Assembly (NCBI RefSeq): GCF_010078235.1
Contig: NZ_JAABOS010000002.1
Location: forward strand, 548,388 to 612,387
DNA from: Cognatundibacterium crateris
Lineage (GTDB): Bacteria; Pseudomonadota; Gammaproteobacteria; Burkholderiales; Burkholderiaceae_D
Direction: 5' to 3'
DNA length: 64,000 nt
Shown: positions 1-64,000 of the stretch, in pieces
Position numbering within the stretch: the first letter of the stretch is position 1
How the letters are laid out: each line of letters opens with the position of its first letter
Notes under the pieces: generated by a model
What the model was told of the DNA's origin: nothing
Seen by the model: the letters and a program-made list of their open reading frames with translations, nothing else
Databases searched by the model: none
Made by a program: the position numbers and the translations under genes

Positions 1-29
1 CCAAAGTGTTTGATATTTCCATTGAATAG

Positions 30-458
30 TTATCCTTTTAAAAAATCACTCTGTTGACTGCCAAAAAATGCCGACACCATTTGATCCCGGCGCGGCTTAA
101 TACGCATCGCTCTACGCCGGGCATTAAATGCATCAAAGCGATCAGCGTCTTGCTTAAGCCTGTTTCGGTACTTCCTTGATTTTTCAGCGCCGGTCATTGC
201 TCTCGGCTTTGCTGCATCGGCACCAGAGCCAACAATGAATGCCGGCTGATAGAGATCGTGCTTTTGACCAATGTGCGACCACGAAATTATGTGAATTTGC
301 TTGTTAGCGCGCAGGAACGAGATGTAGCCGGTAGCCCAGCGACGAGAGATGCAGATATGCTCCGACACCTCCTGAACAGTCCTGGGGATGGACATAAAGG
401 CGCAGATCCTTTTAATCCGCAGCTGTGCGCGAGGCGAGTTGAATTTCATCGCACCCAT
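30..458 (-). CDS. Phage protein with winged-helix-like N-terminus
   Basis: A 142-residue basic protein of unknown function at the left edge of the prophage. Its first 60 residues look like a small winged-helix DNA-binding fold (a helix, then EVSEHICISRRWATGYIS as a possible recognition helix, then a beta wing). A highly charged Lys/Arg-rich tail follows. I start it at the ATG at 458 because a strong GGGAGGA ribosome-binding site lies six bases upstream. That ATG overlaps the TAA of the preceding gene (TAATG), so the two are translationally coupled. It lies downstream of the terminase genes on the leftward transcript. The DNA-binding role is inferred from sequence pattern only. Confidence 0.6.
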   Translation of the reverse strand: MGAMKFNSPRAQLRIKRICAFMSIPRTVQEVSEHICISRRWATGYISFLRANKQIHIISWSHIGQKHDLYQPAFIVGSGADAAKPRAMTGAEKSRKYRNRLKQDADRFDAFNARRRAMRIKPRRDQMVSAFFGSQQSDFLKG

Positions 459-658
459 TATTTCCTCCCACAAACCCGACGCTTAACTTCTTCCAGGTTC
501 GTGCTGCGAAACCAATGCTTTGCACACGCCAACTCATCCGGCTTTGGCAAATCGCAGGAGGCGATAGGTGCCAAATGCTCACGCGACCGTTTTCCTATTT
601 CATAGGAAACTGTACAAAACATAAGCAGCGCCAAAATTAGAAGAATAATGTCTTTCAT
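458..658 (-). CDS. Small single-span membrane protein of the prophage
   Basis: A 66-residue protein beginning MKDIILLILALLMF. One hydrophobic helix (about residues 3-21) is followed by a short polar tail with two cysteines. The reading frame is open further upstream, but this ATG fits best: it starts directly after the previous gene's stop at 664 and gives a clean N-terminal membrane anchor. Small anchored proteins after packaging genes are often lysis components such as spanin subunits, but I see no lipobox or periplasmic coiled coil, so no function is assigned. Confidence 0.5.
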   Translation of the reverse strand: MKDIILLILALLMFCTVSYEIGKRSREHLAPIASCDLPKPDELACAKHWFRSTNLEEVKRRVCGRK

Positions 659-663
659 GGGTT

Positions 664-987
664 TTATATCCCGAATTCGGCTAAAAGCGCGCACGAAGAA
701 GCAATAGACTTTCTCAGCTGCTCTGCGGATACATCGCTGCATAAGATCGACTTAACCAAGTCATGCAACTGGCTGACAACCGCTTCGCGGGTTGGCGCCT
801 GATCCAGAGATTTGGAATTTCTAACACCGACCATTCGGAGTGCGACTGTCGCTGCAGTCTCAGAAATATCCTGGGGATTCAACATTAAATGTTTCGGTGA
901 ATTTGCCAAAATACCAGCGCCAACCGAAATTAAAGCACTATCGAAAAAGTCAGCATCCGACATGCGGCCAACAGCATTTCCAAGCAT
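664..987 (-). CDS. Hypothetical phage protein
   Basis: A 107-residue, mostly helical protein that I do not recognise. The ATG at 987 has an AGGA ribosome-binding site eight bases upstream. It is the first gene of a short leftward unit (this gene, the membrane protein at 458-658, the winged-helix protein at 30-458). A palindromic operator and promoter-like element lie just upstream at 1034-1081, so it probably starts its own transcript rather than relying on read-through from the terminase. Confidence 0.5.
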   Translation of the reverse strand: MLGNAVGRMSDADFFDSALISVGAGILANSPKHLMLNPQDISETAATVALRMVGVRNSKSLDQAPTREAVVSQLHDLVKSILCSDVSAEQLRKSIASSCALLAEFGI

Positions 988-1033
988 GAGAGTTCCTAAA
1001 TAAGTTCAAATTAAATCCTGATAAAACTTATTA

Positions 1034-1081
1034 TAGCCATATAAGGCTATTTTTGGAACTAAAAAAACTCTTTTATGGCTA
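1034..1081 (-). promoter_or_regulatory. Phage operator/promoter element (two sites)
   Basis: TAGCC-ATATAA-GGCTA at 1034-1049 is a perfect palindrome in its arms. Read leftward it runs straight into TATAAT, a consensus -10 box. A weaker copy (AACTC-N6-GGCTA, 1066-1081) lies 32 bp away, about three helical turns. The same element recurs before other transcription units of this prophage. A repressor bound here would cover the promoter of the 987-to-30 gene group. Confidence 0.6.
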
Positions 1082-1088
1082 TTTATTT

Positions 1089-2618
1089 TTATGCGTCCGC
1101 AAACATCTCATCTGCAACAGCTTCTGCCTTTTCAATCGCACTACCCACAATGCCGCTGCTCGCACCACTCTCGGCGATCAGATAGTTAGCATTTTCAAGA
1201 AATGCAAATGAACATGCATCCCACAAGTCCGGAGACGGTATTCCGTCAGCAGCCATGTCCGCCTTTTTCTCAATATAGCGACGCGCCTTCTCGTCGTAGT
1301 GATAAGGGATTCTTGATCCTTGTTTGATGAGCTTTTTGATTATTGACTTTGGAATATCTGAATTAATCCCGAAGCGCCCCTCCTGGACAGCACGAGCGAT
1401 GCCACAGCATGCCTGCGCACGCTGGTTGACATACCGCTCCTTGTATTCAGTCTTGAAGTTTGGCGAGCCCCAAAGCACCTTAACGAAGTTCGTAAAATCA
1501 TTCTTCTCAAGTTGCTTGATAACGCTCAGTCCAATGCCGCCGCCGTCGATAATCGCCGTAGAGTTGGACAGATTTCCCGACTGTACAATGATGTCGCCGT
1601 AAACGTCGCTTGGGTCTTTGGAGTTTGAGCAAAGAGGCACGCTGACTATCTGTACTCTGCGCGCATCGGCGCCGTATTCGCCATGGCCTATTACTTTTGC
1701 AGCAATCAGAGCGGTATCATCGCGATATCCGCCACCACCGATATCACTTAGCAGAAACCATCCATATTCCTCATCATCTCTAATGACCTGCTTTCCTACG
1801 CAAGCCTCAATAGATGCAGCACCGGTCAGGTACTTCCCTGCTAACTCGCAGAACTGGCCGACCACCTTGATTAACCATTCCTCGAGCGAGTATTGCGCTT
1901 TTTTCTCAATCAAGAACTCATCAGACACAAGCGGGGAATCTATAGAGCTAAAGCTTAGGGCATTCCATACACCGCCCTCCTCTTTCGATAAGGAGTGATG
2001 CTGGTCATAGAAAAAACCACTCTGACGAGTTGGCTGGGATGCGCATACCGCCCGATTTCGCGCATCTGTCATCGATCCAGATATAACACCCCAGTTTGCA
2101 TCCGGAATGCCGGAGCTCTCATCAAGCAGCCAAAGCAGCGCGTAATTGTGGGCACCGGCCAAGTTCTCCGGACTTCCTTTTGGCGCCGACCTGGGCGAGA
2201 TAAACCAATTTAACTTGAAGCCCTTGATATAGACCCGCTGGTTCTCAATCTCGAAGTAATCCGCAATCCAAGCATGCGCACCTTTTTGAATGTCAGTCTT
2301 ACGGGCTGCGAATTCCTTCCAAACGCCATCGGTAATGGTTTTTAACTTCGGAGCATGCAAAAATGTATTTGACGTGTAGTAGCAAAATAAGTGCCACAGC
2401 GCGATAACAGAATATCCGCCAGTCTTACCGGTACCATGTCCCGATGTGACGCTAGTTCTGGATCCAAACGGAGCAACAGACTCAAACATTTCGACTTGCT
2501 GAAAGGTTGGTGTCATGCCTATCACTTCAATGCAAAACCGCGTTATATCAACGCAATACCTCTCAACAAACGGGAGGTATCGCGGATCATCAAGAATACT
2601 TTTCTTTGCTACGGCCAT
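1089..2618 (-). CDS. Phage terminase large subunit
   Basis: This is the packaging motor ATPase and nuclease that translocates phage DNA into the prohead and cuts it (509 residues). The N-terminal ATPase has a Walker A, GHGTGKT, at residues 60-66 and a Walker B ending in Asp166-Glu167 (LLWLLDESSG). The C-terminal RNase H-like nuclease shows SDIGGGGYRDD around 291 (Asp292), a second acidic strand (AIIDGGG) and a late Asp (SPDLWDA). Both domains look intact and length is normal. The start overlaps the small-subunit stop as TAATG, so the two subunits are coupled. The portal and head genes expected next are not in the window. Confidence 0.92.
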   Translation of the reverse strand: MAVAKKSILDDPRYLPFVERYCVDITRFCIEVIGMTPTFQQVEMFESVAPFGSRTSVTSGHGTGKTGGYSVIALWHLFCYYTSNTFLHAPKLKTITDGVWKEFAARKTDIQKGAHAWIADYFEIENQRVYIKGFKLNWFISPRSAPKGSPENLAGAHNYALLWLLDESSGIPDANWGVISGSMTDARNRAVCASQPTRQSGFFYDQHHSLSKEEGGVWNALSFSSIDSPLVSDEFLIEKKAQYSLEEWLIKVVGQFCELAGKYLTGAASIEACVGKQVIRDDEEYGWFLLSDIGGGGYRDDTALIAAKVIGHGEYGADARRVQIVSVPLCSNSKDPSDVYGDIIVQSGNLSNSTAIIDGGGIGLSVIKQLEKNDFTNFVKVLWGSPNFKTEYKERYVNQRAQACCGIARAVQEGRFGINSDIPKSIIKKLIKQGSRIPYHYDEKARRYIEKKADMAADGIPSPDLWDACSFAFLENANYLIAESGASSGIVGSAIEKAEAVADEMFADA

Positions 2619-3334
2619 TACTTTTGATTCAATCCAAGTCGTTCATATCGTCCCGATGCAGCTGCGGCACTAGATTTAATCTCCGCCATTTTTTGGTCGT
2701 AGATTTCGTTCAGTTTTTCAGTACTAGTGACCGTCAACGCTACCTCAGCAACACTCTCAACTTTGTTTTTTAGACGCGTCAGATTTGGCGCCATGAATAC
2801 CAGGACGCGACTTTCATATGCGCCAGATAGTCCGCCCTCGACCATCAATGACTCCTGTAGATCCTGGCATCGCGTGAGCGTGTCGGAAAAGAGTTGATGG
2901 ACTAAATTACCTTTTTCATCTTTTTTCGATGCCCACTCATACAAAGTATCTCTACTTACGCCGATTTTCGACGCAAACCTTGTGATGGTAGGAAAAGTGT
3001 TTGTGATATGCCGCTTCTCGAAAACGCCAGGCTTAACTTCGACCTCAACCTCACGGTGAACCTCAATATTGAAGTAGTCCAGCATCATCTGGCAGTATTC
3101 TGGCTTGTATTTTGTCGGGCGCCATGGGTCAAGCACCTTTTCTGTCGACGTGCGCCGCTTAGTAGCTGGCTTACTATCTGGTTTTTTTATGGGCTTTTTT
3201 TCTTGCGATTTCGATTGAGTCGCAGATTTACTGGCTTTCGGCGTAGTTGATGACCGTTTAGGGGTAGCCTTATTTTGCGATTTTACAGGTACCCGGTCTT
3301 TAGAATCAGTCTCAGTAGTTTTCTTGATGGGCAT
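2618..3334 (-). CDS. Phage terminase small subunit
   Basis: This is the DNA-recognition partner of the terminase (238 residues). The first 75 residues are a Lys/Ser/Thr-rich disordered tail. A helix-turn-helix follows around residues 115-140 (ITRFASKIGVSRDTLYEWAS), then a helical oligomerisation region and GLSGAYESRVLVFMAPN, the pattern seen in P22 Gp3-like small terminases. It is directly upstream of and overlaps the large subunit. The ribosome-binding site is AGAGGT, seven bases before the ATG. The basic N-terminal extension is longer than usual for the family. Function is inferred from the fold pattern and position. Confidence 0.8.
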   Translation of the reverse strand: MPIKKTTETDSKDRVPVKSQNKATPKRSSTTPKASKSATQSKSQEKKPIKKPDSKPATKRRTSTEKVLDPWRPTKYKPEYCQMMLDYFNIEVHREVEVEVKPGVFEKRHITNTFPTITRFASKIGVSRDTLYEWASKKDEKGNLVHQLFSDTLTRCQDLQESLMVEGGLSGAYESRVLVFMAPNLTRLKNKVESVAEVALTVTSTEKLNEIYDQKMAEIKSSAAAASGRYERLGLNQK

Positions 3335-3349
3335 AGATACCTCTTACTT

Positions 3350-3664
3350 CTATTTTGATGTTTGAAACACCATCATTGAGCTATGGTGCATTGGAACAGA
3401 ACTAATTGATTTATAGAACACCCCCGCGCCAGATACGTACCCATAGACATAACGCGGGACAGGCAGTGCATTACGTCGCCATTCCAGCTCCCCGCCTCTA
3501 CCGTTCCAATAATCCCGAACGGTTGGCGAAATCTCTGAGAAGGCTTTGTAAAGGGTATCCAAATCCTTTACATCACATATCCTTTGCCACCCTGGATGCA
3601 CAGAGCACCACTCCAGCGCACACTGCGCCGCTTCATCAGCCGAATAAAACAGGCAATCAGTCAT
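3350..3664 (-). CDS. Hypothetical phage protein
   Basis: A 104-residue protein without recognisable domains, rich in Tyr, Trp and Ser. It lies 15 bp upstream of the small terminase and 12 bp downstream of the XRE-type gene, in the same direction, so it is clearly part of the packaging transcript. An AGGA site precedes the ATG at 3664. It is probably real because of the tight spacing on both sides. Confidence 0.55.
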   Translation of the reverse strand: MTDCLFYSADEAAQCALEWCSVHPGWQRICDVKDLDTLYKAFSEISPTVRDYWNGRGGELEWRRNALPVPRYVYGYVSGAGVFYKSISSVPMHHSSMMVFQTSK

Positions 3665-3676
3665 TGATTCCTATCC

Positions 3677-4360
3677 CTACTGGCCGCCAAATAGATCCAG
3701 CATGCCCTCATCGCTATTGGCCTGACTCATATTGACGCGATTGGAAACGAGTGCCTGCCGGCGCTCCATGAATTTATTTGCTGCCTGCACAACTGCGTGC
3801 GCCTCATCAATAGCACTTTGAAGTGTTGAGCCTGCAATTACATCTTCTTCAAACTGTGAGTTCCTACGACAAACCGTATCGAACGCCAGGAAGCATTTAT
3901 TCATTGATGTGAGCAAGCTACTCATATACCCCTGCATCGGGGTCATATCTGCAGCATTGGCAAGCAAAACAGTAACCATTCGGTCATTCTGCGCGGCGAT
4001 CTGCTCTCGCACAGCCCGGAGAATAGCCATACGCTCCGCAGTCTCTGGATCACGCTCGGGCTCATCATGCAACCCCATCAAGTAATCCATGCTGACGCCG
4101 TATGCTTTCGCTGCTTTTATGAGGAAGTCTTTAGGTATCTTCGCAAATCCGGACTCAACCTTACTGAGCGCGGATGAATTTTTGTACCCGAGGAGTTGCG
4201 ATGCTTCGATCTGGTCAAGCCGATTTAAATTGCGAGCATGGATCAATCGCTTACGCACAACTTCATTTATGGGCTCTTCCGGAAATGAAGATGCCAAGCG
4301 AGCAGCCGCACCGCGGCGAAAGTTGGCAATTGGGTGTAGTTCAGGCATCACTCGTGTCAT
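3677..4360 (-). CDS. XRE-family helix-turn-helix regulator
   Basis: A 227-residue putative transcription regulator. Residues about 37-95 form an XRE/Cro-type helix-turn-helix (IEASQLLGYKNSSALSKVES is the helix-turn-helix core). A long helical region of unknown function follows, which may oligomerise or bind a ligand. It has no S24 peptidase domain. It starts at the ATG immediately following the TGA of the Ref-like gene (no gap), with GAGAGC as ribosome-binding site. Its place between the nuclease and terminase genes suggests control of the late or packaging genes rather than lysogeny, but that is inference. Confidence 0.75.
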   Translation of the reverse strand: MTRVMPELHPIANFRRGAAARLASSFPEEPINEVVRKRLIHARNLNRLDQIEASQLLGYKNSSALSKVESGFAKIPKDFLIKAAKAYGVSMDYLMGLHDEPERDPETAERMAILRAVREQIAAQNDRMVTVLLANAADMTPMQGYMSSLLTSMNKCFLAFDTVCRRNSQFEEDVIAGSTLQSAIDEAHAVVQAANKFMERRQALVSNRVNMSQANSDEGMLDLFGGQ

Positions 4361-4753
4361 TCAGCTCTCACTTATAAAACCTAGTTTTTGTTGCGTTTCC
4401 TCTATCAACCCCAGCTCCGTAACACCGAACCTGAGTTCCCAGTTTTTCCTGCCCTGATGTATCCCATCTGAACCAGTATGGTGATTGGGACATAATGGGC
4501 ATGTATCAGTGTCCTTGGCTCGCCGCCCGCCACCAGTACCCGTGCGCCTATGGTGAACTTCGCACGCTACCCACCCATACCCAAGCATTGCGCATATTGC
4601 GCAGCCCAATGCGGCGACCTTCGACATATAATCTGGATTTGAATAGCCCTCTTTGCGCTTGGTGTGTTTTTTCTTAAATTTCGAGCGCCTTAGCTCGCCA
4701 GCAGCAGCCTTAAATCCACTGCCCCGGCTCTTGAATCCTGATCTTTTAAGCAT
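4361..4753 (-). CDS. Ref-like HNH (RecA-dependent) nuclease
   Basis: A 130-residue protein resembling the P1 Ref/RecA-dependent nuclease group of HNH enzymes. The first 40 residues are very basic, as in Ref. Two zinc-type cysteine pairs are visible (Cys51/Cys54 and Cys85/Cys88) with His67-His68, His91-His92 and His99, in the order expected of the HNH core. Known Ref cuts DNA at RecA-made displacement loops and boosts recombination. Here it would act with the phage RecT system. It begins 21-31 bases downstream of a TATAAT-bearing operator copy (4785-4800). Catalysis itself is inferred from the conserved residues. Confidence 0.7.
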   Translation of the reverse strand: MLKRSGFKSRGSGFKAAAGELRRSKFKKKHTKRKEGYSNPDYMSKVAALGCAICAMLGYGWVACEVHHRRTGTGGGRRAKDTDTCPLCPNHHTGSDGIHQGRKNWELRFGVTELGLIEETQQKLGFISES

Positions 4754-4784
4754 AACAAACTTAATATTCGTTTATGCATAATTA

Positions 4785-4800
4785 TAGCTTAATACGGGTT
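4785..4800 (-). promoter_or_regulatory. Degenerate copy of the phage operator with -10 box
   Basis: Read leftward, AACCC-GTATTA-AGCTA runs into TATAAT, the same geometry as the better copy at 1034-1049. It fills the gap between the DUF1367 gene and the Ref-like gene and would place transcription start about 20 bases before the Ref start codon. Only parts of both arms match, so confidence is moderate. Confidence 0.4.
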
Positions 4801-4807
4801 TTGCTAG

Positions 4808-5281
4808 TCAAATAAATGACATCACTCCATCCAAAAAAGCGAGCTCATTGACAGAATTTTTAAGCCATCTTTCATTCTCTGTTGGATAGAAAAATTTGAT
4901 GATCACGTCTACAAGTTCACTATGCAGCGAGGAGAAATCGAACTCATCCATCTCTTCATAACTCCATGACCGAGGTACCCGAATAACCTCACCTGTCGCA
5001 GCATCGACATACTCACGGACAAATGACGTTTGCATTGACAAGAACCAACGCAAGGCATCCTCGGAGTCAAACCGACATTGATTCTCAAAGACGAAGTGAA
5101 GCATAAGAAATACCAGGCGATGATGCTTCCCGTTGCGCTCCTTCTTTATATCGAACGAGACGACATCGCCATGGCTAAGCTGGATCCTAGAAATGACCTT
5201 TAGGTCTTTCTGTGTTGATGGGACTAGACAGGCTTGCGACCTACCAGGGGGGAGAAAATAGACAAGTGAAACTTTTGGCAT
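4808..5281 (-). CDS. DUF1367-like phage protein
   Basis: A 157-residue protein that fits the DUF1367 family found beside recombination and nin-type genes in many phages. The family-like signatures are RNGKHHRLVFLMLHFVFEN in the middle and a C-terminal SWSYEEMDEFDFSSLHSELVD run. The biochemical role of the family is not established. It lies 7 bp downstream of the methyltransferase gene and 54 bp upstream of the Ref-like nuclease. No strong ribosome-binding site is visible before the ATG at 5281, which suggests coupling to the upstream gene. Confidence 0.6.
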   Translation of the reverse strand: MPKVSLVYFLPPGRSQACLVPSTQKDLKVISRIQLSHGDVVSFDIKKERNGKHHRLVFLMLHFVFENQCRFDSEDALRWFLSMQTSFVREYVDAATGEVIRVPRSWSYEEMDEFDFSSLHSELVDVIIKFFYPTENERWLKNSVNELAFLDGVMSFI

Positions 5282-5287
5282 AGACGT

Positions 5288-6454
5288 CTATAAGAAGAAA
5301 TCCCGCTGAACTAAAGGGGCGCTCCCTATATTCGACAAACATCTACTTTTTTCAAAAGACTTCTGAATGCGCCCCTCAGCAATAGTCAAATATTGGGGAG
5401 ATAACTCGATACCAATAAAATCAAATCCCTCGATACCAGCTGCTTTGCCTGTACTTCCTGACCCCATGAATGGGTCAAGAACGATTCCGCCCGCTGGGGT
5501 GACTAAGCGACACAAGTATTTCATCAGTTCAGTCGGCTTGACAGTTGGATGGTAGTTTCCATTGCGCGCAGACCAATCGGCATCCTCACGCTCTCGCATA
5601 GTTGCATTTGTTGATACAGCTGGAACGTCACCACTTTTAAGCCCTTCATTTCGATCCTTACGGCTAGCTTTAGCGCAGTAAAAAAAGCGGGCAGCACTTT
5701 TTTCAAGCTCGATACGAGGTTCGTGCGATGCAATACGACCAATCATTCCTCCGAATTTGACTGCACCACTGAAACCATTTGCAGTTGGTTCGTTTCCAGT
5801 AATTTTCCCCTGCTGGCCTTTCGCATCTGGGAACGCGGCTAGCACCTCATCACTGCCGTCGTGGATTAAGTTGGCCGGCCAGCGGCCGACGTGTTCACTA
5901 ACTTCCTGGCTAAGCCCACGCCCATCACCGGCGGAAAATCTACCACCTTGAATAGCCGTGTTGATGCGGGTCTTTACTGCGTCATCACCAACCCTGCACC
6001 CATCAATATTCGGCGCCCCCGTGCCATACTCCAGGACGTTCGCAGCCACGGTACCGACAAGTGGCTTTCGCGCTACACAGATCGGCTCGTGTGCTGGCTT
6101 GAGTGCGGTGCCCCAGCCTTGCCACTGCCCATCAAGGTTTCTGGACTTCGGGAATCCTGACCCATAAACCCACATAATTTGATCGCGTATCTGGAAGCCC
6201 GCATCCTCAATTGCGCACGTCATGCGGTGATAAGTACGAGAACCACTGAAGGCCAGTAAGTGACCGCCTGGCTTCAACACTCGTAGTACTTCAGCCCACA
6301 TTTGTGGGTTATAAGCGATACCACTTGCGTCCCAAGACTTTCCCATAAATCCAATCTCGTAAGGAGGATCGGTAACAACTGAATCAACGCTGTTATCAGG
6401 GAATCTCTTCATTATTTCTACGCAGTCCCCAAGATGCAATGCATATTCACTCAT
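5288..6454 (-). CDS. Phage DNA methyltransferase, N4/N6 beta class
   Basis: A 388-residue amino-methyltransferase that modifies adenine-N6 or cytosine-N4. Motif IV is DPPY at residues 29-32, followed by the target-recognition middle region. Motif I (DPFMGSGSTG, from residue 327) lies at the C-terminus, and this IV-before-I order defines the beta class. AdoMet binding and catalytic residues look intact. No restriction endonuclease gene is next to it, so it is an orphan enzyme, either protecting phage DNA from host restriction or acting on gene expression. The recognition sequence cannot be read from the protein. Confidence 0.88.
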   Translation of the reverse strand: MSEYALHLGDCVEIMKRFPDNSVDSVVTDPPYEIGFMGKSWDASGIAYNPQMWAEVLRVLKPGGHLLAFSGSRTYHRMTCAIEDAGFQIRDQIMWVYGSGFPKSRNLDGQWQGWGTALKPAHEPICVARKPLVGTVAANVLEYGTGAPNIDGCRVGDDAVKTRINTAIQGGRFSAGDGRGLSQEVSEHVGRWPANLIHDGSDEVLAAFPDAKGQQGKITGNEPTANGFSGAVKFGGMIGRIASHEPRIELEKSAARFFYCAKASRKDRNEGLKSGDVPAVSTNATMREREDADWSARNGNYHPTVKPTELMKYLCRLVTPAGGIVLDPFMGSGSTGKAAGIEGFDFIGIELSPQYLTIAEGRIQKSFEKSRCLSNIGSAPLVQRDFFL

Positions 6455-6507
6455 AACTTATTCTTTTTTTGCTTGTTTTAATCATTTTTGAATAATTGTA
6501 GGCGCAA

Positions 6508-7254
6508 CTATACGGCTGTAGGACAGGCATCTTTCACCTGGAACTTTGCCCATTCACCGGCAATCCAATGGATACCTTTTGGAGTGAATCTAGCCTGGTT
6601 GAATGCGTGGTTGGAAGTGCTCGATGTCCCAGCTTTGATTTCAAAACGTCCACAGTCAATGTGTGGCTGATAGGGAGTCCAACCGTCGCCAAGCTTGTAC
6701 ATGATGTGGCGCGCATTCAAAAACCGCCTAAAATCAGACTCATTTGCCCCAAGGAGCTTGCAAACCTGCCGAAATCCCTTAGAGCCGGTTGCGTCAACGT
6801 ATTTCTCTACGAATTCAACGTGGGGCTTAGTAGCCTCAATCTGTGCAGCCTGCTCCTCAATAATTTCTGCCTGAGCAAGTGCCAGCCGCAAGGCCTCTGT
6901 CATCGTCTTCGGGGCGCTAAATACCTTTTCAGAAAGCTGGTTGCGCATCTCAAAAAACACCCTGACAAGCCTCACCTTAAACTTTCGTACAACCTCGGTG
7001 TTGCGCATGTACGAAAACAACAATGTTGCATGATGCTCGTTCAATAGCGCATATTCGGTATTCCCGCCGCCATGCGAGCCAGGCAATCTTGGTCTGATTT
7101 CAAATCCGACCAAGCCAAATTCTTCCAAATCTGCGAGATATGTACGAACAAGCTTAATTACACTTGAATGATCGAGTTCAGACCCATTTGCAATATCGAT
7201 GGATGTTGTAACTAGCTGACCATTCGACAAACAAGTAACAATTGACTCACTCAT
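6508..7254 (-). CDS. Phage Rha/KilAC-type antirepressor
   Basis: A 248-residue two-domain regulator. The N-terminal part (about residues 10-105) is a pRha-type domain (EYALLNEHHATLLFSYMRNT, then the VRRFFEMRN-like helix). A coiled-coil linker (EIIEEQAAQIEA) leads to a C-terminal KilAC/ANT domain (about 120-245, with FRQVCKLLGANESDFRRFL). Proteins of this architecture act as antirepressors or DNA-binding regulators in temperate phages. The ATG at 7254 is chosen because AGGAG lies eight bases upstream. Since the CI-like repressor of this phage lacks a self-cleaving domain, this protein is a good candidate for the induction switch (inference). Confidence 0.78.
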   Translation of the reverse strand: MSESIVTCLSNGQLVTTSIDIANGSELDHSSVIKLVRTYLADLEEFGLVGFEIRPRLPGSHGGGNTEYALLNEHHATLLFSYMRNTEVVRKFKVRLVRVFFEMRNQLSEKVFSAPKTMTEALRLALAQAEIIEEQAAQIEATKPHVEFVEKYVDATGSKGFRQVCKLLGANESDFRRFLNARHIMYKLGDGWTPYQPHIDCGRFEIKAGTSSTSNHAFNQARFTPKGIHWIAGEWAKFQVKDACPTAV

Positions 7255-7269
7255 CAAAAATACTCCTGA

Positions 7270-7905
7270 TTATTCTTTGGGGAAATGTTTAGCCAACTTC
7301 AGAAGACCATCCATGCAACACTCAACAGCACGCATTGGCATCATGATTGCAACAGCTTCTGGAACGAGTCCAAACTGAACAATCACAGGCGAACTTTCAT
7401 CACCGCTACTCCAAAAACGAACAGACTGCATACGAGTGTCCTTGAGCCCCATTCCAAACAAATGCGCCAAAACATTCATGGAAATAGCCTGTGGCACTTT
7501 CTCAGTAAGCGCCGCGAAATCAGGTAGCACCCTCTGATAGACCGGGTACTTCGCACCGGTAATCAAGCACTTGTTTGGCTGAACGTATATTTCAAATGTG
7601 CCATCAAGCAACATAAGACGCTGCGTTTCGGTGTCTACTTGACACATAACACCGGCTTTAATCTGTGAATTTTTAGCACTCTTACGAACGGCATCCGAAT
7701 CAATCCGGCAGTTAATCTCTTGATCGCAGATTGCCAGAACATCCCGGATGCAGAGCATCGCATGCCCATTTGTAGCCACCAATACGGCACCGCCATCCTT
7801 GTGAGGGGAAATAAAAACACCCTCCAGGTAATAACGAGCACCACCCTTAGCGACAAAGGAGTTCAGCATTTTTATGTATTTGGCCTGAAATTGAATAATG
7901 CTCAC
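7270..7905 (-). CDS. Two-domain DnaN-like sliding clamp homologue
   Basis: A 211-residue protein resembling only domains II and III of bacterial DnaN (normally about 366 residues). Residues 24-51 (ARYYLEGV...ATNGHAML) match the start of DnaN domain II (RYYLNGM...ATDGHRLA in E. coli). MMPMR at 188-192 matches the end of domain III (VMPMR), but 19 extra residues follow. Domain I is absent, not merely mis-started: the upstream gene overlaps at GTGA. Length is close to T4 gp45 (228), a trimeric two-domain clamp. It probably tethers a polymerase or nuclease during phage replication, or interferes with the host clamp. The GTG start is preceded by AGGGTGG. Confidence 0.72.
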   Translation of the reverse strand: MSIIQFQAKYIKMLNSFVAKGGARYYLEGVFISPHKDGGAVLVATNGHAMLCIRDVLAICDQEINCRIDSDAVRKSAKNSQIKAGVMCQVDTETQRLMLLDGTFEIYVQPNKCLITGAKYPVYQRVLPDFAALTEKVPQAISMNVLAHLFGMGLKDTRMQSVRFWSSGDESSPVIVQFGLVPEAVAIMMPMRAVECCMDGLLKLAKHFPKE

Positions 7906-8330
7906 GCTGCCACCCTTACATTCTGATCAAGGAGATGATGCGCAGAACGTGCGCAGTCAGAGACTAGACCCGTTTCAATATTGGGCAAAATCTTGAAATA
8001 GAACGAATGGAAAGCGCATAAATTCTTGTATTCGCCCGTCGTCAGCGTCAGTATGTCGCCACTTCTTTTCCATGCCTTCTGCAGCGATTCGTATGCAGCT
8101 GCGGCAACAGAGTCGAGATAAGCATGCCTAGTCATCCGCGCCAAAAACATGCCAGTTACTACTGAAAAAGCAATATGATTCCGCCCGACTTCACCACAAG
8201 CATTTCGCTTGAGGGTGTCAAAATGAATCAAATACATCAGCTCAATTTTATCGGCGTCAGCTTTGCCCAATGGCTGCTTTCTAGCAATCAATGCCAACCC
8301 AGGGTTTGGAATATTTTTTTTCATATTCAT
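7902..8330 (-). CDS. Hypothetical phage protein upstream of clamp gene
   Basis: A 142-residue, mainly helical protein that I do not recognise. Its TGA overlaps the GTG start of the clamp-like gene, so the two are translationally coupled and perhaps functionally linked. It contains several Cys and His residues (for example CARSAHH near the C-terminus) but no clear metal-binding spacing. Confidence 0.6.
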   Translation of the reverse strand: MNMKKNIPNPGLALIARKQPLGKADADKIELMYLIHFDTLKRNACGEVGRNHIAFSVVTGMFLARMTRHAYLDSVAAAAYESLQKAWKRSGDILTLTTGEYKNLCAFHSFYFKILPNIETGLVSDCARSAHHLLDQNVRVAA

Positions 8331-8376
8331 CAGATATTCTTCAAATTATTTGTTATGCCGGATCCATAAAATCATG

Positions 8377-8394
8377 TAGCTTTTTCTAAAGCTA
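8377..8394 (-). terminator. Hairpin between nuclease and downstream genes
   Basis: A seven-base-pair stem (TAGCTTT/AAAGCTA) with a four-base loop lies in the 70-bp gap after the nuclease gene. The U-tract downstream on the leftward strand is poor, so it may be a weak terminator or an mRNA-stabilising hairpin. Confidence 0.3.
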
Positions 8395-8400
8395 ACGACT

Positions 8401-8865
8401 TCAATAATTCTGAAACTCCCACCCGCCACCATCTTTCTTGGCACGTTTGATACACTTGATAAATCGAAACCAGGGCAACACCTCTGCGCATAATTTGATC
8501 TTCAAGTTACCAACCTGAGTTGTATATGAACCCTTTGTTTCGTGAATCTGAAGCTCAAGATTCGCCATCACGACCAAGAAATCGACCTCGTAAAACGTGT
8601 TGTCAGCAAGCCGAATATTCATCGGATGAAACTTCCAGTCCAAAACCTCACCAGATAGCTTTTTCCTATCGAGAATTTCTGCATACTCGGCTTCAGTTTT
8701 GTTCATTTGGCTTTTTGGAATTCGCCCGATAGAAAAAAACCTATCCCTCGCAGCAATCGTCTTCTCAGCGCTAGAGCCACTTTGCTGCTTAGCCCCACTG
8801 CGGCGCCCCTTTGACTGCAACGCATTGAACTCGCTGACAGACATTCGAATTCCATTACCAGCCAT
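8401..8865 (-). CDS. DUF1064-like PD-(D/E)XK phage nuclease
   Basis: A 154-residue protein matching the DUF1064 phage endonuclease pattern. Residues about 56-115 carry NKTEAEYAEILDRKK (first acidic residue), then FYEVDFLVV (catalytic Asp) and LQIHETKG (the E-x-K pair), followed by an all-alpha/beta C-terminus. These are the expected PD-(D/E)XK active-site positions. The first 40 residues are a disordered Ser/Lys-rich tail. In phages the family is linked to recombination intermediates or replication. The gene has its own GAGAGGT site and lies just below an operator copy at 8908-8923, so it likely heads a transcript. Confidence 0.68.
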   Translation of the reverse strand: MAGNGIRMSVSEFNALQSKGRRSGAKQQSGSSAEKTIAARDRFFSIGRIPKSQMNKTEAEYAEILDRKKLSGEVLDWKFHPMNIRLADNTFYEVDFLVVMANLELQIHETKGSYTTQVGNLKIKLCAEVLPWFRFIKCIKRAKKDGGGWEFQNY

Positions 8866-8907
8866 TCAAGATACCTCTCGACCTAATTATTCATTTTAGC
8901 ATTTTTT

Positions 8908-8923
8908 AAGCCTTTTGTGGCTA
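8908..8923 (-). promoter_or_regulatory. Phage operator with extended -10 promoter
   Basis: AAGCC-TTTTGT-GGCTA. On the leftward strand the element is followed, 14 bases after the inner GGCT, by TGCTAAAAT, an extended -10 box. The copy at 18032-18047 shows exactly the same operator-to-TGCTAAAAT spacing on the other strand, which strongly supports a real promoter/operator unit. It drives the 8865-leftward genes. Confidence 0.6.
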
Positions 8924-8930
8924 TTTTTAG

Positions 8931-9167
8931 TCATGCCAATACATTTTTTGCTTCAAGCCAGACACCGCACTTGCCAACGTTTCCCATGCTAAATTGCTGG
9001 ACAAAATCGCCGTTTAACTTACCTTTGGCCTCTTCGCCGCGCCGCTTTCCAACAAGTTCAAGGTATGCCGAAACTTCAGATGATTTCCGCGACTGCAACC
9101 TCATCCGACACAGAAGTCGAACTTCGCACTCATGGCGATATTGCTCACTAAGATTGAATGGCCGCAT
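8931..9167 (-). CDS. Small conserved-type phage protein
   Basis: A 78-residue basic protein. The block HECEVR...YLELVGKRRGEEAKGKL resembles small proteins found next to phage replication genes, but I cannot assign a function. The ATG at 9167 overlaps the helicase-loader stop as TGATG, with GGGAG upstream. It is the last gene of the O-P transcript before the operator at 8908. Confidence 0.55.
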   Translation of the reverse strand: MRPFNLSEQYRHECEVRLLCRMRLQSRKSSEVSAYLELVGKRRGEEAKGKLNGDFVQQFSMGNVGKCGVWLEAKNVLA

Positions 9168-9949
9168 CACTGTAGCTCCCTATATTGCATCGTTTTTCTC
9201 TTTGCATCTGCTTTTGCGCGCTCCAGTGCTTTTCTATCTGCAGCGATTCTAGCCTCAGAAATCCTGTGGATCTTTTGATCTGCTGGCTCCATACCCGATA
9301 TCAGATCGCGCATTCGTCGTATATTTTCTTGGATTTTTTCCCGCTCATAATCTTTCTGGGCATCTGCACCTGGCGGCGCTGAAAGCATCGGCAAAATTGG
9401 AGTGCTGGGGCTATTAAGCAGAATCTGAGCGAACTCGCTGTCATTGCGAATAAGCCCCTTTCTAAGGGCATCACCAATTGCGACTCTTTGCCGATCTTTA
9501 TCAAAGCCGATCGACACAGACCAGGAGGCGGGGACTGCGCGAATTCGAGCATTGGCAACCAAGCGGTTGTAATTTTCTTTAAAGGACATGCGAGCCCCGA
9601 CTTTATCGCCGACATTCAAAATTGATTCACACAACCCAAACGCCTCGGCCATTTCCGCAGTCCAAACAACAGTTTCCCGCTGGTCTTTACTGCGCAAAGC
9701 GATAGCCCAAGCCTCCTCATCCCCCGGGCGCCCATCCATCTCTCTGCATCGCTTCATAATCGCTGCAGGAATCGGAGGAAATTCCGGCTGATTCACAACG
9801 TACATTGCCAATGCAGAAGCCACCACCTTCAGCGGATACGGACTCAGCAAATCCCACCAAGTATGCGAGGTTTCCGGAATAGACTTGTCATAAGCGCCGA
9901 AGCATAGGCGCAGCGCCTGTAGGAACTCCGGCTTTTCCGTATCAAGCAT
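9167..9949 (-). CDS. Phage replication protein P-like helicase loader
   Basis: A 260-residue candidate helicase loader. The N-terminal half has the pattern seen in P-type loaders of phages of Gram-negative bacteria (LCFGAYDKS...WWDLLSPYPLKVVASALAMY...FPPIPAAIMKRC, residues about 15-90). The C-terminal 60 residues are a charged helix likely to contact the host DnaB. It overlaps the O-like initiator gene by one base (TGATG), as lambda O and P are adjacent. The ATG at 9949 is preferred over the GTG at 9952 because of GGAGG spacing. The role is inferred from pattern and position. Confidence 0.7.
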   Translation of the reverse strand: MLDTEKPEFLQALRLCFGAYDKSIPETSHTWWDLLSPYPLKVVASALAMYVVNQPEFPPIPAAIMKRCREMDGRPGDEEAWAIALRSKDQRETVVWTAEMAEAFGLCESILNVGDKVGARMSFKENYNRLVANARIRAVPASWSVSIGFDKDRQRVAIGDALRKGLIRNDSEFAQILLNSPSTPILPMLSAPPGADAQKDYEREKIQENIRRMRDLISGMEPADQKIHRISEARIAADRKALERAKADAKRKTMQYRELQ

Positions 9950-10887
9950 CACGTCCTCCCCATTTCCAACGCCGGAACAGCATCAACTCCGCAGATGCCG
10001 GTGACATCCGGGCTACCAAGGAACTCACGTTCAATTCGAGCATTTTTTTCTTCAATCGTTTCAGCCCGACTGCCACCCATCTGACCCGAAAGCTCTTTGT
10101 CATTGCGAATAAATCGGTCAATGTTGTCCCCACTCTTCAAGATCACATCGAGGCCGTTGTACTTCACCCCCTGCGTATTTTTCCCCATGTTGTGAGGAGT
10201 TTTACTGCATCCACGGATAGCCAAACAAATGTCAGATGGCGAATAGCTCTTCAGCGCAGAACGAATCAGACCCTTTCGCTTGGAATCCAGAGCCGACCTG
10301 GGCGAATCCATCACTTTTTTCCAGAAATCGAAAATAGTCGACACGTCGTCGGGCTTTAGCTCGACATTGTTTTTATTTGACTCTGGTTCTGGTTCTGGCT
10401 CTGGTTCTGGTTTTAAAGCTGAGTCCGAAAGGGTTCCTAAAGGGTTATCAGGCACCTTATATTTTTCTTCAAAATTGTCCAATTTCACCACCGGAAACAC
10501 AGAGCTAAAAGCCCGAAGAGCCTTTGCCAGCATAGCTTTAACCTCATTTGGCGGGCTTATTGCATCAAACATTTTCCCAGCTGCGATACCGACATTTGGG
10601 TTCTCAAACTGGTTCCACTTCAAGTAATGCTGAATAAAAACCCATGAAGTCCTTTTGCAACGGTGCATAAACCCTTTAAAAGTCAGCTCATCAAACCCTT
10701 TCGATACCCTTTCAATATCCCACATAACATCCTCAGCAGCGTATGCCAAAGGTAGTCTGAAGCATCCAAGCATGTTTCCATGTGGACACGTCAATAGATA
10801 GAGCGCCAAGGTTCTAGCGTCATCGCTAAGCGCACGCGTATCCTCACTCGTCCAAAATGCCGAATAAACTTTTCCATAGTCACGCAT
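9949..10887 (-). CDS. Phage replication initiator, O-like
   Basis: A 312-residue protein with an O-type winged-helix N-terminus (MRDYGKVYSAFWTSEDTRALS...LALYLLTCPH...GCFRLPLAYAAEDVMW, about residues 1-90), which in phages binds the origin. A Glu-Pro repeat linker near residue 165 (EPEPEPEPE) separates it from a C-terminal domain likely to recruit the P-like loader. The start is the ATG at 10887, since the longer frame begins at an unsupported TTG. It is the first gene after operator 11041-11056, behind an untranslated leader of about 135 bases with two inverted repeats. As in lambda, the origin may lie inside this gene. Confidence 0.75.
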   Translation of the reverse strand: MRDYGKVYSAFWTSEDTRALSDDARTLALYLLTCPHGNMLGCFRLPLAYAAEDVMWDIERVSKGFDELTFKGFMHRCKRTSWVFIQHYLKWNQFENPNVGIAAGKMFDAISPPNEVKAMLAKALRAFSSVFPVVKLDNFEEKYKVPDNPLGTLSDSALKPEPEPEPEPESNKNNVELKPDDVSTIFDFWKKVMDSPRSALDSKRKGLIRSALKSYSPSDICLAIRGCSKTPHNMGKNTQGVKYNGLDVILKSGDNIDRFIRNDKELSGQMGGSRAETIEEKNARIEREFLGSPDVTGICGVDAVPALEMGRT

Positions 10888-10927
10888 GAGACACCCATTC
10901 AACTTTCAAAAAAATTGCTAAATTTCT

Positions 10928-11012
10928 GGAAGGCGTGTAACTACCTGGCATGCCTTCCTAGCCATTAAGCGGTGGCCGCAAATGTCACCCATTACCAACA
11001 ACCAACATTTGC
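10928..11012 (-). promoter_or_regulatory. Structured leader upstream of the O-like gene
   Basis: Two inverted repeats lie in the untranslated leader: GGAAGGC (10928-10934) with GCCTTCC (10952-10958), and GCAAATGT (10978-10985) with ACATTTGC (11005-11012). The leader runs from the promoter near 11041 to the start codon at 10887. It could be an RNA control element for the replication operon or part of the origin region; the sequence does not decide which. Confidence 0.4.
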
Positions 11013-11040
11013 CGCAAAAAAACACAAAAATCAATATTTC

Positions 11041-11056
11041 AAGCCATTTATGGCTA
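11041..11056 (-). promoter_or_regulatory. Phage operator before replication operon
   Basis: AAGCC-ATTTAT-GGCTA, a clean copy of the recurring palindrome. It lies just downstream of the terminator of the cro-like operon and upstream of the O-P genes, so it most likely marks the replication operon promoter. The -10 match downstream (TTGATTTTT) is poor. Confidence 0.5.
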
Positions 11057-11067
11057 TCGCGAGCGCG

Positions 11068-11098
11068 AAAAAAAGCACACCCTTTTCTAAGGATGTGC
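11068..11098 (-). terminator. Rho-independent terminator of cro-like operon
   Basis: Read leftward, a ten-position stem with one internal mismatch (GCACATCCTT/AAGGGTGTGC) and AGAA loop is followed by seven U residues. It sits 18 bp after the stop of the 11116-11361 gene and separates the immediate-early transcript from the replication operon. Confidence 0.85.
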
Positions 11099-11115
11099 AT
11101 CATCAATTACTATGA

Positions 11116-11361
11116 CTAGCGAATTTCTCGCCATGGTAAATACTGATGCTTTGATGCTGTCTCTGATACTTTCGTATCCTTTGAATCATCACCAATTCTC
11201 CAGACCTCGCCATCGAAATAGCTAAAAATTCGATCTGTACGCTCATCAGTATTTGTCGAATCTCTCTCATACATTCCGACTACATCTGGTACCAATTCAC
11301 CACTATGCCAAGTAGCTGTATCGTTCAGCTTACCCGGATCAGCATCAGTATTTACACCCAT
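11116..11361 (-). CDS. Small acidic phage protein
   Basis: An 81-residue acidic protein ending in LPWREIR. The middle block FSYFDGEVWRIGDD, Ser-rich turn and terminal LPWR resemble a family of short proteins in the early regions of proteobacterial temperate phages; no function is known to me. It is the second gene of the cro-like transcript, eight bp behind it, and is followed by the terminator at 11068-11098. Confidence 0.6.
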   Translation of the reverse strand: MGVNTDADPGKLNDTATWHSGELVPDVVGMYERDSTNTDERTDRIFSYFDGEVWRIGDDSKDTKVSETASKHQYLPWREIR

Positions 11362-11368
11362 GTTTTAC

Positions 11369-11647
11369 TCACATCGCGACAGGAACATTTTGCAAGTTTT
11401 CTTGGTGCCGCGTGTCACGCAACAAAATAGCCGCCTCGCGTTTTTTCAAAGCGAGATACATTTTACGAACATTGCGCACAGATGGGTCTTTTGTTGTGCC
11501 TTGCATGATTTTGTTCAGCGTATTCTTCGGAACCTTGCTGTCTTTCGAAAACTGATCACGCTCCATGTAGTAGTGAACATTTCCGTTTTTCAGAACGTAT
11601 TCAAGCTGGTCTTCACCGATTATTACCTGTTTAACTTGCTTTGCCAT
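11369..11647 (-). CDS. Cro-like early regulator
   Basis: A 92-residue basic protein divergent from the CI-like repressor. Residues about 30-70 look like a helix-turn-helix (QFSKDSKVPKNTLNKIMQGT). Its size and divergent position fit a Cro-type switch protein. The ATG at 11647 has GAGGT five bases upstream. The 245-bp region shared with the repressor contains the operator copy at 11842-11857. Assignment rests on position and a plausible helix-turn-helix. Confidence 0.62.
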   Translation of the reverse strand: MAKQVKQVIIGEDQLEYVLKNGNVHYYMERDQFSKDSKVPKNTLNKIMQGTTKDPSVRNVRKMYLALKKREAAILLRDTRHQENLQNVPVAM

Positions 11648-11841
11648 AATTACCTCATAAATCGGATTGCAAATAACCCTTATGCGGTAATTTTAACCCA
11701 CAAACGAATTTTTTTGCAATGCTTGCGACTTTTTAGGCAAAAATAAAAAAGAGTAATTTTGATAACATTTTGGTTATTCCTATTTGTTTTTACCGTAGAT
11801 AAATTTAATCGCTCTGTGCAAAACTACATTAAGAATATAAG

Positions 11842-11857
11842 TAGCCTTGCAAGGCTA
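11842..11857. promoter_or_regulatory. Perfect operator palindrome in the immunity region
   Basis: TAGCCTTGCAAGGCTA is a perfect 16-bp palindrome, the best copy in the prophage, immediately followed by another GGCTA half-site. It lies 36 bp upstream of the CI-like start codon in the cro-cI divergent region, where a repressor would control both promoters. CATAAT or TAATAT just downstream could be the repressor's -10 box. Confidence 0.65.
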
Positions 11858-11892
11858 GGCTAAAACGCATAATATTACCCACGGATATAGCA

Positions 11893-12288
11893 ATGACACA
11901 AATAGATACTACCCACGAAGATCATTCGATTATGGCACCAACAAAAAGAACACCATCCGACCTGAGAGGCACAGTTGCAAGACGCCTTGATGAATGGATG
12001 CGCGACAACATCGCGCTGGATACCCAGGCCAAGCTGGCAATGGCATCCGGCGTTGGGCAAACTACAATCGGCCGAATACTGAATAAGCAAACATCTCCAA
12101 CCCTGGACGTACTAGAAAGTATTGCAAGTACCTTTGGCCGCGATGTCTCTGACCTGATTGCGAGATCAAGCGCTGATTTTATTAATTATGATAAGTCAAA
12201 ATACGCTCGCCTTCCGGACTACGAAAAAATCCGCGTAGAAGGATTTATTAAACACGTAATTTCTGAGCATAACCGCGGAGATTCCTAA
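11893..12288 (+). CDS. CI-like phage repressor without peptidase domain
   Basis: A 131-residue XRE-family DNA-binding protein. The helix-turn-helix is at about residues 44-90 (QAKLAMASGVGQTTIGRILN). The rest is a short helical tail (YEKIRVEGFIKHVISE) that may dimerise. It lacks the S24/LexA-like self-cleavage domain of lambda CI, so direct RecA-stimulated inactivation is not expected. It is divergent from the cro-like gene and followed by a good terminator. The ATG at 11893 has only a weak ribosome-binding site, and an internal ATG at 11932 is an alternative. Confidence 0.75.
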   Translation: MTQIDTTHEDHSIMAPTKRTPSDLRGTVARRLDEWMRDNIALDTQAKLAMASGVGQTTIGRILNKQTSPTLDVLESIASTFGRDVSDLIARSSADFINYDKSKYARLPDYEKIRVEGFIKHVISEHNRGDS

Positions 12289-12300
12289 GGCTTCATAGTT

Positions 12301-12327
12301 CGCCCATTTTTCTGGGCGCTTTCTTTT
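12301..12327 (+). terminator. Terminator of the CI-like gene
   Basis: A six-base-pair GC-rich stem (CGCCCA/TGGGCG) with a six-base loop is followed by CTTTCTTTT, 12 bp after the repressor stop codon. Confidence 0.75.
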
Positions 12328-12336
12328 ACCATCAAA

Positions 12337-12395
12337 TAGCCATATAATACTATTTTAAGCCTTTACAGAATTTAATATCCTATATAAACTGACCT
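12337..12395 (+). promoter_or_regulatory. Operator/promoter of the recombination operon
   Basis: TAGCC-ATATAA-TACTA (12337-12352), with an intact left arm, is followed by a half-site AAGCC and then TTTACA-17-TAAACT, a fair sigma-70 promoter. It lies between the repressor terminator and the exonuclease gene at 12413, so it probably drives the exonuclease-RecT-ATPase-SSB operon under repressor control. Confidence 0.5.
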
Positions 12396-12412
12396 CATTT
12401 AACGGATTACAC

Positions 12413-13234
12413 ATGAAAACAATAGGAACAATTAGGGCATCGAGTTGTATCGGCTTATTTGACTGCGCGCTATCCTGGTATTACACCAATATAAAGGGGA
12501 TACGAAGCCCATCAAATGGCTTATCTGCAACGGGTACAGCAATACATGCTGGAACTGCATATTTTGATGAAGCGAGAATGAACGGAGAAACACCGGAGGT
12601 TTCCGCTGCTGTAGAAATAACCATAGATGCATTGAATAACCCGAATGAGGAAGTGCAGTGGGACAGCGTCAAGATGCACCGTGAAATGGAATTAAAAGCT
12701 ATCAAGTTAACGACAAGATATTGCATAGAGATTGCGCCAACGCGGGAATATGTTGCAGTCGAATTACATTGCCCACCACTGAATGTCCAGACGAAATATG
12801 GCGTTATCAAATTGACCGGATCAACTGACAGGATCCGGAGAACCGAGGATAGAAGGCTTGGCATATCAGATTTGAAGTCCGGGAAAATGGCGGTTAAGGT
12901 CGGATTCGAGGATCACGAGGAGGCAGTGGCCTCAACCGCAAATCATCACATCCAACTAGGCATTTACACATTACTTGCGGAAGAAGCAGCCCAAACGGTC
13001 TTTGATGCTCCTGCAGAGATAATTGGATTAAGTACTGGCCGGAATGCAACGATCGCGATATCTGAAGTTGAGGACGTAAAAACAGCACTGCTGGGCACTG
13101 ATGAGGTAGATGGAATGCTGGATATGGCAGGGAAAATGCTGAAAGAAGGTTTTTTTCCACCAAATCCACGATCAATTTTATGTAGCAAAAAGTATTGTGC
13201 GGGCTATTCGCGCTGCCCCTACAAAGGTAAATAA
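12413..13234 (+). CDS. Cas4/AddB-like PD-(D/E)XK exonuclease with Fe-S cysteines
   Basis: A 273-residue nuclease of the RecB/Cas4 type. The active-site pattern is complete: GTAIHAG (His), GSTDRI (Asp), ISDLKSGK (Asp-x-Lys) and IQLGIYTLL (the Gln/Tyr motif). One N-terminal cysteine (Cys18) and three C-terminal cysteines (Cys257, Cys262, Cys268) match the 4Fe-4S cluster arrangement of Cas4 and AddB. It would resect DNA ends to feed the RecT annealase encoded 33 bp downstream, taking the place of lambda Exo or RecE. It is first in the rightward recombination operon. Confidence 0.82.
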   Translation: MKTIGTIRASSCIGLFDCALSWYYTNIKGIRSPSNGLSATGTAIHAGTAYFDEARMNGETPEVSAAVEITIDALNNPNEEVQWDSVKMHREMELKAIKLTTRYCIEIAPTREYVAVELHCPPLNVQTKYGVIKLTGSTDRIRRTEDRRLGISDLKSGKMAVKVGFEDHEEAVASTANHHIQLGIYTLLAEEAAQTVFDAPAEIIGLSTGRNATIAISEVEDVKTALLGTDEVDGMLDMAGKMLKEGFFPPNPRSILCSKKYCAGYSRCPYKGK

Positions 13235-13267
13235 CGAGCAACTTTCACCAACTAACTGGAGTTAAAT

Positions 13268-14491
13268 ATGACACACGTACAGCAAGATGCAGCGGCAGCA
13301 AAATCCACATCTGAACTGCGAACTATCGCAGCGCAAACGCAAGCACCAGAATCACGCTTGGATATGTTCACACTGTCCGGACTGCAACTGGCACACAAAC
13401 TCGCAAAAACTTACGCATCAAGCAATGCTGTTCCATCCGCATTCCGTGACTACGTGGAAAAAAAAGACAAGAGTGGAACTAATCTCATTGAGAACCCTAA
13501 CGCCATCGGCAATTGCATCGTAGCAATTGAAACTGCGGAATCTACCGGATTTTCTATTTCAGCAGTCATGCAGAATGCACACGTTATTGAAGGGAAACTG
13601 AGTTGGTCTGCTCAGTTCGTTATCGCAGCTATCAACGCATCACGCCGATTTACTCCATTGCGCTTTACGCTGCGCAGCCTTGGAATGATCAGTGCCAAGT
13701 ACAAAGAAAAAACGACTTGGAATAAAGACGACGGCCGATACAACATGGTCGACAAGAGTGTCGATATCGAAAATTGGGAATGTATTGCGTGGGCGTACCC
13801 GATAGAAAATGGGCACCGTGTGGACGAAAAAATTGAATCCATTCCCGTTTCAATGAAAATGGCAGTTGAGGAAGGCTGGTACGCGAAAAACGGCAGTAAG
13901 TGGCAAACTGAAATGAAGTTCCAAATGCTTCAGTACCGTGCAGCTACATTCTTTGGTCGCCTTAATGCACCGGACGTTCTGATGGGCTTTGGACAAACTA
14001 CAGAAGAATTGCAAGATACTGTAATTGACATCACGCCGCAGCCCGATGGAACTCATGCCGCGAACATCGAGCAATTGCGTAAAACAGCCGCGGCGCCGGC
14101 AGCACGCACAAATCAGGAAGATGTAACTGATGTTGAGGCAAAAGAACTTTCACGCCCAGCCGAAGCCACAAAAGAATATTCCGAGCCAAAAATCAATGAA
14201 ACGTCAGCACAAACCAAAGGGGCGACCTCATCTACTGATGCGGCCAATGCATCGAATCACGACTCACCAGCATCACCTGGCGCCGATGCACAAGCAGCTG
14301 ATGACTATAAATATGCAATGTCTCTTGTAGAAAAGGGGTCTCTTGAAGAAGCACTGGACTATGCCCGCAGTATGCACCCGGATGACGCTGAAGAGATTCG
14401 CACAATGGTGGCCGATAAGCGGCAAAAAGCAGAGCAATTAGCAACGCCAGCGCGCCGCACCCGCTCAAATACGGTAGACATGGGCAGCTAA
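13268..14491 (+). CDS. RecT-family single-strand annealing protein
   Basis: A 407-residue annealase of the RecT group. The RecT-like core spans about residues 35-270 (IGNCIVAIETAESTGFSISAVMQNAHVIEGKLSW is the diagnostic stretch, followed by the MLQYRAATFFGRLNAPDVLMG helix). The C-terminal 130 residues are low-complexity, rich in Ala, Ser, Glu and Thr, with a final helical segment. It pairs single strands exposed by the exonuclease encoded just upstream. A GGAG site precedes the ATG. Confidence 0.85.
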   Translation: MTHVQQDAAAAKSTSELRTIAAQTQAPESRLDMFTLSGLQLAHKLAKTYASSNAVPSAFRDYVEKKDKSGTNLIENPNAIGNCIVAIETAESTGFSISAVMQNAHVIEGKLSWSAQFVIAAINASRRFTPLRFTLRSLGMISAKYKEKTTWNKDDGRYNMVDKSVDIENWECIAWAYPIENGHRVDEKIESIPVSMKMAVEEGWYAKNGSKWQTEMKFQMLQYRAATFFGRLNAPDVLMGFGQTTEELQDTVIDITPQPDGTHAANIEQLRKTAAAPAARTNQEDVTDVEAKELSRPAEATKEYSEPKINETSAQTKGATSSTDAANASNHDSPASPGADAQAADDYKYAMSLVEKGSLEEALDYARSMHPDDAEEIRTMVADKRQKAEQLATPARRTRSNTVDMGS

Positions 14492-14562
14492 TCAAGAAAG
14501 ATTCCAGGGCTGACAATAAAAAGCCCTGATAAAACATAGTCAACGAAATCAAGGTAAGAAAA

Positions 14563-16329
14563 ATGAAGATCACACAAATTGAAGTACAAAATATCCTCGG
14601 CGCTAAAAGCGTGAGCGTTTGCACTAAGGCTCCGGTTATCGTGTTTGCGGGCGACAATTACAGCGGAAAATCAAGTACCTGCGAAGCTATCTATCAAGCA
14701 ATGAGCGAAAACTATACTCGTGTCGGCTTGAAAAAAGACTTCTCAAAGCTGGTATCTGATGATCAGAAAAAGGGTATAGCTGTCGTGCAGTTTGAGGGCG
14801 GACAGGCATCGATCTCACTACCAAAAGGAACGCACAATTTTGCATTCGACGGCATTTCGATGAACGATGCCGAGTTGATGCAATTAGCAATGCCCTACTG
14901 CCTGACAGGAAGTTTTAGCTCAGCTGATAGTGATGAACGTCGCAAATTTTTGTACAAAATGATGAAAGTGAAGACTGGGATCGGGATTGTGCAAAAAATG
15001 CTGATCGACGAAGGCTGTGATGAGAGCAAGCTACCTTCAATACTCCCTTTGCTTGCGTCAGGATTCAAAGCAGCAGAGGAAGAAGCTAAAGAAAAAGCTA
15101 AGGATTCGCGCACTCTATGGAAGAGCGTAACCAAAGAGGTGTACGGGTCAGACAAGGCTGAAACTTGGGAGAATACATTGCCTGCCGGCTTAGACAATTC
15201 TGCTGTAAATATTGACGCAATCAATCAGAGCATCGTTGATCATACTAAACAAATCGAAGAAAGAACTATAGCAATCGGCAAATTGCAGGCTGAAATGCAG
15301 CAGGCTGCAACAATCAAGCGCAAAGCGGATGAGTTATCAGCTATCGCAGCGACACTGCCTTTTTCAAAAGAATCGCTCGAGAACGACCGCAAAGCACTGG
15401 CCGACTTCCAGGCGGAAATTGCCGCGGTGCGCGAACTTGCAAGCGGTGAAATCCAAGTCACTACTTACTCATGCCCTTGTTGCTCTGTAGTATTAACAAT
15501 AGCTGATGGTGCTCTTTCCGAATATCGTGCGCCAGAGAAAGTCATTGATCCTGCTGCTCAAGAAAAGCTTCCCGGCATGGAGCGAAAATTAAAATTGCTC
15601 GAAGCTGCGGTTATCGCTAGCGAAAATGCAGTAGAGGATGCAGAGGATGCAAAATCTAAACTCAAATTACTGGCTGATGGTGTGAATTCTGACGCACCAA
15701 CTATAGAAAGCATAGCGGCCGAGCGCAAAGCGCTGGATGCTATCAACGCGCAACTGAGCAAGCTGAAGCTAGAAAAAGCAAACTATGACGCCTTATTGAC
15801 TGCAGAGGCTGAAGCCAGAAAAAAAACTGAAGATGCAAAACGCCATCACTTAGATGTCCTGGCATATTCAAAAATTGCCGAGCAACTCTCCCCAGAGGGA
15901 ATACCGAGCAAACTTCTGGAAAATGCGATTGCTCCGTTTAATCAAGCGCTGGCAAAGTCATCAGAAATATCGTACTGGCATCCTGTTTCAGTAGACAAAA
16001 ACATGAGCGTTTTTTATGGCGACCGCCCTTACTCACTCTGCTCTGAGTCGGAAAAGTGGCGCTGTGATGCGATGCTAGCCGAAGTGATTGCGAAATTCTC
16101 AGGTCTGAAGCTTATCATGCTGGATCGTTTCGACTGTCTTAATGCAGAAGGTCGTAGCGATATGATCGCATGGCTTGAGGAAATAACAGCGTCGGGATCG
16201 ATTGATTCTGCCATAGTTTTTGGAACAATGAAGGATAAGCCAAAACTGCCTTCAACCTGCCAGCTAGTCTGGATGATAAATGGCGAAAATGAACAAGATA
16301 CGCAACAGCAATCGCTTGTAGCTGCATAG
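14563..16329 (+). CDS. SbcC/Rad50-like ATPase with zinc hook
   Basis: A 588-residue SMC-type ATPase. The N-terminal head has a P-loop (GDNYSGKS, 30-37). Two coiled-coil arms flank a CPCC zinc-hook motif (304-307). The C-terminal head has a signature-like SESEKWR (about 494-500) and LDRFD at 520-524 where a Walker B LDEPD would be. The usual catalytic Glu is therefore Arg. It is shorter than bacterial SbcC (about 1000). No Mre11/SbcD partner is nearby; its neighbours are the Cas4-like nuclease, RecT and SSB, so it probably works in that recombination module. Confidence 0.78.
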   Translation: MKITQIEVQNILGAKSVSVCTKAPVIVFAGDNYSGKSSTCEAIYQAMSENYTRVGLKKDFSKLVSDDQKKGIAVVQFEGGQASISLPKGTHNFAFDGISMNDAELMQLAMPYCLTGSFSSADSDERRKFLYKMMKVKTGIGIVQKMLIDEGCDESKLPSILPLLASGFKAAEEEAKEKAKDSRTLWKSVTKEVYGSDKAETWENTLPAGLDNSAVNIDAINQSIVDHTKQIEERTIAIGKLQAEMQQAATIKRKADELSAIAATLPFSKESLENDRKALADFQAEIAAVRELASGEIQVTTYSCPCCSVVLTIADGALSEYRAPEKVIDPAAQEKLPGMERKLKLLEAAVIASENAVEDAEDAKSKLKLLADGVNSDAPTIESIAAERKALDAINAQLSKLKLEKANYDALLTAEAEARKKTEDAKRHHLDVLAYSKIAEQLSPEGIPSKLLENAIAPFNQALAKSSEISYWHPVSVDKNMSVFYGDRPYSLCSESEKWRCDAMLAEVIAKFSGLKLIMLDRFDCLNAEGRSDMIAWLEEITASGSIDSAIVFGTMKDKPKLPSTCQLVWMINGENEQDTQQQSLVAA

Positions 16330-16402
16330 AGCAATAACTTGGCGCGATCGAGATGTTAATAGGCGGGGGCAGGCTCCCGCTTCAATATGAAAGGCAAAAA
16401 AA

Positions 16403-16879
16403 ATGGCGTCCGTAAATAAAGTAATTATCGTCGGGAATTTGGGGAAAGACCCCGATACTCGCTTCACACCGGGTGGCGATGCAATGACCAGCATCACGGT
16501 CGCGACCACTGACACTTGGAAAGATAAAGCGACAGGCGAAAAGAAAGAGCAGACCGAGTGGCACCGCATTACCTTCTTCGGTAAGCTGGCAGAAATCGCT
16601 GGGCAGTACCTCAAAAAAGGTTCCCAGGTCTACGTCGAAGGCTCCCTGCGTACCCGCAAATACACCGATAAAGACGGCGTGGAAAAGTATGCAACTGACA
16701 TCAAAGCAGATTCCATGCAGATGTTAGGCAGCCGCCAGGGTATGGGCGACGCAGGCATGGACGACGGCTACGGCGCACCCACCCCAGCCCGACGCCCGGC
16801 AGCCCCGGCACAACGCCCAGCCCCGGCACAACGCCCAGCCCCGAATTTCTCGGATATGGATGACGATATTCCCTATTGA
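16403..16879 (+). CDS. ssb: Phage-encoded single-stranded DNA-binding protein
   Basis: A complete 158-residue bacterial-type SSB. Residues 1-110 are the OB fold ([41 protein letters not shown]). A Pro/Ala/Arg-rich linker with a short QRPAPA repeat follows, then the acidic tail DMDDDIPY. The tail ends in Tyr where most SSBs end in Phe, which could tune partner binding. It ends the rightward recombination operon, 73 bp after the ATPase gene. It coats single strands for the RecT and O/P systems. Confidence 0.93.
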
Positions 16880-16975
16880 GCGGCTTGGGTATTTATCCCC
16901 AACCGCTTACATACAAAAATACCATGCCAATTTGAATGCGGCGTAGCAGTTTGGACTACATTATTGACGACCGGC

Positions 16976-17416
16976 CTAAGGAGGCGCGAATACAGGGGTG
17001 ACCCGTGGGGCGCGTGGATTTCCGCCTCCAATATAGCGACCAAGCTGCGTTCCATCCGGCACACTGTTTTTTAGATACAGTGAGGTAATACTCAGAAACT
17101 GTCCGTTGGAGATGTATTTGAGCACCAGCAGCGCTGCTGGGTTGAGGTTTAGCCGAATTTTACTTTTATCGTGCTCTTCCGCAGAATAAACTGTCCCAGA
17201 CTGGCTCAATTTAAAGTAAACCATACTCGCTACTGTATGGTTGTTGTTTATGAGCCATTGGCCATGCCGTTTTTGTATATGCTCCGCCCCCCAGTAAGCA
17301 TTTCCCTGTTGCAACTTGATTGGCAGAGGGGCGACCACCCCGGGAATGATGTTACCGGGCATCACCCCGAAAGTTGTTGAACCATTAACTGTCCAGAAGC
17401 CCAATATGTCTGACAC
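16976..17416 (-). CDS. BECR-fold nuclease-like protein (toxin or moron candidate)
   Basis: A 146-residue protein read against the flanking recombination operon. The centre carries YWGAEHIQKRHG (residues about 41-52) and later a LKYISNGQFLSITSLYLK strand pair, which resemble the phage barnase-EndoU-ColicinE5/D-RelE (PBECR) nuclease domains often fused to phage head proteins. Here the domain stands alone. The start is GTG at 17416 with GGTGG upstream; the nearby ATG is out of frame. No immunity gene is recognisable beside it. It is divergent from a probable structured RNA at 17530-17731. The family call is a pattern match and is tentative. Confidence 0.5.
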   Translation of the reverse strand: MSDILGFWTVNGSTTFGVMPGNIIPGVVAPLPIKLQQGNAYWGAEHIQKRHGQWLINNNHTVASMVYFKLSQSGTVYSAEEHDKSKIRLNLNPAALLVLKYISNGQFLSITSLYLKNSVPDGTQLGRYIGGGNPRAPRVTPVFAPP

Positions 17417-17492
17417 ATGCCACCATACATAAGTTTATGTCGAAGTAGCAATTATCCTCCATGCTGAGGATATACGTACGATTTACTTTGAC

Positions 17493-17523
17493 TTGCTCAT
17501 TTTTGAGTAAGATGTGCTACACT
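17493..17523 (+). promoter_or_regulatory. Promoter of the candidate ncRNA
   Basis: TTGCTC and TGCTACACT (extended -10 at 17515-17523) are separated by 19 bp. The spacer is a little long, but the extended -10 and the absence of any coding frame downstream support a promoter for the RNA at about 17530. Confidence 0.45.
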
Positions 17524-17529
17524 ATGTTT

Positions 17530-17731
17530 GTCGTTGATGACGAAGCGTCCGCTGTAGTGGCAACAAGGTGAGGCGCATTTAGCAAAAGTGGGGCCATGTG
17601 TAGTACTCACTTGAACGTGGTGTTGGTTTTGATACCAACTCAGGATTCCACTAGCTTAGGCTATTTGGATACTGCGGGCGCCGTTCCGACAATTAACACT
17701 GAAAGCCGCCTCCGGGCGGCTTTCTTCATTT
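17530..17731 (+). ncRNA. Candidate structured non-coding RNA
   Basis: About 200 bases without a credible coding frame, between a promoter-like element and a strong terminator. Pairings visible in the sequence: TAGTGG (17555-17560) with CCACTA (17648-17653) closing a domain; AGGTGAG (17566-17572) with CTCACTT (17606-17612); hairpin GTTGGT/ACCAAC (17622-17639); hairpin TAGC/GCTA (17652-17663), which competes with the closing pair; and the terminator stem. The nested layout suggests a folded RNA. I do not recognise it as a known family. It is divergent from the BECR-like gene and lies in a prophage accessory spot. Confidence 0.5.
17701..17731 (+). terminator. Terminator of the candidate ncRNA
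   Basis: A ten-base-pair stem (GAAAGCCGCC/GGCGGCTTTC) with TCCG loop is followed by TTCATTT. It is very stable, and the pyrimidine tail is on the + strand only. Confidence 0.75.
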
Positions 17732-18031
17732 CAGCTATACCTTCCTCGTACTGAATAGGCACTTTCCTCGGGCTACCAGGCAGTCTCCTTGCAGATGCAC
17801 TATCTTGCAGTAGGACAACGTCGTCTGATGATAGACCGTTGGATAAAGCAGACTGCATCTAGTTTGGTTGCGCTGCGACTGGGATGTATGCGATCGCCAG
17901 ACAGTGCTCCCCAAGGCCGGCCAAAACCAAAGTTGCAAACCTAAATGCAGCGTAGTTCCACATTCCTAAATCTGATTTTACTGCAAAGTGTTATACAAAT
18001 AAATTTCCCAACGAAACGACAAGGCTAAGAG
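17732..18031. other. Intergenic stretch without supported genes
   Basis: About 300 bp between the ncRNA terminator and the promoter at 18032. Short frames exist on the minus strand, but they run through the terminator hairpin, have no ribosome-binding site, and match nothing I recognise. I see no repeat or RNA structure I would defend. Confidence 0.4.
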
Positions 18032-18061
18032 TAACCTTATACGGCTTTTTTTATGCTAAAA
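18032..18061 (+). promoter_or_regulatory. Operator/promoter of the Xis-like gene
   Basis: TAACC-TTATAC-GGCTT (18032-18047) is followed 14 bases after GGCT by TGCTAAAAT, an extended -10. This is the same arrangement as at 8908-8923 on the other strand. Transcription would start near 18068, which places the ATG at 18061 in the promoter and supports the downstream start at 18166. Confidence 0.6.
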
Positions 18062-18165
18062 TGAATTTATTGCTTTTTTGCTGGCTAGCCAATTTAAGAG
18101 CTAGAAGCCCGATTGCACCCGCACTTGCATCAATAAAAATTCATATTTGCATTTTTTTAATCACA

Positions 18166-18474
18166 ATGTCAGATTCATTAAATATTAGACAATGCGCCGA
18201 TTTACTTCACGTCAATGAATCAACTGTTAGTGAAATGGCGATATCTGGAGAGATCCCGGGCGCAAAGATTGGCCGTGCATGGGTATTTTTGAAGGAAGAT
18301 GTTATTTCTTATTTGAGGAATGAAATTTCAAAACAGACAGCGGTTCGAAAAAAAGAAGCAGATGAAAAGAAACCAAAAGAAAAGTTTCCAGAAAGCTCCC
18401 TCGTAATGATTAAGGGGGCTCCAAAAGTCAGCAGAAAGCGCGTGCTGCCTGATTTGAGCGCGTATCAAAATTAA
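18166..18474 (+). CDS. Excisionase-like helix-turn-helix protein
   Basis: A 102-residue MerR/Xis-type (HTH_17) DNA-binding protein. The winged helix covers residues 1-50 (LNIRQCADLLHVNESTVSEM, then IPGAKIGRAWVFLKEDVISYL). The tail is Lys-rich and ends in VLPDLSAYQN. The frame is open to an ATG at 18061, but that codon overlaps the -10 box, so the internal ATG is used. It is a candidate recombination directionality factor for the integrase 1 kb away, or a small regulator. A strong terminator follows at 18512. Confidence 0.68.
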   Translation: MSDSLNIRQCADLLHVNESTVSEMAISGEIPGAKIGRAWVFLKEDVISYLRNEISKQTAVRKKEADEKKPKEKFPESSLVMIKGAPKVSRKRVLPDLSAYQN

Positions 18475-18511
18475 CTGACATGCTTAGAGCAAGACGATAG
18501 CTATATCGGCG

Positions 18512-18548
18512 GCGATTTCACCTACATCGAGTGATGATCGCTTTTTTT
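18512..18548 (+). terminator. Terminator after the Xis-like gene
   Basis: GCGAT pairs with ATCGC and TCAC with GTGA around a nine-base loop, followed by seven T residues. It lies 38 bp past the stop codon. Confidence 0.75.
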
Positions 18549-18564
18549 AATTTGGATATACAAA

Positions 18565-18927
18565 ATGAACATTACCAAAACAGAAGATGCAAGCGAATCC
18601 ATTAGCCTTAATTTGATTGATTTGAATGGCCGCCTCTGGACTATCCCCGCGGAGGTAGTGAAGACAAAAATGAAGGATCAAAATTTTGCATTACATAAGT
18701 CGCTTGATCTTTATGATAATGCATGGGTAGTTACGCATGTTGAAACTGGCGCAATCGTCTACACGGACAACCTTAAGAATGCAGCAGTTGCAATAGCAGC
18801 AAAGAAAATAAATGGCATGACTATCAAAAAATTTAATGAGGCCGTTGAGAAAATTCAAGAAATCCGGCGCGAATTAGAGTCAGAAAGACGCGCAGAGTTC
18901 ATTGCGCAACACCTTAATGGTAAGTGA
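18565..18927 (+). CDS. Hypothetical prophage protein
   Basis: A 120-residue protein I do not recognise. The first 70 residues look like a small beta-rich domain (NLIDLNGRLWTIPAEVV... WVVTHVETGAIVYTDNLKNAA); the C-terminal 45 residues are a charged helix (VEKIQEIRRELESERRAEF). The start follows the terminator at 18512-18548 by only 16 bases, so it needs its own promoter or antitermination. Base composition matches the prophage. Confidence 0.6.
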   Translation: MNITKTEDASESISLNLIDLNGRLWTIPAEVVKTKMKDQNFALHKSLDLYDNAWVVTHVETGAIVYTDNLKNAAVAIAAKKINGMTIKKFNEAVEKIQEIRRELESERRAEFIAQHLNGK

Positions 18928-18963
18928 AATATCAAATTACAATAGACGTCAAAAATATGAGGT

Positions 18964-19161
18964 ATGGGCAGAAAAATGAAATGGATACGAATATGTTTGT
19001 TTATACCAACTTTTCTTTTGCTGATGAATTATCTCGGGTTTGATAAATTTGACCGGAGAGGCGCATCTATTAGAATTTTCGCTTGCACCCTGGCCTCCTT
19101 GGTGATTGTAGGTGTCATAGACTATATTGCAACATCTTTGTTCGGTATTCAATTAGATTAA
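18964..19161 (+). CDS. Small two-helix membrane protein
   Basis: A 65-residue protein with two hydrophobic helices (about 8-22 and 38-58) joined by a charged loop (FDKFDRRGASI). The start may be the ATG at 18964 or the one at 18976, which is better spaced from GAGGT. It lies 36 bp behind the 18565-18927 gene in the same direction. Function unknown; small membrane proteins in prophage accessory regions are sometimes exclusion factors, but nothing in the sequence shows that. Confidence 0.45.
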   Translation: MGRKMKWIRICLFIPTFLLLMNYLGFDKFDRRGASIRIFACTLASLVIVGVIDYIATSLFGIQLD

Positions 19162-19249
19162 GCATTCAATACTCACAAATAACATACGCCACATTCGGCT
19201 TCGGTTAAAATTCGGGCTATCCGAACAACAACTAAAAGTAGAGCCGAAC

Positions 19250-19426
19250 ATGGATTTAGTTTCGCCATTATCAGATCAGGAAGTTGAATTAATTCAATGC
19301 TTCAGAATGTCTGATGAAATTCACAAAAGCTTAATCTTGACTTCGGCAGAAGTTGCAAAAGAGTATGCAATTAAAAAGGCAAATCACAAGGCCGAGGTCT
19401 ACCAGTTTCCGATGACAAGGAATTAA
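19250..19426 (+). CDS. Short phage protein convergent with the integrase
   Basis: A 58-residue frame (starting MDLVSPLSDQEVELIQCFRM) that overlaps the integrase stop by four bases on the opposite strand. The pattern LSDQEVELI-x-FRMSDE...LI-x3-AEVA is typical of short helical phage proteins of unknown role that resemble the tails of XRE regulators. The ribosome-binding site is weak (GAG, nine bases upstream). Confidence 0.45.
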   Translation: MDLVSPLSDQEVELIQCFRMSDEIHKSLILTSAEVAKEYAIKKANHKAEVYQFPMTRN

Positions 19427-20583
19427 CCGAGCCTATCCGCAAGATTACTGGCGCGCAGATTTCCATAGCGAGCTAGCATCCTAGTTGAGCTGTGCCCAGT
19501 AATTTTCATAATTTCAAAGTCGCTAAGATTTGTCTTCTCAAATAATCTTGATGTAGCCTCATGGCGCAAATCGTGGAATCGTAAATCTCCACACCCAGCG
19601 GCATCAAATATTCGCGCAAACTGCCGCGACAACTTTGATGTGGTCTGGCGCAGCGACAAACCATCAAAGCCATCTAGCCAAGGGAAAAGCAAGTCATTCT
19701 GATGGTTGAATCCCGCCATACCCCGGCTTTGACTACTAACAATTTCCAAGTACGAACTGATCGAAGCAATTGCTTTACGAGAAAGCGGTACCTGGCGCTT
19801 ATTGCCATTTTTTGTTTTATCGAGAAATATAGTCTTCTTCTCTAGAGATATCTGATCGAGTGTTAGAGAAAACATCTCTCGCATCCGCATTGCGGACTCT
19901 AGAGCCAAATCAAAAATAAGCTCAATTGCCGCCTGATAATTCATCTCAAGTGGGCGCTCGCGCTGACTTGGCTTATCTCTAGCCATTACTGAGCGAATTC
20001 GCTCTTCTTCGCCGGGCTCCAGCCGGCGATCACGCTTGTCGTCACTTTTCTCTGCATGCTCACCATCAAATGCTCGCGCTGCAGCGACATCTCTATCTGA
20101 ATACTGCGCGTACCGCTTTGGTAGTTGCCTAATCGGGTTTATAACAAGCGGCACTATATTTCGCCTACCAGCCCAATCAAAGCAGCGACCAAGAGCCCCG
20201 ACATGATGCCGGATAGTATCAGGCGAAAGGTTATATTCGACCTTCATTGCAAACACCCACTTCTCAACCCAGGCGTAATCGATTCTCTTTAACTCTGCTT
20301 CACCAATGCGGGCATATTGAACATTGAGCAGCCTCTCATCTGAATCTGGCACTGAATTTGCGACCAGGTACTCTTTAATTAGGTCAGCAATTGTGTTGTG
20401 CTCTGACTTTTTTGCAAAGAGCTCTTGCGGAACGATCCCACGGTCTAGCAGCGCTTCAAGCTTTGCTACATACGAATCACCCTCAGCCTCATCAGCAAAT
20501 GTCAAATATAGCGGCTTAGCCAATAATGACTTGCGCTTAATGACGTATTCCCATCCTTTATTCTTCTGTCTCTTTGTAGCCAT
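19423..20583 (-). CDS. int: Phage tyrosine integrase
   Basis: This is the site-specific recombinase that inserts and excises the prophage (386 residues). An arm-binding N-terminus (1-60) and SAM-like core-binding domain (about 62-150) precede the catalytic domain. The active-site residues are all visible: Arg233 (AMRMREMF), His337-x-x-Arg340 (HDLRH), His364 (TGHSS) and the nucleophile Tyr373 (ARYGN). It is read away from tRNA-Cys, whose 3' end is 167 bp from the start codon. Direct repeats at 20629-20664 in between look like arm sites. It is intact, so excision is possible if the other phage end is complete. Confidence 0.93.
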   Translation of the reverse strand: MATKRQKNKGWEYVIKRKSLLAKPLYLTFADEAEGDSYVAKLEALLDRGIVPQELFAKKSEHNTIADLIKEYLVANSVPDSDERLLNVQYARIGEAELKRIDYAWVEKWVFAMKVEYNLSPDTIRHHVGALGRCFDWAGRRNIVPLVINPIRQLPKRYAQYSDRDVAAARAFDGEHAEKSDDKRDRRLEPGEEERIRSVMARDKPSQRERPLEMNYQAAIELIFDLALESAMRMREMFSLTLDQISLEKKTIFLDKTKNGNKRQVPLSRKAIASISSYLEIVSSQSRGMAGFNHQNDLLFPWLDGFDGLSLRQTTSKLSRQFARIFDAAGCGDLRFHDLRHEATSRLFEKTNLSDFEIMKITGHSSTRMLARYGNLRASNLADRLG

Positions 20584-20628
20584 AGATTATTTTCTCAACT
20601 CACGTCAACGTCCAACAAAAATTATGTA

Positions 20629-20664
20629 CGGGTGGATAGCCACTTTTTCCGGGTGGATAAACAC
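20629..20664. repeat. Direct repeats, putative integrase arm sites
   Basis: CGGGTGGATAGCCAC (20629-20643) and CGGGTGGATAAACAC (20650-20664) are 13/15 identical and spaced exactly 21 bp, two helical turns. They lie between the integrase start and tRNA-Cys, where the attachment-site arm of a tyrosine-recombinase prophage is expected. Confidence 0.5.
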
Positions 20665-20694
20665 CCAATTAGGGGCGATTAGGCGGGAATAGAT

Positions 20695-20723
20695 AAAAAA
20701 ATAGCCCACTCGTGAGTGGGCTA
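20695..20723 (-). terminator. Terminator of the tRNA operon
   Basis: Read leftward, TAGCCCACT/AGTGGGCTA with a four-base loop is followed by seven U residues, 27 bp beyond the tRNA-Cys 3' end. Confidence 0.85.
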
Positions 20724-20749
20724 AGTCTTTGATTTTACTACTTATTTAC

Positions 20750-20823
20750 TGGAGGCGGGGGTCGGGATCGAACCGGCGTCTACGGCTTTGCAGGCCGCTG
20801 CATAACCACTTTGCTACCCCGCC
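20750..20823 (-). tRNA. tRNA-Cys (GCA)
   Basis: A full cloverleaf on the minus strand: acceptor GGCGGGG pairs near the 3' end with CCCCGCC, the T-loop is GGTTCGATCC, the anticodon loop reads CTGCAAA with GCA, and CCA is encoded. It is last in the tRNA-Gly(x6)-Cys operon and is the probable prophage attachment gene. Confidence 0.95.
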
Positions 20824-20905
20824 TTTGAGATACTTCACAGCTTACGCTGCGAAATACATCACTACTGCTCTGATAAAAACGGGGAACGTATTCCCCGATT
20901 TAATC

Positions 20906-20981
20906 TGGAGCGGGAAAAGAGTCTCGAACTCTCGACCTCAACCTTGGCAAGGTTGCGCTCTACCAACTGAGCTATTCCCGC
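20906..20981 (-). tRNA. tRNA-Gly (GCC), copy 1 of 6 (3'-most)
   Basis: A 76-base tRNA with encoded CCA. Acceptor GCGGGAA/TTCCCGC, D-arm AGCTCAGTTGGTAGAGC, anticodon GCC in CTTGCCAAG, T-arm GAGTTCGAGACTC. Identical to the other five copies. A small hairpin (GGGGAA/TTCCCC) separates it from tRNA-Cys. Confidence 0.96.
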
Positions 20982-21010
20982 ATTAACTGTTGCCTGCTGT
21001 GTGGGGAAAG

Positions 21011-21086
21011 TGGAGCGGGAAAAGAGTCTCGAACTCTCGACCTCAACCTTGGCAAGGTTGCGCTCTACCAACTGAGCTATTCCCGC
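21011..21086 (-). tRNA. tRNA-Gly (GCC), copy 2 of 6
   Basis: Identical to copy 1, with the same 29-bp spacer on both sides. Part of the 105-bp tandem repeat. Confidence 0.96.
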
Positions 21087-21115
21087 ATTAACTGTTGCCT
21101 GCTGTGTGGGGAAAG

Positions 21116-21191
21116 TGGAGCGGGAAAAGAGTCTCGAACTCTCGACCTCAACCTTGGCAAGGTTGCGCTCTACCAACTGAGCTATTCCCGC
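21116..21191 (-). tRNA. tRNA-Gly (GCC), copy 3 of 6
   Basis: Identical to copy 1, with encoded CCA. Part of the 105-bp tandem repeat. Confidence 0.96.
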
Positions 21192-21220
21192 ATTAACTGT
21201 TGCCTGCTGTGTGGGGAAAG

Positions 21221-21296
21221 TGGAGCGGGAAAAGAGTCTCGAACTCTCGACCTCAACCTTGGCAAGGTTGCGCTCTACCAACTGAGCTATTCCCGC
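21221..21296 (-). tRNA. tRNA-Gly (GCC), copy 4 of 6
   Basis: Identical to copy 1, with encoded CCA. Part of the 105-bp tandem repeat. Confidence 0.96.
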
Positions 21297-21325
21297 ATTA
21301 ACTGTTGCCTGCTGTGTGGGGAAAG

Positions 21326-21401
21326 TGGAGCGGGAAAAGAGTCTCGAACTCTCGACCTCAACCTTGGCAAGGTTGCGCTCTACCAACTGAGCTATTCCCG
21401 C
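21326..21401 (-). tRNA. tRNA-Gly (GCC), copy 5 of 6
   Basis: Identical to copy 1, with encoded CCA. Part of the 105-bp tandem repeat. Confidence 0.96.
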
Positions 21402-21430
21402 ATTAACTGTTGCCTGCTGTGTGGGGAAAG

Positions 21431-21506
21431 TGGAGCGGGAAAAGAGTCTCGAACTCTCGACCTCAACCTTGGCAAGGTTGCGCTCTACCAACTGAGCTAT
21501 TCCCGC
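21431..21506 (-). tRNA. tRNA-Gly (GCC), copy 6 of 6 (promoter-proximal)
   Basis: Identical to copy 1. Upstream sequence after ATTAAC diverges from the spacer, marking the repeat boundary. It lies 17 bp downstream of the -10 box of the operon promoter. Confidence 0.96.
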
Positions 21507-21523
21507 ATTAACGAAAGACCAAA

Positions 21524-21551
21524 ATTATATAGCACTCCGAAATTATGTCAA
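21524..21551 (-). promoter_or_regulatory. Promoter of the tRNA-Gly/Cys operon
   Basis: Read leftward, TTGACA (21551-21546), 16 bp spacer, TATAAT (21529-21524): both hexamers match the sigma-70 consensus exactly. It lies between the pgsA stop and the first tRNA-Gly. Confidence 0.88.
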
Positions 21552-21556
21552 GCGGG

Positions 21557-22147
21557 CTAACTCACTTTGTCCTGCTGCTCTGTGCTTTCCTTGATCATGG
21601 GCCAGGCTTTTTTCAGGTAATAGCACATCGACCAGACGGTCAGCACGGCGGCCACCAGCAATAACCAAGAACCGATCAGCACAGTATCGATACCAAACAG
21701 CATGTCGTAATACAGCAGCATAGGAATGGCGATCATCTGCGCCGTGGTTTTAATTTTACCCAGCGAGCTGACCGCTACCGATTTCGAGGCGCCGATCAGC
21801 GCCATCCATTCACGCAATGCAGAGATGGTGATCTCGCGCCCTATGATCACAAACGCGATCACGGCATTCACCCTGTCCAGCTGCACCAGCACCAGCAAAG
21901 CGCCAGCCACCATCAGCTTGTCGGCCACCGGATCGAGGAAAGCACCAAACGAGGAAGTCTGATTCCAGCGCCGCGCCAGAAAGCCATCAAACCAATCCGT
22001 CACCGCTGCCACGATAAATACGATGGTCGAGGCCAGGCCCTTATGGAAGGGACTCAGCCACGCATCCGGCAAATAAAAAACACCGACCACCAAAGGAATC
22101 AGTGCGACGCGCAACCAGGTCAGCAGTATCGGAAAATTTAAGGGCAT
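21557..22147 (-). CDS. pgsA: CDP-diacylglycerol-glycerol-3-phosphate phosphatidyltransferase
   Basis: An inner-membrane enzyme that makes phosphatidylglycerol phosphate, the committed step to phosphatidylglycerol (196 residues). The CDP-alcohol phosphotransferase motif D-x2-DG-x2-AR-x8-G-x3-D-x3-D is complete from Asp51 to Asp76 (DWFDGFLARR...GAFLDPVAD). About five to six membrane helices surround it. It follows uvrC in the same direction with a 119-bp gap, and is upstream of the tRNA operon, as in other Burkholderiales. Confidence 0.95.
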   Translation of the reverse strand: MPLNFPILLTWLRVALIPLVVGVFYLPDAWLSPFHKGLASTIVFIVAAVTDWFDGFLARRWNQTSSFGAFLDPVADKLMVAGALLVLVQLDRVNAVIAFVIIGREITISALREWMALIGASKSVAVSSLGKIKTTAQMIAIPMLLYYDMLFGIDTVLIGSWLLLVAAVLTVWSMCYYLKKAWPMIKESTEQQDKVS

Positions 22148-22266
22148 GACTTTTGTTATGAGGTTCGGGCCAGTGGTTCAGCATGGCAGCGACTACCGCT
22201 TTTGCGTGCCGCGCACAGTGCTGATTTCACCGTTTTTTTATAAGAAATTCCGCCCATTATATTTGT

Positions 22267-24141
22267 CTATCGCAATCGCTTGTAAATTTCTTCGGCGAGT
22301 TTGTGCGATATTCCTTCCACACTGGCTAATTCATCCACACTCGCATCGGCCACGCCCTTGAGACCACCAAAACGGCTGAGTAATTTTTGACGTCGTTTTG
22401 GCCCCACGCCTTCGATATCTTCCAGCTGTGAAGTCTGGCGCGCCTTATCCCGCTTGGCACGCATGCCGGTAATCGCGAAGCGATGTGCCTCATCGCGGAT
22501 CTGTGCAATCAGCATCAGTGCGGCAGATTCTTTGCCCAGTTCCTGCTCAGGGCGGCCATCGACGAATACCAGCGTTTCCAGCCCGACCTTGCGCCCTTCA
22601 CCCTTGGCAACGCCAACGATCAGGCTGCAATCCAGACCCAGCTCGGTAAATACCTGACGCGCGACTTCGACCTGCCCTTTACCACCATCGATCAACACCA
22701 CATCAGGCATGACGCGATTTTCAGCCGTTTCACTCTGCCCTGACAAATGCGCATAACGCCGTGTCAGTACCTGGCGCATGGCGGCATAATCATCGCCAGG
22801 CGTGATACCCGTGATATTGAAGCGCCGGTATTCGCCATTCTGCATCGCATGATGATGGAATACCACGCACGAAGCCTGGGTCGCCTCACCCTGGGTGTGA
22901 CTGATATCAAAACACTCGACCCGTATCGTTTCCAGATCCTGCGCATCCAGTTCCAACACGGTGGCCAGCGCACGGGTACGGGCCTGTTGTGAACCCTGTT
23001 CGGATAACAGGCGTGCCAGCGCCAATCGCGCACCTTTGAGCGCCATCTCGAGCCAGATGCGGCGCTGCTCCTGTGGTTGAAAACTCAGGTGGATTTTGTG
23101 ACCACATTGCTCGGTCAGCGCCAGCATCAGATCAGGCGCATTCAATTCGATATTGGTGACTAAGGTGGCCGGAATGAATTGCTCAACATAATGCTGCGCC
23201 AGGAAGGCAGCCAGCACCTCGGCTTCTATGCTGTCTTCGGCAGTCGTCTGCACCTCATCGACATGAGTCGGAAAATAGGCACGGTCACCCAGATGCCGCC
23301 CACCGCGTATCATGGCCAGATTCACGCAGGCACGGCCACCTTCCACGATCACAGCGATGATATCGACATCGGCGCTGCCGCTGGTTTCCATACTCTGCTG
23401 TTGCAAAACTTTGGATAAAGCAGACATCTGATTGCGTACCAGCGCCGCCTGTTCAAATTTGAGCTGCTCAGCGTAAGCCAGCATTTTCTTTTCCAAAGAC
23501 TGCAGCACTTCCAGCTGCCGCCCACGCAAAAAATCCGCAGCATTAGTCACGTCTTGCAGATAGTCTTCAGGCGTGATCAGACCCACGCAAGGCGCGCTGC
23601 AGCGATGGATCTGATGCAGCAGGCAAGGACGGGTACGATTGGCGTAGACACTGTCTTCGCAATTCCTGAGCAAAAAAACTTTCTGCAGGATCTCCATCGA
23701 CTCCTTGACCGCCCAGCCCGATGGAAATGGACCGAAGTACTGATGTTTTTTATCGACCGCACCACGGTAGTAACTCATGCGCGGCGCGGCATGCTGACTG
23801 ATTTTCAGATAGGGATAGGATTTATCGTCGCGGAACAGAATGTTGTAGCGCGGGCGCAGTGCCTTGATCAGATTATTTTCAAGAATCAGGGCTTCGGCCT
23901 CGCTGCGTGTCACCGTAGTTTCCATGCGCGCGATTTTCGCGACCATCATGGCGATACGCGGACTGGATAAGGTCTTTTGAAAATAGGTGGTGACGCGCTT
24001 TTTTAAGTCTTTCGCCTTACCCACATACAGCAGTTGATCCTGCTGATCAAAATAGCGGTACACGCCGGGCAAGTGGGGTAATTTTGCGACGGTATCGAGC
24101 ACTTGTTGTCTGCCGTCAGCTTGCTGCTCATTCTCTGTCAT
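22267..24141 (-). CDS. uvrC: Excinuclease ABC subunit C
   Basis: This is the dual-incision nuclease of nucleotide excision repair (624 residues, normal length). The N-terminal GIY-YIG domain begins at about residue 22 (LPGVYRYFD...[14 protein letters not shown]) and makes the 3' cut. A UVR domain lies near 210-240, followed by the RNase H-like nuclease that makes the 5' cut (about 400-560: [22 protein letters not shown]). A C-terminal helix-hairpin-helix pair ends the protein ([16 protein letters not shown]). It is 61 bp downstream of acpS. Confidence 0.96.
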
Positions 24142-24202
24142 GATGGGTACTAAGTAAAACGACTCAGTTTGCGTACGAAATGGTGGTTACCAGGCGACAG
24201 GC

Positions 24203-24598
24203 TCAGCGCTCTGCTTCCACCACGACAAAAGCCAGCGCATATTCTTTTTCATCACTGAGCGACACATGCGCCTTCAGGCGCTGCGTCTGCATCCAGCTGG
24301 CCAGCGTATCGGAAAAATGCAGCACCGGCTTACCCTGCGCATCATTCAGCGTCTGCAGATTTTTCAAGGTCATCGGCAGACGTACACCAGTACCTATCGC
24401 TTTACCAAAAGCCTCTTTGGCTGCAAAACGGGTCGCTAAATAATGCATGGCACGCAGTTCCGATTGGGCTGCGCGTTGCTGGTAGATTTGCCATTCCTGC
24501 GCACCCAGAATTTTTTCCGCGAATCTGGGGCCAGAACGCTGCAAGGCAAGCTGCATGCGGTCTACCCGGGTGATGTCGTTGCCTATGCCGTAAATCAT
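24203..24598 (-). CDS. acpS: Holo-[acyl-carrier-protein] synthase
   Basis: Transfers 4'-phosphopantetheine from CoA to acyl carrier protein (131 residues). The family motifs are present: [14 protein letters not shown] at the start (magnesium-binding Asp) and FAAKEAFGKAIGTG in the middle (catalytic Glu/Lys). The start is the ATG at 24598, which overlaps the stop of the PdxJ-like gene as ATGA; the longer open frame upstream is shadow. It belongs to the lepA-recO-acpS gene run. Confidence 0.95.
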   Translation of the reverse strand: MIYGIGNDITRVDRMQLALQRSGPRFAEKILGAQEWQIYQQRAAQSELRAMHYLATRFAAKEAFGKAIGTGVRLPMTLKNLQTLNDAQGKPVLHFSDTLASWMQTQRLKAHVSLSDEKEYALAFVVVEAER

Positions 24599-25245
24599 GG
24601 CTGCGGACCATACAGGCGTATCAGCTCCGCTTTGGCGGCAGCCACCGCACTGCCCCAGCCTGACAGCAATGCAGTCGCCAGCAAACCCTGTCCTAACTCC
24701 AGCACGCGACAGCAAGGGAAACTACGCACTGCAGCCATTTGCTGAACTGAACCCAGCGGCAAACGCAGACTGATGCCAGCTTGCGTGGCAGCGCTACACA
24801 GCGCAGTGACATCGGCCACGGCCTGCTCGCCTTCTTGCGGCAATTCCAGCAACACACTGCGCGCGCCCTGCACATGTGCAGCCTGCAAAGCTGCGCTATC
24901 CGGGTTGGCTACGGCCACCCACGGCGCGTCTGCAACCGGCTCTGGCGTGATCTGTCCTGCGATTAAGCCCTGTTGCCATAAGCTCTGTGCCAAAGCATCC
25001 TGTGCAGACGCATACACAAACACCGGCAGCGGACATGTGCGCAGCAAGCTCTGCACCCCTTCAGCTGTCAGCGTCAGGCTGGCTACAGCCAGATCCAGAC
25101 TGAACTGATCGGCACCCGCGTACACCGCATCGCGCATCAGTTGCTCACACACAGACTGCGGGTTTGCATCATTCAGCAAGGCGAGCAAGACCGGATCAAG
25201 GTCGATACACAAATCCGGCAAATGCAAAGGAGGATGTATCATCAT
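24595..25245 (-). CDS. PdxJ-derived protein lacking the catalytic residues
   Basis: A 216-residue protein exactly where pdxJ (pyridoxine 5'-phosphate synthase, about 240-260 residues) lies in related genomes, between recO and acpS. The barrel skeleton aligns by eye to E. coli Pdx[14 protein letters not shown] for [23 protein letters not shown] for AEQAGADGITVHL, QITPE for LVPE, and [20 protein letters not shown] for LNIGHAIIGRAVMTGLKDAV. The HLRED catalytic His/Arg, the Glu of NLEMA and the His of NAGHGL are all replaced, and the phosphate-loop GHA is GQG. It is unlikely to make pyridoxine phosphate. The frame is intact and overlaps both neighbours (ATGA), so it is kept as a gene, not a fresh pseudogene. 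Confidence 0.75.
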
Positions 25246-26075
25246 AAATTCTGCAAATCGATCAAAAGCTGGCGGGTACTGAGTACCGCGCCGTGTAAAT
25301 GATGTGAGAGTAAAAAGCGCATCAGCATCTTACTTTGAAACTGAGTTTCCGGCAGGCTGTAATCACCATCCGCCATCGCCAGCAAGCAAGCTCCGCTCAA
25401 TACCGGGAAATGATCGCCAGGCCGCGCCGGGCGCGTGCCAGCTTGCGGATCGAGTACATAATGTAGCTCGGGCTGCACGGGTGCACGCTGTTCGGTACAC
25501 AGATGAATATCACCCAGCAGGCCGGACTGGCGTAGTAAAACCAGCTCAAACTGGCGCAGCACCACGGGTGCGGATTCGCCATGTGCTAACTGATTAATGG
25601 TGGCGACATACTGATCAAACAAAGCAGGATGCGGCTCGTCTTTGAGCAGAAACTTAATGATCAGTTCATTCAGATAAAAACCGCATACCAGCGCCGATTT
25701 TTCTAAGGGCAGCATGCCGCCCACCCAATCAGCCGAGGTCAGGGTTTTTAACTCGGTCTTGCCCATCCAGGATAAGTTCAGCGGCTGGAAAGTCTGCAAT
25801 ACGCTGCGCAACTGCGAGTGTGGTCGTTTTGCACCTTTCGCAACCAGCGCAATGCGGCCGAAATCGCGCGTCAGCACATCAACGATCAGACTGGTTTCTT
25901 TGTAGGGGCGCGCATGCAGCACAAAGCCGGGTTGCTGCAAAATTTTTCGCTCACGCGGTGCACTGGCCGAGACGGCAGAGGAGTTGCGTTTTTTTACTGG
26001 CGTTGAAATGCGCAGAGGATCTTGCAGGTAATCTGCAAGATCCTCTGTCACTGCATCCGTTGTGGGATTCATCAC
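25242..26075 (-). CDS. recO: DNA repair protein RecO
   Basis: RecFOR-pathway protein that loads RecA and anneals single strands (277 residues). The OB-fold N-terminal domain starts near residue 47 ([37 protein letters not shown]), preceded by about 45 extra low-complexity residues ([14 protein letters not shown]). The helical C-terminal domain holds [13 protein letters not shown] and [12 protein letters not shown]. It is 15 bp downstream of era and overlaps the PdxJ-like gene. Confidence 0.94.
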
Positions 26076-26090
26076 CTCAAGGACAGCAAT

Positions 26091-26993
26091 TTACTCGTAG
26101 CCGTAAGCACGCAAACCGGCTTCATTATCGGCCCAGCCTGATTTCACTTTGACCCAGATTTCCAGGTACACAGTGCCACCGAACAGCTTCTCCATATCGA
26201 CACGGGACTGCGTGGAAATCTCTTTCAGGCGCGCACCTTTGTTACCAATGACCATGGATTTATGGCCATCACGATCCACCAGAATCGCAACAAACACGCG
26301 GCGCAAACTGCCTTCCTGCTCAAACTTTTCAACCAGCACGGTGCTGGTGTAAGGCAGCTCATCACCGACGAAACGGAATAATTTTTCGCGTACGATTTCA
26401 GCTGCGAGAAATTTTTCGCTACGGTCAGTGATATCGTCTTCGCCGAACATCGGTGGCTGTTCCGGCAGATATTTGCGGATTTCACCCTCCAGATTTTCCA
26501 GCTGGAAGCGCAGCGTCGCAGACACCGGCACAATCGCAGTGAACGGGAACGCGGCAGCGACCTTCTGAGCGAACGGCATCATGACGGCTTTATCTTTGAT
26601 GCGGTCGGACTTGTTAATCACCAGGATACAGGGAACGTTCTTAGGCAGCAGCTCTATCACTTGCTGATCAGCCGGGCCAAACGTACCCGCTTCGATGATG
26701 TACAAAATCACGTCGGCGGCAGTCAAGGTGGTGGTGACCGTACGGTTCAGCGTGCGGTTCAGCGCATTCGAATGGCGGGTCTGAAAACCCGGCGTATCGA
26801 TATAGACAAACTGGGTCTGATCTTTGGTTTGTATGCCGGTAATGCGATGACGGGTAGTCTGTGCTTTACGCGAAGTGATGCTGACCTTGGCGCCGATCAG
26901 CGCATTCATTAAAGTCGATTTACCGACATTAGGACGACCAACAATGGCAATATACCCACAACGAAATTCTGGGTTGTCTGTGATTTCATTCAT
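26091..26993 (-). CDS. era: GTPase Era
   Basis: Essential GTPase that binds the 3' end of 16S rRNA during 30S assembly (300 residues). G1 is GRPNVGKS (19-26), G3 is DTPGF, G4 is NKSD, and the C-terminal KH domain includes [12 protein letters not shown]. It lies eight bp downstream of rnc, as in most proteobacteria. Confidence 0.97.
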
Positions 26994-27001
26994 GGGAAGA
27001 C

Positions 27002-27847
27002 TCAGGCTGATTTAGGATGGGATTTCGCGGCAGGCGCTTTATCTGTTGCGCCTGGTTCTTGCTGCGATGCCGGCTTTTCTGACGGCGCAGGATTATCCTG
27101 CTGCGGCGTCGCGATACCGGCTAACTTTAATTGTGCACTTCTGGGCTTGGACTTGCGTGCAGCGGGGGATTTGGCCAACGCAGCAATAGCGGTTTCCAGC
27201 GCAAGTTTAGCTGCGGCCTGCTCGCCGGCACGGCGACTGCCACCGGTACCAAATACCTGAATATCGAGTTTAGGCACCAGGCATTCGATCTCGAATTCCT
27301 GATTATGTGCCGCGCCATGGGTCGCGACCACATTGTATTGTGGCAGTGCGATTTTCTTACTTTGCAAAAATTCCTGCAGCAAAGTTTTGGCATCTTTACC
27401 CAAGGTAGTCGGGTCGACGGTGGCCATAATCGGTTGATACAGCGCCTCGATCACGCGCTTGGCTGTGTCAAATCCCGCATCGAGGAAAATCGCACCGAAT
27501 AAGGCTTCCAGCGTATCGGCCAGGATAGACGGGCGACGGAAGCCACCGGATTTGAGCTCGCCTTCACCCAGACGAAGGAATTGCGACAACTCTATGCTTT
27601 GAGCGATTTCAAACAAGGATTGCTGCTTGACCAGATTGGCGCGAACACGCGATAAATCGCCTTCGTCGATGTCGGCAAAACTATCAAACAACAGCGACGC
27701 CACCACACAGTTGAGCACCGAATCCCCAAGGAATTCGAGGCGCTCATTGTGCGTGACGCTATGACTACGATGCGTTAATGCCTGCTGCAATAAAGCGGGG
27801 TTATTAAACTGGTGCCCCAGTCTCTTTTGCAATAGTTGAAGATTCAT
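27002..27847 (-). CDS. rnc: Ribonuclease III with C-terminal extension
   Basis: Double-strand RNA endonuclease for rRNA and mRNA processing (281 residues). The signature [12 protein letters not shown] is near residue 34, the second acidic site ([13 protein letters not shown]) near 115, and the dsRNA-binding domain spans about 150-225. A Pro/Ala/Lys-rich tail of about 50 residues (from [16 protein letters not shown]) exceeds the roughly 226-residue E. coli enzyme. It is 12 bp downstream of the DUF4845 gene. Confidence 0.96.
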
Positions 27848-27859
27848 ACGTCTGTCTGC

Positions 27860-28255
27860 TTATTCTGGCTTTTTCGCGATCACACCACGACTTGCCGTTG
27901 TTCCCTGGTACTCGAGCAATAAGCTGGCTGGCCCGACCAGAGGGATTTTCTTTTGATACGAAAAGCTGACCTCGACACCTTCATCGCCTTTGGAAATCTG
28001 CAACTCTTTACCAGAGATGGAGGTGATGTAGCTCACTTCAGCCTGTTTATCAAAAGCAGTCTGGATTTCATTTGCGGTCGTGCCTGCATTCTTAGCCGAC
28101 ATAATCGCTTTCTTTACCGAGGTGTACTCAATCACAGTCGGCACCACTTTCATCGCCAACATCGCGATCAGGACGATCACGCCCAAGGAAAAAATCAATC
28201 CAAACAAGGAAATACCTTGTTGTGATTTCAAAGTTTGTTGTCCGGTCTGTTTCAT
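27860..28255 (-). CDS. DUF4845 membrane protein
   Basis: A 131-residue protein of the DUF4845 family, regularly found between lepB and rnc in beta- and gammaproteobacteria. One N-terminal membrane helix (about 15-36, GISLFGLIFSLGVIVLIAMLA written here only in part) leads to a small periplasmic alpha/beta domain. Function is unknown. The helix following a short basic stretch recalls pilin-like N-termini, though no type IV pilin cleavage site is evident. Confidence 0.8.
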   Translation of the reverse strand: MKQTGQQTLKSQQGISLFGLIFSLGVIVLIAMLAMKVVPTVIEYTSVKKAIMSAKNAGTTANEIQTAFDKQAEVSYITSISGKELQISKGDEGVEVSFSYQKKIPLVGPASLLLEYQGTTASRGVIAKKPE

Positions 28256-28330
28256 ATTGTTTTCTCCCGATTATCCAAGCGCTTTTACAAGCATTGATTC
28301 AAACATTTATTCAAACATTTATTCTAGGAC

Positions 28331-29236
28331 TTAATGAAAGCTGCCTATACGTTTCACATCGCCGAAGTTCATCCAGACGAAGAAAGCCTTGCCGACGATA
28401 TTTTCATCCGGCACAAAGCCCCAGATACGGCCATCAGCACTATTATCGCGATTATCGCCCATCATGAAGTAATGGCCTTCTGGCACCACGCAGGTAAAGC
28501 CCTCACTATCATAACTACAGTTCTGACGATAAGGAAAATTCATTGGATCACTCACAAACGCAGGACGTGTTTCATCATTGAGGATGCGATGAGATACGCC
28601 AGTCAGATTTTCATTTAACTGCTTCGAATAACTGATCTGATCCAGAAAATCTGGTAATTGCTCGTACTGCAAAGGCTTGCCATTGATGCTCAGACGCTTG
28701 TTTTTGTACTCTACTTTATCACCAGGTATACCAACTACACGTTTGATGTAGTCTACGGTCGGATCCAGCGGATACTTGAATACCATCACATCACCACGCT
28801 GTGGTTGATTGAGATCGATGACTTTTTTGTTGATCACTGGCAGACGTATGCCGTAAGTGAATTTATTCACCAATATCAGATCACCAATCAGCAGTGTAGG
28901 CATCATGGAGCCGGAAGGGATTTTAAATGGCTCGAACAAAAACGAGCGCAGAAAAAACACCATCGCTATCACCGGGAAGAAGCTGCCTGAGTACTCGATC
29001 CAGGTTGGCTGACGCAAGAGATTCGCTTCCAGCTCAGCGCGCTTGCCCTGCTCCATCTTGACACCATCTGCAGTCAGCTTGGCGACCCGTGCATCAAATT
29101 CTGCCAGAGCCTTATCTGCTGCAGCGCGACGCTGCCTGGAAAATACAAATTTATCCAGACACCAGACTATACCCGTACCGACTGTCAACACAAACAATAT
29201 CAGGGCGAAATTACCCAGAATGAATGCAAATTTCAT
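28331..29236 (-). CDS. lepB: Signal peptidase I
   Basis: Inner-membrane protease that removes Sec and Tat signal peptides (301 residues). Two N-terminal membrane helices (about 1-27 and 83-100) precede the periplasmic domain. The Ser-Lys dyad is visible: Ser110 in IPSGSMMPT and Lys165 in [12 protein letters not shown]. The [11 protein letters not shown] box confirms the family. Its start overlaps the lepA stop (ATGA). A 75-bp gap separates it from DUF4845. Confidence 0.96.
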
Positions 29237-31026
29237 TTCTCGTCCACTTGTAAAATCGCCAGGAATGCTTCTTGTGGAATCTCCACAGAACCGACTTGTT
29301 TCATCCGTTTCTTACCAGCCTTTTGCTTTTCCAGCAGTTTACGCTTACGGCTGATATCGCCGCCATAACATTTAGCCAAAACGTTTTTACGCAAGGCTTT
29401 CACGTTTTCACGGGAAATGATGTTAGAGCCAATCGCAGCCTGAATCGCCACATCAAACATCTGACGCGGAATCAGCTCACGCATTTTGGCAGCCACTGCA
29501 CGGCCACGGAACTGGCTGTTCGCACGGTGCACGATAATGGCGAGCGCATCGACTTTTTCGCTGTTAATCAGCATATCGACCTTGACCACGTCAGCAGCGC
29601 GGTTTTCCTTGAACTCATAGTCCATGGACGCATAGCCGCGTGAGGTGGATTTCAGGCGATCAAAGAAGTCCAGCACGATTTCTGCCATCGGCATTTCATA
29701 GGTCAGCTTGACCTGGCGGCCGTGATAGCTCATATCCATCTGCACACCGCGTTTCTGGGTACACAGGGTAATGACAGAACCGACATACTCTTGTGGCATG
29801 TACAGGTTAACCGTCACGATAGGTTCGCGGATTTCCTCGATACGCGATGGTTCAGGCATCTTAGATGGATTATCCACCATCGCGATACTGCCATCGGCCA
29901 TCACCACTTCATACACCACGGTCGGTGCGGTGGTGATCAGGTCCATATCAAATTCACGTTCCAGGCGTTCCTGCACAATCTCCATGTGCAATAAGCCCAG
30001 GAAGCCGCAGCGGAAACCAAAACCCAAGGCCTGCGATACTTCTGGCTCATACATCAGCGCCGCATCATTGAGTTTGAGCTTTTCCAGCGAGTCACGCAAA
30101 GCATCGTATTGATTCGCTTCGACCGGGAACAAACCGGCAAACACCTGAGGTTGTACTTCTTTAAAGCCAGGCAGAGGTTCAGCAGCCTTGTTGTTCGCGA
30201 CCGTAATGGTGTCGCCGACTTTCGCAGCCTTCAATTCCTTAATACCGGCAATCACGAAGCCCACCTGACCAGCTGTCAGTTGATCACGGCTCAGGGACTT
30301 AGGTGTGAACACACCGACGCTCTCAACCAGATGCTGGGCTTCTGTTGCCATGAACAGGATTTTATCTTTTGGACGCAGGGTACCGTTGACGATACGCACC
30401 AGCATGACCACACCGACATAGTTATCAAACCAGGAGTCGATGATCAATGCCTGCAAAGGCGCAGTCGGATCACCCTTAGGTGCCGGCACTTTTGCGATCA
30501 GGGATTCCAGTACATCGGCCACACCCAAGCCGGTCTTAGCAGAACAGTGCACTGCTTCGGTCGCATCAATACCGATCACTTCTTCGATTTCGGAGCAGGC
30601 ATTGGCTGGATCTGCGGACGGCAAGTCTATCTTGTTCAGCACAGGCACCACTTCGACGCCCAGCTCAATCGCGGTATAGCAATTCGCTACGGTTTGCGCT
30701 TCCACACCCTGAGATGCATCCACCACCAGCAATGCGCCTTCACACGCAGATAAGGAGCGGCTCACTTCATAGCTGAAGTCGACGTGACCAGGGGTATCAA
30801 TCAGATTCAGGTTATACACCTGACCATCACGTGCTTTGTAATGCAAAGCGGCAGTCTGCGCCTTAATCGTAATTCCGCGCTCACGTTCGATATCCATCGA
30901 ATCTAGGACTTGCGCCTCCATTTCACGGTCAGACAGACCACCACATAATTGAATGATGCGATCCGCCAGCGTTGATTTACCATGATCAATGTGGGCGATG
31001 ATAGAGAAATTCCGGATGTTATTCAT
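29233..31026 (-). CDS. lepA: Elongation factor 4 (LepA)
   Basis: Ribosome-associated GTPase that back-translocates or remodels stalled ribosomes (597 residues). P-loop AHIDHGKST near residue 11, [12 protein letters not shown], then the LepA-specific C-terminal domain ending [24 protein letters not shown] (not quoted in full). The start [10 protein letters not shown] at 31026 is the conserved one; the longer open frame is spurious. It heads the lepA-lepB run and begins about 40 bp after the truA terminator. Confidence 0.97.
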
Positions 31027-31066
31027 TGAGGTTGCTAAAAATTCTATATGTGAAGCGGTACCGGCT

Positions 31067-31110
31067 AAAAAAAAGCGCTCCGGTCTGGGCAACTTTCCCC
31101 AGGCGAGCGC
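31067..31110 (-). terminator. Terminator of truA
   Basis: GCGCTC pairs with GAGCGC and an inner CCTGGG/CCCAG stem adds stability; eight U residues follow on the leftward strand. It lies between truA and lepA. Confidence 0.8.
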
Positions 31111-31191
31111 CTTCTGTTTGGGTTTTGCAAAGCGCCATTTTACCGGAATTCAAGACCGAAAACCGAGTATTTACCAGAGAACAAGACGCAT

Positions 31192-32010
31192 TTAGGACAA
31201 AAGCGACAAGAAACCAGGAATTAGCCTTGCCTCTGGCTGGGGCAGCATCCACTTTTCTTCATAATCAATTTTGGCCAGATACAGACCATCCGGCATAAAA
31301 GTGGGCGCTGCAACACTGCGGTCGCGGCTGGCCAACACTTCCGCCATCCAATCCGGTGCGCGTTTTCCGCTCCCGACAAAAATGAGGGAGCCGACAATAT
31401 TCCTGACCATGTGATGCAAAAAGGCACTGGCCTTGAGGGTAAATACAAACAATTCGCCATGCTGGCGTATCTGTATTTCATACATATGCTTGACCGGTGT
31501 TTTGGCCTGACATTCGGCCGCGCGGAATGCAGAAAAGTCATGCTCACCCAGCAAATGCGCAGCCCCCTGCTGCATCAGCGCCAGATCGAGCGGCCGGAAT
31601 ACCCAACCTGCCCGCCCTATCCACATTGGCGAACGGATTTTACTGTTATGCAACACATAATGATAGGTTCTGGCACGTGCACTGAAACGTGCGTGAAACT
31701 GATTCTGATCCTCAGCGTCGAACTCCAGCTCTTTAGCCCACTGCACCGCAACCGTAGGCGGCAAAAAGGCATTCACACCATTAACCCAGGAATACGGAGT
31801 ACGACTCAGTTCGGTATCAAAATGCACGACCTGCTCCAACCCATGCACGCCGGCATCGGTACGACCAGCACATAAAGTACGTATTTCCTGATTGGTAAAG
31901 CGGAGCAATGCACGTTCGAGCGCATCCTGCACAGTATCTCCAGAGGGCTGCGTCTGCCATCCGCGCCACCCCTGGCCATCATATTGCACTCCCAATACTA
32001 ATCGCTTCAC
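31192..32010 (-). CDS. truA: tRNA pseudouridine(38-40) synthase
   Basis: Forms pseudouridine at positions 38-40 in the tRNA anticodon arm (272 residues). The catalytic Asp lies in CAGRTDAGVHG. The family start VQYDG-x-GWRGWQTQ lies at about residue 7. I use the GTG at 32010, which has GGGAAGAG upstream, rather than the longer frame. It is downstream of fimV but separated by a strong terminator, so it is probably transcribed on its own. Confidence 0.94.
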   Translation of the reverse strand: MKRLVLGVQYDGQGWRGWQTQPSGDTVQDALERALLRFTNQEIRTLCAGRTDAGVHGLEQVVHFDTELSRTPYSWVNGVNAFLPPTVAVQWAKELEFDAEDQNQFHARFSARARTYHYVLHNSKIRSPMWIGRAGWVFRPLDLALMQQGAAHLLGEHDFSAFRAAECQAKTPVKHMYEIQIRQHGELFVFTLKASAFLHHMVRNIVGSLIFVGSGKRAPDWMAEVLASRDRSVAAPTFMPDGLYLAKIDYEEKWMLPQPEARLIPGFLSLLS

Positions 32011-32039
32011 AAACACTCTTCCCAAAATATGACTTACGC

Positions 32040-32077
32040 AAAAAAGAAAAACGGGCGCCAACTATCGTGGCGCCCGT
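32040..32077 (-). terminator. Terminator of fimV
   Basis: A ten-base-pair stem (ACGGGCGCCA/TGGCGCCCGT) with a seven-base loop, followed on the leftward strand by TTTTTCTTTTT. Confidence 0.88.
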
Positions 32078-32094
32078 CCAGAGTTTACCCTGTT

Positions 32095-34938
32095 TTATGC
32101 CAACTGCAACAACATGGCATTTGCTCTATCTTTTTGAGCAGCACTACCGCCCTTCAGGACTTCGTCCAGCAATTCCTTAGCGCCCTCTTTGTCACCAATT
32201 TCCTGATAAGCCACTGCCAGATCCAGCTTGGTTGACATCTCCGCATTATCTTCCTCTGCGTGAGCCTCTGCAGCAGGCGCATCGGAAGGCAGATCCAGAC
32301 TGATACCAGACAAATCAAACTCAAACGCCGAGGCATGATCCGCATCTTGCTGCGCAGCAGAAGCTTCAGGCACATCAGACGACAGCTCCTCTTCAGCAGG
32401 CAGTGTCAGCACAGACAAAGGCTCTTCGACATGGCTGACTGCTGCTTCAGAACCTGCGTCAGACAAGGCAAAATCAAGCTCACCCAAATCGACATGATCA
32501 AAATCGAGCGCATTACTGTCTTCGGCTGGCACAGCGACTGGCTCAGGCACTGCAGCAACTTCAGCGACCGGTTTCGCACCACCAAAATCAAAATCGATAG
32601 TACCAAAATCCACCTCAGGCACCGGCTCTGGTTCCTGCTTAGTAGCAGCCGCCACTGGCTCAGGGATTTGCGGCACCTCAGCCAGATCCAGACCCAGATC
32701 AAAATCCAGCGCGCCAGCATCCAGCTGTTGCGCGGAATCTGCCGCTACATTCGCCGTCGGACCAGCGGTATCTTTATTTTCCGCATGGGATGCGGTATCG
32801 ATAATACTGATCGCTTCCAACATATCGCGTGACAAAGAGTTAGCCAGCAAGGCATCAGGATCCAGATCTTCCAGCGGCTGAGTCGAATTACCCAACCCTC
32901 CGCCTATCGCCGTGTCCTGCTTCAGCTGACCACCCGCATACAAGGGGTTACCTGGTTCCAGCGAGACGCCCATAGACGCAGCTTGCGCCCATTCATCGCC
33001 AGCACCGCTGGTCATGCCATACAACTCACTGGCAAGACGCTCAAATTGCTTGGTATCTTTGCGCGCAAAATAAATTTCCAGCAATTTGAGACGCACAGCA
33101 TGGCGGTCTGGCTGAGTACGCAAGGCTTCTTTCAGGATTTCCTCTGCCTGAGAATCGCGACCATAGGCGATATACACATCTGCTTCAGCGACCGGATCAA
33201 CTTCGTTCGCATCGAGCTGACTGGCGGAAGGAGCAAAATTCGAATTAAAGACACTGTTATTGGTATCCACACTCTGCCCACCAGTAGAGCCGAACATGGA
33301 GTTCGCCTTCATGCTGGAGCCAGTCAGAATACTGTCTTCGAATTGCTGCATTTTTTTCTTGCGGCGGCTGGCCCATAAACCAACGCCACCGAGTATTGCG
33401 ACCAAAGCGATAATAGCTGGCATCAGCCAGTCTGATATGCTTTCCAAGAAACTTGGCTCTGGAGCCGGAGGTGGTGGTGGCGGCACAGGCTTACGACGCA
33501 CGACCGGCTTATCACTGGCTGAGGCATCGGTGGCACTGGCCGCACTGGCTGAGACCGCAGGCACTGGCGCAGAAGCCATCGCTGACGCACTTGCCGAAGC
33601 GGAGACACTGTCAGGCGCTTTGGCTGCAGAAGCCGGAGCAGTTGCACTCGCAACGGCAGGCACCGGGGCGACCGCTTTCGCTTTATCCGCAGCAGATGCA
33701 GCCAACGGAGCAGCCGCAGCGGCCTTATCCTGCTGTTTCGCTTTAGATGCCAGCTCGGCTTCTTTCGCAGCCAGATCCTTGTTCTTTACATCCAGCAGAC
33801 GCTGCAAATCGCCTACATTTTTCTCCAACTCTTTGAGGCGACTATTGGCCTCAGCCGTGGCTTTTTCTTTGGCGATCTTATCTTCTTCCGCAGCACCCTT
33901 ACCTTTACCGCCTTTAGCATCGGCCGGAGCTGCTTTAGAGAGCTTCAGCTTATCCGGTGAATCACCGGTTGGAGTTGGTAACTCCTTCACTTTCGCCGTG
34001 ATGGACCCACTCGCCGTTTGCTTACCAGCATTACGCTTTTCAGCAGGTGCGCGTTCAACCTGCTCCGCGAGCTTACCGCGATAAGAGTTAAAGTCAGCCG
34101 CATGCGCCATCACCACTGAATGGGCTTCGGCATTACTTGCAGCACTGGATTTGACTGCATCTGCATCCGGCACCACCAGAATCTGGCCCGCGCGCAGGCG
34201 ATTCATGTTTTTACCGGTAAATGCATTAGGGTTCGCACGATACAAACCGACCAGCATCTGATCCAGCGACACACCATCAGGCTTATAGTTACCAGCGATT
34301 TTACTCAGAGTATCACCAGGCTTGACGACATGCTCGGTACCAGTCTTTTGCACTGGCGCTGCAGGCGCGGTACTATTTTTTTTTGCTGCTGAGGGCTGAA
34401 TAGCGATCGCAGGCGCCTGAGAACTACGACTACCCGCGTCCGGCGCAGCTTTGCCCGCAACCAGATTGGGTTGCGCCACTTGCGGCGACTGTCCATTCCT
34501 GAGCTCAGCAGGATCCAGCAAGAAGGTGTATTCACGTAGCAATTTACCGTTTGAAGATGTCATTTCTAACAACATATCAACAAATGGCTCATTCATCGCC
34601 TGGGTCGAGCTGACCTTGATCACATAACCCGCACCCTTGGGTTCAATCGCGAAACGCAGTGATAACAGAGCGGCATTGAATTCTATATTTGCCTGACGAT
34701 ACGCATCTGCAGAGGCTAGTTTCGGCACCAAGGCACCAATTTCATCTTTGCTAGGCGAGGTCAGCTCAATTTCAGCTTTCAACGGCTGTCCGAGAGCGGA
34801 CAGTACAGTCAGTCGCCCCATGCCGGTAGCGTGCGCGCTAGACATCGCCATTAAAGTCGAAGCCACAGCAACGCCTAAGGCCTTGCGTCCCAGAGAAATC
34901 ACAGATGTTCTTTTTTGTTTATGCATTTTGTCAGACAT
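32095..34938 (-). CDS. fimV: FimV-like peptidoglycan-binding polar protein
   Basis: A large inner-membrane hub protein needed for type IV pili and polar organisation in related species (947 residues). Signal-like N-terminus (about 1-37), the FimV N-terminal domain (GMGRLTVLSALGQPLKAEIEL), a periplasmic LysM domain (about 205-258: GDTLSKIAGNY), a coiled coil, Ala/Ser/Pro-rich linkers, one membrane helix (IIALVAILGGVGLW), and an acidic cytoplasmic part ending in a TPR-like FimV C-terminal motif (YQEIGDKEGAKELLDEVLKG). Length and order are normal for the family. It lies between asd and truA as in Pseudomonas and Burkholderiales. Confidence 0.93.
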   Translation of the reverse strand: MSDKMHKQKRTSVISLGRKALGVAVASTLMAMSSAHATGMGRLTVLSALGQPLKAEIELTSPSKDEIGALVPKLASADAYRQANIEFNAALLSLRFAIEPKGAGYVIKVSSTQAMNEPFVDMLLEMTSSNGKLLREYTFLLDPAELRNGQSPQVAQPNLVAGKAAPDAGSRSSQAPAIAIQPSAAKKNSTAPAAPVQKTGTEHVVKPGDTLSKIAGNYKPDGVSLDQMLVGLYRANPNAFTGKNMNRLRAGQILVVPDADAVKSSAASNAEAHSVVMAHAADFNSYRGKLAEQVERAPAEKRNAGKQTASGSITAKVKELPTPTGDSPDKLKLSKAAPADAKGGKGKGAAEEDKIAKEKATAEANSRLKELEKNVGDLQRLLDVKNKDLAAKEAELASKAKQQDKAAAAAPLAASAADKAKAVAPVPAVASATAPASAAKAPDSVSASASASAMASAPVPAVSASAASATDASASDKPVVRRKPVPPPPPPAPEPSFLESISDWLMPAIIALVAILGGVGLWASRRKKKMQQFEDSILTGSSMKANSMFGSTGGQSVDTNNSVFNSNFAPSASQLDANEVDPVAEADVYIAYGRDSQAEEILKEALRTQPDRHAVRLKLLEIYFARKDTKQFERLASELYGMTSGAGDEWAQAASMGVSLEPGNPLYAGGQLKQDTAIGGGLGNSTQPLEDLDPDALLANSLSRDMLEAISIIDTASHAENKDTAGPTANVAADSAQQLDAGALDFDLGLDLAEVPQIPEPVAAATKQEPEPVPEVDFGTIDFDFGGAKPVAEVAAVPEPVAVPAEDSNALDFDHVDLGELDFALSDAGSEAAVSHVEEPLSVLTLPAEEELSSDVPEASAAQQDADHASAFEFDLSGISLDLPSDAPAAEAHAEEDNAEMSTKLDLAVAYQEIGDKEGAKELLDEVLKGGSAAQKDRANAMLLQLA

Positions 34939-34990
34939 ATTGGGAATTTGGCGAACAGAGGTTCGCTGGGATAAGCTAGTTTAGCCAAAA

Positions 34991-35007
34991 GAAACAAATA
35001 TTGTTTC
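34991..35007. promoter_or_regulatory. Palindrome upstream of fimV
   Basis: GAAACAA-ATA-TTGTTTC is a perfect 17-bp inverted repeat 52 bp upstream of the fimV start codon. It could be a repressor or activator site; the regulator cannot be named. Confidence 0.4.
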
Positions 35008-35159
35008 ACGATAACATTAGCCACATAGCCGTGCAAGCTTAACGCTATTTATACACAGGGTAAATACATTACGCCAGTATGCTGCACTCTATCCCCTGGA
35101 AACGTTGCAGCCATTTAACAGAAGTTCTCTATTGTAAATCGCCAGACAGAAACAGATCA

Positions 35160-35193
35160 TAAAAAAAGGGAGGTAAACACCCCCCTTTTTTCA
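35160..35193. terminator. Terminator of asd
   Basis: GGGAGG/CCCCCC with one mismatch, extended by A and T runs on both sides, lies 30 bp past the asd stop and can work in either direction. Confidence 0.65.
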
Positions 35194-35223
35194 CTTAATT
35201 TGCTACCAGATGTAACGATCTGA

Positions 35224-36348
35224 TCAATCTATCAAAATACGTAACATTCTGCGCAATGGTTCCGCCGCACCCCACAGCAACTGATCACCGACCGTAAATG
35301 CGCCCACATACTCAGGGCCCATGGCTAATTTACGGATACGTCCGACCGGAATGGTCATCGTACCAGTAACAGCAACCGGGGTCAGATCACGGATACTGTC
35401 TTCACGGGTATTGGGCACAACCTTCACCCATTCATTATCTGCGGCGATCATGGCCTCGATATCTGCGACCGGCACATCTTTCTTCAGCTTGAAGGTCAAT
35501 GCCTGGCTATGGCAACGCATAGCACCTATACGGATGCAGAAACCGTCAACCGGAACAGCTTGCGATCCAAAGGCCTCGCCCTGGCCCAATATCTTATTGG
35601 TTTCAGCCATGCCCTTCCATTCTTCTTTGGACATGCCATCGCCGAGGTCTTTATCAATCCAAGGAATCAGAGAGCCGCCAAGCGGAACGCCGAAATTTGC
35701 CGTTTCCACGTCGGAGAAGGAGCGCTGTTTAGCGATGATTTTGCGATCGATTTCCAAAATCGCGCTCTTAGGATCATCCAGCAAATCCCTTACCTCTGCA
35801 TTTAAGCTGCCGTACTGAGTCAGCAGTTCACGCATATGCTGAGCGCCGCCACCGGACGCGGCCTGGTAAGTCTGGGTGCTCATCCACTCAACCAGACCCG
35901 CCTTATACAAAGCGCCAACACCCATCAGCATACAGCTGACGGTGCAATTACCACCGATCCAGTTTTTCTGACCTTTGACCAGCGCATCCTTGATCACCGG
36001 CAGATTAACCGGATCCAGCACAATCACCGCATCATCATTCATACGCAGACTGGAAGCCGCATCGATCCAGTGACCATTCCAGCCAGCTGCACGCAATTGC
36101 GGGAAAACTGCATTGGTATAGTCGCCGCCCTGGCAGGTAATAATGATGTCGCACTTCTTGAGCTCATCAATATTATTTGCGTCTTTCAGTGTCTTTTCAT
36201 TTTTTGCCATCGCAGGCGCCTGACCGCCAGTATTTGATGTCGAAAAGAACACGGGTTCAATATGCGCAAAATCGCCTTCTTCCTGCATACGCTGCATCAG
36301 AACCGAACCCACCATGCCACGCCAACCAACTAAACCAACCAGTTTCAT
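35224..36348 (-). CDS. asd: Aspartate-semialdehyde dehydrogenase
   Basis: Reduces aspartyl phosphate to aspartate semialdehyde on the path to lysine, threonine, methionine and diaminopimelate (about 374 residues). Nucleotide-binding N-terminus [20 protein letters not shown], catalytic Cys in GGNCTVSCM (near residue 135), His in the later [11 protein letters not shown] stretch. Two ATGs are in tandem; the second (36348) is better spaced from GGG. It follows leuB. Confidence 0.96.
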
Positions 36349-36406
36349 CATTTTTCCCTTTAAATTGCAGGATAGCCTGCTCCTGCTTCAATTGCCTCTG
36401 GCGACT

Positions 36407-37480
36407 TTAACGCGCTAACGCCGCCACCACTGCCTGCCCCATCTCTGCCGTTCCCACCTTAGTGGTACCAGCTTCGTAAATATCCGGCGTACGCAAACCC
36501 TGCGCCAGCACCGTTTTGACAGCCGCTTCAATACGGTCAGCCTGCTCTGCCTTATTCAGCGAATAACGCAACATCATCGCCGCCGACAGGATAGTTGCGA
36601 GCGGATTAGCAATCCCCTTGCCCGCGATATCCGGCGCCGAGCCATGCGAAGGTTCATACAAGCCCTTATTGTTCGCATCCAGCGACGCGGACGGCAACAT
36701 GCCGATAGAACCTGTCAACATCGCTGCCGCATCCGACAAAATGTCGCCAAACATATTGCCAGTCACGATCACGTCAAACTTCTTCGGTGCACGCACCAAT
36801 TGCATCGCTGCGTTATCAACATACATATGATCCAGCGCGACGTCAGGATATTCGCGATGCACATCGGTCACGATATCTTTCCAGAACTGGAAAGTTTCCA
36901 ATACATTCGCTTTATCGACGCTGGTCAGCCGCTTGCCACGTTTCTGCGCGGTCTGGAAAGCGACATGCGCAATACGGCGGATCTCTGTTTCAGCGTAGCG
37001 CATGGTGTCGAAACCTTCGCGCTCACCTTTGAACGGGCCATCCGGGCATTCACGCACACCGCGTGGCTGACCAAAATAAATATCGCCGGTCAGTTCACGG
37101 ATAATCAGAATATCAAGTCCGGACACCACTTCTGGCTTCAGTGTAGAAGCACCCGCCAGCTCAGGATACAAAATCGCAGGACGCAAATTAGCGAACAATT
37201 TCAGATTTTTACGCAAGCCCAGGATTGCCTGCTCAGGGCGCAATGCACGTTCCAGCGTATCGTATTTCCAGTCACCGACTGAACCAAACAGCACTGCATC
37301 CGCGTCCTGCGCCAGCTTCAGGGTAGCTTCAGGCAGAGGATGGCCCGATGCCTCATATCCTGCACCACCGACCGGCGCAGTCTCCATTTCAAACTGTTCA
37401 TCGAGTGCATTGAGTACATGCACTGCCTGCTCTACAATTTCAGGACCAATACCATCGCCGGGCAAAATTGCAATTTTCAT
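36407..37480 (-). CDS. leuB: 3-isopropylmalate dehydrogenase
   Basis: Third enzyme of leucine synthesis, NAD-dependent oxidative decarboxylation of 3-isopropylmalate (357 residues). Starts [15 protein letters not shown]; contains the substrate-binding [14 protein letters not shown] and the C-terminal [18 protein letters not shown] box with metal-binding Asp residues. It is downstream of leuD in the leuC-leuD-leuB order. Confidence 0.97.
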
Positions 37481-37573
37481 TTTTTCTTTTTTCCTTAAGC
37501 TGCCGGCTGTGCGGCAGATAGACAGAACTGGAACCAGACATGCACTGTATGCTGCGACTGGATACCAATCCGT

Positions 37574-38221
37574 TTAAATAGTGTTTTGCAACCAGGGCTG
37601 CGCTTGCAAATGACGTTCTTCAAACGCGCGGATTTTGTCTGCATGACGCAGCGTTAACCCAATATCATCCAGACCATTCATCAGGCAGTATTTGCGGAAA
37701 GGATCTATCTCGAAATTGAAACTGAGCGCGCCATCGGTGGTGCTCACAATCTGCTGACTCAAATCGACCACCAGATGGAAGCCAGGGAAAGCCTTGACCT
37801 GATTGAATAACTGATCCACCTGCGCCTCACTCAGCACAACTGGCAGCAAGCCATTTTTATAGCAGTTATTAAAGAAAATATCTGCAAAACTTGGCGCAAT
37901 AATGACCTTGAATCCGAACTGTTCCAGCGCCCAGGGCGCATGCTCACGTGAAGAGCCACAGCCGAAATTTTTACGCGCCAACAGCACCGAAGCGCCCTGA
38001 TAGCGTGGCTGATTCAGGACAAAATCGGGATTCAGCGGACGCTGGCTGTTATCCATACCCGGTTCGCCGTGATCGAGATAACGCCATTCATCGAACAGAT
38101 TAGGACCGAAACCGGAACGTTTGATCGACTTCAGGAACTGCTTGGGAATGATCGCATCTGTGTCGACATTCGCCCTGTCCATAGGAGCGACCAGGCCATT
38201 TAATAAAGTGAATTTTTCCAT
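37574..38221 (-). CDS. leuD: 3-isopropylmalate dehydratase small subunit
   Basis: Swivel subunit of isopropylmalate isomerase (215 residues). Contains the conserved [29 protein letters not shown] and [22 protein letters not shown] blocks (the last not quoted in one piece elsewhere). It acts as a heterodimer with LeuC, encoded upstream with an entericidin gene in between. Confidence 0.96.
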
Positions 38222-38244
38222 ATAGCTAACCAGTCGTATTTTTC

Positions 38245-38367
38245 TTATTTTTTAGCTGCGTTCTCAACTGCCTCACCGGCTTTTTTGACATCCTTACCAA
38301 TACCTTGCACGGTATTGCAAGCTGACAGGGTGCAAGCACAGAGGATCAGAGCGAATAATTTTTTCAT
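38245..38367 (-). CDS. Entericidin-like small lipoprotein
   Basis: A 40-residue lipoprotein lying between leuC and leuD. It starts [20 protein letters not shown]: a short signal peptide and lipobox LSAC, so the mature protein of about 24 residues begins at that Cys. The rest ([20 protein letters not shown]) is the amphipathic helix of the EcnA/EcnB family. Entericidins form an antidote/toxin lipoprotein pair in enteric bacteria; only one member is here. AGGA lies ten bases before the ATG. It is probably cotranscribed with the leu genes. Confidence 0.85.
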
Positions 38368-38395
38368 GCTATTTCCTTTTACTTATTTTGCAGAA

Positions 38396-39799
38396 TCAGG
38401 ATACGCGGCGCACATCAACAAAGTGCCCCTCAATACCAGCCGCAGCTGCCATCGCCGGAGAAACCAGATGCGTGCGACCGCCCTGCCCCTGACGTCCTTC
38501 AAAATTGCGGTTAGAAGTGGAAGCGCAGCGCTCACCCGGTTCCAGCCGGTCGGCATTCATCGCGAGACACATAGAACATCCCGGTTCGCGCCATTCAAAG
38601 CCAGCATCACGGAAAATTTTATCCAGGCCTTCACGTTCAGCTTGTTCTTTGACTAAACCCGAGCCAGGCACAACCATCGCCAGCTTGACGTTTGAGGCGC
38701 GGAATTTACCTCTGACCACTGCAGCCGCTTCGCGCAAATCCTCGATACGGGAATTGGTGCAGGAACCGATAAAGACCTTATCAATCCGGATATCAGAAAT
38801 CGCTGTGTTTGGCTTCAATGCCATATAAACCAGTGCTTTTTCTATCGCATCACGTTTGACCGGATCTTTTTCCAGATCAGGATCAGGCACGCGCGCATCG
38901 ATAGCCACCACCATTTCCGGCGACGTGCCCCAAGTCACTTGCGGCAGGATTTCAGCTGCGTTCAATGTGACGACCAGATCAAATTTTGCGCCAGCATCGG
39001 AATGCAGCGTTTTCCAGTACTCAACCGCACGATCCCAATGCGGACCCACCGGCGAGAATGGACGACCATGTACATAATCTATCGTAGTCTGATCAACCGC
39101 GACCATACCGGCGCGTGCACCGGCTTCAATGGCCATATTACAGATGGTCATGCGGCCTTCCATCGACAAAGCACGGATTGCGGTTCCGGCAAACTCTATC
39201 GCATAGCCAGTGCCGCCAGCAGTACCGATACGACCGATCACTGCCAGTACGATGTCTTTAGCGGTAACGCCCTTAGACAGGACACCGTCAACCTGCACCA
39301 GCATCGATTTGGATTTTTTGGCGATCAGTGTCTGGGTTGCCAGCACGTGTTCCACTTCTGAGGTACCGATACCATGCGCCAGACAGCCAAACGCACCATG
39401 AGTGGAAGTATGCGAGTCACCGCATACGACCGTCATGCCGGGTAGCGTTGCACCTTGCTCAGGTCCGATCACATGCACGATGCCCTGACGCTTGTCATTC
39501 ATTCCGAAATAAGTCAGGCCGTACTGGCGCGCATTCGCATCCAGCGTTTCCACCTGCAGCCGTGAAACCGGATCTTCTATGCCACCGGCACGATTGGTGG
39601 TCGGCACATTATGATCGGCCACGACCAGATTAGCCGCATTACGCCATGGCTGACGTTCAGCCAGTTTCAAACCTTCGAAAGCCTGAGGACTAGTGACTTC
39701 ATGTAGCAAATGACGATCTATGTATAGGATTGCAGTGCCATCATCCTCGGAATGAACAAGGTGAGATTCCCATAATTTGTCATAGAGCGTTTTGAGCAT
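38396..39799 (-). CDS. leuC: 3-isopropylmalate dehydratase large subunit
   Basis: Catalytic 4Fe-4S subunit of isopropylmalate isomerase (467 residues). Starts [13 protein letters not shown]; contains [15 protein letters not shown] and the cluster cysteines in FIGSCTNSR and [10 protein letters not shown]. First gene of the leuC-entericidin-leuD-leuB group; leuA is not in the window. Confidence 0.97.
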
Positions 39800-40215
39800 A
39801 ATCTGAAGCCTGAAGTGTGTTCTAAATAGAGAGTGTAAAGATGATAAAGAAGAGTGGACTTACATTTTTTTCGCATTTGATTATGCCACAATTGTGCGAT
39901 GCGGAACCAAAAAAGCAGCCAAAATGGTGCAAGGAAATTCAATATAAAAATCAGCTATTAGCTTATATGCCAAATATTGAATGGTATTTTTCCAGGACTG
40001 CGCGCAAATTCCGTTCAATATTTCGCAATGAAAACCTACCGAACAAACTGCGGGGATATCAGATGAGGAAAGCAATGAGAAATCTGGCCAAAAATCTGGC
40101 TGGCGCCAGCAATGCCTGCACCAGTATCAGGTAGCAGGCATCAGGATGAACGGGGCCGTTAGACGCTTAGTCCACGGCCAGACAGACAACCAGGCCTTAG
40201 GCAACCCTGTCAGTC
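39800..40215. other. leuC-aroC intergenic gap
   Basis: About 415 bp without a convincing gene. The left end should hold the leuC promoter and the right end the aroC terminator, but neither stands out. A 97-codon frame on the + strand has an unusual composition and no ribosome-binding site. The clearest structure is the stem-loop at 39969-40026. Confidence 0.5.
39969..40026. repeat. Long imperfect inverted repeat (stem-loop)
   Basis: Arms of 16 bp (39969-39984 and 40011-40026) pair with one mismatch and one G-T wobble around a 26-base loop. The core arm AAATATTGAA/TTCAATATTT is perfect. There is no T-run, so it is not a standard terminator. Confidence 0.55.
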
Positions 40216-41289
40216 TCAGACGACATCGCCGCATTGAGCACGATGACGCAGCACATGATCCATCAGCACCAGTGCCAGCATTGCCTCTGCAATTGGCGTA
40301 GCACGGATACCAACACAGGGATCATGTCGCCCAAAAGTCTCCACCATGACGGGATTGCCATCCTTATCCACCGAGCGACGCGGGGTTCGTATCGATGAAG
40401 TCGGCTTAATCGCGATCGATACAGTGATGTCCTGGCCAGTTGAGATGCCGCCCAAAATACCACCCGCGTTATTCGACAAAAAGCCGTCAGGTGTGAGTTC
40501 ATCACCATGCTCAGAGCCTTTTTGCGCCACACAGCGAAACCCGGCACCGATCTCCACACCCTTGACCGCGTTGATACCCATCATGGCGTAGGCGATTTCA
40601 GCATCCAGCTTATCGTAGATCGGCTCCCCAAGTCCCACTGGTACATTCTGCGCCACCACATCAATTTTTGCGCCGATAGAATCACCATCCTTACGCAAGG
40701 CATCCATGTAATCTTCCAGACGTGTAATCAAGGTCTGATCTGCAGTCGGTGCAAAAAAAGGATTGGCAGCTGTATGCTCCCAGGATTCCAGCGGAATGGC
40801 GATATCACCAAGTTGCGTCATACCACCTTTAAACTCAGTACCGAACTTGAGTTTCAGCCATTTTTTTGCAATCGCTGCAGCACCAACCACGGGTGCAGTC
40901 AGGCGCGCCGATGAACGCCCGCCACCGCGCGGATCGCGGATACCGTACTTATTCCAGTAGGTAAAATCAGCATGCCCCGGGCGGAAAGTCTCAGTGATGT
41001 TGCCATAGTCCTTACTACGTTGATCCTGATTCCGTATCAGCAGCGCAATCGGGGTTCCGGTTGTTTTACCTTGATACACACCGGACAAAATTTCTACCGT
41101 ATCCGGCTCCTGCCGCTGCGTCACATGGCGCGAAGTACCTGGCTTGCGCCGGTCCAGCTCCAGCTGTATGTCAGCCTCGGACAATTCCAGCCCCGGTGGA
41201 CAACCATCCACCACACAACCAATCGCCGGACCATGCGATTCACCAAAGGTAGTTACCGTAAACAGGGTTCCAAATGTATTACCAGACAT
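40216..41289 (-). CDS. aroC: Chorismate synthase
   Basis: Last step of the shikimate pathway, FMN-dependent conversion of EPSP to chorismate (357 residues). Starts [24 protein letters not shown]; contains [14 protein letters not shown] and [12 protein letters not shown]. The start at 41289 is set by the conserved N-terminus; the open frame continues upstream without support. Confidence 0.97.
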
Positions 41290-41563
41290 AATTCTTTTGC
41301 AGTTCAGGTTAGTAGGATAGATGGGGCATTCTAACAGTGTTCCGGAATCCAGCATGCAGGCAAACTCTGGAAAACACTGACTGGTCGTTAGCAAATTCAA
41401 AATAATTCAACAATTGAGGCCACTCAGACATATAGAGTGTTTTATTATTGCCAAATAAAAAAACTTAAGACTTGGCTGGCATCGTTTTTAATGTCATAGT
41501 TCCGCAAGGAATGATTTCAACCGTCCAACACAAAAAAACGTCCAGTATGGAGCTGTATTTCCG

Positions 41564-43837
41564 ATGAATTCACCGATTCAATCTACCGAAGACGACCTGG
41601 TTTTCCTTGATGAACCAGATCACGATGAGTTTTCGGCAGCGTCGCAGACCCAGGCGAGCTGGAGAATCATGATTATCGATGATGATCCTGATGTCCATTC
41701 CGCGACGACTTTTGCTTTGGGCAGCCTGGAAATACAACATCGCCCCCTGAGTTTTGTCCATGCCTATTCCGCTGCAGAGGCAAGGGAAATTCTGCAAAGA
41801 GAAAAAGACATCGCCATCATTTTGCTTGATGTGGTGATGGAGCATGAAGATGCCGGCCTGCAGTTAGTCAATTACATCAGAAAAACCCTGCAACTGGCTG
41901 ACGTTCGCATCATTCTTCGCACCGGCCAGCCAGGATACGCGCCAGAAATTGACGCCATTCGCGATTATGATATTAACGACTACAAAACAAAATCCGAGTT
42001 AACGCGTACCAAACTCTATACCGCCGTCACCTCCGCCATCCGCTCCTACGAACAGATTTGCTCCATCAGTGCCAGCCGCCGCGGCCTGGAAATGATCATC
42101 AATGCCAGCACAGAACTGATGGCAAAACATGGTCTGCAAAATTTTGCCTCCGGCGTTTTAACACAAATTACCGGGTTACTTAATCTGGATACGGAGGGAT
42201 TTGTCTGTGCGCGGCAAAACCCGCTTGGTGATGAAAATACGGTCAACGATCTGCGCATCATCGCATCTACGGCTGGCATGTCCCATCTGGTGGACAGATC
42301 GCTGGCCGATTTAGACCGACCCAGCGTGCTGAGCCTGGTCAGCCGCTCGCTGAGCAGCAAGCAGAGTATTTATGAAGCGGACATGACCGCGCTGTATTTC
42401 AATAATGCAGAGAAAAAAGACTTCACGCTGTTTCTTGAAAACGGGCTACAACTGAACGAAATGGACAGGCGCCTGCTTGAGGTTTTTTGCGGTAACGTTT
42501 CGGTCGGCCTGGACAATGTGATTTTGAATTCACGTCTGCATAACTATGCTTTTTATGATTTGCTGACCGGCTTAGCGAATCGCCTTAAGTTACTGCAGAC
42601 ATTAAACGAAACCCTGAGTTCGCCGCTCAAAGAAAAAAGTGCGCTGTCACTGATCGACATCGACCACTTTGCGGAAACCAATGACGCCCTGGGACATCAG
42701 TTCGGCGATTTACTTCTGTATGCGGTGGCACAGCGACTGTTCAACCACTTCGGCACACAATGTCAATTGGCAAGGGTCGGCAGCGACACGTTTGCGCTAC
42801 TGGGCGATCAGGATCTGGTCAATCCAGATACAATACTCAAACTCTTTACTACACCTTTCCAAGTCGATCATCAGGACGTGCAGTTGTCGGCGACGATAGG
42901 TCTGATCAAACTCGGCGACTATGAAGGTGATGGCTCTGAAGCTTTAAAAGACACCAATATTGCACTCAAACGTGCGAAGACCAATCAACGCGGCGGTTAT
43001 GAATACTTTACCCGCAGCATGGGGGTCGAAATCCGGGAACGGGTTCTGCTGATGCACGCTTTACGCGCTGCGTTTGAACATGAGCGTCTGTTCCTGGTGT
43101 ACCAGCCACAGATAGACATGCGTACTGGTAAAGCCTTGGGTGCGGAAGCGCTGTTGCGCTGGCGTACCGACGAGGGGAAATTTATTCCTCCGGATCAGTT
43201 CATCCCTATCGCTGAATATTCTGGCCTGATCGTCGACATCGGCGAATGGGTGCTGCGCAGCGCCTTGTATGAACTGGTTCATCTGCGCAGCATGGGATAC
43301 ACAGAATTTCAAATGGCGATCAATGTCTCGCAAGCACAGTTTTCGCATCCTTTGTTTATGCAATCCCTGCACAAAGCACTGCAGGACACCAAGGCACCAC
43401 CTGAATTTGTGGAGCTGGAAATCACCGAATCCATGGCGATGAAAGATCCGGACTTGCTAATCAAAACACTGCATCAGATTAAGCAACTCGGGGTCAACAT
43501 CTCGATTGATGATTTCGGAACCGGATTTTCATCGTTGAGTCACCTGCAAAAACTGGATGTCGACAAACTCAAGATAGACCGCGCGTTTGTCAATGATATT
43601 CAGCAAGATGCCAGTGAAGGCAGTATCGCCAAAATGATCGTCCAGTTAGGTCAGAATCTGGGCCTGACCATCATTGCTGAGGGCGTAGAAAACCAGATGC
43701 AGGCCAACACCCTGCAAGAATACGGATGCTTCCTCGCACAAGGCTATTTCTATGCAAAACCACTGACCCAGCAAGACTTGCGCGCCTGGCTGCAGCAACG
43801 CGTCCAGCCGCAAAATCTGAGCTTAAATCAAAGCTGA
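41564..43837 (+). CDS. REC-DUF3369-GGDEF-EAL cyclic-di-GMP protein
   Basis: A 757-residue response-regulator phosphodiesterase. REC domain about 33-165 with acidic pocket IIDDDPD and phospho-acceptor Asp89 (LLDVV). DUF3369 sensor-like region about 170-325. The GGDEF domain (about 330-485) reads GSDTF at 406-410 in place of GGDEF, so cyclase activity is unlikely; it may bind GTP. The EAL domain (about 495-750) has EALLRW (528-533), ITESMAM, DDFGTG (649-654) and AEGVE, all intact, so it should hydrolyse c-di-GMP. No partner kinase is adjacent in phase. It is a monocistronic gene read opposite to aroC. Confidence 0.9.
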   Translation: MNSPIQSTEDDLVFLDEPDHDEFSAASQTQASWRIMIIDDDPDVHSATTFALGSLEIQHRPLSFVHAYSAAEAREILQREKDIAIILLDVVMEHEDAGLQLVNYIRKTLQLADVRIILRTGQPGYAPEIDAIRDYDINDYKTKSELTRTKLYTAVTSAIRSYEQICSISASRRGLEMIINASTELMAKHGLQNFASGVLTQITGLLNLDTEGFVCARQNPLGDENTVNDLRIIASTAGMSHLVDRSLADLDRPSVLSLVSRSLSSKQSIYEADMTALYFNNAEKKDFTLFLENGLQLNEMDRRLLEVFCGNVSVGLDNVILNSRLHNYAFYDLLTGLANRLKLLQTLNETLSSPLKEKSALSLIDIDHFAETNDALGHQFGDLLLYAVAQRLFNHFGTQCQLARVGSDTFALLGDQDLVNPDTILKLFTTPFQVDHQDVQLSATIGLIKLGDYEGDGSEALKDTNIALKRAKTNQRGGYEYFTRSMGVEIRERVLLMHALRAAFEHERLFLVYQPQIDMRTGKALGAEALLRWRTDEGKFIPPDQFIPIAEYSGLIVDIGEWVLRSALYELVHLRSMGYTEFQMAINVSQAQFSHPLFMQSLHKALQDTKAPPEFVELEITESMAMKDPDLLIKTLHQIKQLGVNISIDDFGTGFSSLSHLQKLDVDKLKIDRAFVNDIQQDASEGSIAKMIVQLGQNLGLTIIAEGVENQMQANTLQEYGCFLAQGYFYAKPLTQQDLRAWLQQRVQPQNLSLNQS

Positions 43838-44016
43838 CTCTGTGCATTACATGCGACGGAGTTTCTCTGATTGGCATTCTATCCCCGGATTTTTACTCCC
43901 TATCGCAATCTCGTGGCAAAGCAACTTACATTTCTCTAGAGTAGAGAATAGCTAAGTTGCTTAGCACCGGAAATCCTGATGCAGGATAGACGCGCGCCTT
44001 TAGAAGAGAGTAAATC

Positions 44017-45321
44017 ATGAATCCAAACACAGCAGACACGCTTAAAACATTACTCAGCGATTTCAGTGGCTGGCTGAGCCGCAGCTTTGATAAAACTGCC
44101 GCATGGGTAACACAGCTATCCTGGTGGAAGTTCTTCATTTTTGCGATTCTGCTCATGGCTGCAGGTGCCATCCTGCAAGACACCATATTCACGTCTGAAG
44201 AGAACATTGTTGTCAGCAAAAGTCCAAGTAAGAAAAGTAAAAAGAATTCACACACCATAGAAGGCGATGCCAATATCGATATAGACGAGACCGGCATCCG
44301 CATCCGCAAGCCCGGCAATGATGGCAAAGGTAAACAGATAGAAATTGACGAAAATGGGATCAGAGTTTTGACTGAACCAGGAACGATCAATTCATCTGGC
44401 ATGCCGGCAGCACCTGCAACTCCTGCAGCGCCGGTACAACCGGGAGCGCATGAAATCAGGACTGGCGACGATATCCATATTAAGTTGCCGCCAGAAGTCG
44501 CGCGTGAGATCAGCAATGAAATCAATAATGCAGTCGCCGATGCCGCCGATGAAGAAGTCAGAAGCTATAAGAAAACCTCATCAAAATGGTTCGCCAATTT
44601 TGTGCTGCTGGCCATCTTCGGTCTGTTTGGCATGAAGATTCTGATGGGCGGCAAGGTGCGCGCGGAAGAAAAAGCTAAAGAAGCAGGACTCGCAGCAGAA
44701 CGGGAATCGCTGCTGCGCCAGGTAAGTGAAGCGCAAATGCAGATGATGCAGGCGCAAGTTGAACCGCACTTTTTATTTAACACCCTGGCCTCGGTGGAAC
44801 ACCTGATAGAAACAGATCCACCGCGTGCAGCAGCCATGCAGCGCTGCCTGATCAGCTACTTGCGTGCGGTGTTGCCACAAATGCGGGAAAACGCCTCCAC
44901 CACTAATCTGGGGCGCGAAGCAGATATGATCAAATCCTATCTGGATCTGCTGAAAATGCGCATGGAGGAACGTCTGAACATAGACTTTGTCATGCCGGAA
45001 GGTTTAAGAAGCGCCTCCTTCCCACCCATGATGCTGCAATCACTGGTAGAAAACGCCATCAAGCACGGCCTGGAATGCAAGGCAGAAGGTGGCACTATCC
45101 AGTTCCGGGTTGAGGTCGCTCATAGTAAATTGCGTGTCTCTGTGACCGATGATGGCCTGGGCTTTGGCGCTATGCCCAGCAATGGCACTGGGCTGGGATT
45201 ACAAAATATCCGCGAACGCTTGAAATTATTGTATAAAGAAAAAGCACAGATGATCATTACCCCTAACCAGCCTAGCGGTGTCTGTGTCACGATAGAAATT
45301 CCTTACGAATTAGCCCATTGA
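44017..45321 (+). CDS. LytS/YehU-type sensor histidine kinase
   Basis: A 434-residue membrane kinase. Two membrane helices (about 36-54 and 192-210) bracket a periplasmic segment with two copies of an IDIDETGIRI/IEIDENGIRV motif (87-96, 108-117) and a Pro/Ala-rich stretch. A cytoplasmic coiled coil leads to the His_kinase domain: His251 in QVEPHFLFNTLAS is the phospho-site. The ATPase has LVENAIKHG and DDGLGFG plus GTGLGLQN. It is followed after 7 bp by its LytTR response regulator. The signal is unknown. Confidence 0.88.
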   Translation: MNPNTADTLKTLLSDFSGWLSRSFDKTAAWVTQLSWWKFFIFAILLMAAGAILQDTIFTSEENIVVSKSPSKKSKKNSHTIEGDANIDIDETGIRIRKPGNDGKGKQIEIDENGIRVLTEPGTINSSGMPAAPATPAAPVQPGAHEIRTGDDIHIKLPPEVAREISNEINNAVADAADEEVRSYKKTSSKWFANFVLLAIFGLFGMKILMGGKVRAEEKAKEAGLAAERESLLRQVSEAQMQMMQAQVEPHFLFNTLASVEHLIETDPPRAAAMQRCLISYLRAVLPQMRENASTTNLGREADMIKSYLDLLKMRMEERLNIDFVMPEGLRSASFPPMMLQSLVENAIKHGLECKAEGGTIQFRVEVAHSKLRVSVTDDGLGFGAMPSNGTGLGLQNIRERLKLLYKEKAQMIITPNQPSGVCVTIEIPYELAH

Positions 45322-45328
45322 ATAGCCT

Positions 45329-46087
45329 ATGCCAACCGCGATTATTGCCGATGACGAACGATTGATGCGCGACCAGTTACGGTCGCGCCTGGAACAAGCC
45401 TGGCCTGAATTACAGATACTGGACGAAGCAAAAAATGGTGAAGAAGCGATACAGCTAGTCGCTCAACATCGCCCTGACCTGGTGTTTCTCGATATCCGTA
45501 TGCCGATTAAGACTGGCCTTGAAGCAGCCAAAGAGATAGGTAACCAGACCCACATCGTATTCATCACAGCCTATGATCAGTATGCGATTCAGGCCTTTGA
45601 GCATGGTGCAGTCGATTATGTCTTAAAGCCTGCAGATCTGGAGCGCCTGGGCAAGACCATAGAACGCCTCAAAGCACGCTTACAGACACAGACTCAGCCT
45701 GCGGACATGAGTCAGCTACTCGGACAACTGGCGAAGCAAATGGGCATTGCCAGCAAACCGGCTTATCTGCAGTGGATACAGGCATCGATAGGTCAGGAGC
45801 TGCGCCTGATCCCGGTAGAAGAAATTTTGTTTTTCCAGTCAGATGAGAAATACACCCGGGTACAAACCAGTAACTATGAGGCACTGATCAGAAAGCCCGT
45901 GCGCGACCTGGCTGAAGAACTGGATCCAGCACTGTTCTGGCAAATTCACCGCTCCACGCTAGTCAATGCTAAAGCCATTTCAGGCGTGGTGCGAGATCTG
46001 CGCGGACGCCATCTGGTGCAGATTAAGGGGTCCACTGAAAAGCTGGAAGTCAGCAGGAGCTTTGTACATCTGTTCAAACAAATGTGA
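45329..46087 (+). CDS. LytTR-family response regulator
   Basis: A 252-residue transcription regulator of the AlgR/LytR type. REC domain 1-120 with phospho-acceptor Asp55 (VFLDIRMP) and Lys in the KPADLE region. The LytTR DNA-binding domain spans about 148-250 (LIPVEEILFFQSDEKYTRV, FWQIHRSTLVNAKAI). It is cotranscribed with the kinase upstream and followed by a terminator at 46116. Confidence 0.92.
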   Translation: MPTAIIADDERLMRDQLRSRLEQAWPELQILDEAKNGEEAIQLVAQHRPDLVFLDIRMPIKTGLEAAKEIGNQTHIVFITAYDQYAIQAFEHGAVDYVLKPADLERLGKTIERLKARLQTQTQPADMSQLLGQLAKQMGIASKPAYLQWIQASIGQELRLIPVEEILFFQSDEKYTRVQTSNYEALIRKPVRDLAEELDPALFWQIHRSTLVNAKAISGVVRDLRGRHLVQIKGSTEKLEVSRSFVHLFKQM

Positions 46088-46115
46088 CACCCTCCCCCAC
46101 CAGGTAAGCAGACAT

Positions 46116-46146
46116 AAAAAAACCGGATTTGACTCCGGTTTTTTTA
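46116..46146. terminator. Bidirectional terminator between response regulator and pit
   Basis: AACCGGA/TCCGGTT with a six-base loop, flanked by A and T runs on both sides, serves the two convergent genes. Confidence 0.85.
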
Positions 46147-47157
46147 TTACAGAATTTGCTTACCTATCCACCAGGCGATCGCTGCGACAAACGCAGATGC
46201 AGGTATCGTCAGCACCCAGGCCCACACAATATTGCCCGCAACACCCCAACGTACTGCCGACATTTTTTGTGAAGAGCCTACGCCAACAATCGCACCGGTA
46301 ATCGTATGCGTGGTTGACACTGGAATACCCATCGCGGTTGCAATGAACAAGGTAATCGCACCGCCAGTTTCAGCACAGAAGCCACCAACAGGTTTCAGCT
46401 TGGTGATTTTCTGACCCATGGTTTTCACGATACGCCAGCCACCAAACAAAGTACCCATACCTATCGCCGCATAGCAAGACAAGATCACCCACATCGGTGG
46501 CATCGCGTCATGCGTACTGGAATACCCACCAGCAATCAGCAACATCCAGATGATACCCATGGTTTTTTGCGCATCATTACCACCATGTCCCAGACTATAC
46601 ATGGACGCCGACACCAGTTGCAGACGACGGAACCATTTATCGACCTTCATCGGTGTGGAACGTACGAATAGCCAGGAGACCAGCAACATCATCAGAGAAC
46701 CCAGCAGGAAACCGAGCAAAGGAGATAGCACGATGAAGCTGATGATTTTCCACAATCCAGCAGAAACCAGGGCGGATGTACCAGACTTGGCAACAGCAGC
46801 TCCGACCATGCCACCAATCAGTGCATGCGAGGATGAAGATGGAATACCAAAATACCAGGTCACCAAATTCCAGAAAATGGCTCCGACCAAAGCACCAAAA
46901 ATCACATAGTGATCAATAGCCCAAGGCTGTATAGTTCCCTTACCAACGGTAGCTGCCACCGTCAACGGAAAAGCAACGATCGCTAAGACATTAAAAAAGG
47001 CCGCCATCGCCACCGCGGTTTGCGGCTTCAAAACACCGGTTGAAACGACAGTTGCGATCGCATTCGCTGCATCGTGAAAGCCGTTCATAAAATCAAATAG
47101 CAATGCCAGCACGACCAAGCCTGCGATGACATAAATGCTAATTTGTAAAGTTTGCAT
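46147..47157 (-). CDS. PiT-family inorganic phosphate transporter
   Basis: A 336-residue symporter with about ten membrane helices. Both PiT signature repeats are present: GFHDAANAIATVVSTGVL near the N-terminus and GGNDAQKTMGI in the second half; GIPVSTTHTITGAI is also typical. It imports phosphate (or metal-phosphate) with low affinity. It is downstream of a DUF47 PhoU-like gene, its usual partner. Confidence 0.92.
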   Translation of the reverse strand: MQTLQISIYVIAGLVVLALLFDFMNGFHDAANAIATVVSTGVLKPQTAVAMAAFFNVLAIVAFPLTVAATVGKGTIQPWAIDHYVIFGALVGAIFWNLVTWYFGIPSSSSHALIGGMVGAAVAKSGTSALVSAGLWKIISFIVLSPLLGFLLGSLMMLLVSWLFVRSTPMKVDKWFRRLQLVSASMYSLGHGGNDAQKTMGIIWMLLIAGGYSSTHDAMPPMWVILSCYAAIGMGTLFGGWRIVKTMGQKITKLKPVGGFCAETGGAITLFIATAMGIPVSTTHTITGAIVGVGSSQKMSAVRWGVAGNIVWAWVLTIPASAFVAAIAWWIGKQIL

Positions 47158-47272
47158 GAAATTTACTCTGCTCTATCTGCTCTATATAGCGCCGGCAAAA
47201 ACTACCGGCCCCGATCAATCAATCTTGATCAGCCCGCAGGCTGATCGGTCAAACACAATCCAAGAGGAAAAA

Positions 47273-47899
47273 TTACGCGTTCTCTACAATAATGCCTTCG
47301 ATGATATTCGCAACGTCTTCGCAACGGTCAGTCACAGTTTCCAGAATCTCGTAGATCGCTTTGAGTTTGATCAGATTGCGCACATCAGGTTCGTCGCGGA
47401 ACAGCTTGGACATCGCTGCGCGCATCACATGATCCGCATCCGATTCCAGCCTGTCGATTTCTTCACAAATCGTCAGAATTTCGCGCGAATTGTTCATGTT
47501 ATGCAACAGGCCCACCGCTGCTTTGACTTTTTCAGCACAAGCAAGGCACAGTTCAGCCAGGCGCTTGGCTTCTGGCGTGATTTCGCGGATGTCGTACAGG
47601 GAGATGGTTTGTCCTGCATCTTCCAACAAATCCAGAATATCATCCATGCGTGTGATGAGTTTATGAATATCATCGCGGTCTATCGGCGTGATAAATGTCT
47701 TATGCAGTAACTCGATGGTATTGTAAGTCACCGCATCAGCTTGTTTTTCTATACCTTCTATCGCATGAACACGGTTTTCGAGATCGTCGAAATTGGTCAT
47801 CAAAGCCAGCATTTCTTTAGAACCTTTGACACACAAATCAGCGTGCTGGTTGAAAAGCTCAAAGAATTTGCCTTCGGTAGGCATCAAACGTCCAAACAT
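47273..47899 (-). CDS. DUF47 (PhoU-like) partner of the phosphate transporter
   Basis: A 208-residue all-helical protein of the DUF47/TIGR00153 family, related to PhoU. Acidic metal-binding-type motifs are visible (EGIEKQADAVTYN and EICEEIDRLESDADHVM). DUF47 proteins sit next to PiT transporters and are thought to control them. A 115-bp gap separates it from the transporter gene, same direction. Confidence 0.9.
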   Translation of the reverse strand: MFGRLMPTEGKFFELFNQHADLCVKGSKEMLALMTNFDDLENRVHAIEGIEKQADAVTYNTIELLHKTFITPIDRDDIHKLITRMDDILDLLEDAGQTISLYDIREITPEAKRLAELCLACAEKVKAAVGLLHNMNNSREILTICEEIDRLESDADHVMRAAMSKLFRDEPDVRNLIKLKAIYEILETVTDRCEDVANIIEGIIVENA

Positions 47900-48013
47900 T
47901 TTTTTCTCACTGAAAATAGAAAATTACAAGAACCAATTTCATGGATTCAATTGGTCGAAAACAAAAAACACAAAAAACACAACCCGTGCATCTTTACATG
48001 ATGCACAGCTACA

Positions 48014-49414
48014 TCAGGACTCGCTGTCTCCGTAAATAGACAAGGAACCCACGTAATTATCAAACTTGGTGTACTCACCCAGGAAGGTTAAGCGCACGCT
48101 GCCTATCGGGCCGTTACGCTGTTTACCGATAATGATTTCCGCCGTACCCTTATCAGGAGAATCAGGGTTATAGACCTGATCACGGTAAATAAACATGATC
48201 ACGTCCGCATCCTGCTCAATAGCGCCTGATTCACGCAAATCCGACATGACCGGACGCTTATTTGGACGCTGCTCCAGCGAGCGGTTCAGCTGCGACAAGG
48301 CAATCACAGGGCAATTCAGTTCCTTGGCCAGACCTTTCAGGTTTCGGGAAATTTCAGAAATTTCTGTGGCCCGGTTCTCACCCGCCACGTTGGCCGACAT
48401 CAGTTGTAAGTAGTCGACGATAATCAAACCCAGCTTACCGCACTGGCGCGCCAAACGCCTGGAACGGGCACGCAATTCTATCGAGCTCAATGCCGGCGTT
48501 TCATCGATATACAACTGCGCTTCGTTCATTTTTTGAATCGCGTGCGTCAGTTTAGGCCAATCTTCATCCGACAGCTTACCGATACGCAAACGGCTTTGAT
48601 CAAGACGTCCAACCGAGCCCAGCATACGCATCGCTAACTGTGCGCCGCCCATCTCCATGGAAAACACAGCAACCGGCAAACCGCTGTCAATGGCCACATT
48701 CTCACCAATATTCAGGGAAAACGCGGTCTTACCCATCGAAGGACGACCAGCAACAATCACCAGATCACCAGGCTGCAAACCTGAAGTCATCTTATCCAGA
48801 TCGACAAATCCAGTCGGGACACCGGTAATATCATTCTGATTGTCACGGTTATACAGCTCATCAATCCGCTCAACCACTTGTGTGAGCAAAGGCTGAATCG
48901 CCTGAAACCCCTGTGCTCCGCGCGCACCTTCTTCTGCAATAGCGAAAATTTTTGATTCCGCCTCATCCAGCATTTGCTTAACTTCTTTGCCCTGAGGATT
49001 AAAGGCATTGCCTGCAATTTCATCGGAAACAGTGATCAATTTCCGCAATACACCACGATCACGCACAATCTCAGCATAACGCCGGATATTTGCTGCCGAG
49101 GGAGTATTTTGCGCCAAGGCATTCAAATAGGTCAGACCACCGGCCTCTTCCGCCTTTCCTTGCACGCTCAGCGCTTCATAGACGGTGATTACATCGGCCG
49201 GACGGGAACTGTTGATCAGTTTGACCATGCATTGGAAAATAATCCTGTGGTCATAGCGATAGAAATCCTCTTCACTGATGAAGTCGGCAATACGGTCCCA
49301 TGCCGCGTTGTCGAGCAACAAACCACCAAGCACAGATTGCTCTGCTTCGATGGAATGAGGAGGTACGCGTAGCGCGTCAAGTTGTGGGTCAGAAGCTGCT
49401 TTCATGGCGCGCAT
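48014..49414 (-). CDS. dnaB: Replicative DNA helicase
   Basis: Hexameric fork helicase (466 residues). N-terminal helical domain (SIEAEQSVLGGLLLDN...) and RecA-like motor with Walker A GRPSMGKTAF, Walker B LIIVDYLQLM and the arginine-finger region near KQRNGPIGSV. It follows the rpsF-rplI operon but is separated by a terminator. It is the likely target of the phage P-like loader. ATG at 49405 is a possible alternative start. Confidence 0.97.
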   Translation of the reverse strand: MRAMKAASDPQLDALRVPPHSIEAEQSVLGGLLLDNAAWDRIADFISEEDFYRYDHRIIFQCMVKLINSSRPADVITVYEALSVQGKAEEAGGLTYLNALAQNTPSAANIRRYAEIVRDRGVLRKLITVSDEIAGNAFNPQGKEVKQMLDEAESKIFAIAEEGARGAQGFQAIQPLLTQVVERIDELYNRDNQNDITGVPTGFVDLDKMTSGLQPGDLVIVAGRPSMGKTAFSLNIGENVAIDSGLPVAVFSMEMGGAQLAMRMLGSVGRLDQSRLRIGKLSDEDWPKLTHAIQKMNEAQLYIDETPALSSIELRARSRRLARQCGKLGLIIVDYLQLMSANVAGENRATEISEISRNLKGLAKELNCPVIALSQLNRSLEQRPNKRPVMSDLRESGAIEQDADVIMFIYRDQVYNPDSPDKGTAEIIIGKQRNGPIGSVRLTFLGEYTKFDNYVGSLSIYGDSES

Positions 49415-49520
49415 TATACCTGCTAAATCAATTTCCCAAACAACACAAAACAGCCCGATTTGCGCTTTGTATACATAACAACAAAGCTAAAATTGTATAA
49501 ATTATTTATTTGCAGAAAAT

Positions 49521-49548
49521 AAAAAAGCCGGGTTAAACCCGGCTTTTT
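49521..49548 (-). terminator. Terminator of the rpsF-priB-rpsR-rplI operon
   Basis: GCCGGGTT/AACCCGGC stem with U-rich tail on the leftward strand, just after the rplI stop codon. Confidence 0.8.
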
Positions 49549-49564
49549 AGGAAGCGAACGAAGC

Positions 49565-50017
49565 TTAAGCTTGTTCAGCAACAACAGAGATAGTCACGTT
49601 CACAACAACGTCTGTATGCAATGCAACAGATACTGCGTGCTCGCCAACTACTTTCAGTGGGCCTTGTGGCAGACGCACTTGTGATTTTTCAACTGTGAAA
49701 CCTTGTTTTGCCAGGGCTTCAGCGATGTCGAAGTTAGTTACGGAACCAAACAAACGACCATCAACACCTGCTTTTTGAGCAACTTGAACGGTAGAACCTT
49801 CCAGTTTTTCGCCTTGAGCCTGTGCAGCAGCCAATTTCTCAGCAGCAGCTTTTTCCAGATCTGCACGCTTCGCTTCAAATTCAGCGATAGCAGCTGCAGT
49901 AGCACGACGTGCCATACGTTGTGGAATCAGGAAGTTACGTGCATAACCGTCTTTTACACGAACTACATCACCCAGGTTGCCGAGATTAACGACTTTATCC
50001 ATCAGAATAACTTGCAT
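49565..50017 (-). CDS. rplI: 50S ribosomal protein L9
   Basis: A 150-residue ribosomal protein with the L9 N-terminal signature ([24 protein letters not shown] region), a long central helix and the C-terminal rRNA-binding domain. Last gene of the operon. A GGAGAAAA site precedes the ATG. Confidence 0.97.
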
Positions 50018-50044
50018 ATTTTTCTCCTAATACTTGGTCGTCAA

Positions 50045-50329
50045 TTACGCTGTGTGCAGATCAGTGTAAGGCAACAACGCTAAGTAGCGTGCGCGCTTGA
50101 TCGCTGTGTCAACTTGACGCTGGTACAGTGCTTTAGTACCTGTCAAACGTGCAGGCATAATCTTGCCGTTTTCTTGTACGAAATCTTTCAGAGTGTCTAC
50201 GTCTTTGTAGTCCACTTTTTCTACGTGTGCTGCTGTGAAGCGGCAGAATTTTTTACGCTTGAACAAAGGATTTTGTTGCTGACGCTTTTGCTTCAATTTG
50301 CTTTTATCAAATTTTTTACCGAATGCCAT
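50045..50329 (-). CDS. rpsR: 30S ribosomal protein S18
   Basis: A 94-residue S18 with an N-terminal Lys/Gln-rich extension of about 20 residues, then [21 protein letters not shown] and the conserved [21 protein letters not shown] block. It pairs with S6 on the 30S platform. The extension is common in betaproteobacteria. Confidence 0.97.
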
Positions 50330-50338
50330 TTTTGGCTC

Positions 50339-50638
50339 CTAATCAAGTAAATGTGTCCCGACTTCAGTGATATGAAAAACGAGACTTTTGCTGTTGCGAT
50401 TTTTGCGTGCTAAAAACCCGGAAAAACAAAACTCAACATCGAGCGGCAAATCTGAAACAACTTTGGACTGTTCACCGGCAGCCAGTGCTGCCAATTCAAC
50501 TTCCACCAGTCTTGATAAGCCCGCCTCTTTTTGTTGAGAGCTGTGCAACAACACACCATTCGCTATCGGAATACCCGCCGGCGTATAACGCACCGCAGCT
50601 TTTTCGATTAATTTAGCGACTATAGTTAGTTGATTCAC
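50339..50638 (-). CDS. priB: Primosomal replication protein N
   Basis: A 99-residue OB-fold protein that stabilises PriA on DNA during replication restart. Family features: NQLTIVAKLIEK start and GIPIANGVLLHSSQQ (the single-strand-binding face). It lies between rpsF and rpsR, its usual position. Confidence 0.93.
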   Translation of the reverse strand: MNQLTIVAKLIEKAAVRYTPAGIPIANGVLLHSSQQKEAGLSRLVEVELAALAAGEQSKVVSDLPLDVEFCFSGFLARKNRNSKSLVFHITEVGTHLLD

Positions 50639-50671
50639 CAGGTTGTCACACGACCTTTAAAAATAAAGAAA

Positions 50672-51040
50672 TTAAGCAGCTGGTGCTTCAACGCGTTGTG
50701 CTTTCGCTGCGTCTTCTTTCTGAACAGCTTTCATCATTGGAGATGGTGCTGTTTCAGCTTTCTTCATTTTAACTGTCAGGTGACGCAGAACAGCATCATT
50801 GAATTTGAATGCGGTTTCCAGCTCAACCAGAGTCTCTGCATCGCACTCGATGTTCATGCAAACATAGTGTGCTTTTGCCAGTTTCTGGATCATGTAAGCC
50901 AATTGACGACGGCCCCAGTCTTCTACGCGGTGGATCTGACCACCACGAGCAACAACACTGGCTTTGTAACGTTCGATCATTGCCGGAACTTGCTCGCTTT
51001 GATCCGGATGTACGATAAATACGATTTCATAATGACGCAT
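50672..51040 (-). CDS. rpsF: 30S ribosomal protein S6
   Basis: A 122-residue S6 ([19 protein letters not shown] start, [11 protein letters not shown] motif) with the family's longer Ala/Lys-rich tail. First gene of the operon, with AAGGAGAA before the ATG. Confidence 0.97.
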
Positions 51041-51230
51041 ATATTCTCCTTATGGACAATAAAAATAGCCTGCCTCGGCGTCAAGACGAGTGCAGGAAGA
51101 GGAAAGCCGACGATTTTAACTGGTTTCCCCGGTTAACTCAAACTATTTCAACACCCTGCGCAAACGCCTACCCACACTTAGGAATTTTCTGTATCGAAAA
51201 GATCAAATAGCGCTTGCAGATTCAATGACA

Positions 51231-51263
51231 CTGTATAAAAATACAGACTGTTCATACGTACAG
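51231..51263 (+). promoter_or_regulatory. Two tandem LexA (SOS) boxes
   Basis: CTGTATAAAAATACAG (51231-51246) and CTGTTCATACGTACAG (51248-51263) both match CTGT-N8-ACAG exactly and are one base apart. They lie 20 bp upstream of the lexA start, covering its promoter, and imply tight self-control. Confidence 0.93.
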
Positions 51264-51282
51264 CGCAATTTACGGATATTTC

Positions 51283-51942
51283 ATGCTAAAGCTTACCAAT
51301 CGTCAGGAACAGATACTCAATCTGATCAAGGATGCCATACACCACACCGGCTTCCCACCAACCAGAGCCGAGATAGCAAGCGAGTTAGGCTTTCGCTCCA
51401 CCAATGCAGCAGAGGAGCATTTGCAGGCCCTGGCGCGCAAGGGTGTGATTGAGATTGCCGCAGGCACTTCACGTGGCATACGCTTACTGGAGTCCGAGCT
51501 ATCCAGTCATATCACCGGGATGCTGAAGAGCAAACCAAATCAAGACAATAGTAATCATATTTCGCTGCCACTGGTAGGCAGAGTCGCAGCAGGCTCGCCA
51601 ATTCTTGCCTCCGAGCATATAGAAAGTAATTACACGGTTGATCCTGCTATTTTCTCTGCCAAACCGGATTTTCTTTTGAAGGTCAGGGGTATGTCTATGC
51701 GTGACGCAGGGATACTGGATGGCGATTTACTCGCAGTCAGACGCAGTGACAACGCCAGAAACGGACAAATTGTGGTCGCCCGCATAGGCGACGATGTGAC
51801 GGTGAAACGCTACAAAAAAACTGGCGATCTGATCGAGTTACTGCCAGAAAACCCAGACTACCCCATCATACGCATAGAGCGCGATGAACAATTATTTTCA
51901 CTTGAGGGCCTGGCGGTTGGCCTGATGCGCAGCTGGACTTAA
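51283..51942 (+). CDS. lexA: LexA SOS repressor
   Basis: Transcriptional repressor of the SOS response and self-cleaving peptidase (219 residues). Winged helix at 1-70; cleavage site Ala103-Gly104 in VGRVAAGSP; catalytic Ser138 (RGMSMRD) and Lys175 (VTVKRYK). Two SOS boxes upstream show autoregulation. It is divergent from rpsF and followed by a strong terminator. Confidence 0.97.
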
Positions 51943-51956
51943 TCCAAGCTATCAAT

Positions 51957-51990
51957 AAAAAAAACGCCCCGGGACTATCCGGGGCGTTTT
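51957..51990. terminator. Bidirectional terminator between lexA and lon
   Basis: A 12-position stem (AAAACGCCCCGG/CCGGGGCGTTTT) with a six-base loop between the convergent genes. Confidence 0.9.
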
Positions 51991-52043
51991 CATTACAACT
52001 CACCTAAGCCTACCCTCAACTGCATTGAGGCGCTTCCAAACTA

Positions 52044-54449
52044 TTAATGCTTCACAACACCTGACTCAACCGGCGCTGGCGCAGAGGATGCAGCAAGCGC
52101 AACCTCCTCATCCGACAAGGCAACAGGCTGACGCTCCAGAGCGATTTCCAGAACACGGTCTATCCAGCGCACAGGAATAATTTCCAGTTTGTTTTTGACG
52201 TTATCCGGAATCTCAGTCAGATCTTTAGCATTTTCTTCCGGGATCAACACCGTTTTAATGCCACCGCGGTGTGCCGCCAACAGCTTTTCTTTCAAACCAC
52301 CAATCGGCAACACCTCGCCGCGCAAAGTGATTTCTCCTGTCATCGCCACATCTGCGCGGACTGGAATACCAGTGAACACAGACACCAAGGCGGTAGTCAT
52401 CGCAATACCGGCAGATGGACCGTCTTTCGGCGTAGCACCTTCAGGGACGTGGATATGAATATCAGACTTTTCAAACACATCCGCCTTGATACCCAGGCGT
52501 TTAGCACGGCTGCGCACCACCGTACGCGCTGCTTCTATCGACTCTTTCATCACATCACCCAGGGTGCCGGTGCGTATCACACCACCTTTACCCGGCATGG
52601 AAACAGCTTCTATCGTCAGCAAGTCACCGCCAACCTCAGTCCAGGCCAAACCAACTACCTGACCAACCTGATTCTCTTTGACTGCCACGCCAAAATCATA
52701 GCGACGCACGCCCAGATATTTATCCAGGTTTTTAGAAGTGACCGTTGCCTTTTTCTCGGTCTTCTTCAAGAGCAGCATTTTGACCACTTTGCGGCAAATT
52801 TTGGAAATCTCACGTTCAAGCGAACGCACACCGGCCTCCCGCGTGTAGTAACGGATGATGTCGCGGATCGCGCTTTCAGCCACGCTGATTTCTTCCTCTT
52901 TCAAGCCATTGTTCTTGACTTGCTTAGGCAGTAAATAACGTTGGGCTATGCTGGTTTTCTCGTCTTCGGTATAACCCGACAGGCGTATTACCTCCATCCG
53001 GTCCAGCAACGCTGGCGGAATATTGTAAGAATTCGAGGTCGCAACAAACATCACGTCCGACAAATCAAAATCTACTTCTATGTAATGATCAGAGAAAGTG
53101 TGATTCTGCTCAGGATCCAATACCTCCAATAATGCTGAGGATGGATCACCACGGAAATCCGCACCCATCTTATCCACCTCATCCAACAGGAACAGGGGAT
53201 TGCGTACGCCGACCTTAGACAGACTTTGCAGGATTTTCCCTGGCATAGAACCTATGTAAGTACGACGATGACCTCGGATCTCAGCCTCGTCCCGGACACC
53301 GCCCAAGGCCATGCGAACAAATTTACGATTGGTTGCGCGCGCAATAGACTGGCCCAGCGAAGTCTTACCAACACCAGGAGGCCCAACCAGGCACAGGATA
53401 GGCGCCTTGAGCTTATCAACACGCTGTTGAACCGCGAGATATTCGAGGATGCGCTCTTTGACTTTATCGAGTCCGTAATGCTCATCTTCCAACACTTTCT
53501 CAGCATTGCTCAGATCATTATTCACCTTGGATTTCTTTTTCCATGGCAAACCAACGATGGTATCGATGTAGTTGCGCACAACGGTTGCTTCGGCCGACAT
53601 CGGTGACATCATTTTCAGCTTTTTGAGTTCAGCCTGCGCCTTCTCACGTGCTTCTTTAGGCATTTTGGCCGCGATGATCTTTTTCTCAAGCTCATCAATA
53701 TCCGCACCTTCATCGCCCTCGCCCAGCTCTTTCTGTATGGCTTTTACCTGCTCATTCAGATAGTACTCGCGCTGCGATTTTTCCATTTGGCGCTTAACAC
53801 GTCCACGGATGCGCTTCTCCACCTGCAGGATATCGAGTTCACCCTCGAGCTGACCTAACAAGTGCTCAAGGCGTTTACCGACACTGAAAATTTCGAGTAT
53901 GACCTGCTTCTGCTCAAGCTTGAGCGGCAAATGCGCAGCTATCGTGTCAGCCAGGCGTCCTGCATCATCAATTCCGGATAAGGAAGCGAGGATTTCAGGA
54001 GGAATTTTTTTATTCAGCTTCACATACTGATCAAACTGCTGAACGATGGCGCGACGCATGGCCTCGACTTCAGAATCATCTTCTTCATCCGATTCCACTG
54101 GCAGCAAATCAGCGCTGAAATGCGATTCAGAATCATGGATCTGACTGATTCTTGCACGCTGACTGCCTTCGACCAGCACTTTGACTGTGCCGTCCGGCAG
54201 CTTTAGCATCTGCAGAATATTGGCAACGCAGCCAATCTCGTAAATATCATCGGCAGACGGTTCATCCTTAGCGGCAGCTTTCTGCGCCGCCAGCATGATA
54301 CTTTTACCTTGATCCATCGCAGCTTCCAAAGCCTTGATAGACTTAGGGCGGCCTACAAATAAAGGTATGACCATATGAGGGAATACAACCACGTCACGCA
54401 ATGGCAGTAACGGCAATTGAGTTTGCCCGGTAATCAGAGTAGTCGTCAT
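52044..54449 (-). CDS. lon: ATP-dependent protease La
   Basis: Cytoplasmic AAA+ serine-lysine protease (801 residues). LonA-type N-domain ([22 protein letters not shown]), Walker [12 protein letters not shown], sensor and ISG linker, and protease domain with catalytic Ser in KDGPSAG and Lys about 43 residues later. The start MTTTLITG at 54449 has AAGGTG upstream; the longer frame is unsupported. It is downstream of clpX but separated by a terminator. Confidence 0.97.
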
Positions 54450-54626
54450 GGCGCACCTTTCAAAAATACTGGTTAACAATGTTGGCGCACAAGGCTAAAA
54501 CACAAGCCCACCATCAAAAAAATAATAAAAAAAGCCACGCAGAGCAGTCTCCGGGTAGCTTTACGATTGAAGCCCTTGGTTTAAATACATTCTACTGTGA
54601 AACGGAAAATCCCGCTGAAAACAAAC

Positions 54627-54655
54627 AAAAAAGGGGAGTTAGCTCCCCTTTTTTT
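54627..54655 (-). terminator. Terminator of clpP-clpX
   Basis: GGGGAG/CTCCCC with a TTAG loop and flanking A and T runs, 22 bp after the clpX stop. Confidence 0.87.
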
Positions 54656-54676
54656 GCAACAACTGTGATGCGCAGA

Positions 54677-55942
54677 TCAGGCACCAGCGACTTTAGCCTG
54701 CTCATGGTAAATCAACAAAGGTTTAGCGCCATTGACGATGGTGTTTTCATCAATCACGACCTTCTCCACATTCTGATGGCTAGGCAAGTCATACATAATA
54801 TCCAATAGCGCATGCTCAAGAATAGAGCGCAGACCACGCGCACCGGTCTTACGCGCTATCGCTTTCTTGGCAATTGCCTGTAAGGCAGCCGGACGAATTT
54901 CGAGTTCGGTCCCTTCCATCTCCAGCAATTTCGCATACTGCTTAATCAGCGCATTCTTAGGCTCAACCAAAATCTGGATCAAGGCTTCTTCAGTCAGCTC
55001 ATTGAGCGTTGCAATTACAGGCAAACGACCAATCAACTCAGGAATCAAACCGAACTTGATCAGATCCTGCGCTTCCACATCCTGCAATATCTCACTAGCC
55101 GACTGATCACTCTGACTCTTCACACTAGCCGCAAAACCGATACTGCTGCGCTCAGAACGATCAGAAATAATTTTCGCCAAACCATCAAATGCGCCGCCGC
55201 AAATGAACATGATATTGGTGGTGTCTATCTGTATGAAGTCCTGATTTGGATGCTTACGGCCACCCTGCGGCGGCACTGAAGCCATCGTACCTTCAACCAG
55301 CTTCAGCAAAGCCTGCTGCACACCCTCACCCGACACATCGCGGGTGATGGAAGGATTGTCCGATTTACGTGAAATCTTATCGATTTCATCAATGTAGACG
55401 ATACCCTTCTGTGCCTTCTCCACTTCGTAATTGCAATTCTGCAGCAATTTCTGAATGATGTTTTCGACGTCTTCACCGACATAACCTGCTTCAGTCAACG
55501 TAGTAGCATCTGCAATCACGAACGGCACATTCAACATGCGCGCCAGGGTCTGTGCCAACAAAGTCTTGCCTGAACCGGTAGGACCAACTAAAAGGATATT
55601 ACTTTTCGCGAGCTCGATATCATCCTTTTTACCCAGATGTTTGAGGCGCTTGTAATGATTGTAGACAGCAACAGCCAAAATCCGCTTAGCATGCTCCTGA
55701 CCAATCACATACTGATCCAGCAGGCTGGTGATTTCTTTTGGTGTAGGCAGCTCGGTCTTCGCATTCGCAATATTATCGACCTCAGACACTTCATCACGAA
55801 TGATGTCATTGCACAGGTCTATACATTCATCACAAATGAAAACGGAAGGCCCAGCAATCAGCTTTTTCACCTCATGTTGGCTCTTGCCACAGAAAGAGCA
55901 ATAGAGCAGTTTTTCACCACTGGAGGATTTTTTATCGGGCAT
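54677..55942 (-). CDS. clpX: ClpX unfoldase
   Basis: AAA+ substrate-recognition and unfolding subunit of ClpXP (421 residues). Zinc-binding N-domain with CSFCGKS and CDECIDLC; Walker A GPTGSGKT; the IGF-type ClpP-contact loop reads IGFAA; C-terminal ClpX D2 domain. It is downstream of clpP with a terminator-like hairpin between them at 56067-56099. Confidence 0.97.
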
Positions 55943-56066
55943 GGTACGAATAGAAAATAGTCAAAATTAAAGAAGCTGAACGGATTGCATATTACCCGCA
56001 AAAAGCCATTTCGTCACCGAAACGTCATCACTGAATTGGGCAGACTCCGCATTTTCCATTCCGAAA

Positions 56067-56099
56067 TAAAAAACGCCCGTACCTGAGAGGAACGGGCGC
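56067..56099 (-). terminator. Terminator after clpP
   Basis: CGCCCGT/ACGGGCG with an 11-base loop and a U-run on the leftward strand. It suggests clpX also has its own promoter. Confidence 0.75.
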
Positions 56100-56117
56100 T
56101 TACACAACTCATTAACA

Positions 56118-56744
56118 TCAGGCGCGGTGAGTAAGAACTTTATCGATCAAACCATATTCCACCGCTACATCCGCCGACATGAAATTATCACGATCAGTGT
56201 CTTTGGCTATCTGCTCAAGACTACGTCCGGTTTTCTCTGCCAGAATACCATTCAGACGCTCACGCAAGTAAAGAATTTCTCTGGCCTGGATCTCGATATC
56301 TGAAGCCTGACCTTGGGCGCCGCCCAGAGGCTGATGAATCATGATACGCGAGTTCGGCAAGGAAAAACGCTTACCTTTTGCGCCGGCGGCAAGCAGGAAA
56401 GCTCCCATCGAAGCCGCCATACCAGTACACAGTGTAGACACATCCGGCTTGATAAACTGCATGGTGTCATAGATGGCCATGCCGGCTGAAACCGATCCAC
56501 CAGGAGAGTTAATGTAGAGCGAAATATCTTTTTCAGGATTTTCACTTTCCAAAAACAGCAACTGCGCCACCACCAGATTGGCGGTCTGATCATTAACCGG
56601 ACCCACCATGAATATGACTCGCTCTTTCAGCAGACGCGAGTAAATGTCATACGACCGTTCCCCACGCCCACTCTGCTCTACCACCATAGGCACCATGCCC
56701 AGCATATTTGTATCCAACGCCGAATTACGGATGATGCCTGTCAT
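56118..56744 (-). CDS. clpP: ClpP protease subunit
   Basis: Serine peptidase of ClpXP/ClpAP (208 residues). Catalytic Ser in [11 protein letters not shown], His in [11 protein letters not shown], Asp later in the DTDRDNFM region. Propeptide-like N-terminus present. 16 bp downstream of tig. Confidence 0.97.
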
Positions 56745-56760
56745 GTGATTTCCTTTTAAA

Positions 56761-58110
56761 TTAAGCCTGAGCGTTATTACCCATCAGTTCGTCGAAAGGC
56801 AATTGCTTATCAGCGACCTTAGCTTTACCTAAAACGTAGTTAACGACGTTTTCTTCTAAAACAAGGGCTTCCACTTCCGCCAGACGATTACGATCACTGT
56901 AGTAGTATTTTACTACTTGCTGAGGATCTTCGTAGCTCTGCGCAAAATCTTCAACCTGAGCTTTGATCTGATCAGCAGTTGCCTGCAGGCTGTTGGTTTT
57001 CACCAGTTCAGCCAGAATCAGACCCAGGCGGACGCGACGTTCAGCTTGTGCAGCGAACAGCTCTTTAGGGAATGGAACGTCTTTAACGTTCATGCCACGC
57101 TGAGCCATATCCTGACGAGTCATCTCCGCCAGACGCTCGGTATCCTGAGCAACCAGAGATTGTGGCACATCAAAGCTAACTGTCTTAACCAGCGCGTCCA
57201 TGACGCTTTCTTTGGTTTTCGCTTTTACGCGGCCACGCACTTCGCGTTCCAGATTTTCTTTGATGTCAGAGCGCATTTTTTCGATATTGCCATCTTCTAC
57301 GCCCAGCATTTTAGCGAAATCTGCATCAACTTCCGGCAGATGAGCCCATTCAATTTTGGATACTGTGATCGTGAATTCTGCAGTTTTACCGGCAACGTCC
57401 TTGCCATGGTAATCTTCAGGGAAAGCCAGTGGGAAAGTCTTGGACTCGCCAGCTTTCAGACCCAGCGTTGCTGCTTCGAACTCAGGCAACATACGGCCTT
57501 CGCCCAATACAAATACAAAACCTTCAGCTTTACCGCCAGCGAATTCAACGTCGTCGATCTTACCAACGAAATCTACTGTTACGCGGTCACCGTTTTGTGC
57601 GGACTGGTCTGCACCACCGTCACCGTGTGCACCTTGCTCGCCTTTTACATGGAAATGTACGCGCTGCTTACGCAGAATATCGATCGTTTTATCGATTTCA
57701 GCATCAGTCACATCAGATTTAACTTGCTCAACTTCTGCACCAGACAAGTCGCCAATAACGATTTCCGGATACACTTCAAAAGTCGCATCAAATGCTACGT
57801 TACCCTCAGCCACGCCTTCGCCAGTTTTTGGCTCTATGCTAGGGTAACCTGCTACACGCAGATTGTTTTCATTTGCAGCCAGTGCAAATGCCTGACCTAC
57901 TTTATCGTTCAGGACTTCAGTTTCTACCTGATAGCCGTATTGTGCAGCCACCATTTTCATCGGGACTTTACCAGCGCGGAAGCCAGGCGCTTTTGCTGTA
58001 CGGGCACGCACTTTCAAACGCTTTTCAACTTCTGATTTCACATCAGCGATAGGAAAAGAAATCGTGAGGCGGCGCTCCAATTTATCTAAAGTTTCGACTG
58101 CAGTTGCCAT
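56761..58110 (-). CDS. tig: Trigger factor
   Basis: Ribosome-bound chaperone and peptidyl-prolyl isomerase (449 residues). N-terminal ribosome-binding domain with the signature [15 protein letters not shown]-type PPIase domain (about 160-245, [13 protein letters not shown]); C-terminal arms. The start [10 protein letters not shown] is at 58110. It follows tRNA-Leu on the same strand by 28 bp, so the two may be cotranscribed. Confidence 0.97.
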
Positions 58111-58138
58111 GAAAATCGTCCAAATAGTAAAAATTCTG

Positions 58139-58225
58139 TGGTGCGAGGAGGGGGACTCGAACCCCCACACCATTGCTGGCGTCAGGACCTAAACCTGGTG
58201 CGTCTACCAATTTCGCCATCCTCGC
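58139..58225 (-). tRNA. tRNA-Leu (UAG)
   Basis: An 87-base tRNA with the long variable arm of tRNA-Leu. Acceptor GCGAGGA/TCCTCGC, D-arm GGCGAAATTGGTAGACGC, anticodon loop TTTAGGT with anticodon UAG, T-arm GGGGGTTCGAGTCCCCC, and encoded CCA. Confidence 0.95.
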
Positions 58226-58269
58226 GGGATGAGTTAAGTTACATACCGACACAAAAATCTTGCATCAGC

Positions 58270-58307
58270 AAAAAAGCAAAGGGCGACCCGAACTTCAAGC
58301 GTCGCCC
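58270..58307 (-). terminator. Terminator of the RND operon
   Basis: GGGCGAC/GTCGCCC stem followed by TTTGCTTTTTT on the leftward strand, about 175 bp past the pump stop codon. Confidence 0.65.
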
Positions 58308-58481
58308 AAAACTAATGCATGTGGCATTACAACTCCAGCCCGATATTCTACTGGATTTTGTATTGCTGTGCCTTATTTTTTAAAGCATTTTCAAAAAAAC
58401 GCGGCAAATCATCGCTAACACACCGATTTGCCACACCATCACGCGCAGAACGCAGTCTGCGCATGGCTGATTCAGGCTGGC

Positions 58482-61400
58482 TCAGGCCGTTTTTTCAACC
58501 CGGAACCAGGTTGCATACAAGGCAGGCAAGAACAACAGAGTTAATGCTGTTGCGATGATCAGGCCACCCATAATCGCGACTGCCATTGGCCCCCAGAATA
58601 CCGATCTGGACAAAGGTATCATCGCCAGCACCGCCGCTGCCGCCGTCAGGATAATCGGACGGAAACGGCGCACAGCAGACTCTACGACTGCATCCCAGGC
58701 AGGCACGCCCTCGCGGATATCATGCTCAATCTGATCAATCAGGATGACCGAATTACGGATAATCATGCCAAACAAAGCAATCACACCAAGTTGCGCTACA
58801 AAACCGAAAGGACGGTGCAGCAGCAGTAAGGCCATGGCAGCACCAGCCAAGCCCAGCGGCCCGGTCAGAAACACCAGCAGCGAACGTGAGAAGCTATGCA
58901 GCTGCAACATCAGCAAAGTGAAGATGATAAAAATCACCAGCGGCACATTGGCAGCGATAGATTGCTGCGCCTTGCCACTATCAGCAGCTGCACCAGCCAG
59001 CTCGACCTTATAACCTGCCGGCAAAGCTGCCTGCAAATCTTTTAGCTTAGGCGCAATTTGCGAAGACACTGTAGGCCCCTGAATGCCATCTGCCACATCA
59101 GACTGCACCGTTACCGCCCACTCACGCCCTTCACGCCAAACGACACCAGGCTCCCAGACCAAACCAATTTTAGCCAGCTGAGATAAAGGAACCGCCTTAC
59201 CGGCCGCGGTTGGCACATTCACCACCCGCAAAGCATCTATGGTTGCGGCTTCATTCACAGGCTGACGCACCACCATGTCGATCAGCTTATTCCCATCACG
59301 GAACTGCCCTACTGTGGTTCCGGATAACACGGTGTTAGTGACGCGCATAACCGCTTGCGAAGTGACTCCCAGTGCCCGCAATTTATCCTGATCGAGATCG
59401 ATACGGATGACTTTGACCGATTCATTCCAGTTATCGTTGACACCCACCGTATTCGGATTGGCGCGCATGACTTCCTTAACCTGATCTGCGATTTCACGCA
59501 CTTTCGCGACCTCCAGTCCAGTCACGCGGAATTGCACCGGATACGGCACTGGCGGACCATTAGGCAGCAACTTAACGCGTCCACGCACCTCAGGAAATTC
59601 CGTCTTAAACGCATCGACAATTTTCAGGCGCAGCGCCTCCCTCGCCCTCAAATCTTTTGGCAACACAACAATTTGAGACACATTTGTTTGCGGGAAAATC
59701 TGATCCAGCGGCAAGTAGAAACGCGGACTACCGGTACCCACATAACTGGTCACACTCTCCACGCCATCCTGCTTCTGAATGAAGGCTTCAAATTTTTTGA
59801 CCTGCGCTTCGGTTGCGCGGAAAGAAGACCCTTCGGGCAACCACATCTCCACCATTAACTCAGGACGACTGGAGTCCGGGAAGAACTGCTGTTCGATAAA
59901 CTTAAAACCAAATACACCTAAGCCGAACACGCCCAAAGTAATCACTATGGTCGTTTTGCGCCACTCCACACACCAGCTCACGATTTTCCTGAATCGGCTG
60001 TAAAACGGGCTATCAAAAATTTCGTGAGAGTGATCACCAACTGCATGCGCCTTGGTTTTCAGCAGCAAATAACCGAGATAAGGAGTAAACAGCACCGCCG
60101 CCAGCCAGGAAATTACCAACGCCAGCGCATTGACTGAAAACATAGAGAAGGTATATTCACCGGCTGCAGATTTAGCCAGACCGATAGGCAGGAAGCCTGC
60201 CGCAGTGATCAAAGTCCCCGTCAACATCGGCATAGCGGTCGAGGTATAAGCAAAAGTAGCAGCATCAAATCTGGAGAAACCCTCCTCCATTTTACGCACC
60301 ATCATTTCAACCGCGATGATCGCATCGTCCACCAGCAAACCCAACGCAATGATCAATGCACCCAGCGAAATTTTATGCAAATCAATTTCCAGAATATGCA
60401 TGAACAGGAAGGTAATCGCCAACACCAGCGGTATCGTCAAGCCCACCACCAGACCCGGCCAGACATCCAGCCGCAAAGGCTTAGTATGCAACCCAAGTGA
60501 CAGAAAACTGACCGCCAGCACGATTACCACCGCCTCGATCAGGGTGTGCACAAACTCACCGACCGATGCCTTCACCGCATCCGGTTGATTCGTGACTTGC
60601 TCCAGCACGATACCTACCGGCAGCTTGGCCTTCAGGTTACTCACTTCCGCCTGTAAGTTCTTACCCAGGTCGATAATGTTGCCGCCCTTCTCCATCGAGA
60701 TACCGAGGCCAAGCACTTCCTTTCCATTGAAGCGCATTTTGTCTTGCGGCGGATTTTTATACTCGCGTTTGACGGTAGCAAAATCGCCAAGGCGGAAGGT
60801 GGTGCCATTCGCACGCAGTTGCAGATTTTCCAGATCCTTGACTGTCATCAGTGCACCGGACACTCTGACCTGCAGATTGTCGGTGGATGTCGTCAATACG
60901 CCAGTACCCTCTACACCATTCTGAGAATTTATCTGCGACACGATCGCATCGAATGACACACCCAGCTGAGCAAATTTCTGATGCGAGAAAACGATGTTGA
61001 TCTTTTCATCCTGCACACCAAACAGCTCAACCTTAGAAACCGAAGGAATATGCAGGAACTGCTGACGCACAAAATCAGCGTATTCTTTTACTTGTTCATA
61101 AGTGAAGCCATCGCCAGACAATGCAAAGATAGAGCCGTAGGTATCACCAAACTCATCATTGAAAAACGGCCCAATTACACCGGCAGGCAAGGTGGACTTA
61201 ATGTCGCCGATTTTTTTACGTACCTGATACCAGGCCTGAGGCGTTTCCTTAGGTGGAGTAGACTCACGCAACTGCAGGATGATGACGGTTTCACCTGGCT
61301 TTGAATAGCTACGGATTTTGTCTATATAAGGCGTTTCCTGGAGCTTTTTTTCCAGCTTATCAGTAACCTGATCCGCCATCTGCAACGCGGTAGCGCCCGG

Positions 61401-61571
61401 CCAGATCGCTCGCACCACCATAGCACGGAAAGTGAAAGGCGGATCCTCATCCTGCCCCAGCTTGCCATAGCTAAAAATACCGCCAAGCAGCAGCACCACA
61501 ATCAGATACCGGGTCAGCGGAATATGCTCAAGCGCCCAACGTGATAAATTAAATCCACCGGAAGAACTCAT
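58482..61571 (-). CDS. RND efflux pump permease
   Basis: A 1029-residue inner-membrane proton-driven exporter of the RND (AcrB/HAE-1-like) superfamily. Twelve membrane helices in the usual 1+5+1+5 layout with two large periplasmic loops. The fourth-helix acidic pair appears in LGLLVDDAIIAVEMMVRKMEEG. Closest in feel to the MdtB/MexF-like permeases that work with lipoprotein adaptors; the substrate cannot be read. Its start overlaps the adaptor stop (ATGA). No outer-membrane TolC-type gene is next to it. Confidence 0.92.
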   Translation of the reverse strand: MSSSGGFNLSRWALEHIPLTRYLIVVLLLGGIFSYGKLGQDEDPPFTFRAMVVRAIWPGATALQMADQVTDKLEKKLQETPYIDKIRSYSKPGETVIILQLRESTPPKETPQAWYQVRKKIGDIKSTLPAGVIGPFFNDEFGDTYGSIFALSGDGFTYEQVKEYADFVRQQFLHIPSVSKVELFGVQDEKINIVFSHQKFAQLGVSFDAIVSQINSQNGVEGTGVLTTSTDNLQVRVSGALMTVKDLENLQLRANGTTFRLGDFATVKREYKNPPQDKMRFNGKEVLGLGISMEKGGNIIDLGKNLQAEVSNLKAKLPVGIVLEQVTNQPDAVKASVGEFVHTLIEAVVIVLAVSFLSLGLHTKPLRLDVWPGLVVGLTIPLVLAITFLFMHILEIDLHKISLGALIIALGLLVDDAIIAVEMMVRKMEEGFSRFDAATFAYTSTAMPMLTGTLITAAGFLPIGLAKSAAGEYTFSMFSVNALALVISWLAAVLFTPYLGYLLLKTKAHAVGDHSHEIFDSPFYSRFRKIVSWCVEWRKTTIVITLGVFGLGVFGFKFIEQQFFPDSSRPELMVEMWLPEGSSFRATEAQVKKFEAFIQKQDGVESVTSYVGTGSPRFYLPLDQIFPQTNVSQIVVLPKDLRAREALRLKIVDAFKTEFPEVRGRVKLLPNGPPVPYPVQFRVTGLEVAKVREIADQVKEVMRANPNTVGVNDNWNESVKVIRIDLDQDKLRALGVTSQAVMRVTNTVLSGTTVGQFRDGNKLIDMVVRQPVNEAATIDALRVVNVPTAAGKAVPLSQLAKIGLVWEPGVVWREGREWAVTVQSDVADGIQGPTVSSQIAPKLKDLQAALPAGYKVELAGAAADSGKAQQSIAANVPLVIFIIFTLLMLQLHSFSRSLLVFLTGPLGLAGAAMALLLLHRPFGFVAQLGVIALFGMIIRNSVILIDQIEHDIREGVPAWDAVVESAVRRFRPIILTAAAAVLAMIPLSRSVFWGPMAVAIMGGLIIATALTLLFLPALYATWFRVEKTA

Positions 61572-62731
61572 TTAGCCACTCCCACCGATGCAGCGCCCGC
61601 ATCAACACTGGCGGCTGGCTTTACTGCTGCACCCAGAATGCTGACTTTCTGACCTGGCTTCAACAAATTGACGCCAGCCGTTACCACCATCTGACCTTTG
61701 ACAATGCCATTTGCGATGACGACAGTTTCACCAGACGTGGCGCCCAGTTGCACCGGAACCAGCTTAGCCACGCCATCCTGCACCACCCAGACCGAACTCA
61801 CGCCTTTCTCCTGAAACAATGCAGTCATAGGCAAACGAATCACTTCCTGAGCCGAGCCGGTACGCAGGCTCACAGTTGCCGTCATACCCAGACGAACGTC
61901 CTGCGCATCAGCCGGCAAACTGATTTTTGCCAGGTAGGTGCGGGTTGCCGGATCGGCCAGCGGCGACAATTCACGGATTTTTCCGTTGATGACTTTGCCA
62001 CTGTCCGCCCATAATCTGATCTGGATATCACTAAATTGCTTAATCGAATTAATCGCGTTTTCCGGAATACCGACGACTACATCCATCGCACCTGACTGAG
62101 CAACCCGAACCACAGGCGTACCCGCCGCTACGACCTGCCCAATCTCAGCTTCCAAGGCCGTCACCACGCCATCGATATCCGCCACCAGACTGGTATAAGA
62201 AGATTGATTTGACTGGTTTTTATAAGATGCCTGCGCTTGTTCGAATGTAGCCTGCGCTGCCTTGTAGGCGACTTCTTTACTATCCAACACGGAAGCAGCT
62301 ACAAAATTCTTACTACGTAAATCCTGATAGCGTTTCAGTTCAGCAGCAGCCAGATCGCGGTTGCTTTCCGCAGAGCTCAGTGCCGCCTTAGCCTGCAACT
62401 GTGCCAGCGCAATGTCCTGAGGATCAAGTTGCATCAGGACCTGACCGCGTTTAACAACCGACCCCAACTCCACTTTCCTTGCCAGTATTTTGCCTGGCAC
62501 CCGAAAACCCAGCCTGGATTCAATGTGAGGACGCACCTCACCGGATAACTCCAACGCAGCAGAACTATCACTGACACCGGCGACGATGGCGCGAACCGGA
62601 CGTATTATCTCCACCTTCTCTGGAGCTTTGGAGCAAGCACTCAGTCCCAACACGACAGACAGGGCAAGAGCAAACGGCAACCGCAGGGGCGCGTAGCCTT
62701 TCATGAGATTTGGCTTTTCTGGTGTTAACAC
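61568..62731 (-). CDS. RND periplasmic adaptor lipoprotein
   Basis: Membrane-fusion subunit of the pump (up to 387 residues). Signal peptide and lipobox LSAC (mature Cys at about residue 33), lipoyl/barrel-sandwich half-motifs around GKILARKVELGSVVKRGQVL, a coiled-coil hairpin rich in Ala/Gln, and a second lipoyl half (TALEAEIGQVVAAGTPVVRV). The start is uncertain: the GTG at 62731 has AAAGG nine bases upstream, while the ATG at 62704 gives a more usual signal peptide. It is cotranscribed with the permease. Confidence 0.9.
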   Translation of the reverse strand: MLTPEKPNLMKGYAPLRLPFALALSVVLGLSACSKAPEKVEIIRPVRAIVAGVSDSSAALELSGEVRPHIESRLGFRVPGKILARKVELGSVVKRGQVLMQLDPQDIALAQLQAKAALSSAESNRDLAAAELKRYQDLRSKNFVAASVLDSKEVAYKAAQATFEQAQASYKNQSNQSSYTSLVADIDGVVTALEAEIGQVVAAGTPVVRVAQSGAMDVVVGIPENAINSIKQFSDIQIRLWADSGKVINGKIRELSPLADPATRTYLAKISLPADAQDVRLGMTATVSLRTGSAQEVIRLPMTALFQEKGVSSVWVVQDGVAKLVPVQLGATSGETVVIANGIVKGQMVVTAGVNLLKPGQKVSILGAAVKPAASVDAGAASVGVAK

Positions 62732-62877
62732 TGGAGTTTTCCTTTACTATGCAGGCTGAACGAGGTAGCTATATCAAAATAACAAGGTAACTTAATTACT
62801 GACTCAAAGGTTAGTTATTATATGTATCCATCCATTCTTTGCCAATGACTTTTCGGTCATTAATATTATTGCGCACC

Positions 62878-63687
62878 ATGTCTGTTGATCATTACGAAAA
62901 TTTCCCTGTTGCATCACTGCTACTTCCGGGCCACTTGAGGCCAGCCGTTCATGCCATTTATGCATTTGCACGATATGCAGATGACATTGCCGACGAAGGA
63001 GACTATTCCTCTGAATGGCGCTTGCAACAACTCCAGCAACTGGATGAGGACGTGATTCGCATGCAATCTGGCGTGCCGTGCAAGCAACCACTGGTGAGTG
63101 CATTAGTGCCACACATGCTGAAACATGTGTTGCCAGCACAAGCATTGCGCGACTTACTCTCTGCATTCAGCCAGGATGTGGTCAAGAAACGTTACCATAG
63201 TTTCTCTGAGTTAAGCGATTATTGCGCACGCTCTGCCAATCCAGTCGGCAGACTCATGCTGCACCTGTATCAGCAGGTGAATCCGCTCAGCCTGCAACAA
63301 TCCGATTCCATATGCAGCGCTTTGCAATTAATCAATTTTTGGCAGGATATTGGGATCGACTGGAACAAAGAGCGTATCTATCTGCCGCTGGACGATATGC
63401 GCGAGTTTCAGGTTTCAGAAACAGACATACAAAGCAAGATCGTCAATAAATCCTGGCAAGCATTGATGCAGTTCCAGACAGGGCGTGCCAGAACTATGCT
63501 GCTATCAGGCAGCCCGCTGTGCAAAGCACTCGGCGGCCGGATAGGCTGGGAGTTACGCTTCGTTGTACAGGGTGGATTGTTGATACTTGAGCGCATAGAA
63601 CAGGCTAACTACGATATTTACCGGCATCGCCCTGTTATCAAAAAATCAGACTTTCCTGTATTGGCCTGGCGCGCAATGCGTATGTAG
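62878..63687 (+). CDS. hpnC: HpnC-like squalene/phytoene synthase family protein
   Basis: A 269-residue trans-isoprenyl synthase-fold enzyme. The start VDHYENFPVASLLLP and FARYADDIADEG (first Asp-rich motif) match HpnC, which in hopanoid producers makes hydroxysqualene from presqualene diphosphate. The second motif is NFWQDIGIDWNKERIYLP. I use the ATG at 62878 because family members begin near there. HpnD and HpnE, usually next to it, do not follow; instead a lipoprotein gene does. It is divergent from the RND operon. Confidence 0.82.
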   Translation: MSVDHYENFPVASLLLPGHLRPAVHAIYAFARYADDIADEGDYSSEWRLQQLQQLDEDVIRMQSGVPCKQPLVSALVPHMLKHVLPAQALRDLLSAFSQDVVKKRYHSFSELSDYCARSANPVGRLMLHLYQQVNPLSLQQSDSICSALQLINFWQDIGIDWNKERIYLPLDDMREFQVSETDIQSKIVNKSWQALMQFQTGRARTMLLSGSPLCKALGGRIGWELRFVVQGGLLILERIEQANYDIYRHRPVIKKSDFPVLAWRAMRM

Positions 63688-63806
63688 CACAAACGAGCGC
63701 TTAGCCCTTACCTCAAGACGCTAACATCGCAGGCAAATCTTGCCGTTCATCATCATTCAGTGCACACTATCTTCCCAACTGAGTTTAACGCTAAGAAAGA
63801 AATCCA

Positions 63807-64000
63807 ATGAAATCCATTTTCCAACGCCTGGCCCTGCTTGCCTGCGGCCTCATCATGCTGAATGGATGTACCGTCATTGCGATTGCTGATGCTGCTGTCT
63901 CCACAACCGTCAAAGTAGGCAGTGCCGTCGTAGGCACTGCTGTCGATGTGACCGCTGCTGGCGTAAAAGCTGTCACAAACAGCAATGACAAGCCTGCAAA
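63807..64000 (+). CDS. Small lipoprotein, truncated by the window end
   Basis: An open frame from the ATG at 63807 running off the right end (64 codons visible). It begins MKSIFQRLALLACGLIML and has lipobox LNGC, followed by repeated Val/Ala/Thr/Gly (STTVKVGSAVVGTAVDVTA), as in small outer-membrane lipoproteins of Burkholderiales. AAAGAAA serves as a ribosome-binding site. Function unknown. Confidence 0.65.
   Translation, partial: MKSIFQRLALLACGLIMLNGCTVIAIADAAVSTTVKVGSAVVGTAVDVTAAGVKAVTNSNDKPA

What the first reader, a model, noticed from the sequence alone, without database searches (positions are those of the whole stretch)
17493..17731. Probable new structured RNA in the prophage accessory patch
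About 200 non-coding bases with an extended -10 promoter, nested complementary segments (TAGTGG/CCACTA, AGGTGAG/CTCACTT, GTTGGT/ACCAAC) and a ten-base-pair terminator. I do not recognise the family. It lies outside the main phage operons, so it may act in lysogeny or on the host.
Basis: partly seen in the sequence, partly recalled or inferred. Interest (0 to 1): 0.62.

Follow-up and report, generated by a model that had tools for sequence, protein, structure and literature searches.

The report
Structured RNA beside a toxin-like gene
A short folded RNA on this mobile element is one half of an unrecognised two-gene unit, also found on plasmids and in genomes of other bacteria, whose other half looks like a toxin that cuts RNA, so the RNA is probably its antidote.

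Summary
The RNA is real, structured and conserved, but not a lone phage RNA. Window 17528-17727 (+) belongs to an RNA family with no Rfam 15 match: closing helix P1, hairpins A and B whose loops pair with each other, helix P3 holding hairpins C and D, a conserved CGnnCGn strand, a terminator. Over 12 distinct sequences 97.9% of cells pair and 29 of 35 pairs change on both sides. It lies head-to-head with a protein gene (16976-17416, -) that has no significant match in Pfam, PHROGs, NCBIfam or PADLOC; predicted folds of two homologues most resemble BECR toxins, at middling scores. Of 28 plasmids with the protein, 26 carry the RNA by blastn, and no plasmid RNA hit lacks the protein; Thiothrix makes 27, Vibrio is the exception. 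RNAs without an intact protein also occur. Best explanation: a toxin-antitoxin module in which the RNA neutralises the toxin, working like type III TA but divergently transcribed and without repeats. Toxicity and neutralisation are inferred, not shown. RNA family and linkage: near certain; mechanism: about 0.6.

The parts
17528..17727 (+). structured non-coding RNA (P1 to terminator; ends estimated, no transcript data)
   Evidence: CM R1 match 17528-17695, 122 bits (the window is one of R1's nine training rows); z -3.45; covariation
17518..17523 (+). candidate extended -10 (TGC-TACACT) without a good -35
   Evidence: read by eye; scans do not support it
17528..17533 (+). P1, 5' strand (pairs with 17687-17692)
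   Evidence: helix 1; coordinates
17539..17542 (+). conserved GACG, unpaired
   Evidence: GACG in 12 of 12 rows of A11
17547..17574 (+). hairpin A: GTC-CGCT / GGTG-(bulged A)-GGC
   Evidence: RNAalifold on the unguided alignment A10; helix 2
17557..17561 (+). kissing strand GTGGC in loop A (pairs with GCCAT 17593-17597)
   Evidence: helix 3: 5 of 5 pairs with changes on both sides, 100% of cells paired
17588..17610 (+). hairpin B: GTGG / TCAC, loop holds GCCAT
   Evidence: helix 4: 4 of 4 pairs with changes on both sides
17613..17617 (+). P3, 5' strand GAACG (pairs with CGTTC 17682-17686)
   Evidence: helix 5; GAGCG/CGCTC in Shewanella, GAGTG/CACTC in L162
17622..17639 (+). hairpin C (GTTGGT/ACCAAC)
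   Evidence: helix 6
17641..17674 (+). hairpin D (CAG/CTG at base)
   Evidence: helix 7
17675..17681 (+). conserved unpaired strand CGGGCGC (CGnnCGn in the family)
   Evidence: 12 of 12 rows of A11
17701..17724 (+). intrinsic terminator hairpin
16976..17416 (-). partner protein, 146 aa, GTG start, BECR-toxin-like predicted fold (putative toxin)
   Evidence: AF2 and structure searches; homologue

Best explanation
The RNA and the divergent 146-aa gene form a toxin-antitoxin (addiction) module carried by mobile elements. SHOWN by computation: a conserved pseudoknotted RNA family; near-perfect linkage to the protein in sequenced plasmids; back-to-back gene order; predicted folds nearest to BECR toxins; loci where the RNA stands without an intact protein. 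INFERRED: the protein is an RNase toxin; the RNA is made in excess from its own promoter, folds into a compact scaffold (P1 closing, A-B loop kiss, P3/C/D junction presenting CGnnCGn and GACG) and binds and blocks the protein. If the element is lost, or host transcription is shut off, the RNA would decay first and free the toxin. In enterobacterial plasmids an HTH gene between the RNA and the protein, with repeated TGTCrCC half-sites over the divergent promoters, probably adds transcriptional control.
For: Covariation: 97.9% cells paired against 74.2% after shuffling, covariation score 0.816 against 0.326, slid controls at most 0.142; unguided RNAalifold on A10 gave 20 pairs, 14 with double changes. 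Held-out test: R1, built without Acinetobacter or Proteus sequences, finds the six Acinetobacter loci at E 4.1e-10 to 2.7e-6 and Proteus at 2.4e-14, with no match at E<=1 in the 34 unrelated viral loci of the same call. A blind hit, L191 (E 3.5e-6), has a further compensated loop kiss GGTGAC/GTCACT, 6/6, though R1 holds no kiss. Linkage: the RNA is in exactly the 12 enterobacterial and 14 Acinetobacter plasmid records that carry the protein, 26 of 28 protein records; also at the Thiothrix, Paraferrimonas and Shewanella protein loci. Fold: first Foldseek hit of both models is 7m5f_C (E 1.0e-3 and 5.2e-3), a BECR RNase-fold toxin in print (PMC8616854, passages). Asymmetry: RNA without protein in L002, L003 and L191; RNA kept beside a broken protein gene in L184; protein without a recognised RNA only in Vibrio L169 (L179 cannot be judged).
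Against: No toxicity, binding or expression was tested. Fold matches are middling (VIA Z at most 6.7; Foldseek never below E 1e-3); after rank 4 the Foldseek list of the better model turns to unrelated OB-fold and other proteins; the listed relatives include ParE gyrase poisons, so even with this fold the target may not be RNA. The window's model has mean pLDDT 65, and each model rests on four sequences. In the profile search of PDB sequences 7m5f is only second (E 0.62), below a lipocalin (E 0.39). R1 does not find the RNA at the Vibrio protein locus. The window's promoter is weak. Three RNAs have no protein in their genomes, so the RNA may do something alone. The protein is rare: only the own genome of 147 relatives and of 369 class genomes. 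The kissing pairs are 5-7 bp and in 11 of 12 single sequences not beyond chance (17 to 122 of 200 shuffles; Vibrio 3 of 200); the case rests on covariation and constant position, and the strands counted were picked by eye.
Confidence: 0.6

Rival explanations
1. Type I-like control: the RNA represses the toxin gene by base-pairing with its mRNA instead of binding the protein.
For: Divergent RNA/toxin pairs of type I (tisB/istR, shoB/ohsC) are known from recall; the gap between RNA start and toxin start is only about 110 bp in the window, and transcription starts are unknown, so a longer toxin leader would overlap the RNA in cis.
Against: Duplex energy between each RNA and its own toxin start was not clearly better than for shuffled RNA in the 7 loci that ran (z -1.6 to +1.9); the long perfect matches in L165 (27) and L168 (16) equal the stretch where the two query regions overlap in cis. 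A conserved loop-loop scaffold is more than a simple antisense RNA needs.
Confidence: 0.1
2. The pair is an RNP effector or defence system: the RNA is a cofactor, sensor or guide of the nuclease, for instance released or cut on phage infection.
For: Prophage-like and plasmid homes; conserved unpaired GACG and CGnnCGn could be contact or sensing sites; type III systems can be both TA and anti-phage (PMC5086642, passages).
Against: No PADLOC match; no spacer-like variable part seen; RNAs occur alone. Partly compatible with the TA reading.
Confidence: 0.15
3. The protein is not a toxin but an RNA-binding regulator or plasmid-maintenance protein, and the RNA is its ligand or target.
For: Fold scores are middling; no catalytic assay; no family match.
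Against: The top rows of both VIA lists are toxins; conserved HI..RH, KL, K and RY residues; gene broken while its RNA persists in L184.
Confidence: 0.12
4. A stand-alone prophage regulatory RNA acting in lysogeny or on the host.
For: The window copy lies between ssb and an HTH_17/integrase region; L002, L003 and L191 have no partner.
Against: Linkage with the protein in 26 of 28 plasmid records by blastn and at the window, Paraferrimonas and Shewanella loci; in 50,697 phage records no match covers 80% of the query, and the 20 listed of 47 lie in the terminator part.
Confidence: 0.03

Closest known systems
Type III toxin-antitoxin systems (ToxIN, CptIN, TenpIN, AbiQ)
   Same: Non-coding pseudoknotted RNA paired with a toxin(-like) gene, intrinsic terminator after the RNA, plasmids and chromosomes (PMC5086642, passages).
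   Different: RNA is one non-repetitive unit of about 160-205 nt before its terminator, not tandem repeats; RNA and protein genes are divergent, not one operon; the predicted fold is nearest to BECR toxins and no ToxN entry was listed (which excludes nothing).
AbiF/RCd22 (PMC12373285, passages read)
   Same: Structured RNA associated with a toxic protein, shown there to neutralise it by direct binding; prophage-borne.
   Different: AbiF belongs to the Abi_2 family related to Cas13, and its gene is preceded by two repeated RNA motifs; here a BECR-like protein and a single divergent RNA.
BECR toxins (RelE, YoeB, BrnT, colicin E5, CdiA-CT BWH57 7m5f)
   Same: Nearest predicted fold; 7m5f is the first Foldseek hit of both models and is also listed, weakly, by the sequence profile.
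   Different: Known members are held by protein antitoxins or immunity proteins, not by RNA (recalled); no significant sequence match.
Type I pairs with divergent small RNA (TisB/IstR, TimP/TimR)
   Same: Small RNA and toxin genes side by side, divergent (TisB/IstR recalled; TimP/TimR seen in a listing).
   Different: Those toxins are small membrane proteins under antisense control (recalled); no such complementarity was found here.

Membership tests
Type III TA | Antitoxin RNA made of tandem repeats | tested here: not met
   TRF finds none in window 17400-17800; other loci were not run; one non-repeated fold
Type III TA | RNA and toxin in one operon, terminator between them | tested here: not met
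   RNA and protein lie on opposite strands at the window and at the RNA-bearing protein loci read; definition from PMC5086642 passages
Type III TA | RNA inhibits the toxin by direct binding | not testable with these tools
   needs pull-down and rescue
Type III TA | Toxin of the ToxN/AbiQ family | tested here: inconclusive
   no significant Pfam family; Foldseek/VIA lists hold BECR toxins; absence from a list excludes nothing
BECR toxin fold | BECR fold | tested here: inconclusive
   top VIA rows are BECR-type toxins, Z up to 6.7, below the level that proves a fold; PBECR1 Pfam E 0.048, 14.6 of 27.6 bits, for the L168 homologue
BECR toxin fold | RNase activity | not testable with these tools
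   needs assay
Type I TA | antisense complementarity of RNA to toxin mRNA | tested here: inconclusive
   7 loci at the toxin start, z -1.6 to +1.9; the script stopped before the remaining loci, and transcription starts are unknown
Any Rfam 15 family | match at gathering score | tested here: not met
   none on the RNA in the window or in 9 loci with the protein (only plasmid RNAI elsewhere); best sub-threshold BjrC1505 19.8 of 50 bits
AbiF/RCd22 | Abi_2 protein | tested here: not met
   no Abi_2 match in Pfam up to E 10 for two homologues

The most novel reading that the evidence does not exclude
A distinct class of RNA-antitoxin system: a single-copy, divergently transcribed kissing-loop RNA directly holds a BECR-fold RNase in check, spread by plasmids, transposons and prophages among several groups of Pseudomonadota, with an HTH gene added in enterobacterial plasmids.
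Probability: 0.5. Interest if true: 0.82.

Novelty: new variant of a known kind. Interest (0 to 1): 0.74.

Why it matters
If right, it joins two things not known to me to go together: BECR-fold toxins, a very common toxin fold normally held by proteins, and an RNA antidote with a compact tertiary fold. It would break the rule that RNA antitoxins acting on proteins are repeat arrays in the toxin's operon, give an experimentally small unit (about 0.75 kb) for studying how an RNA blocks an RNase without being destroyed, and turn hypothetical genes on ColE1-like plasmids and on some carbapenemase-bearing Acinetobacter plasmids into probable addiction modules. It also adds an RNA family that Rfam-based annotation misses.

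Tried and rejected
Rfam at gathering and relaxed thresholds: nothing credible. blastn with the window RNA matched only the terminator part in the 20 listed of 47 phage records and in 6 of 6 plasmid records; of 17 of 147 relatives genomes with a match, 14 match only in the terminator part, the rest are the own genome, G004 and G031. A 15-base pattern gave 120 viral stretches (capped), none a real homologue by nhmmer; the two-part pattern gave 20 stretches of which 3 were real, L142-L144. Two protein scans of viral contigs found no relative. My first alignment had L002 on the wrong strand, redone. My first skeleton (A8) used a wrong 3' strand for hairpin A in the window clade; the unguided fold corrected it (A11; 96.0% became 97.9%). 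Skeletons keep only helix strands and two conserved strands chosen by eye, and 4 of 12 rows are enterobacterial/Proteus relatives, so leans towards the structure; and L191 are less biased. The Vibrio fit (P1 AAGCG/CGCTT, kiss 7 bp) was made by eye; R1 does not support it, so it is not counted. Hairpin D of L191 was not confirmed: the arms tested would leave a two-base loop. L179 lacks upstream sequence, so the RNA there cannot be judged. No toxin remnant near the RNAs of L002/L003 (best E 12). No ToxN-type structure was among the listed fold matches, which excludes nothing. Papers: full-text searches (one search was for the CdiA structure); no listed row describes this pair, but lists were capped (20 of 116, 2 of 2, 15 of 23, 2 of 2, 12 of 1,557, 12 of 38), and preprints and subscription papers were not covered. 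I saw passages of PMC12373285, PMC5086642 and PMC8616854 and otherwise only listings.

Full report
1. The observation. The RNA strand of 17524-17731 folds better than chance (z -3.45, 1 of 200 shuffles as good) and ends in a 10-bp terminator stem. It matches no Rfam 15 family at gathering score; the best sub-threshold hit reaches 19.8 of the 50 bits required. The promoter at the window copy is weak.

2. Homologues. Two relatives of the same genus carry the RNA at about 75% identity (L002 in G004, L003 in G031), both near genes that look like metal-resistance genes (names from recall, no family search). A scan of IMG/VR for the conserved 18-mer near the 3' end found an identical copy of the window's RNA (L144) and a distant relative (L142, L143), whose protein is that of Paraferrimonas haliotis (L177, 100%).

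3. The partner gene. At L142 an ORF on the opposite strand, upstream of the RNA, is 44% identical over 124 residues to the window ORF 16976-17416 (-), which sits at the same place. The two proteins have no significant match in Pfam, PHROGs, NCBIfam or PADLOC (best E 0.075). tblastn found the protein in 28 of 72,556 plasmid records (28 records also with two other queries) and in no phage record at E<=0.1. Profile searches found it in 1 of 147 relatives and 1 of 369 class genomes, each time only the window's own. Genome contigs added Shewanella (L178) and Enterobacter asburiae (L179).

4. The RNA goes with the protein. By motif the RNA was found divergently upstream of the protein in Thiothrix (L165) and Acinetobacter (L167, L168, L183-L186) and in Shewanella (L178). 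In the enterobacterial and Proteus plasmids it lies on the opposite strand further upstream; 8 of 8 loci read with upstream sequence have it (L162-L164, L166, L170-L173). In 6 of these 8 records an HTH gene is annotated between RNA and protein (not in L164 and L172), and the three tested are HTH_36. blastn with the enterobacterial RNA hits 12 plasmid records, the same 12 accessions as the enterobacterial protein hits; the Acinetobacter RNA hits 14 records, the same 14. With Thiothrix that is 27 of 28 protein records; the exception is Vibrio campbellii (L169), where R1 finds nothing at E<=1. Many of these records are near-identical copies; distinct kinds are about eight. Of 5,426 E. coli genomes, 2 carry most of the module, on plasmids.

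5. The structure. An unguided MAFFT alignment of nine RNAs (A10) gave a consensus of 20 pairs, 14 with changes on both sides: hairpin A with a bulged A, P3, C and D. With P1, hairpin B and the A-B loop kiss added, 12 distinct sequences give 97.9% paired cells (shuffled 74.2%), 29 of 35 pairs with double changes (shuffled mean 19.9), further pair types 60 (52.9; 7 of 500 shuffles reach it) and covariation 0.816 (0.326; slid at most 0.142). The kissing helix changes on both sides at 5 of 5 pairs (for example GTGGC/GCCAC, GTAAC/GTTAC, ACAAC/GTTGT, GCGAT/ATCGC) and pairs in every cell. Caution: these strands were picked by eye. Less biased tests: model R1, which lacks the kiss and had no Acinetobacter or Proteus sequence in training, finds Proteus at E 2.4e-14 and six Acinetobacter loci at 4.1e-10 to 2.7e-6 in a search of 52 loci including 34 unrelated viral ones, none of which match at E<=1. 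In genomes it found 3 of 43 in the genus (own, G004, G031), 2 of 300 in the order (own, G590) and 1 of 369 in the class (own). The new hit, G590/L191, was not used to build anything; it has the loop kiss GGTGAC/GTCACT (6/6), B ACTGGA/TCCAGT (6/6), P3 GAGCG/CGTTC (5/5) and C GCCTC/GAGGC (5/5) (strands picked by eye). Single-sequence tests of the kiss are not significant in 11 of 12.

6. The protein. Two AlphaFold2 models, from four sequences each: window (mean pLDDT 65, core about 78) and Paraferrimonas (pLDDT 83, pTM 0.80). Both rank 7m5f_C first in Foldseek (E 1.0e-3 and 5.2e-3); for the second model unrelated proteins follow after rank 4. VIA-align lists CdiA-CT domains, BrnT and RelE/YafQ/YoeB toxins, and for the window model colicin E5 domains, at Z about 4 to 6.7; ParE gyrase poisons appear too, and such Z values alone do not prove a fold. 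7m5f is described in print as a BECR RNase-superfamily fold (PMC8616854, passages). A sequence profile lists 7m5f at E 0.62, second to a lipocalin at 0.39, and PBECR1 matches one homologue at E 0.048; both are weak. Conserved polar residues: HI..RH, KL, K, RY.

7. Mechanism. RNAs without an intact protein exist (L002, L003 with no remnant nearby and no protein in the genomes; L191, genome search empty; L184 with the gene broken), whereas the only protein without a recognised RNA is in Vibrio. That asymmetry, with a toxin-like fold and mobile homes, suggests that the protein is harmful and the RNA protects. Antisense control is not supported by complementarity at the toxin start (7 loci), though transcription starts are unknown. 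I therefore favour protein-level neutralisation, as in type III systems and AbiF/RCd22, but two defining type III features, tandem repeats and co-transcription, were tested and are not met, so I do not file it as type III; it may work like one. Toxicity, binding and RNA decay are inferred.

8. Novelty. The RNA family is not in Rfam 15 and the protein is in none of the four libraries. Six full-text searches showed no row that describes the pair (capped lists); preprints and closed papers were not searched. I rate it a new variant of a known kind (RNA-antitoxin modules), possibly a new class.

Noticed in passing
window 20750-21506 (-): Six tRNA-Gly(gcc) genes in tandem at 105-base spacing, with equal Rfam scores, next to a tRNA-Cys close to the integrase gene of the element.
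   Followed up: partly
L162-L164, L166, L172, upstream of the RNA start: Repeated TGTCACC or TGTCGCC half-sites over the region between the RNA and the HTH/toxin genes, probably operators of the HTH protein.
   Followed up: no
L169 about 2150-3010: At the Vibrio protein locus a TTGACT promoter-like site, an RNA-like stretch and a terminator-like hairpin lie where the RNA should be, with a stretch CACTGCTCCCTACAAACGCCATTGCGCATAC present twice; R1 does not match.
   Followed up: partly
L020 5300-6517 (-): In G004 the RNA lies just downstream, on the same strand, of an HTH (HipB-like, from recall) gene and a metallophosphatase-like gene; no partner protein nearby.
   Followed up: no
L184, L186: Acinetobacter copies of the module lie on plasmids with predicted or annotated OXA beta-lactamases; in L184 the protein gene is broken while the RNA is kept.
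   Followed up: partly
L191 886-3386: The RNA of G590 lies near an integrase-like gene and a gene that resembles a plasmid replication initiator (names from recall), so this copy too may be on a mobile island.
   Followed up: no
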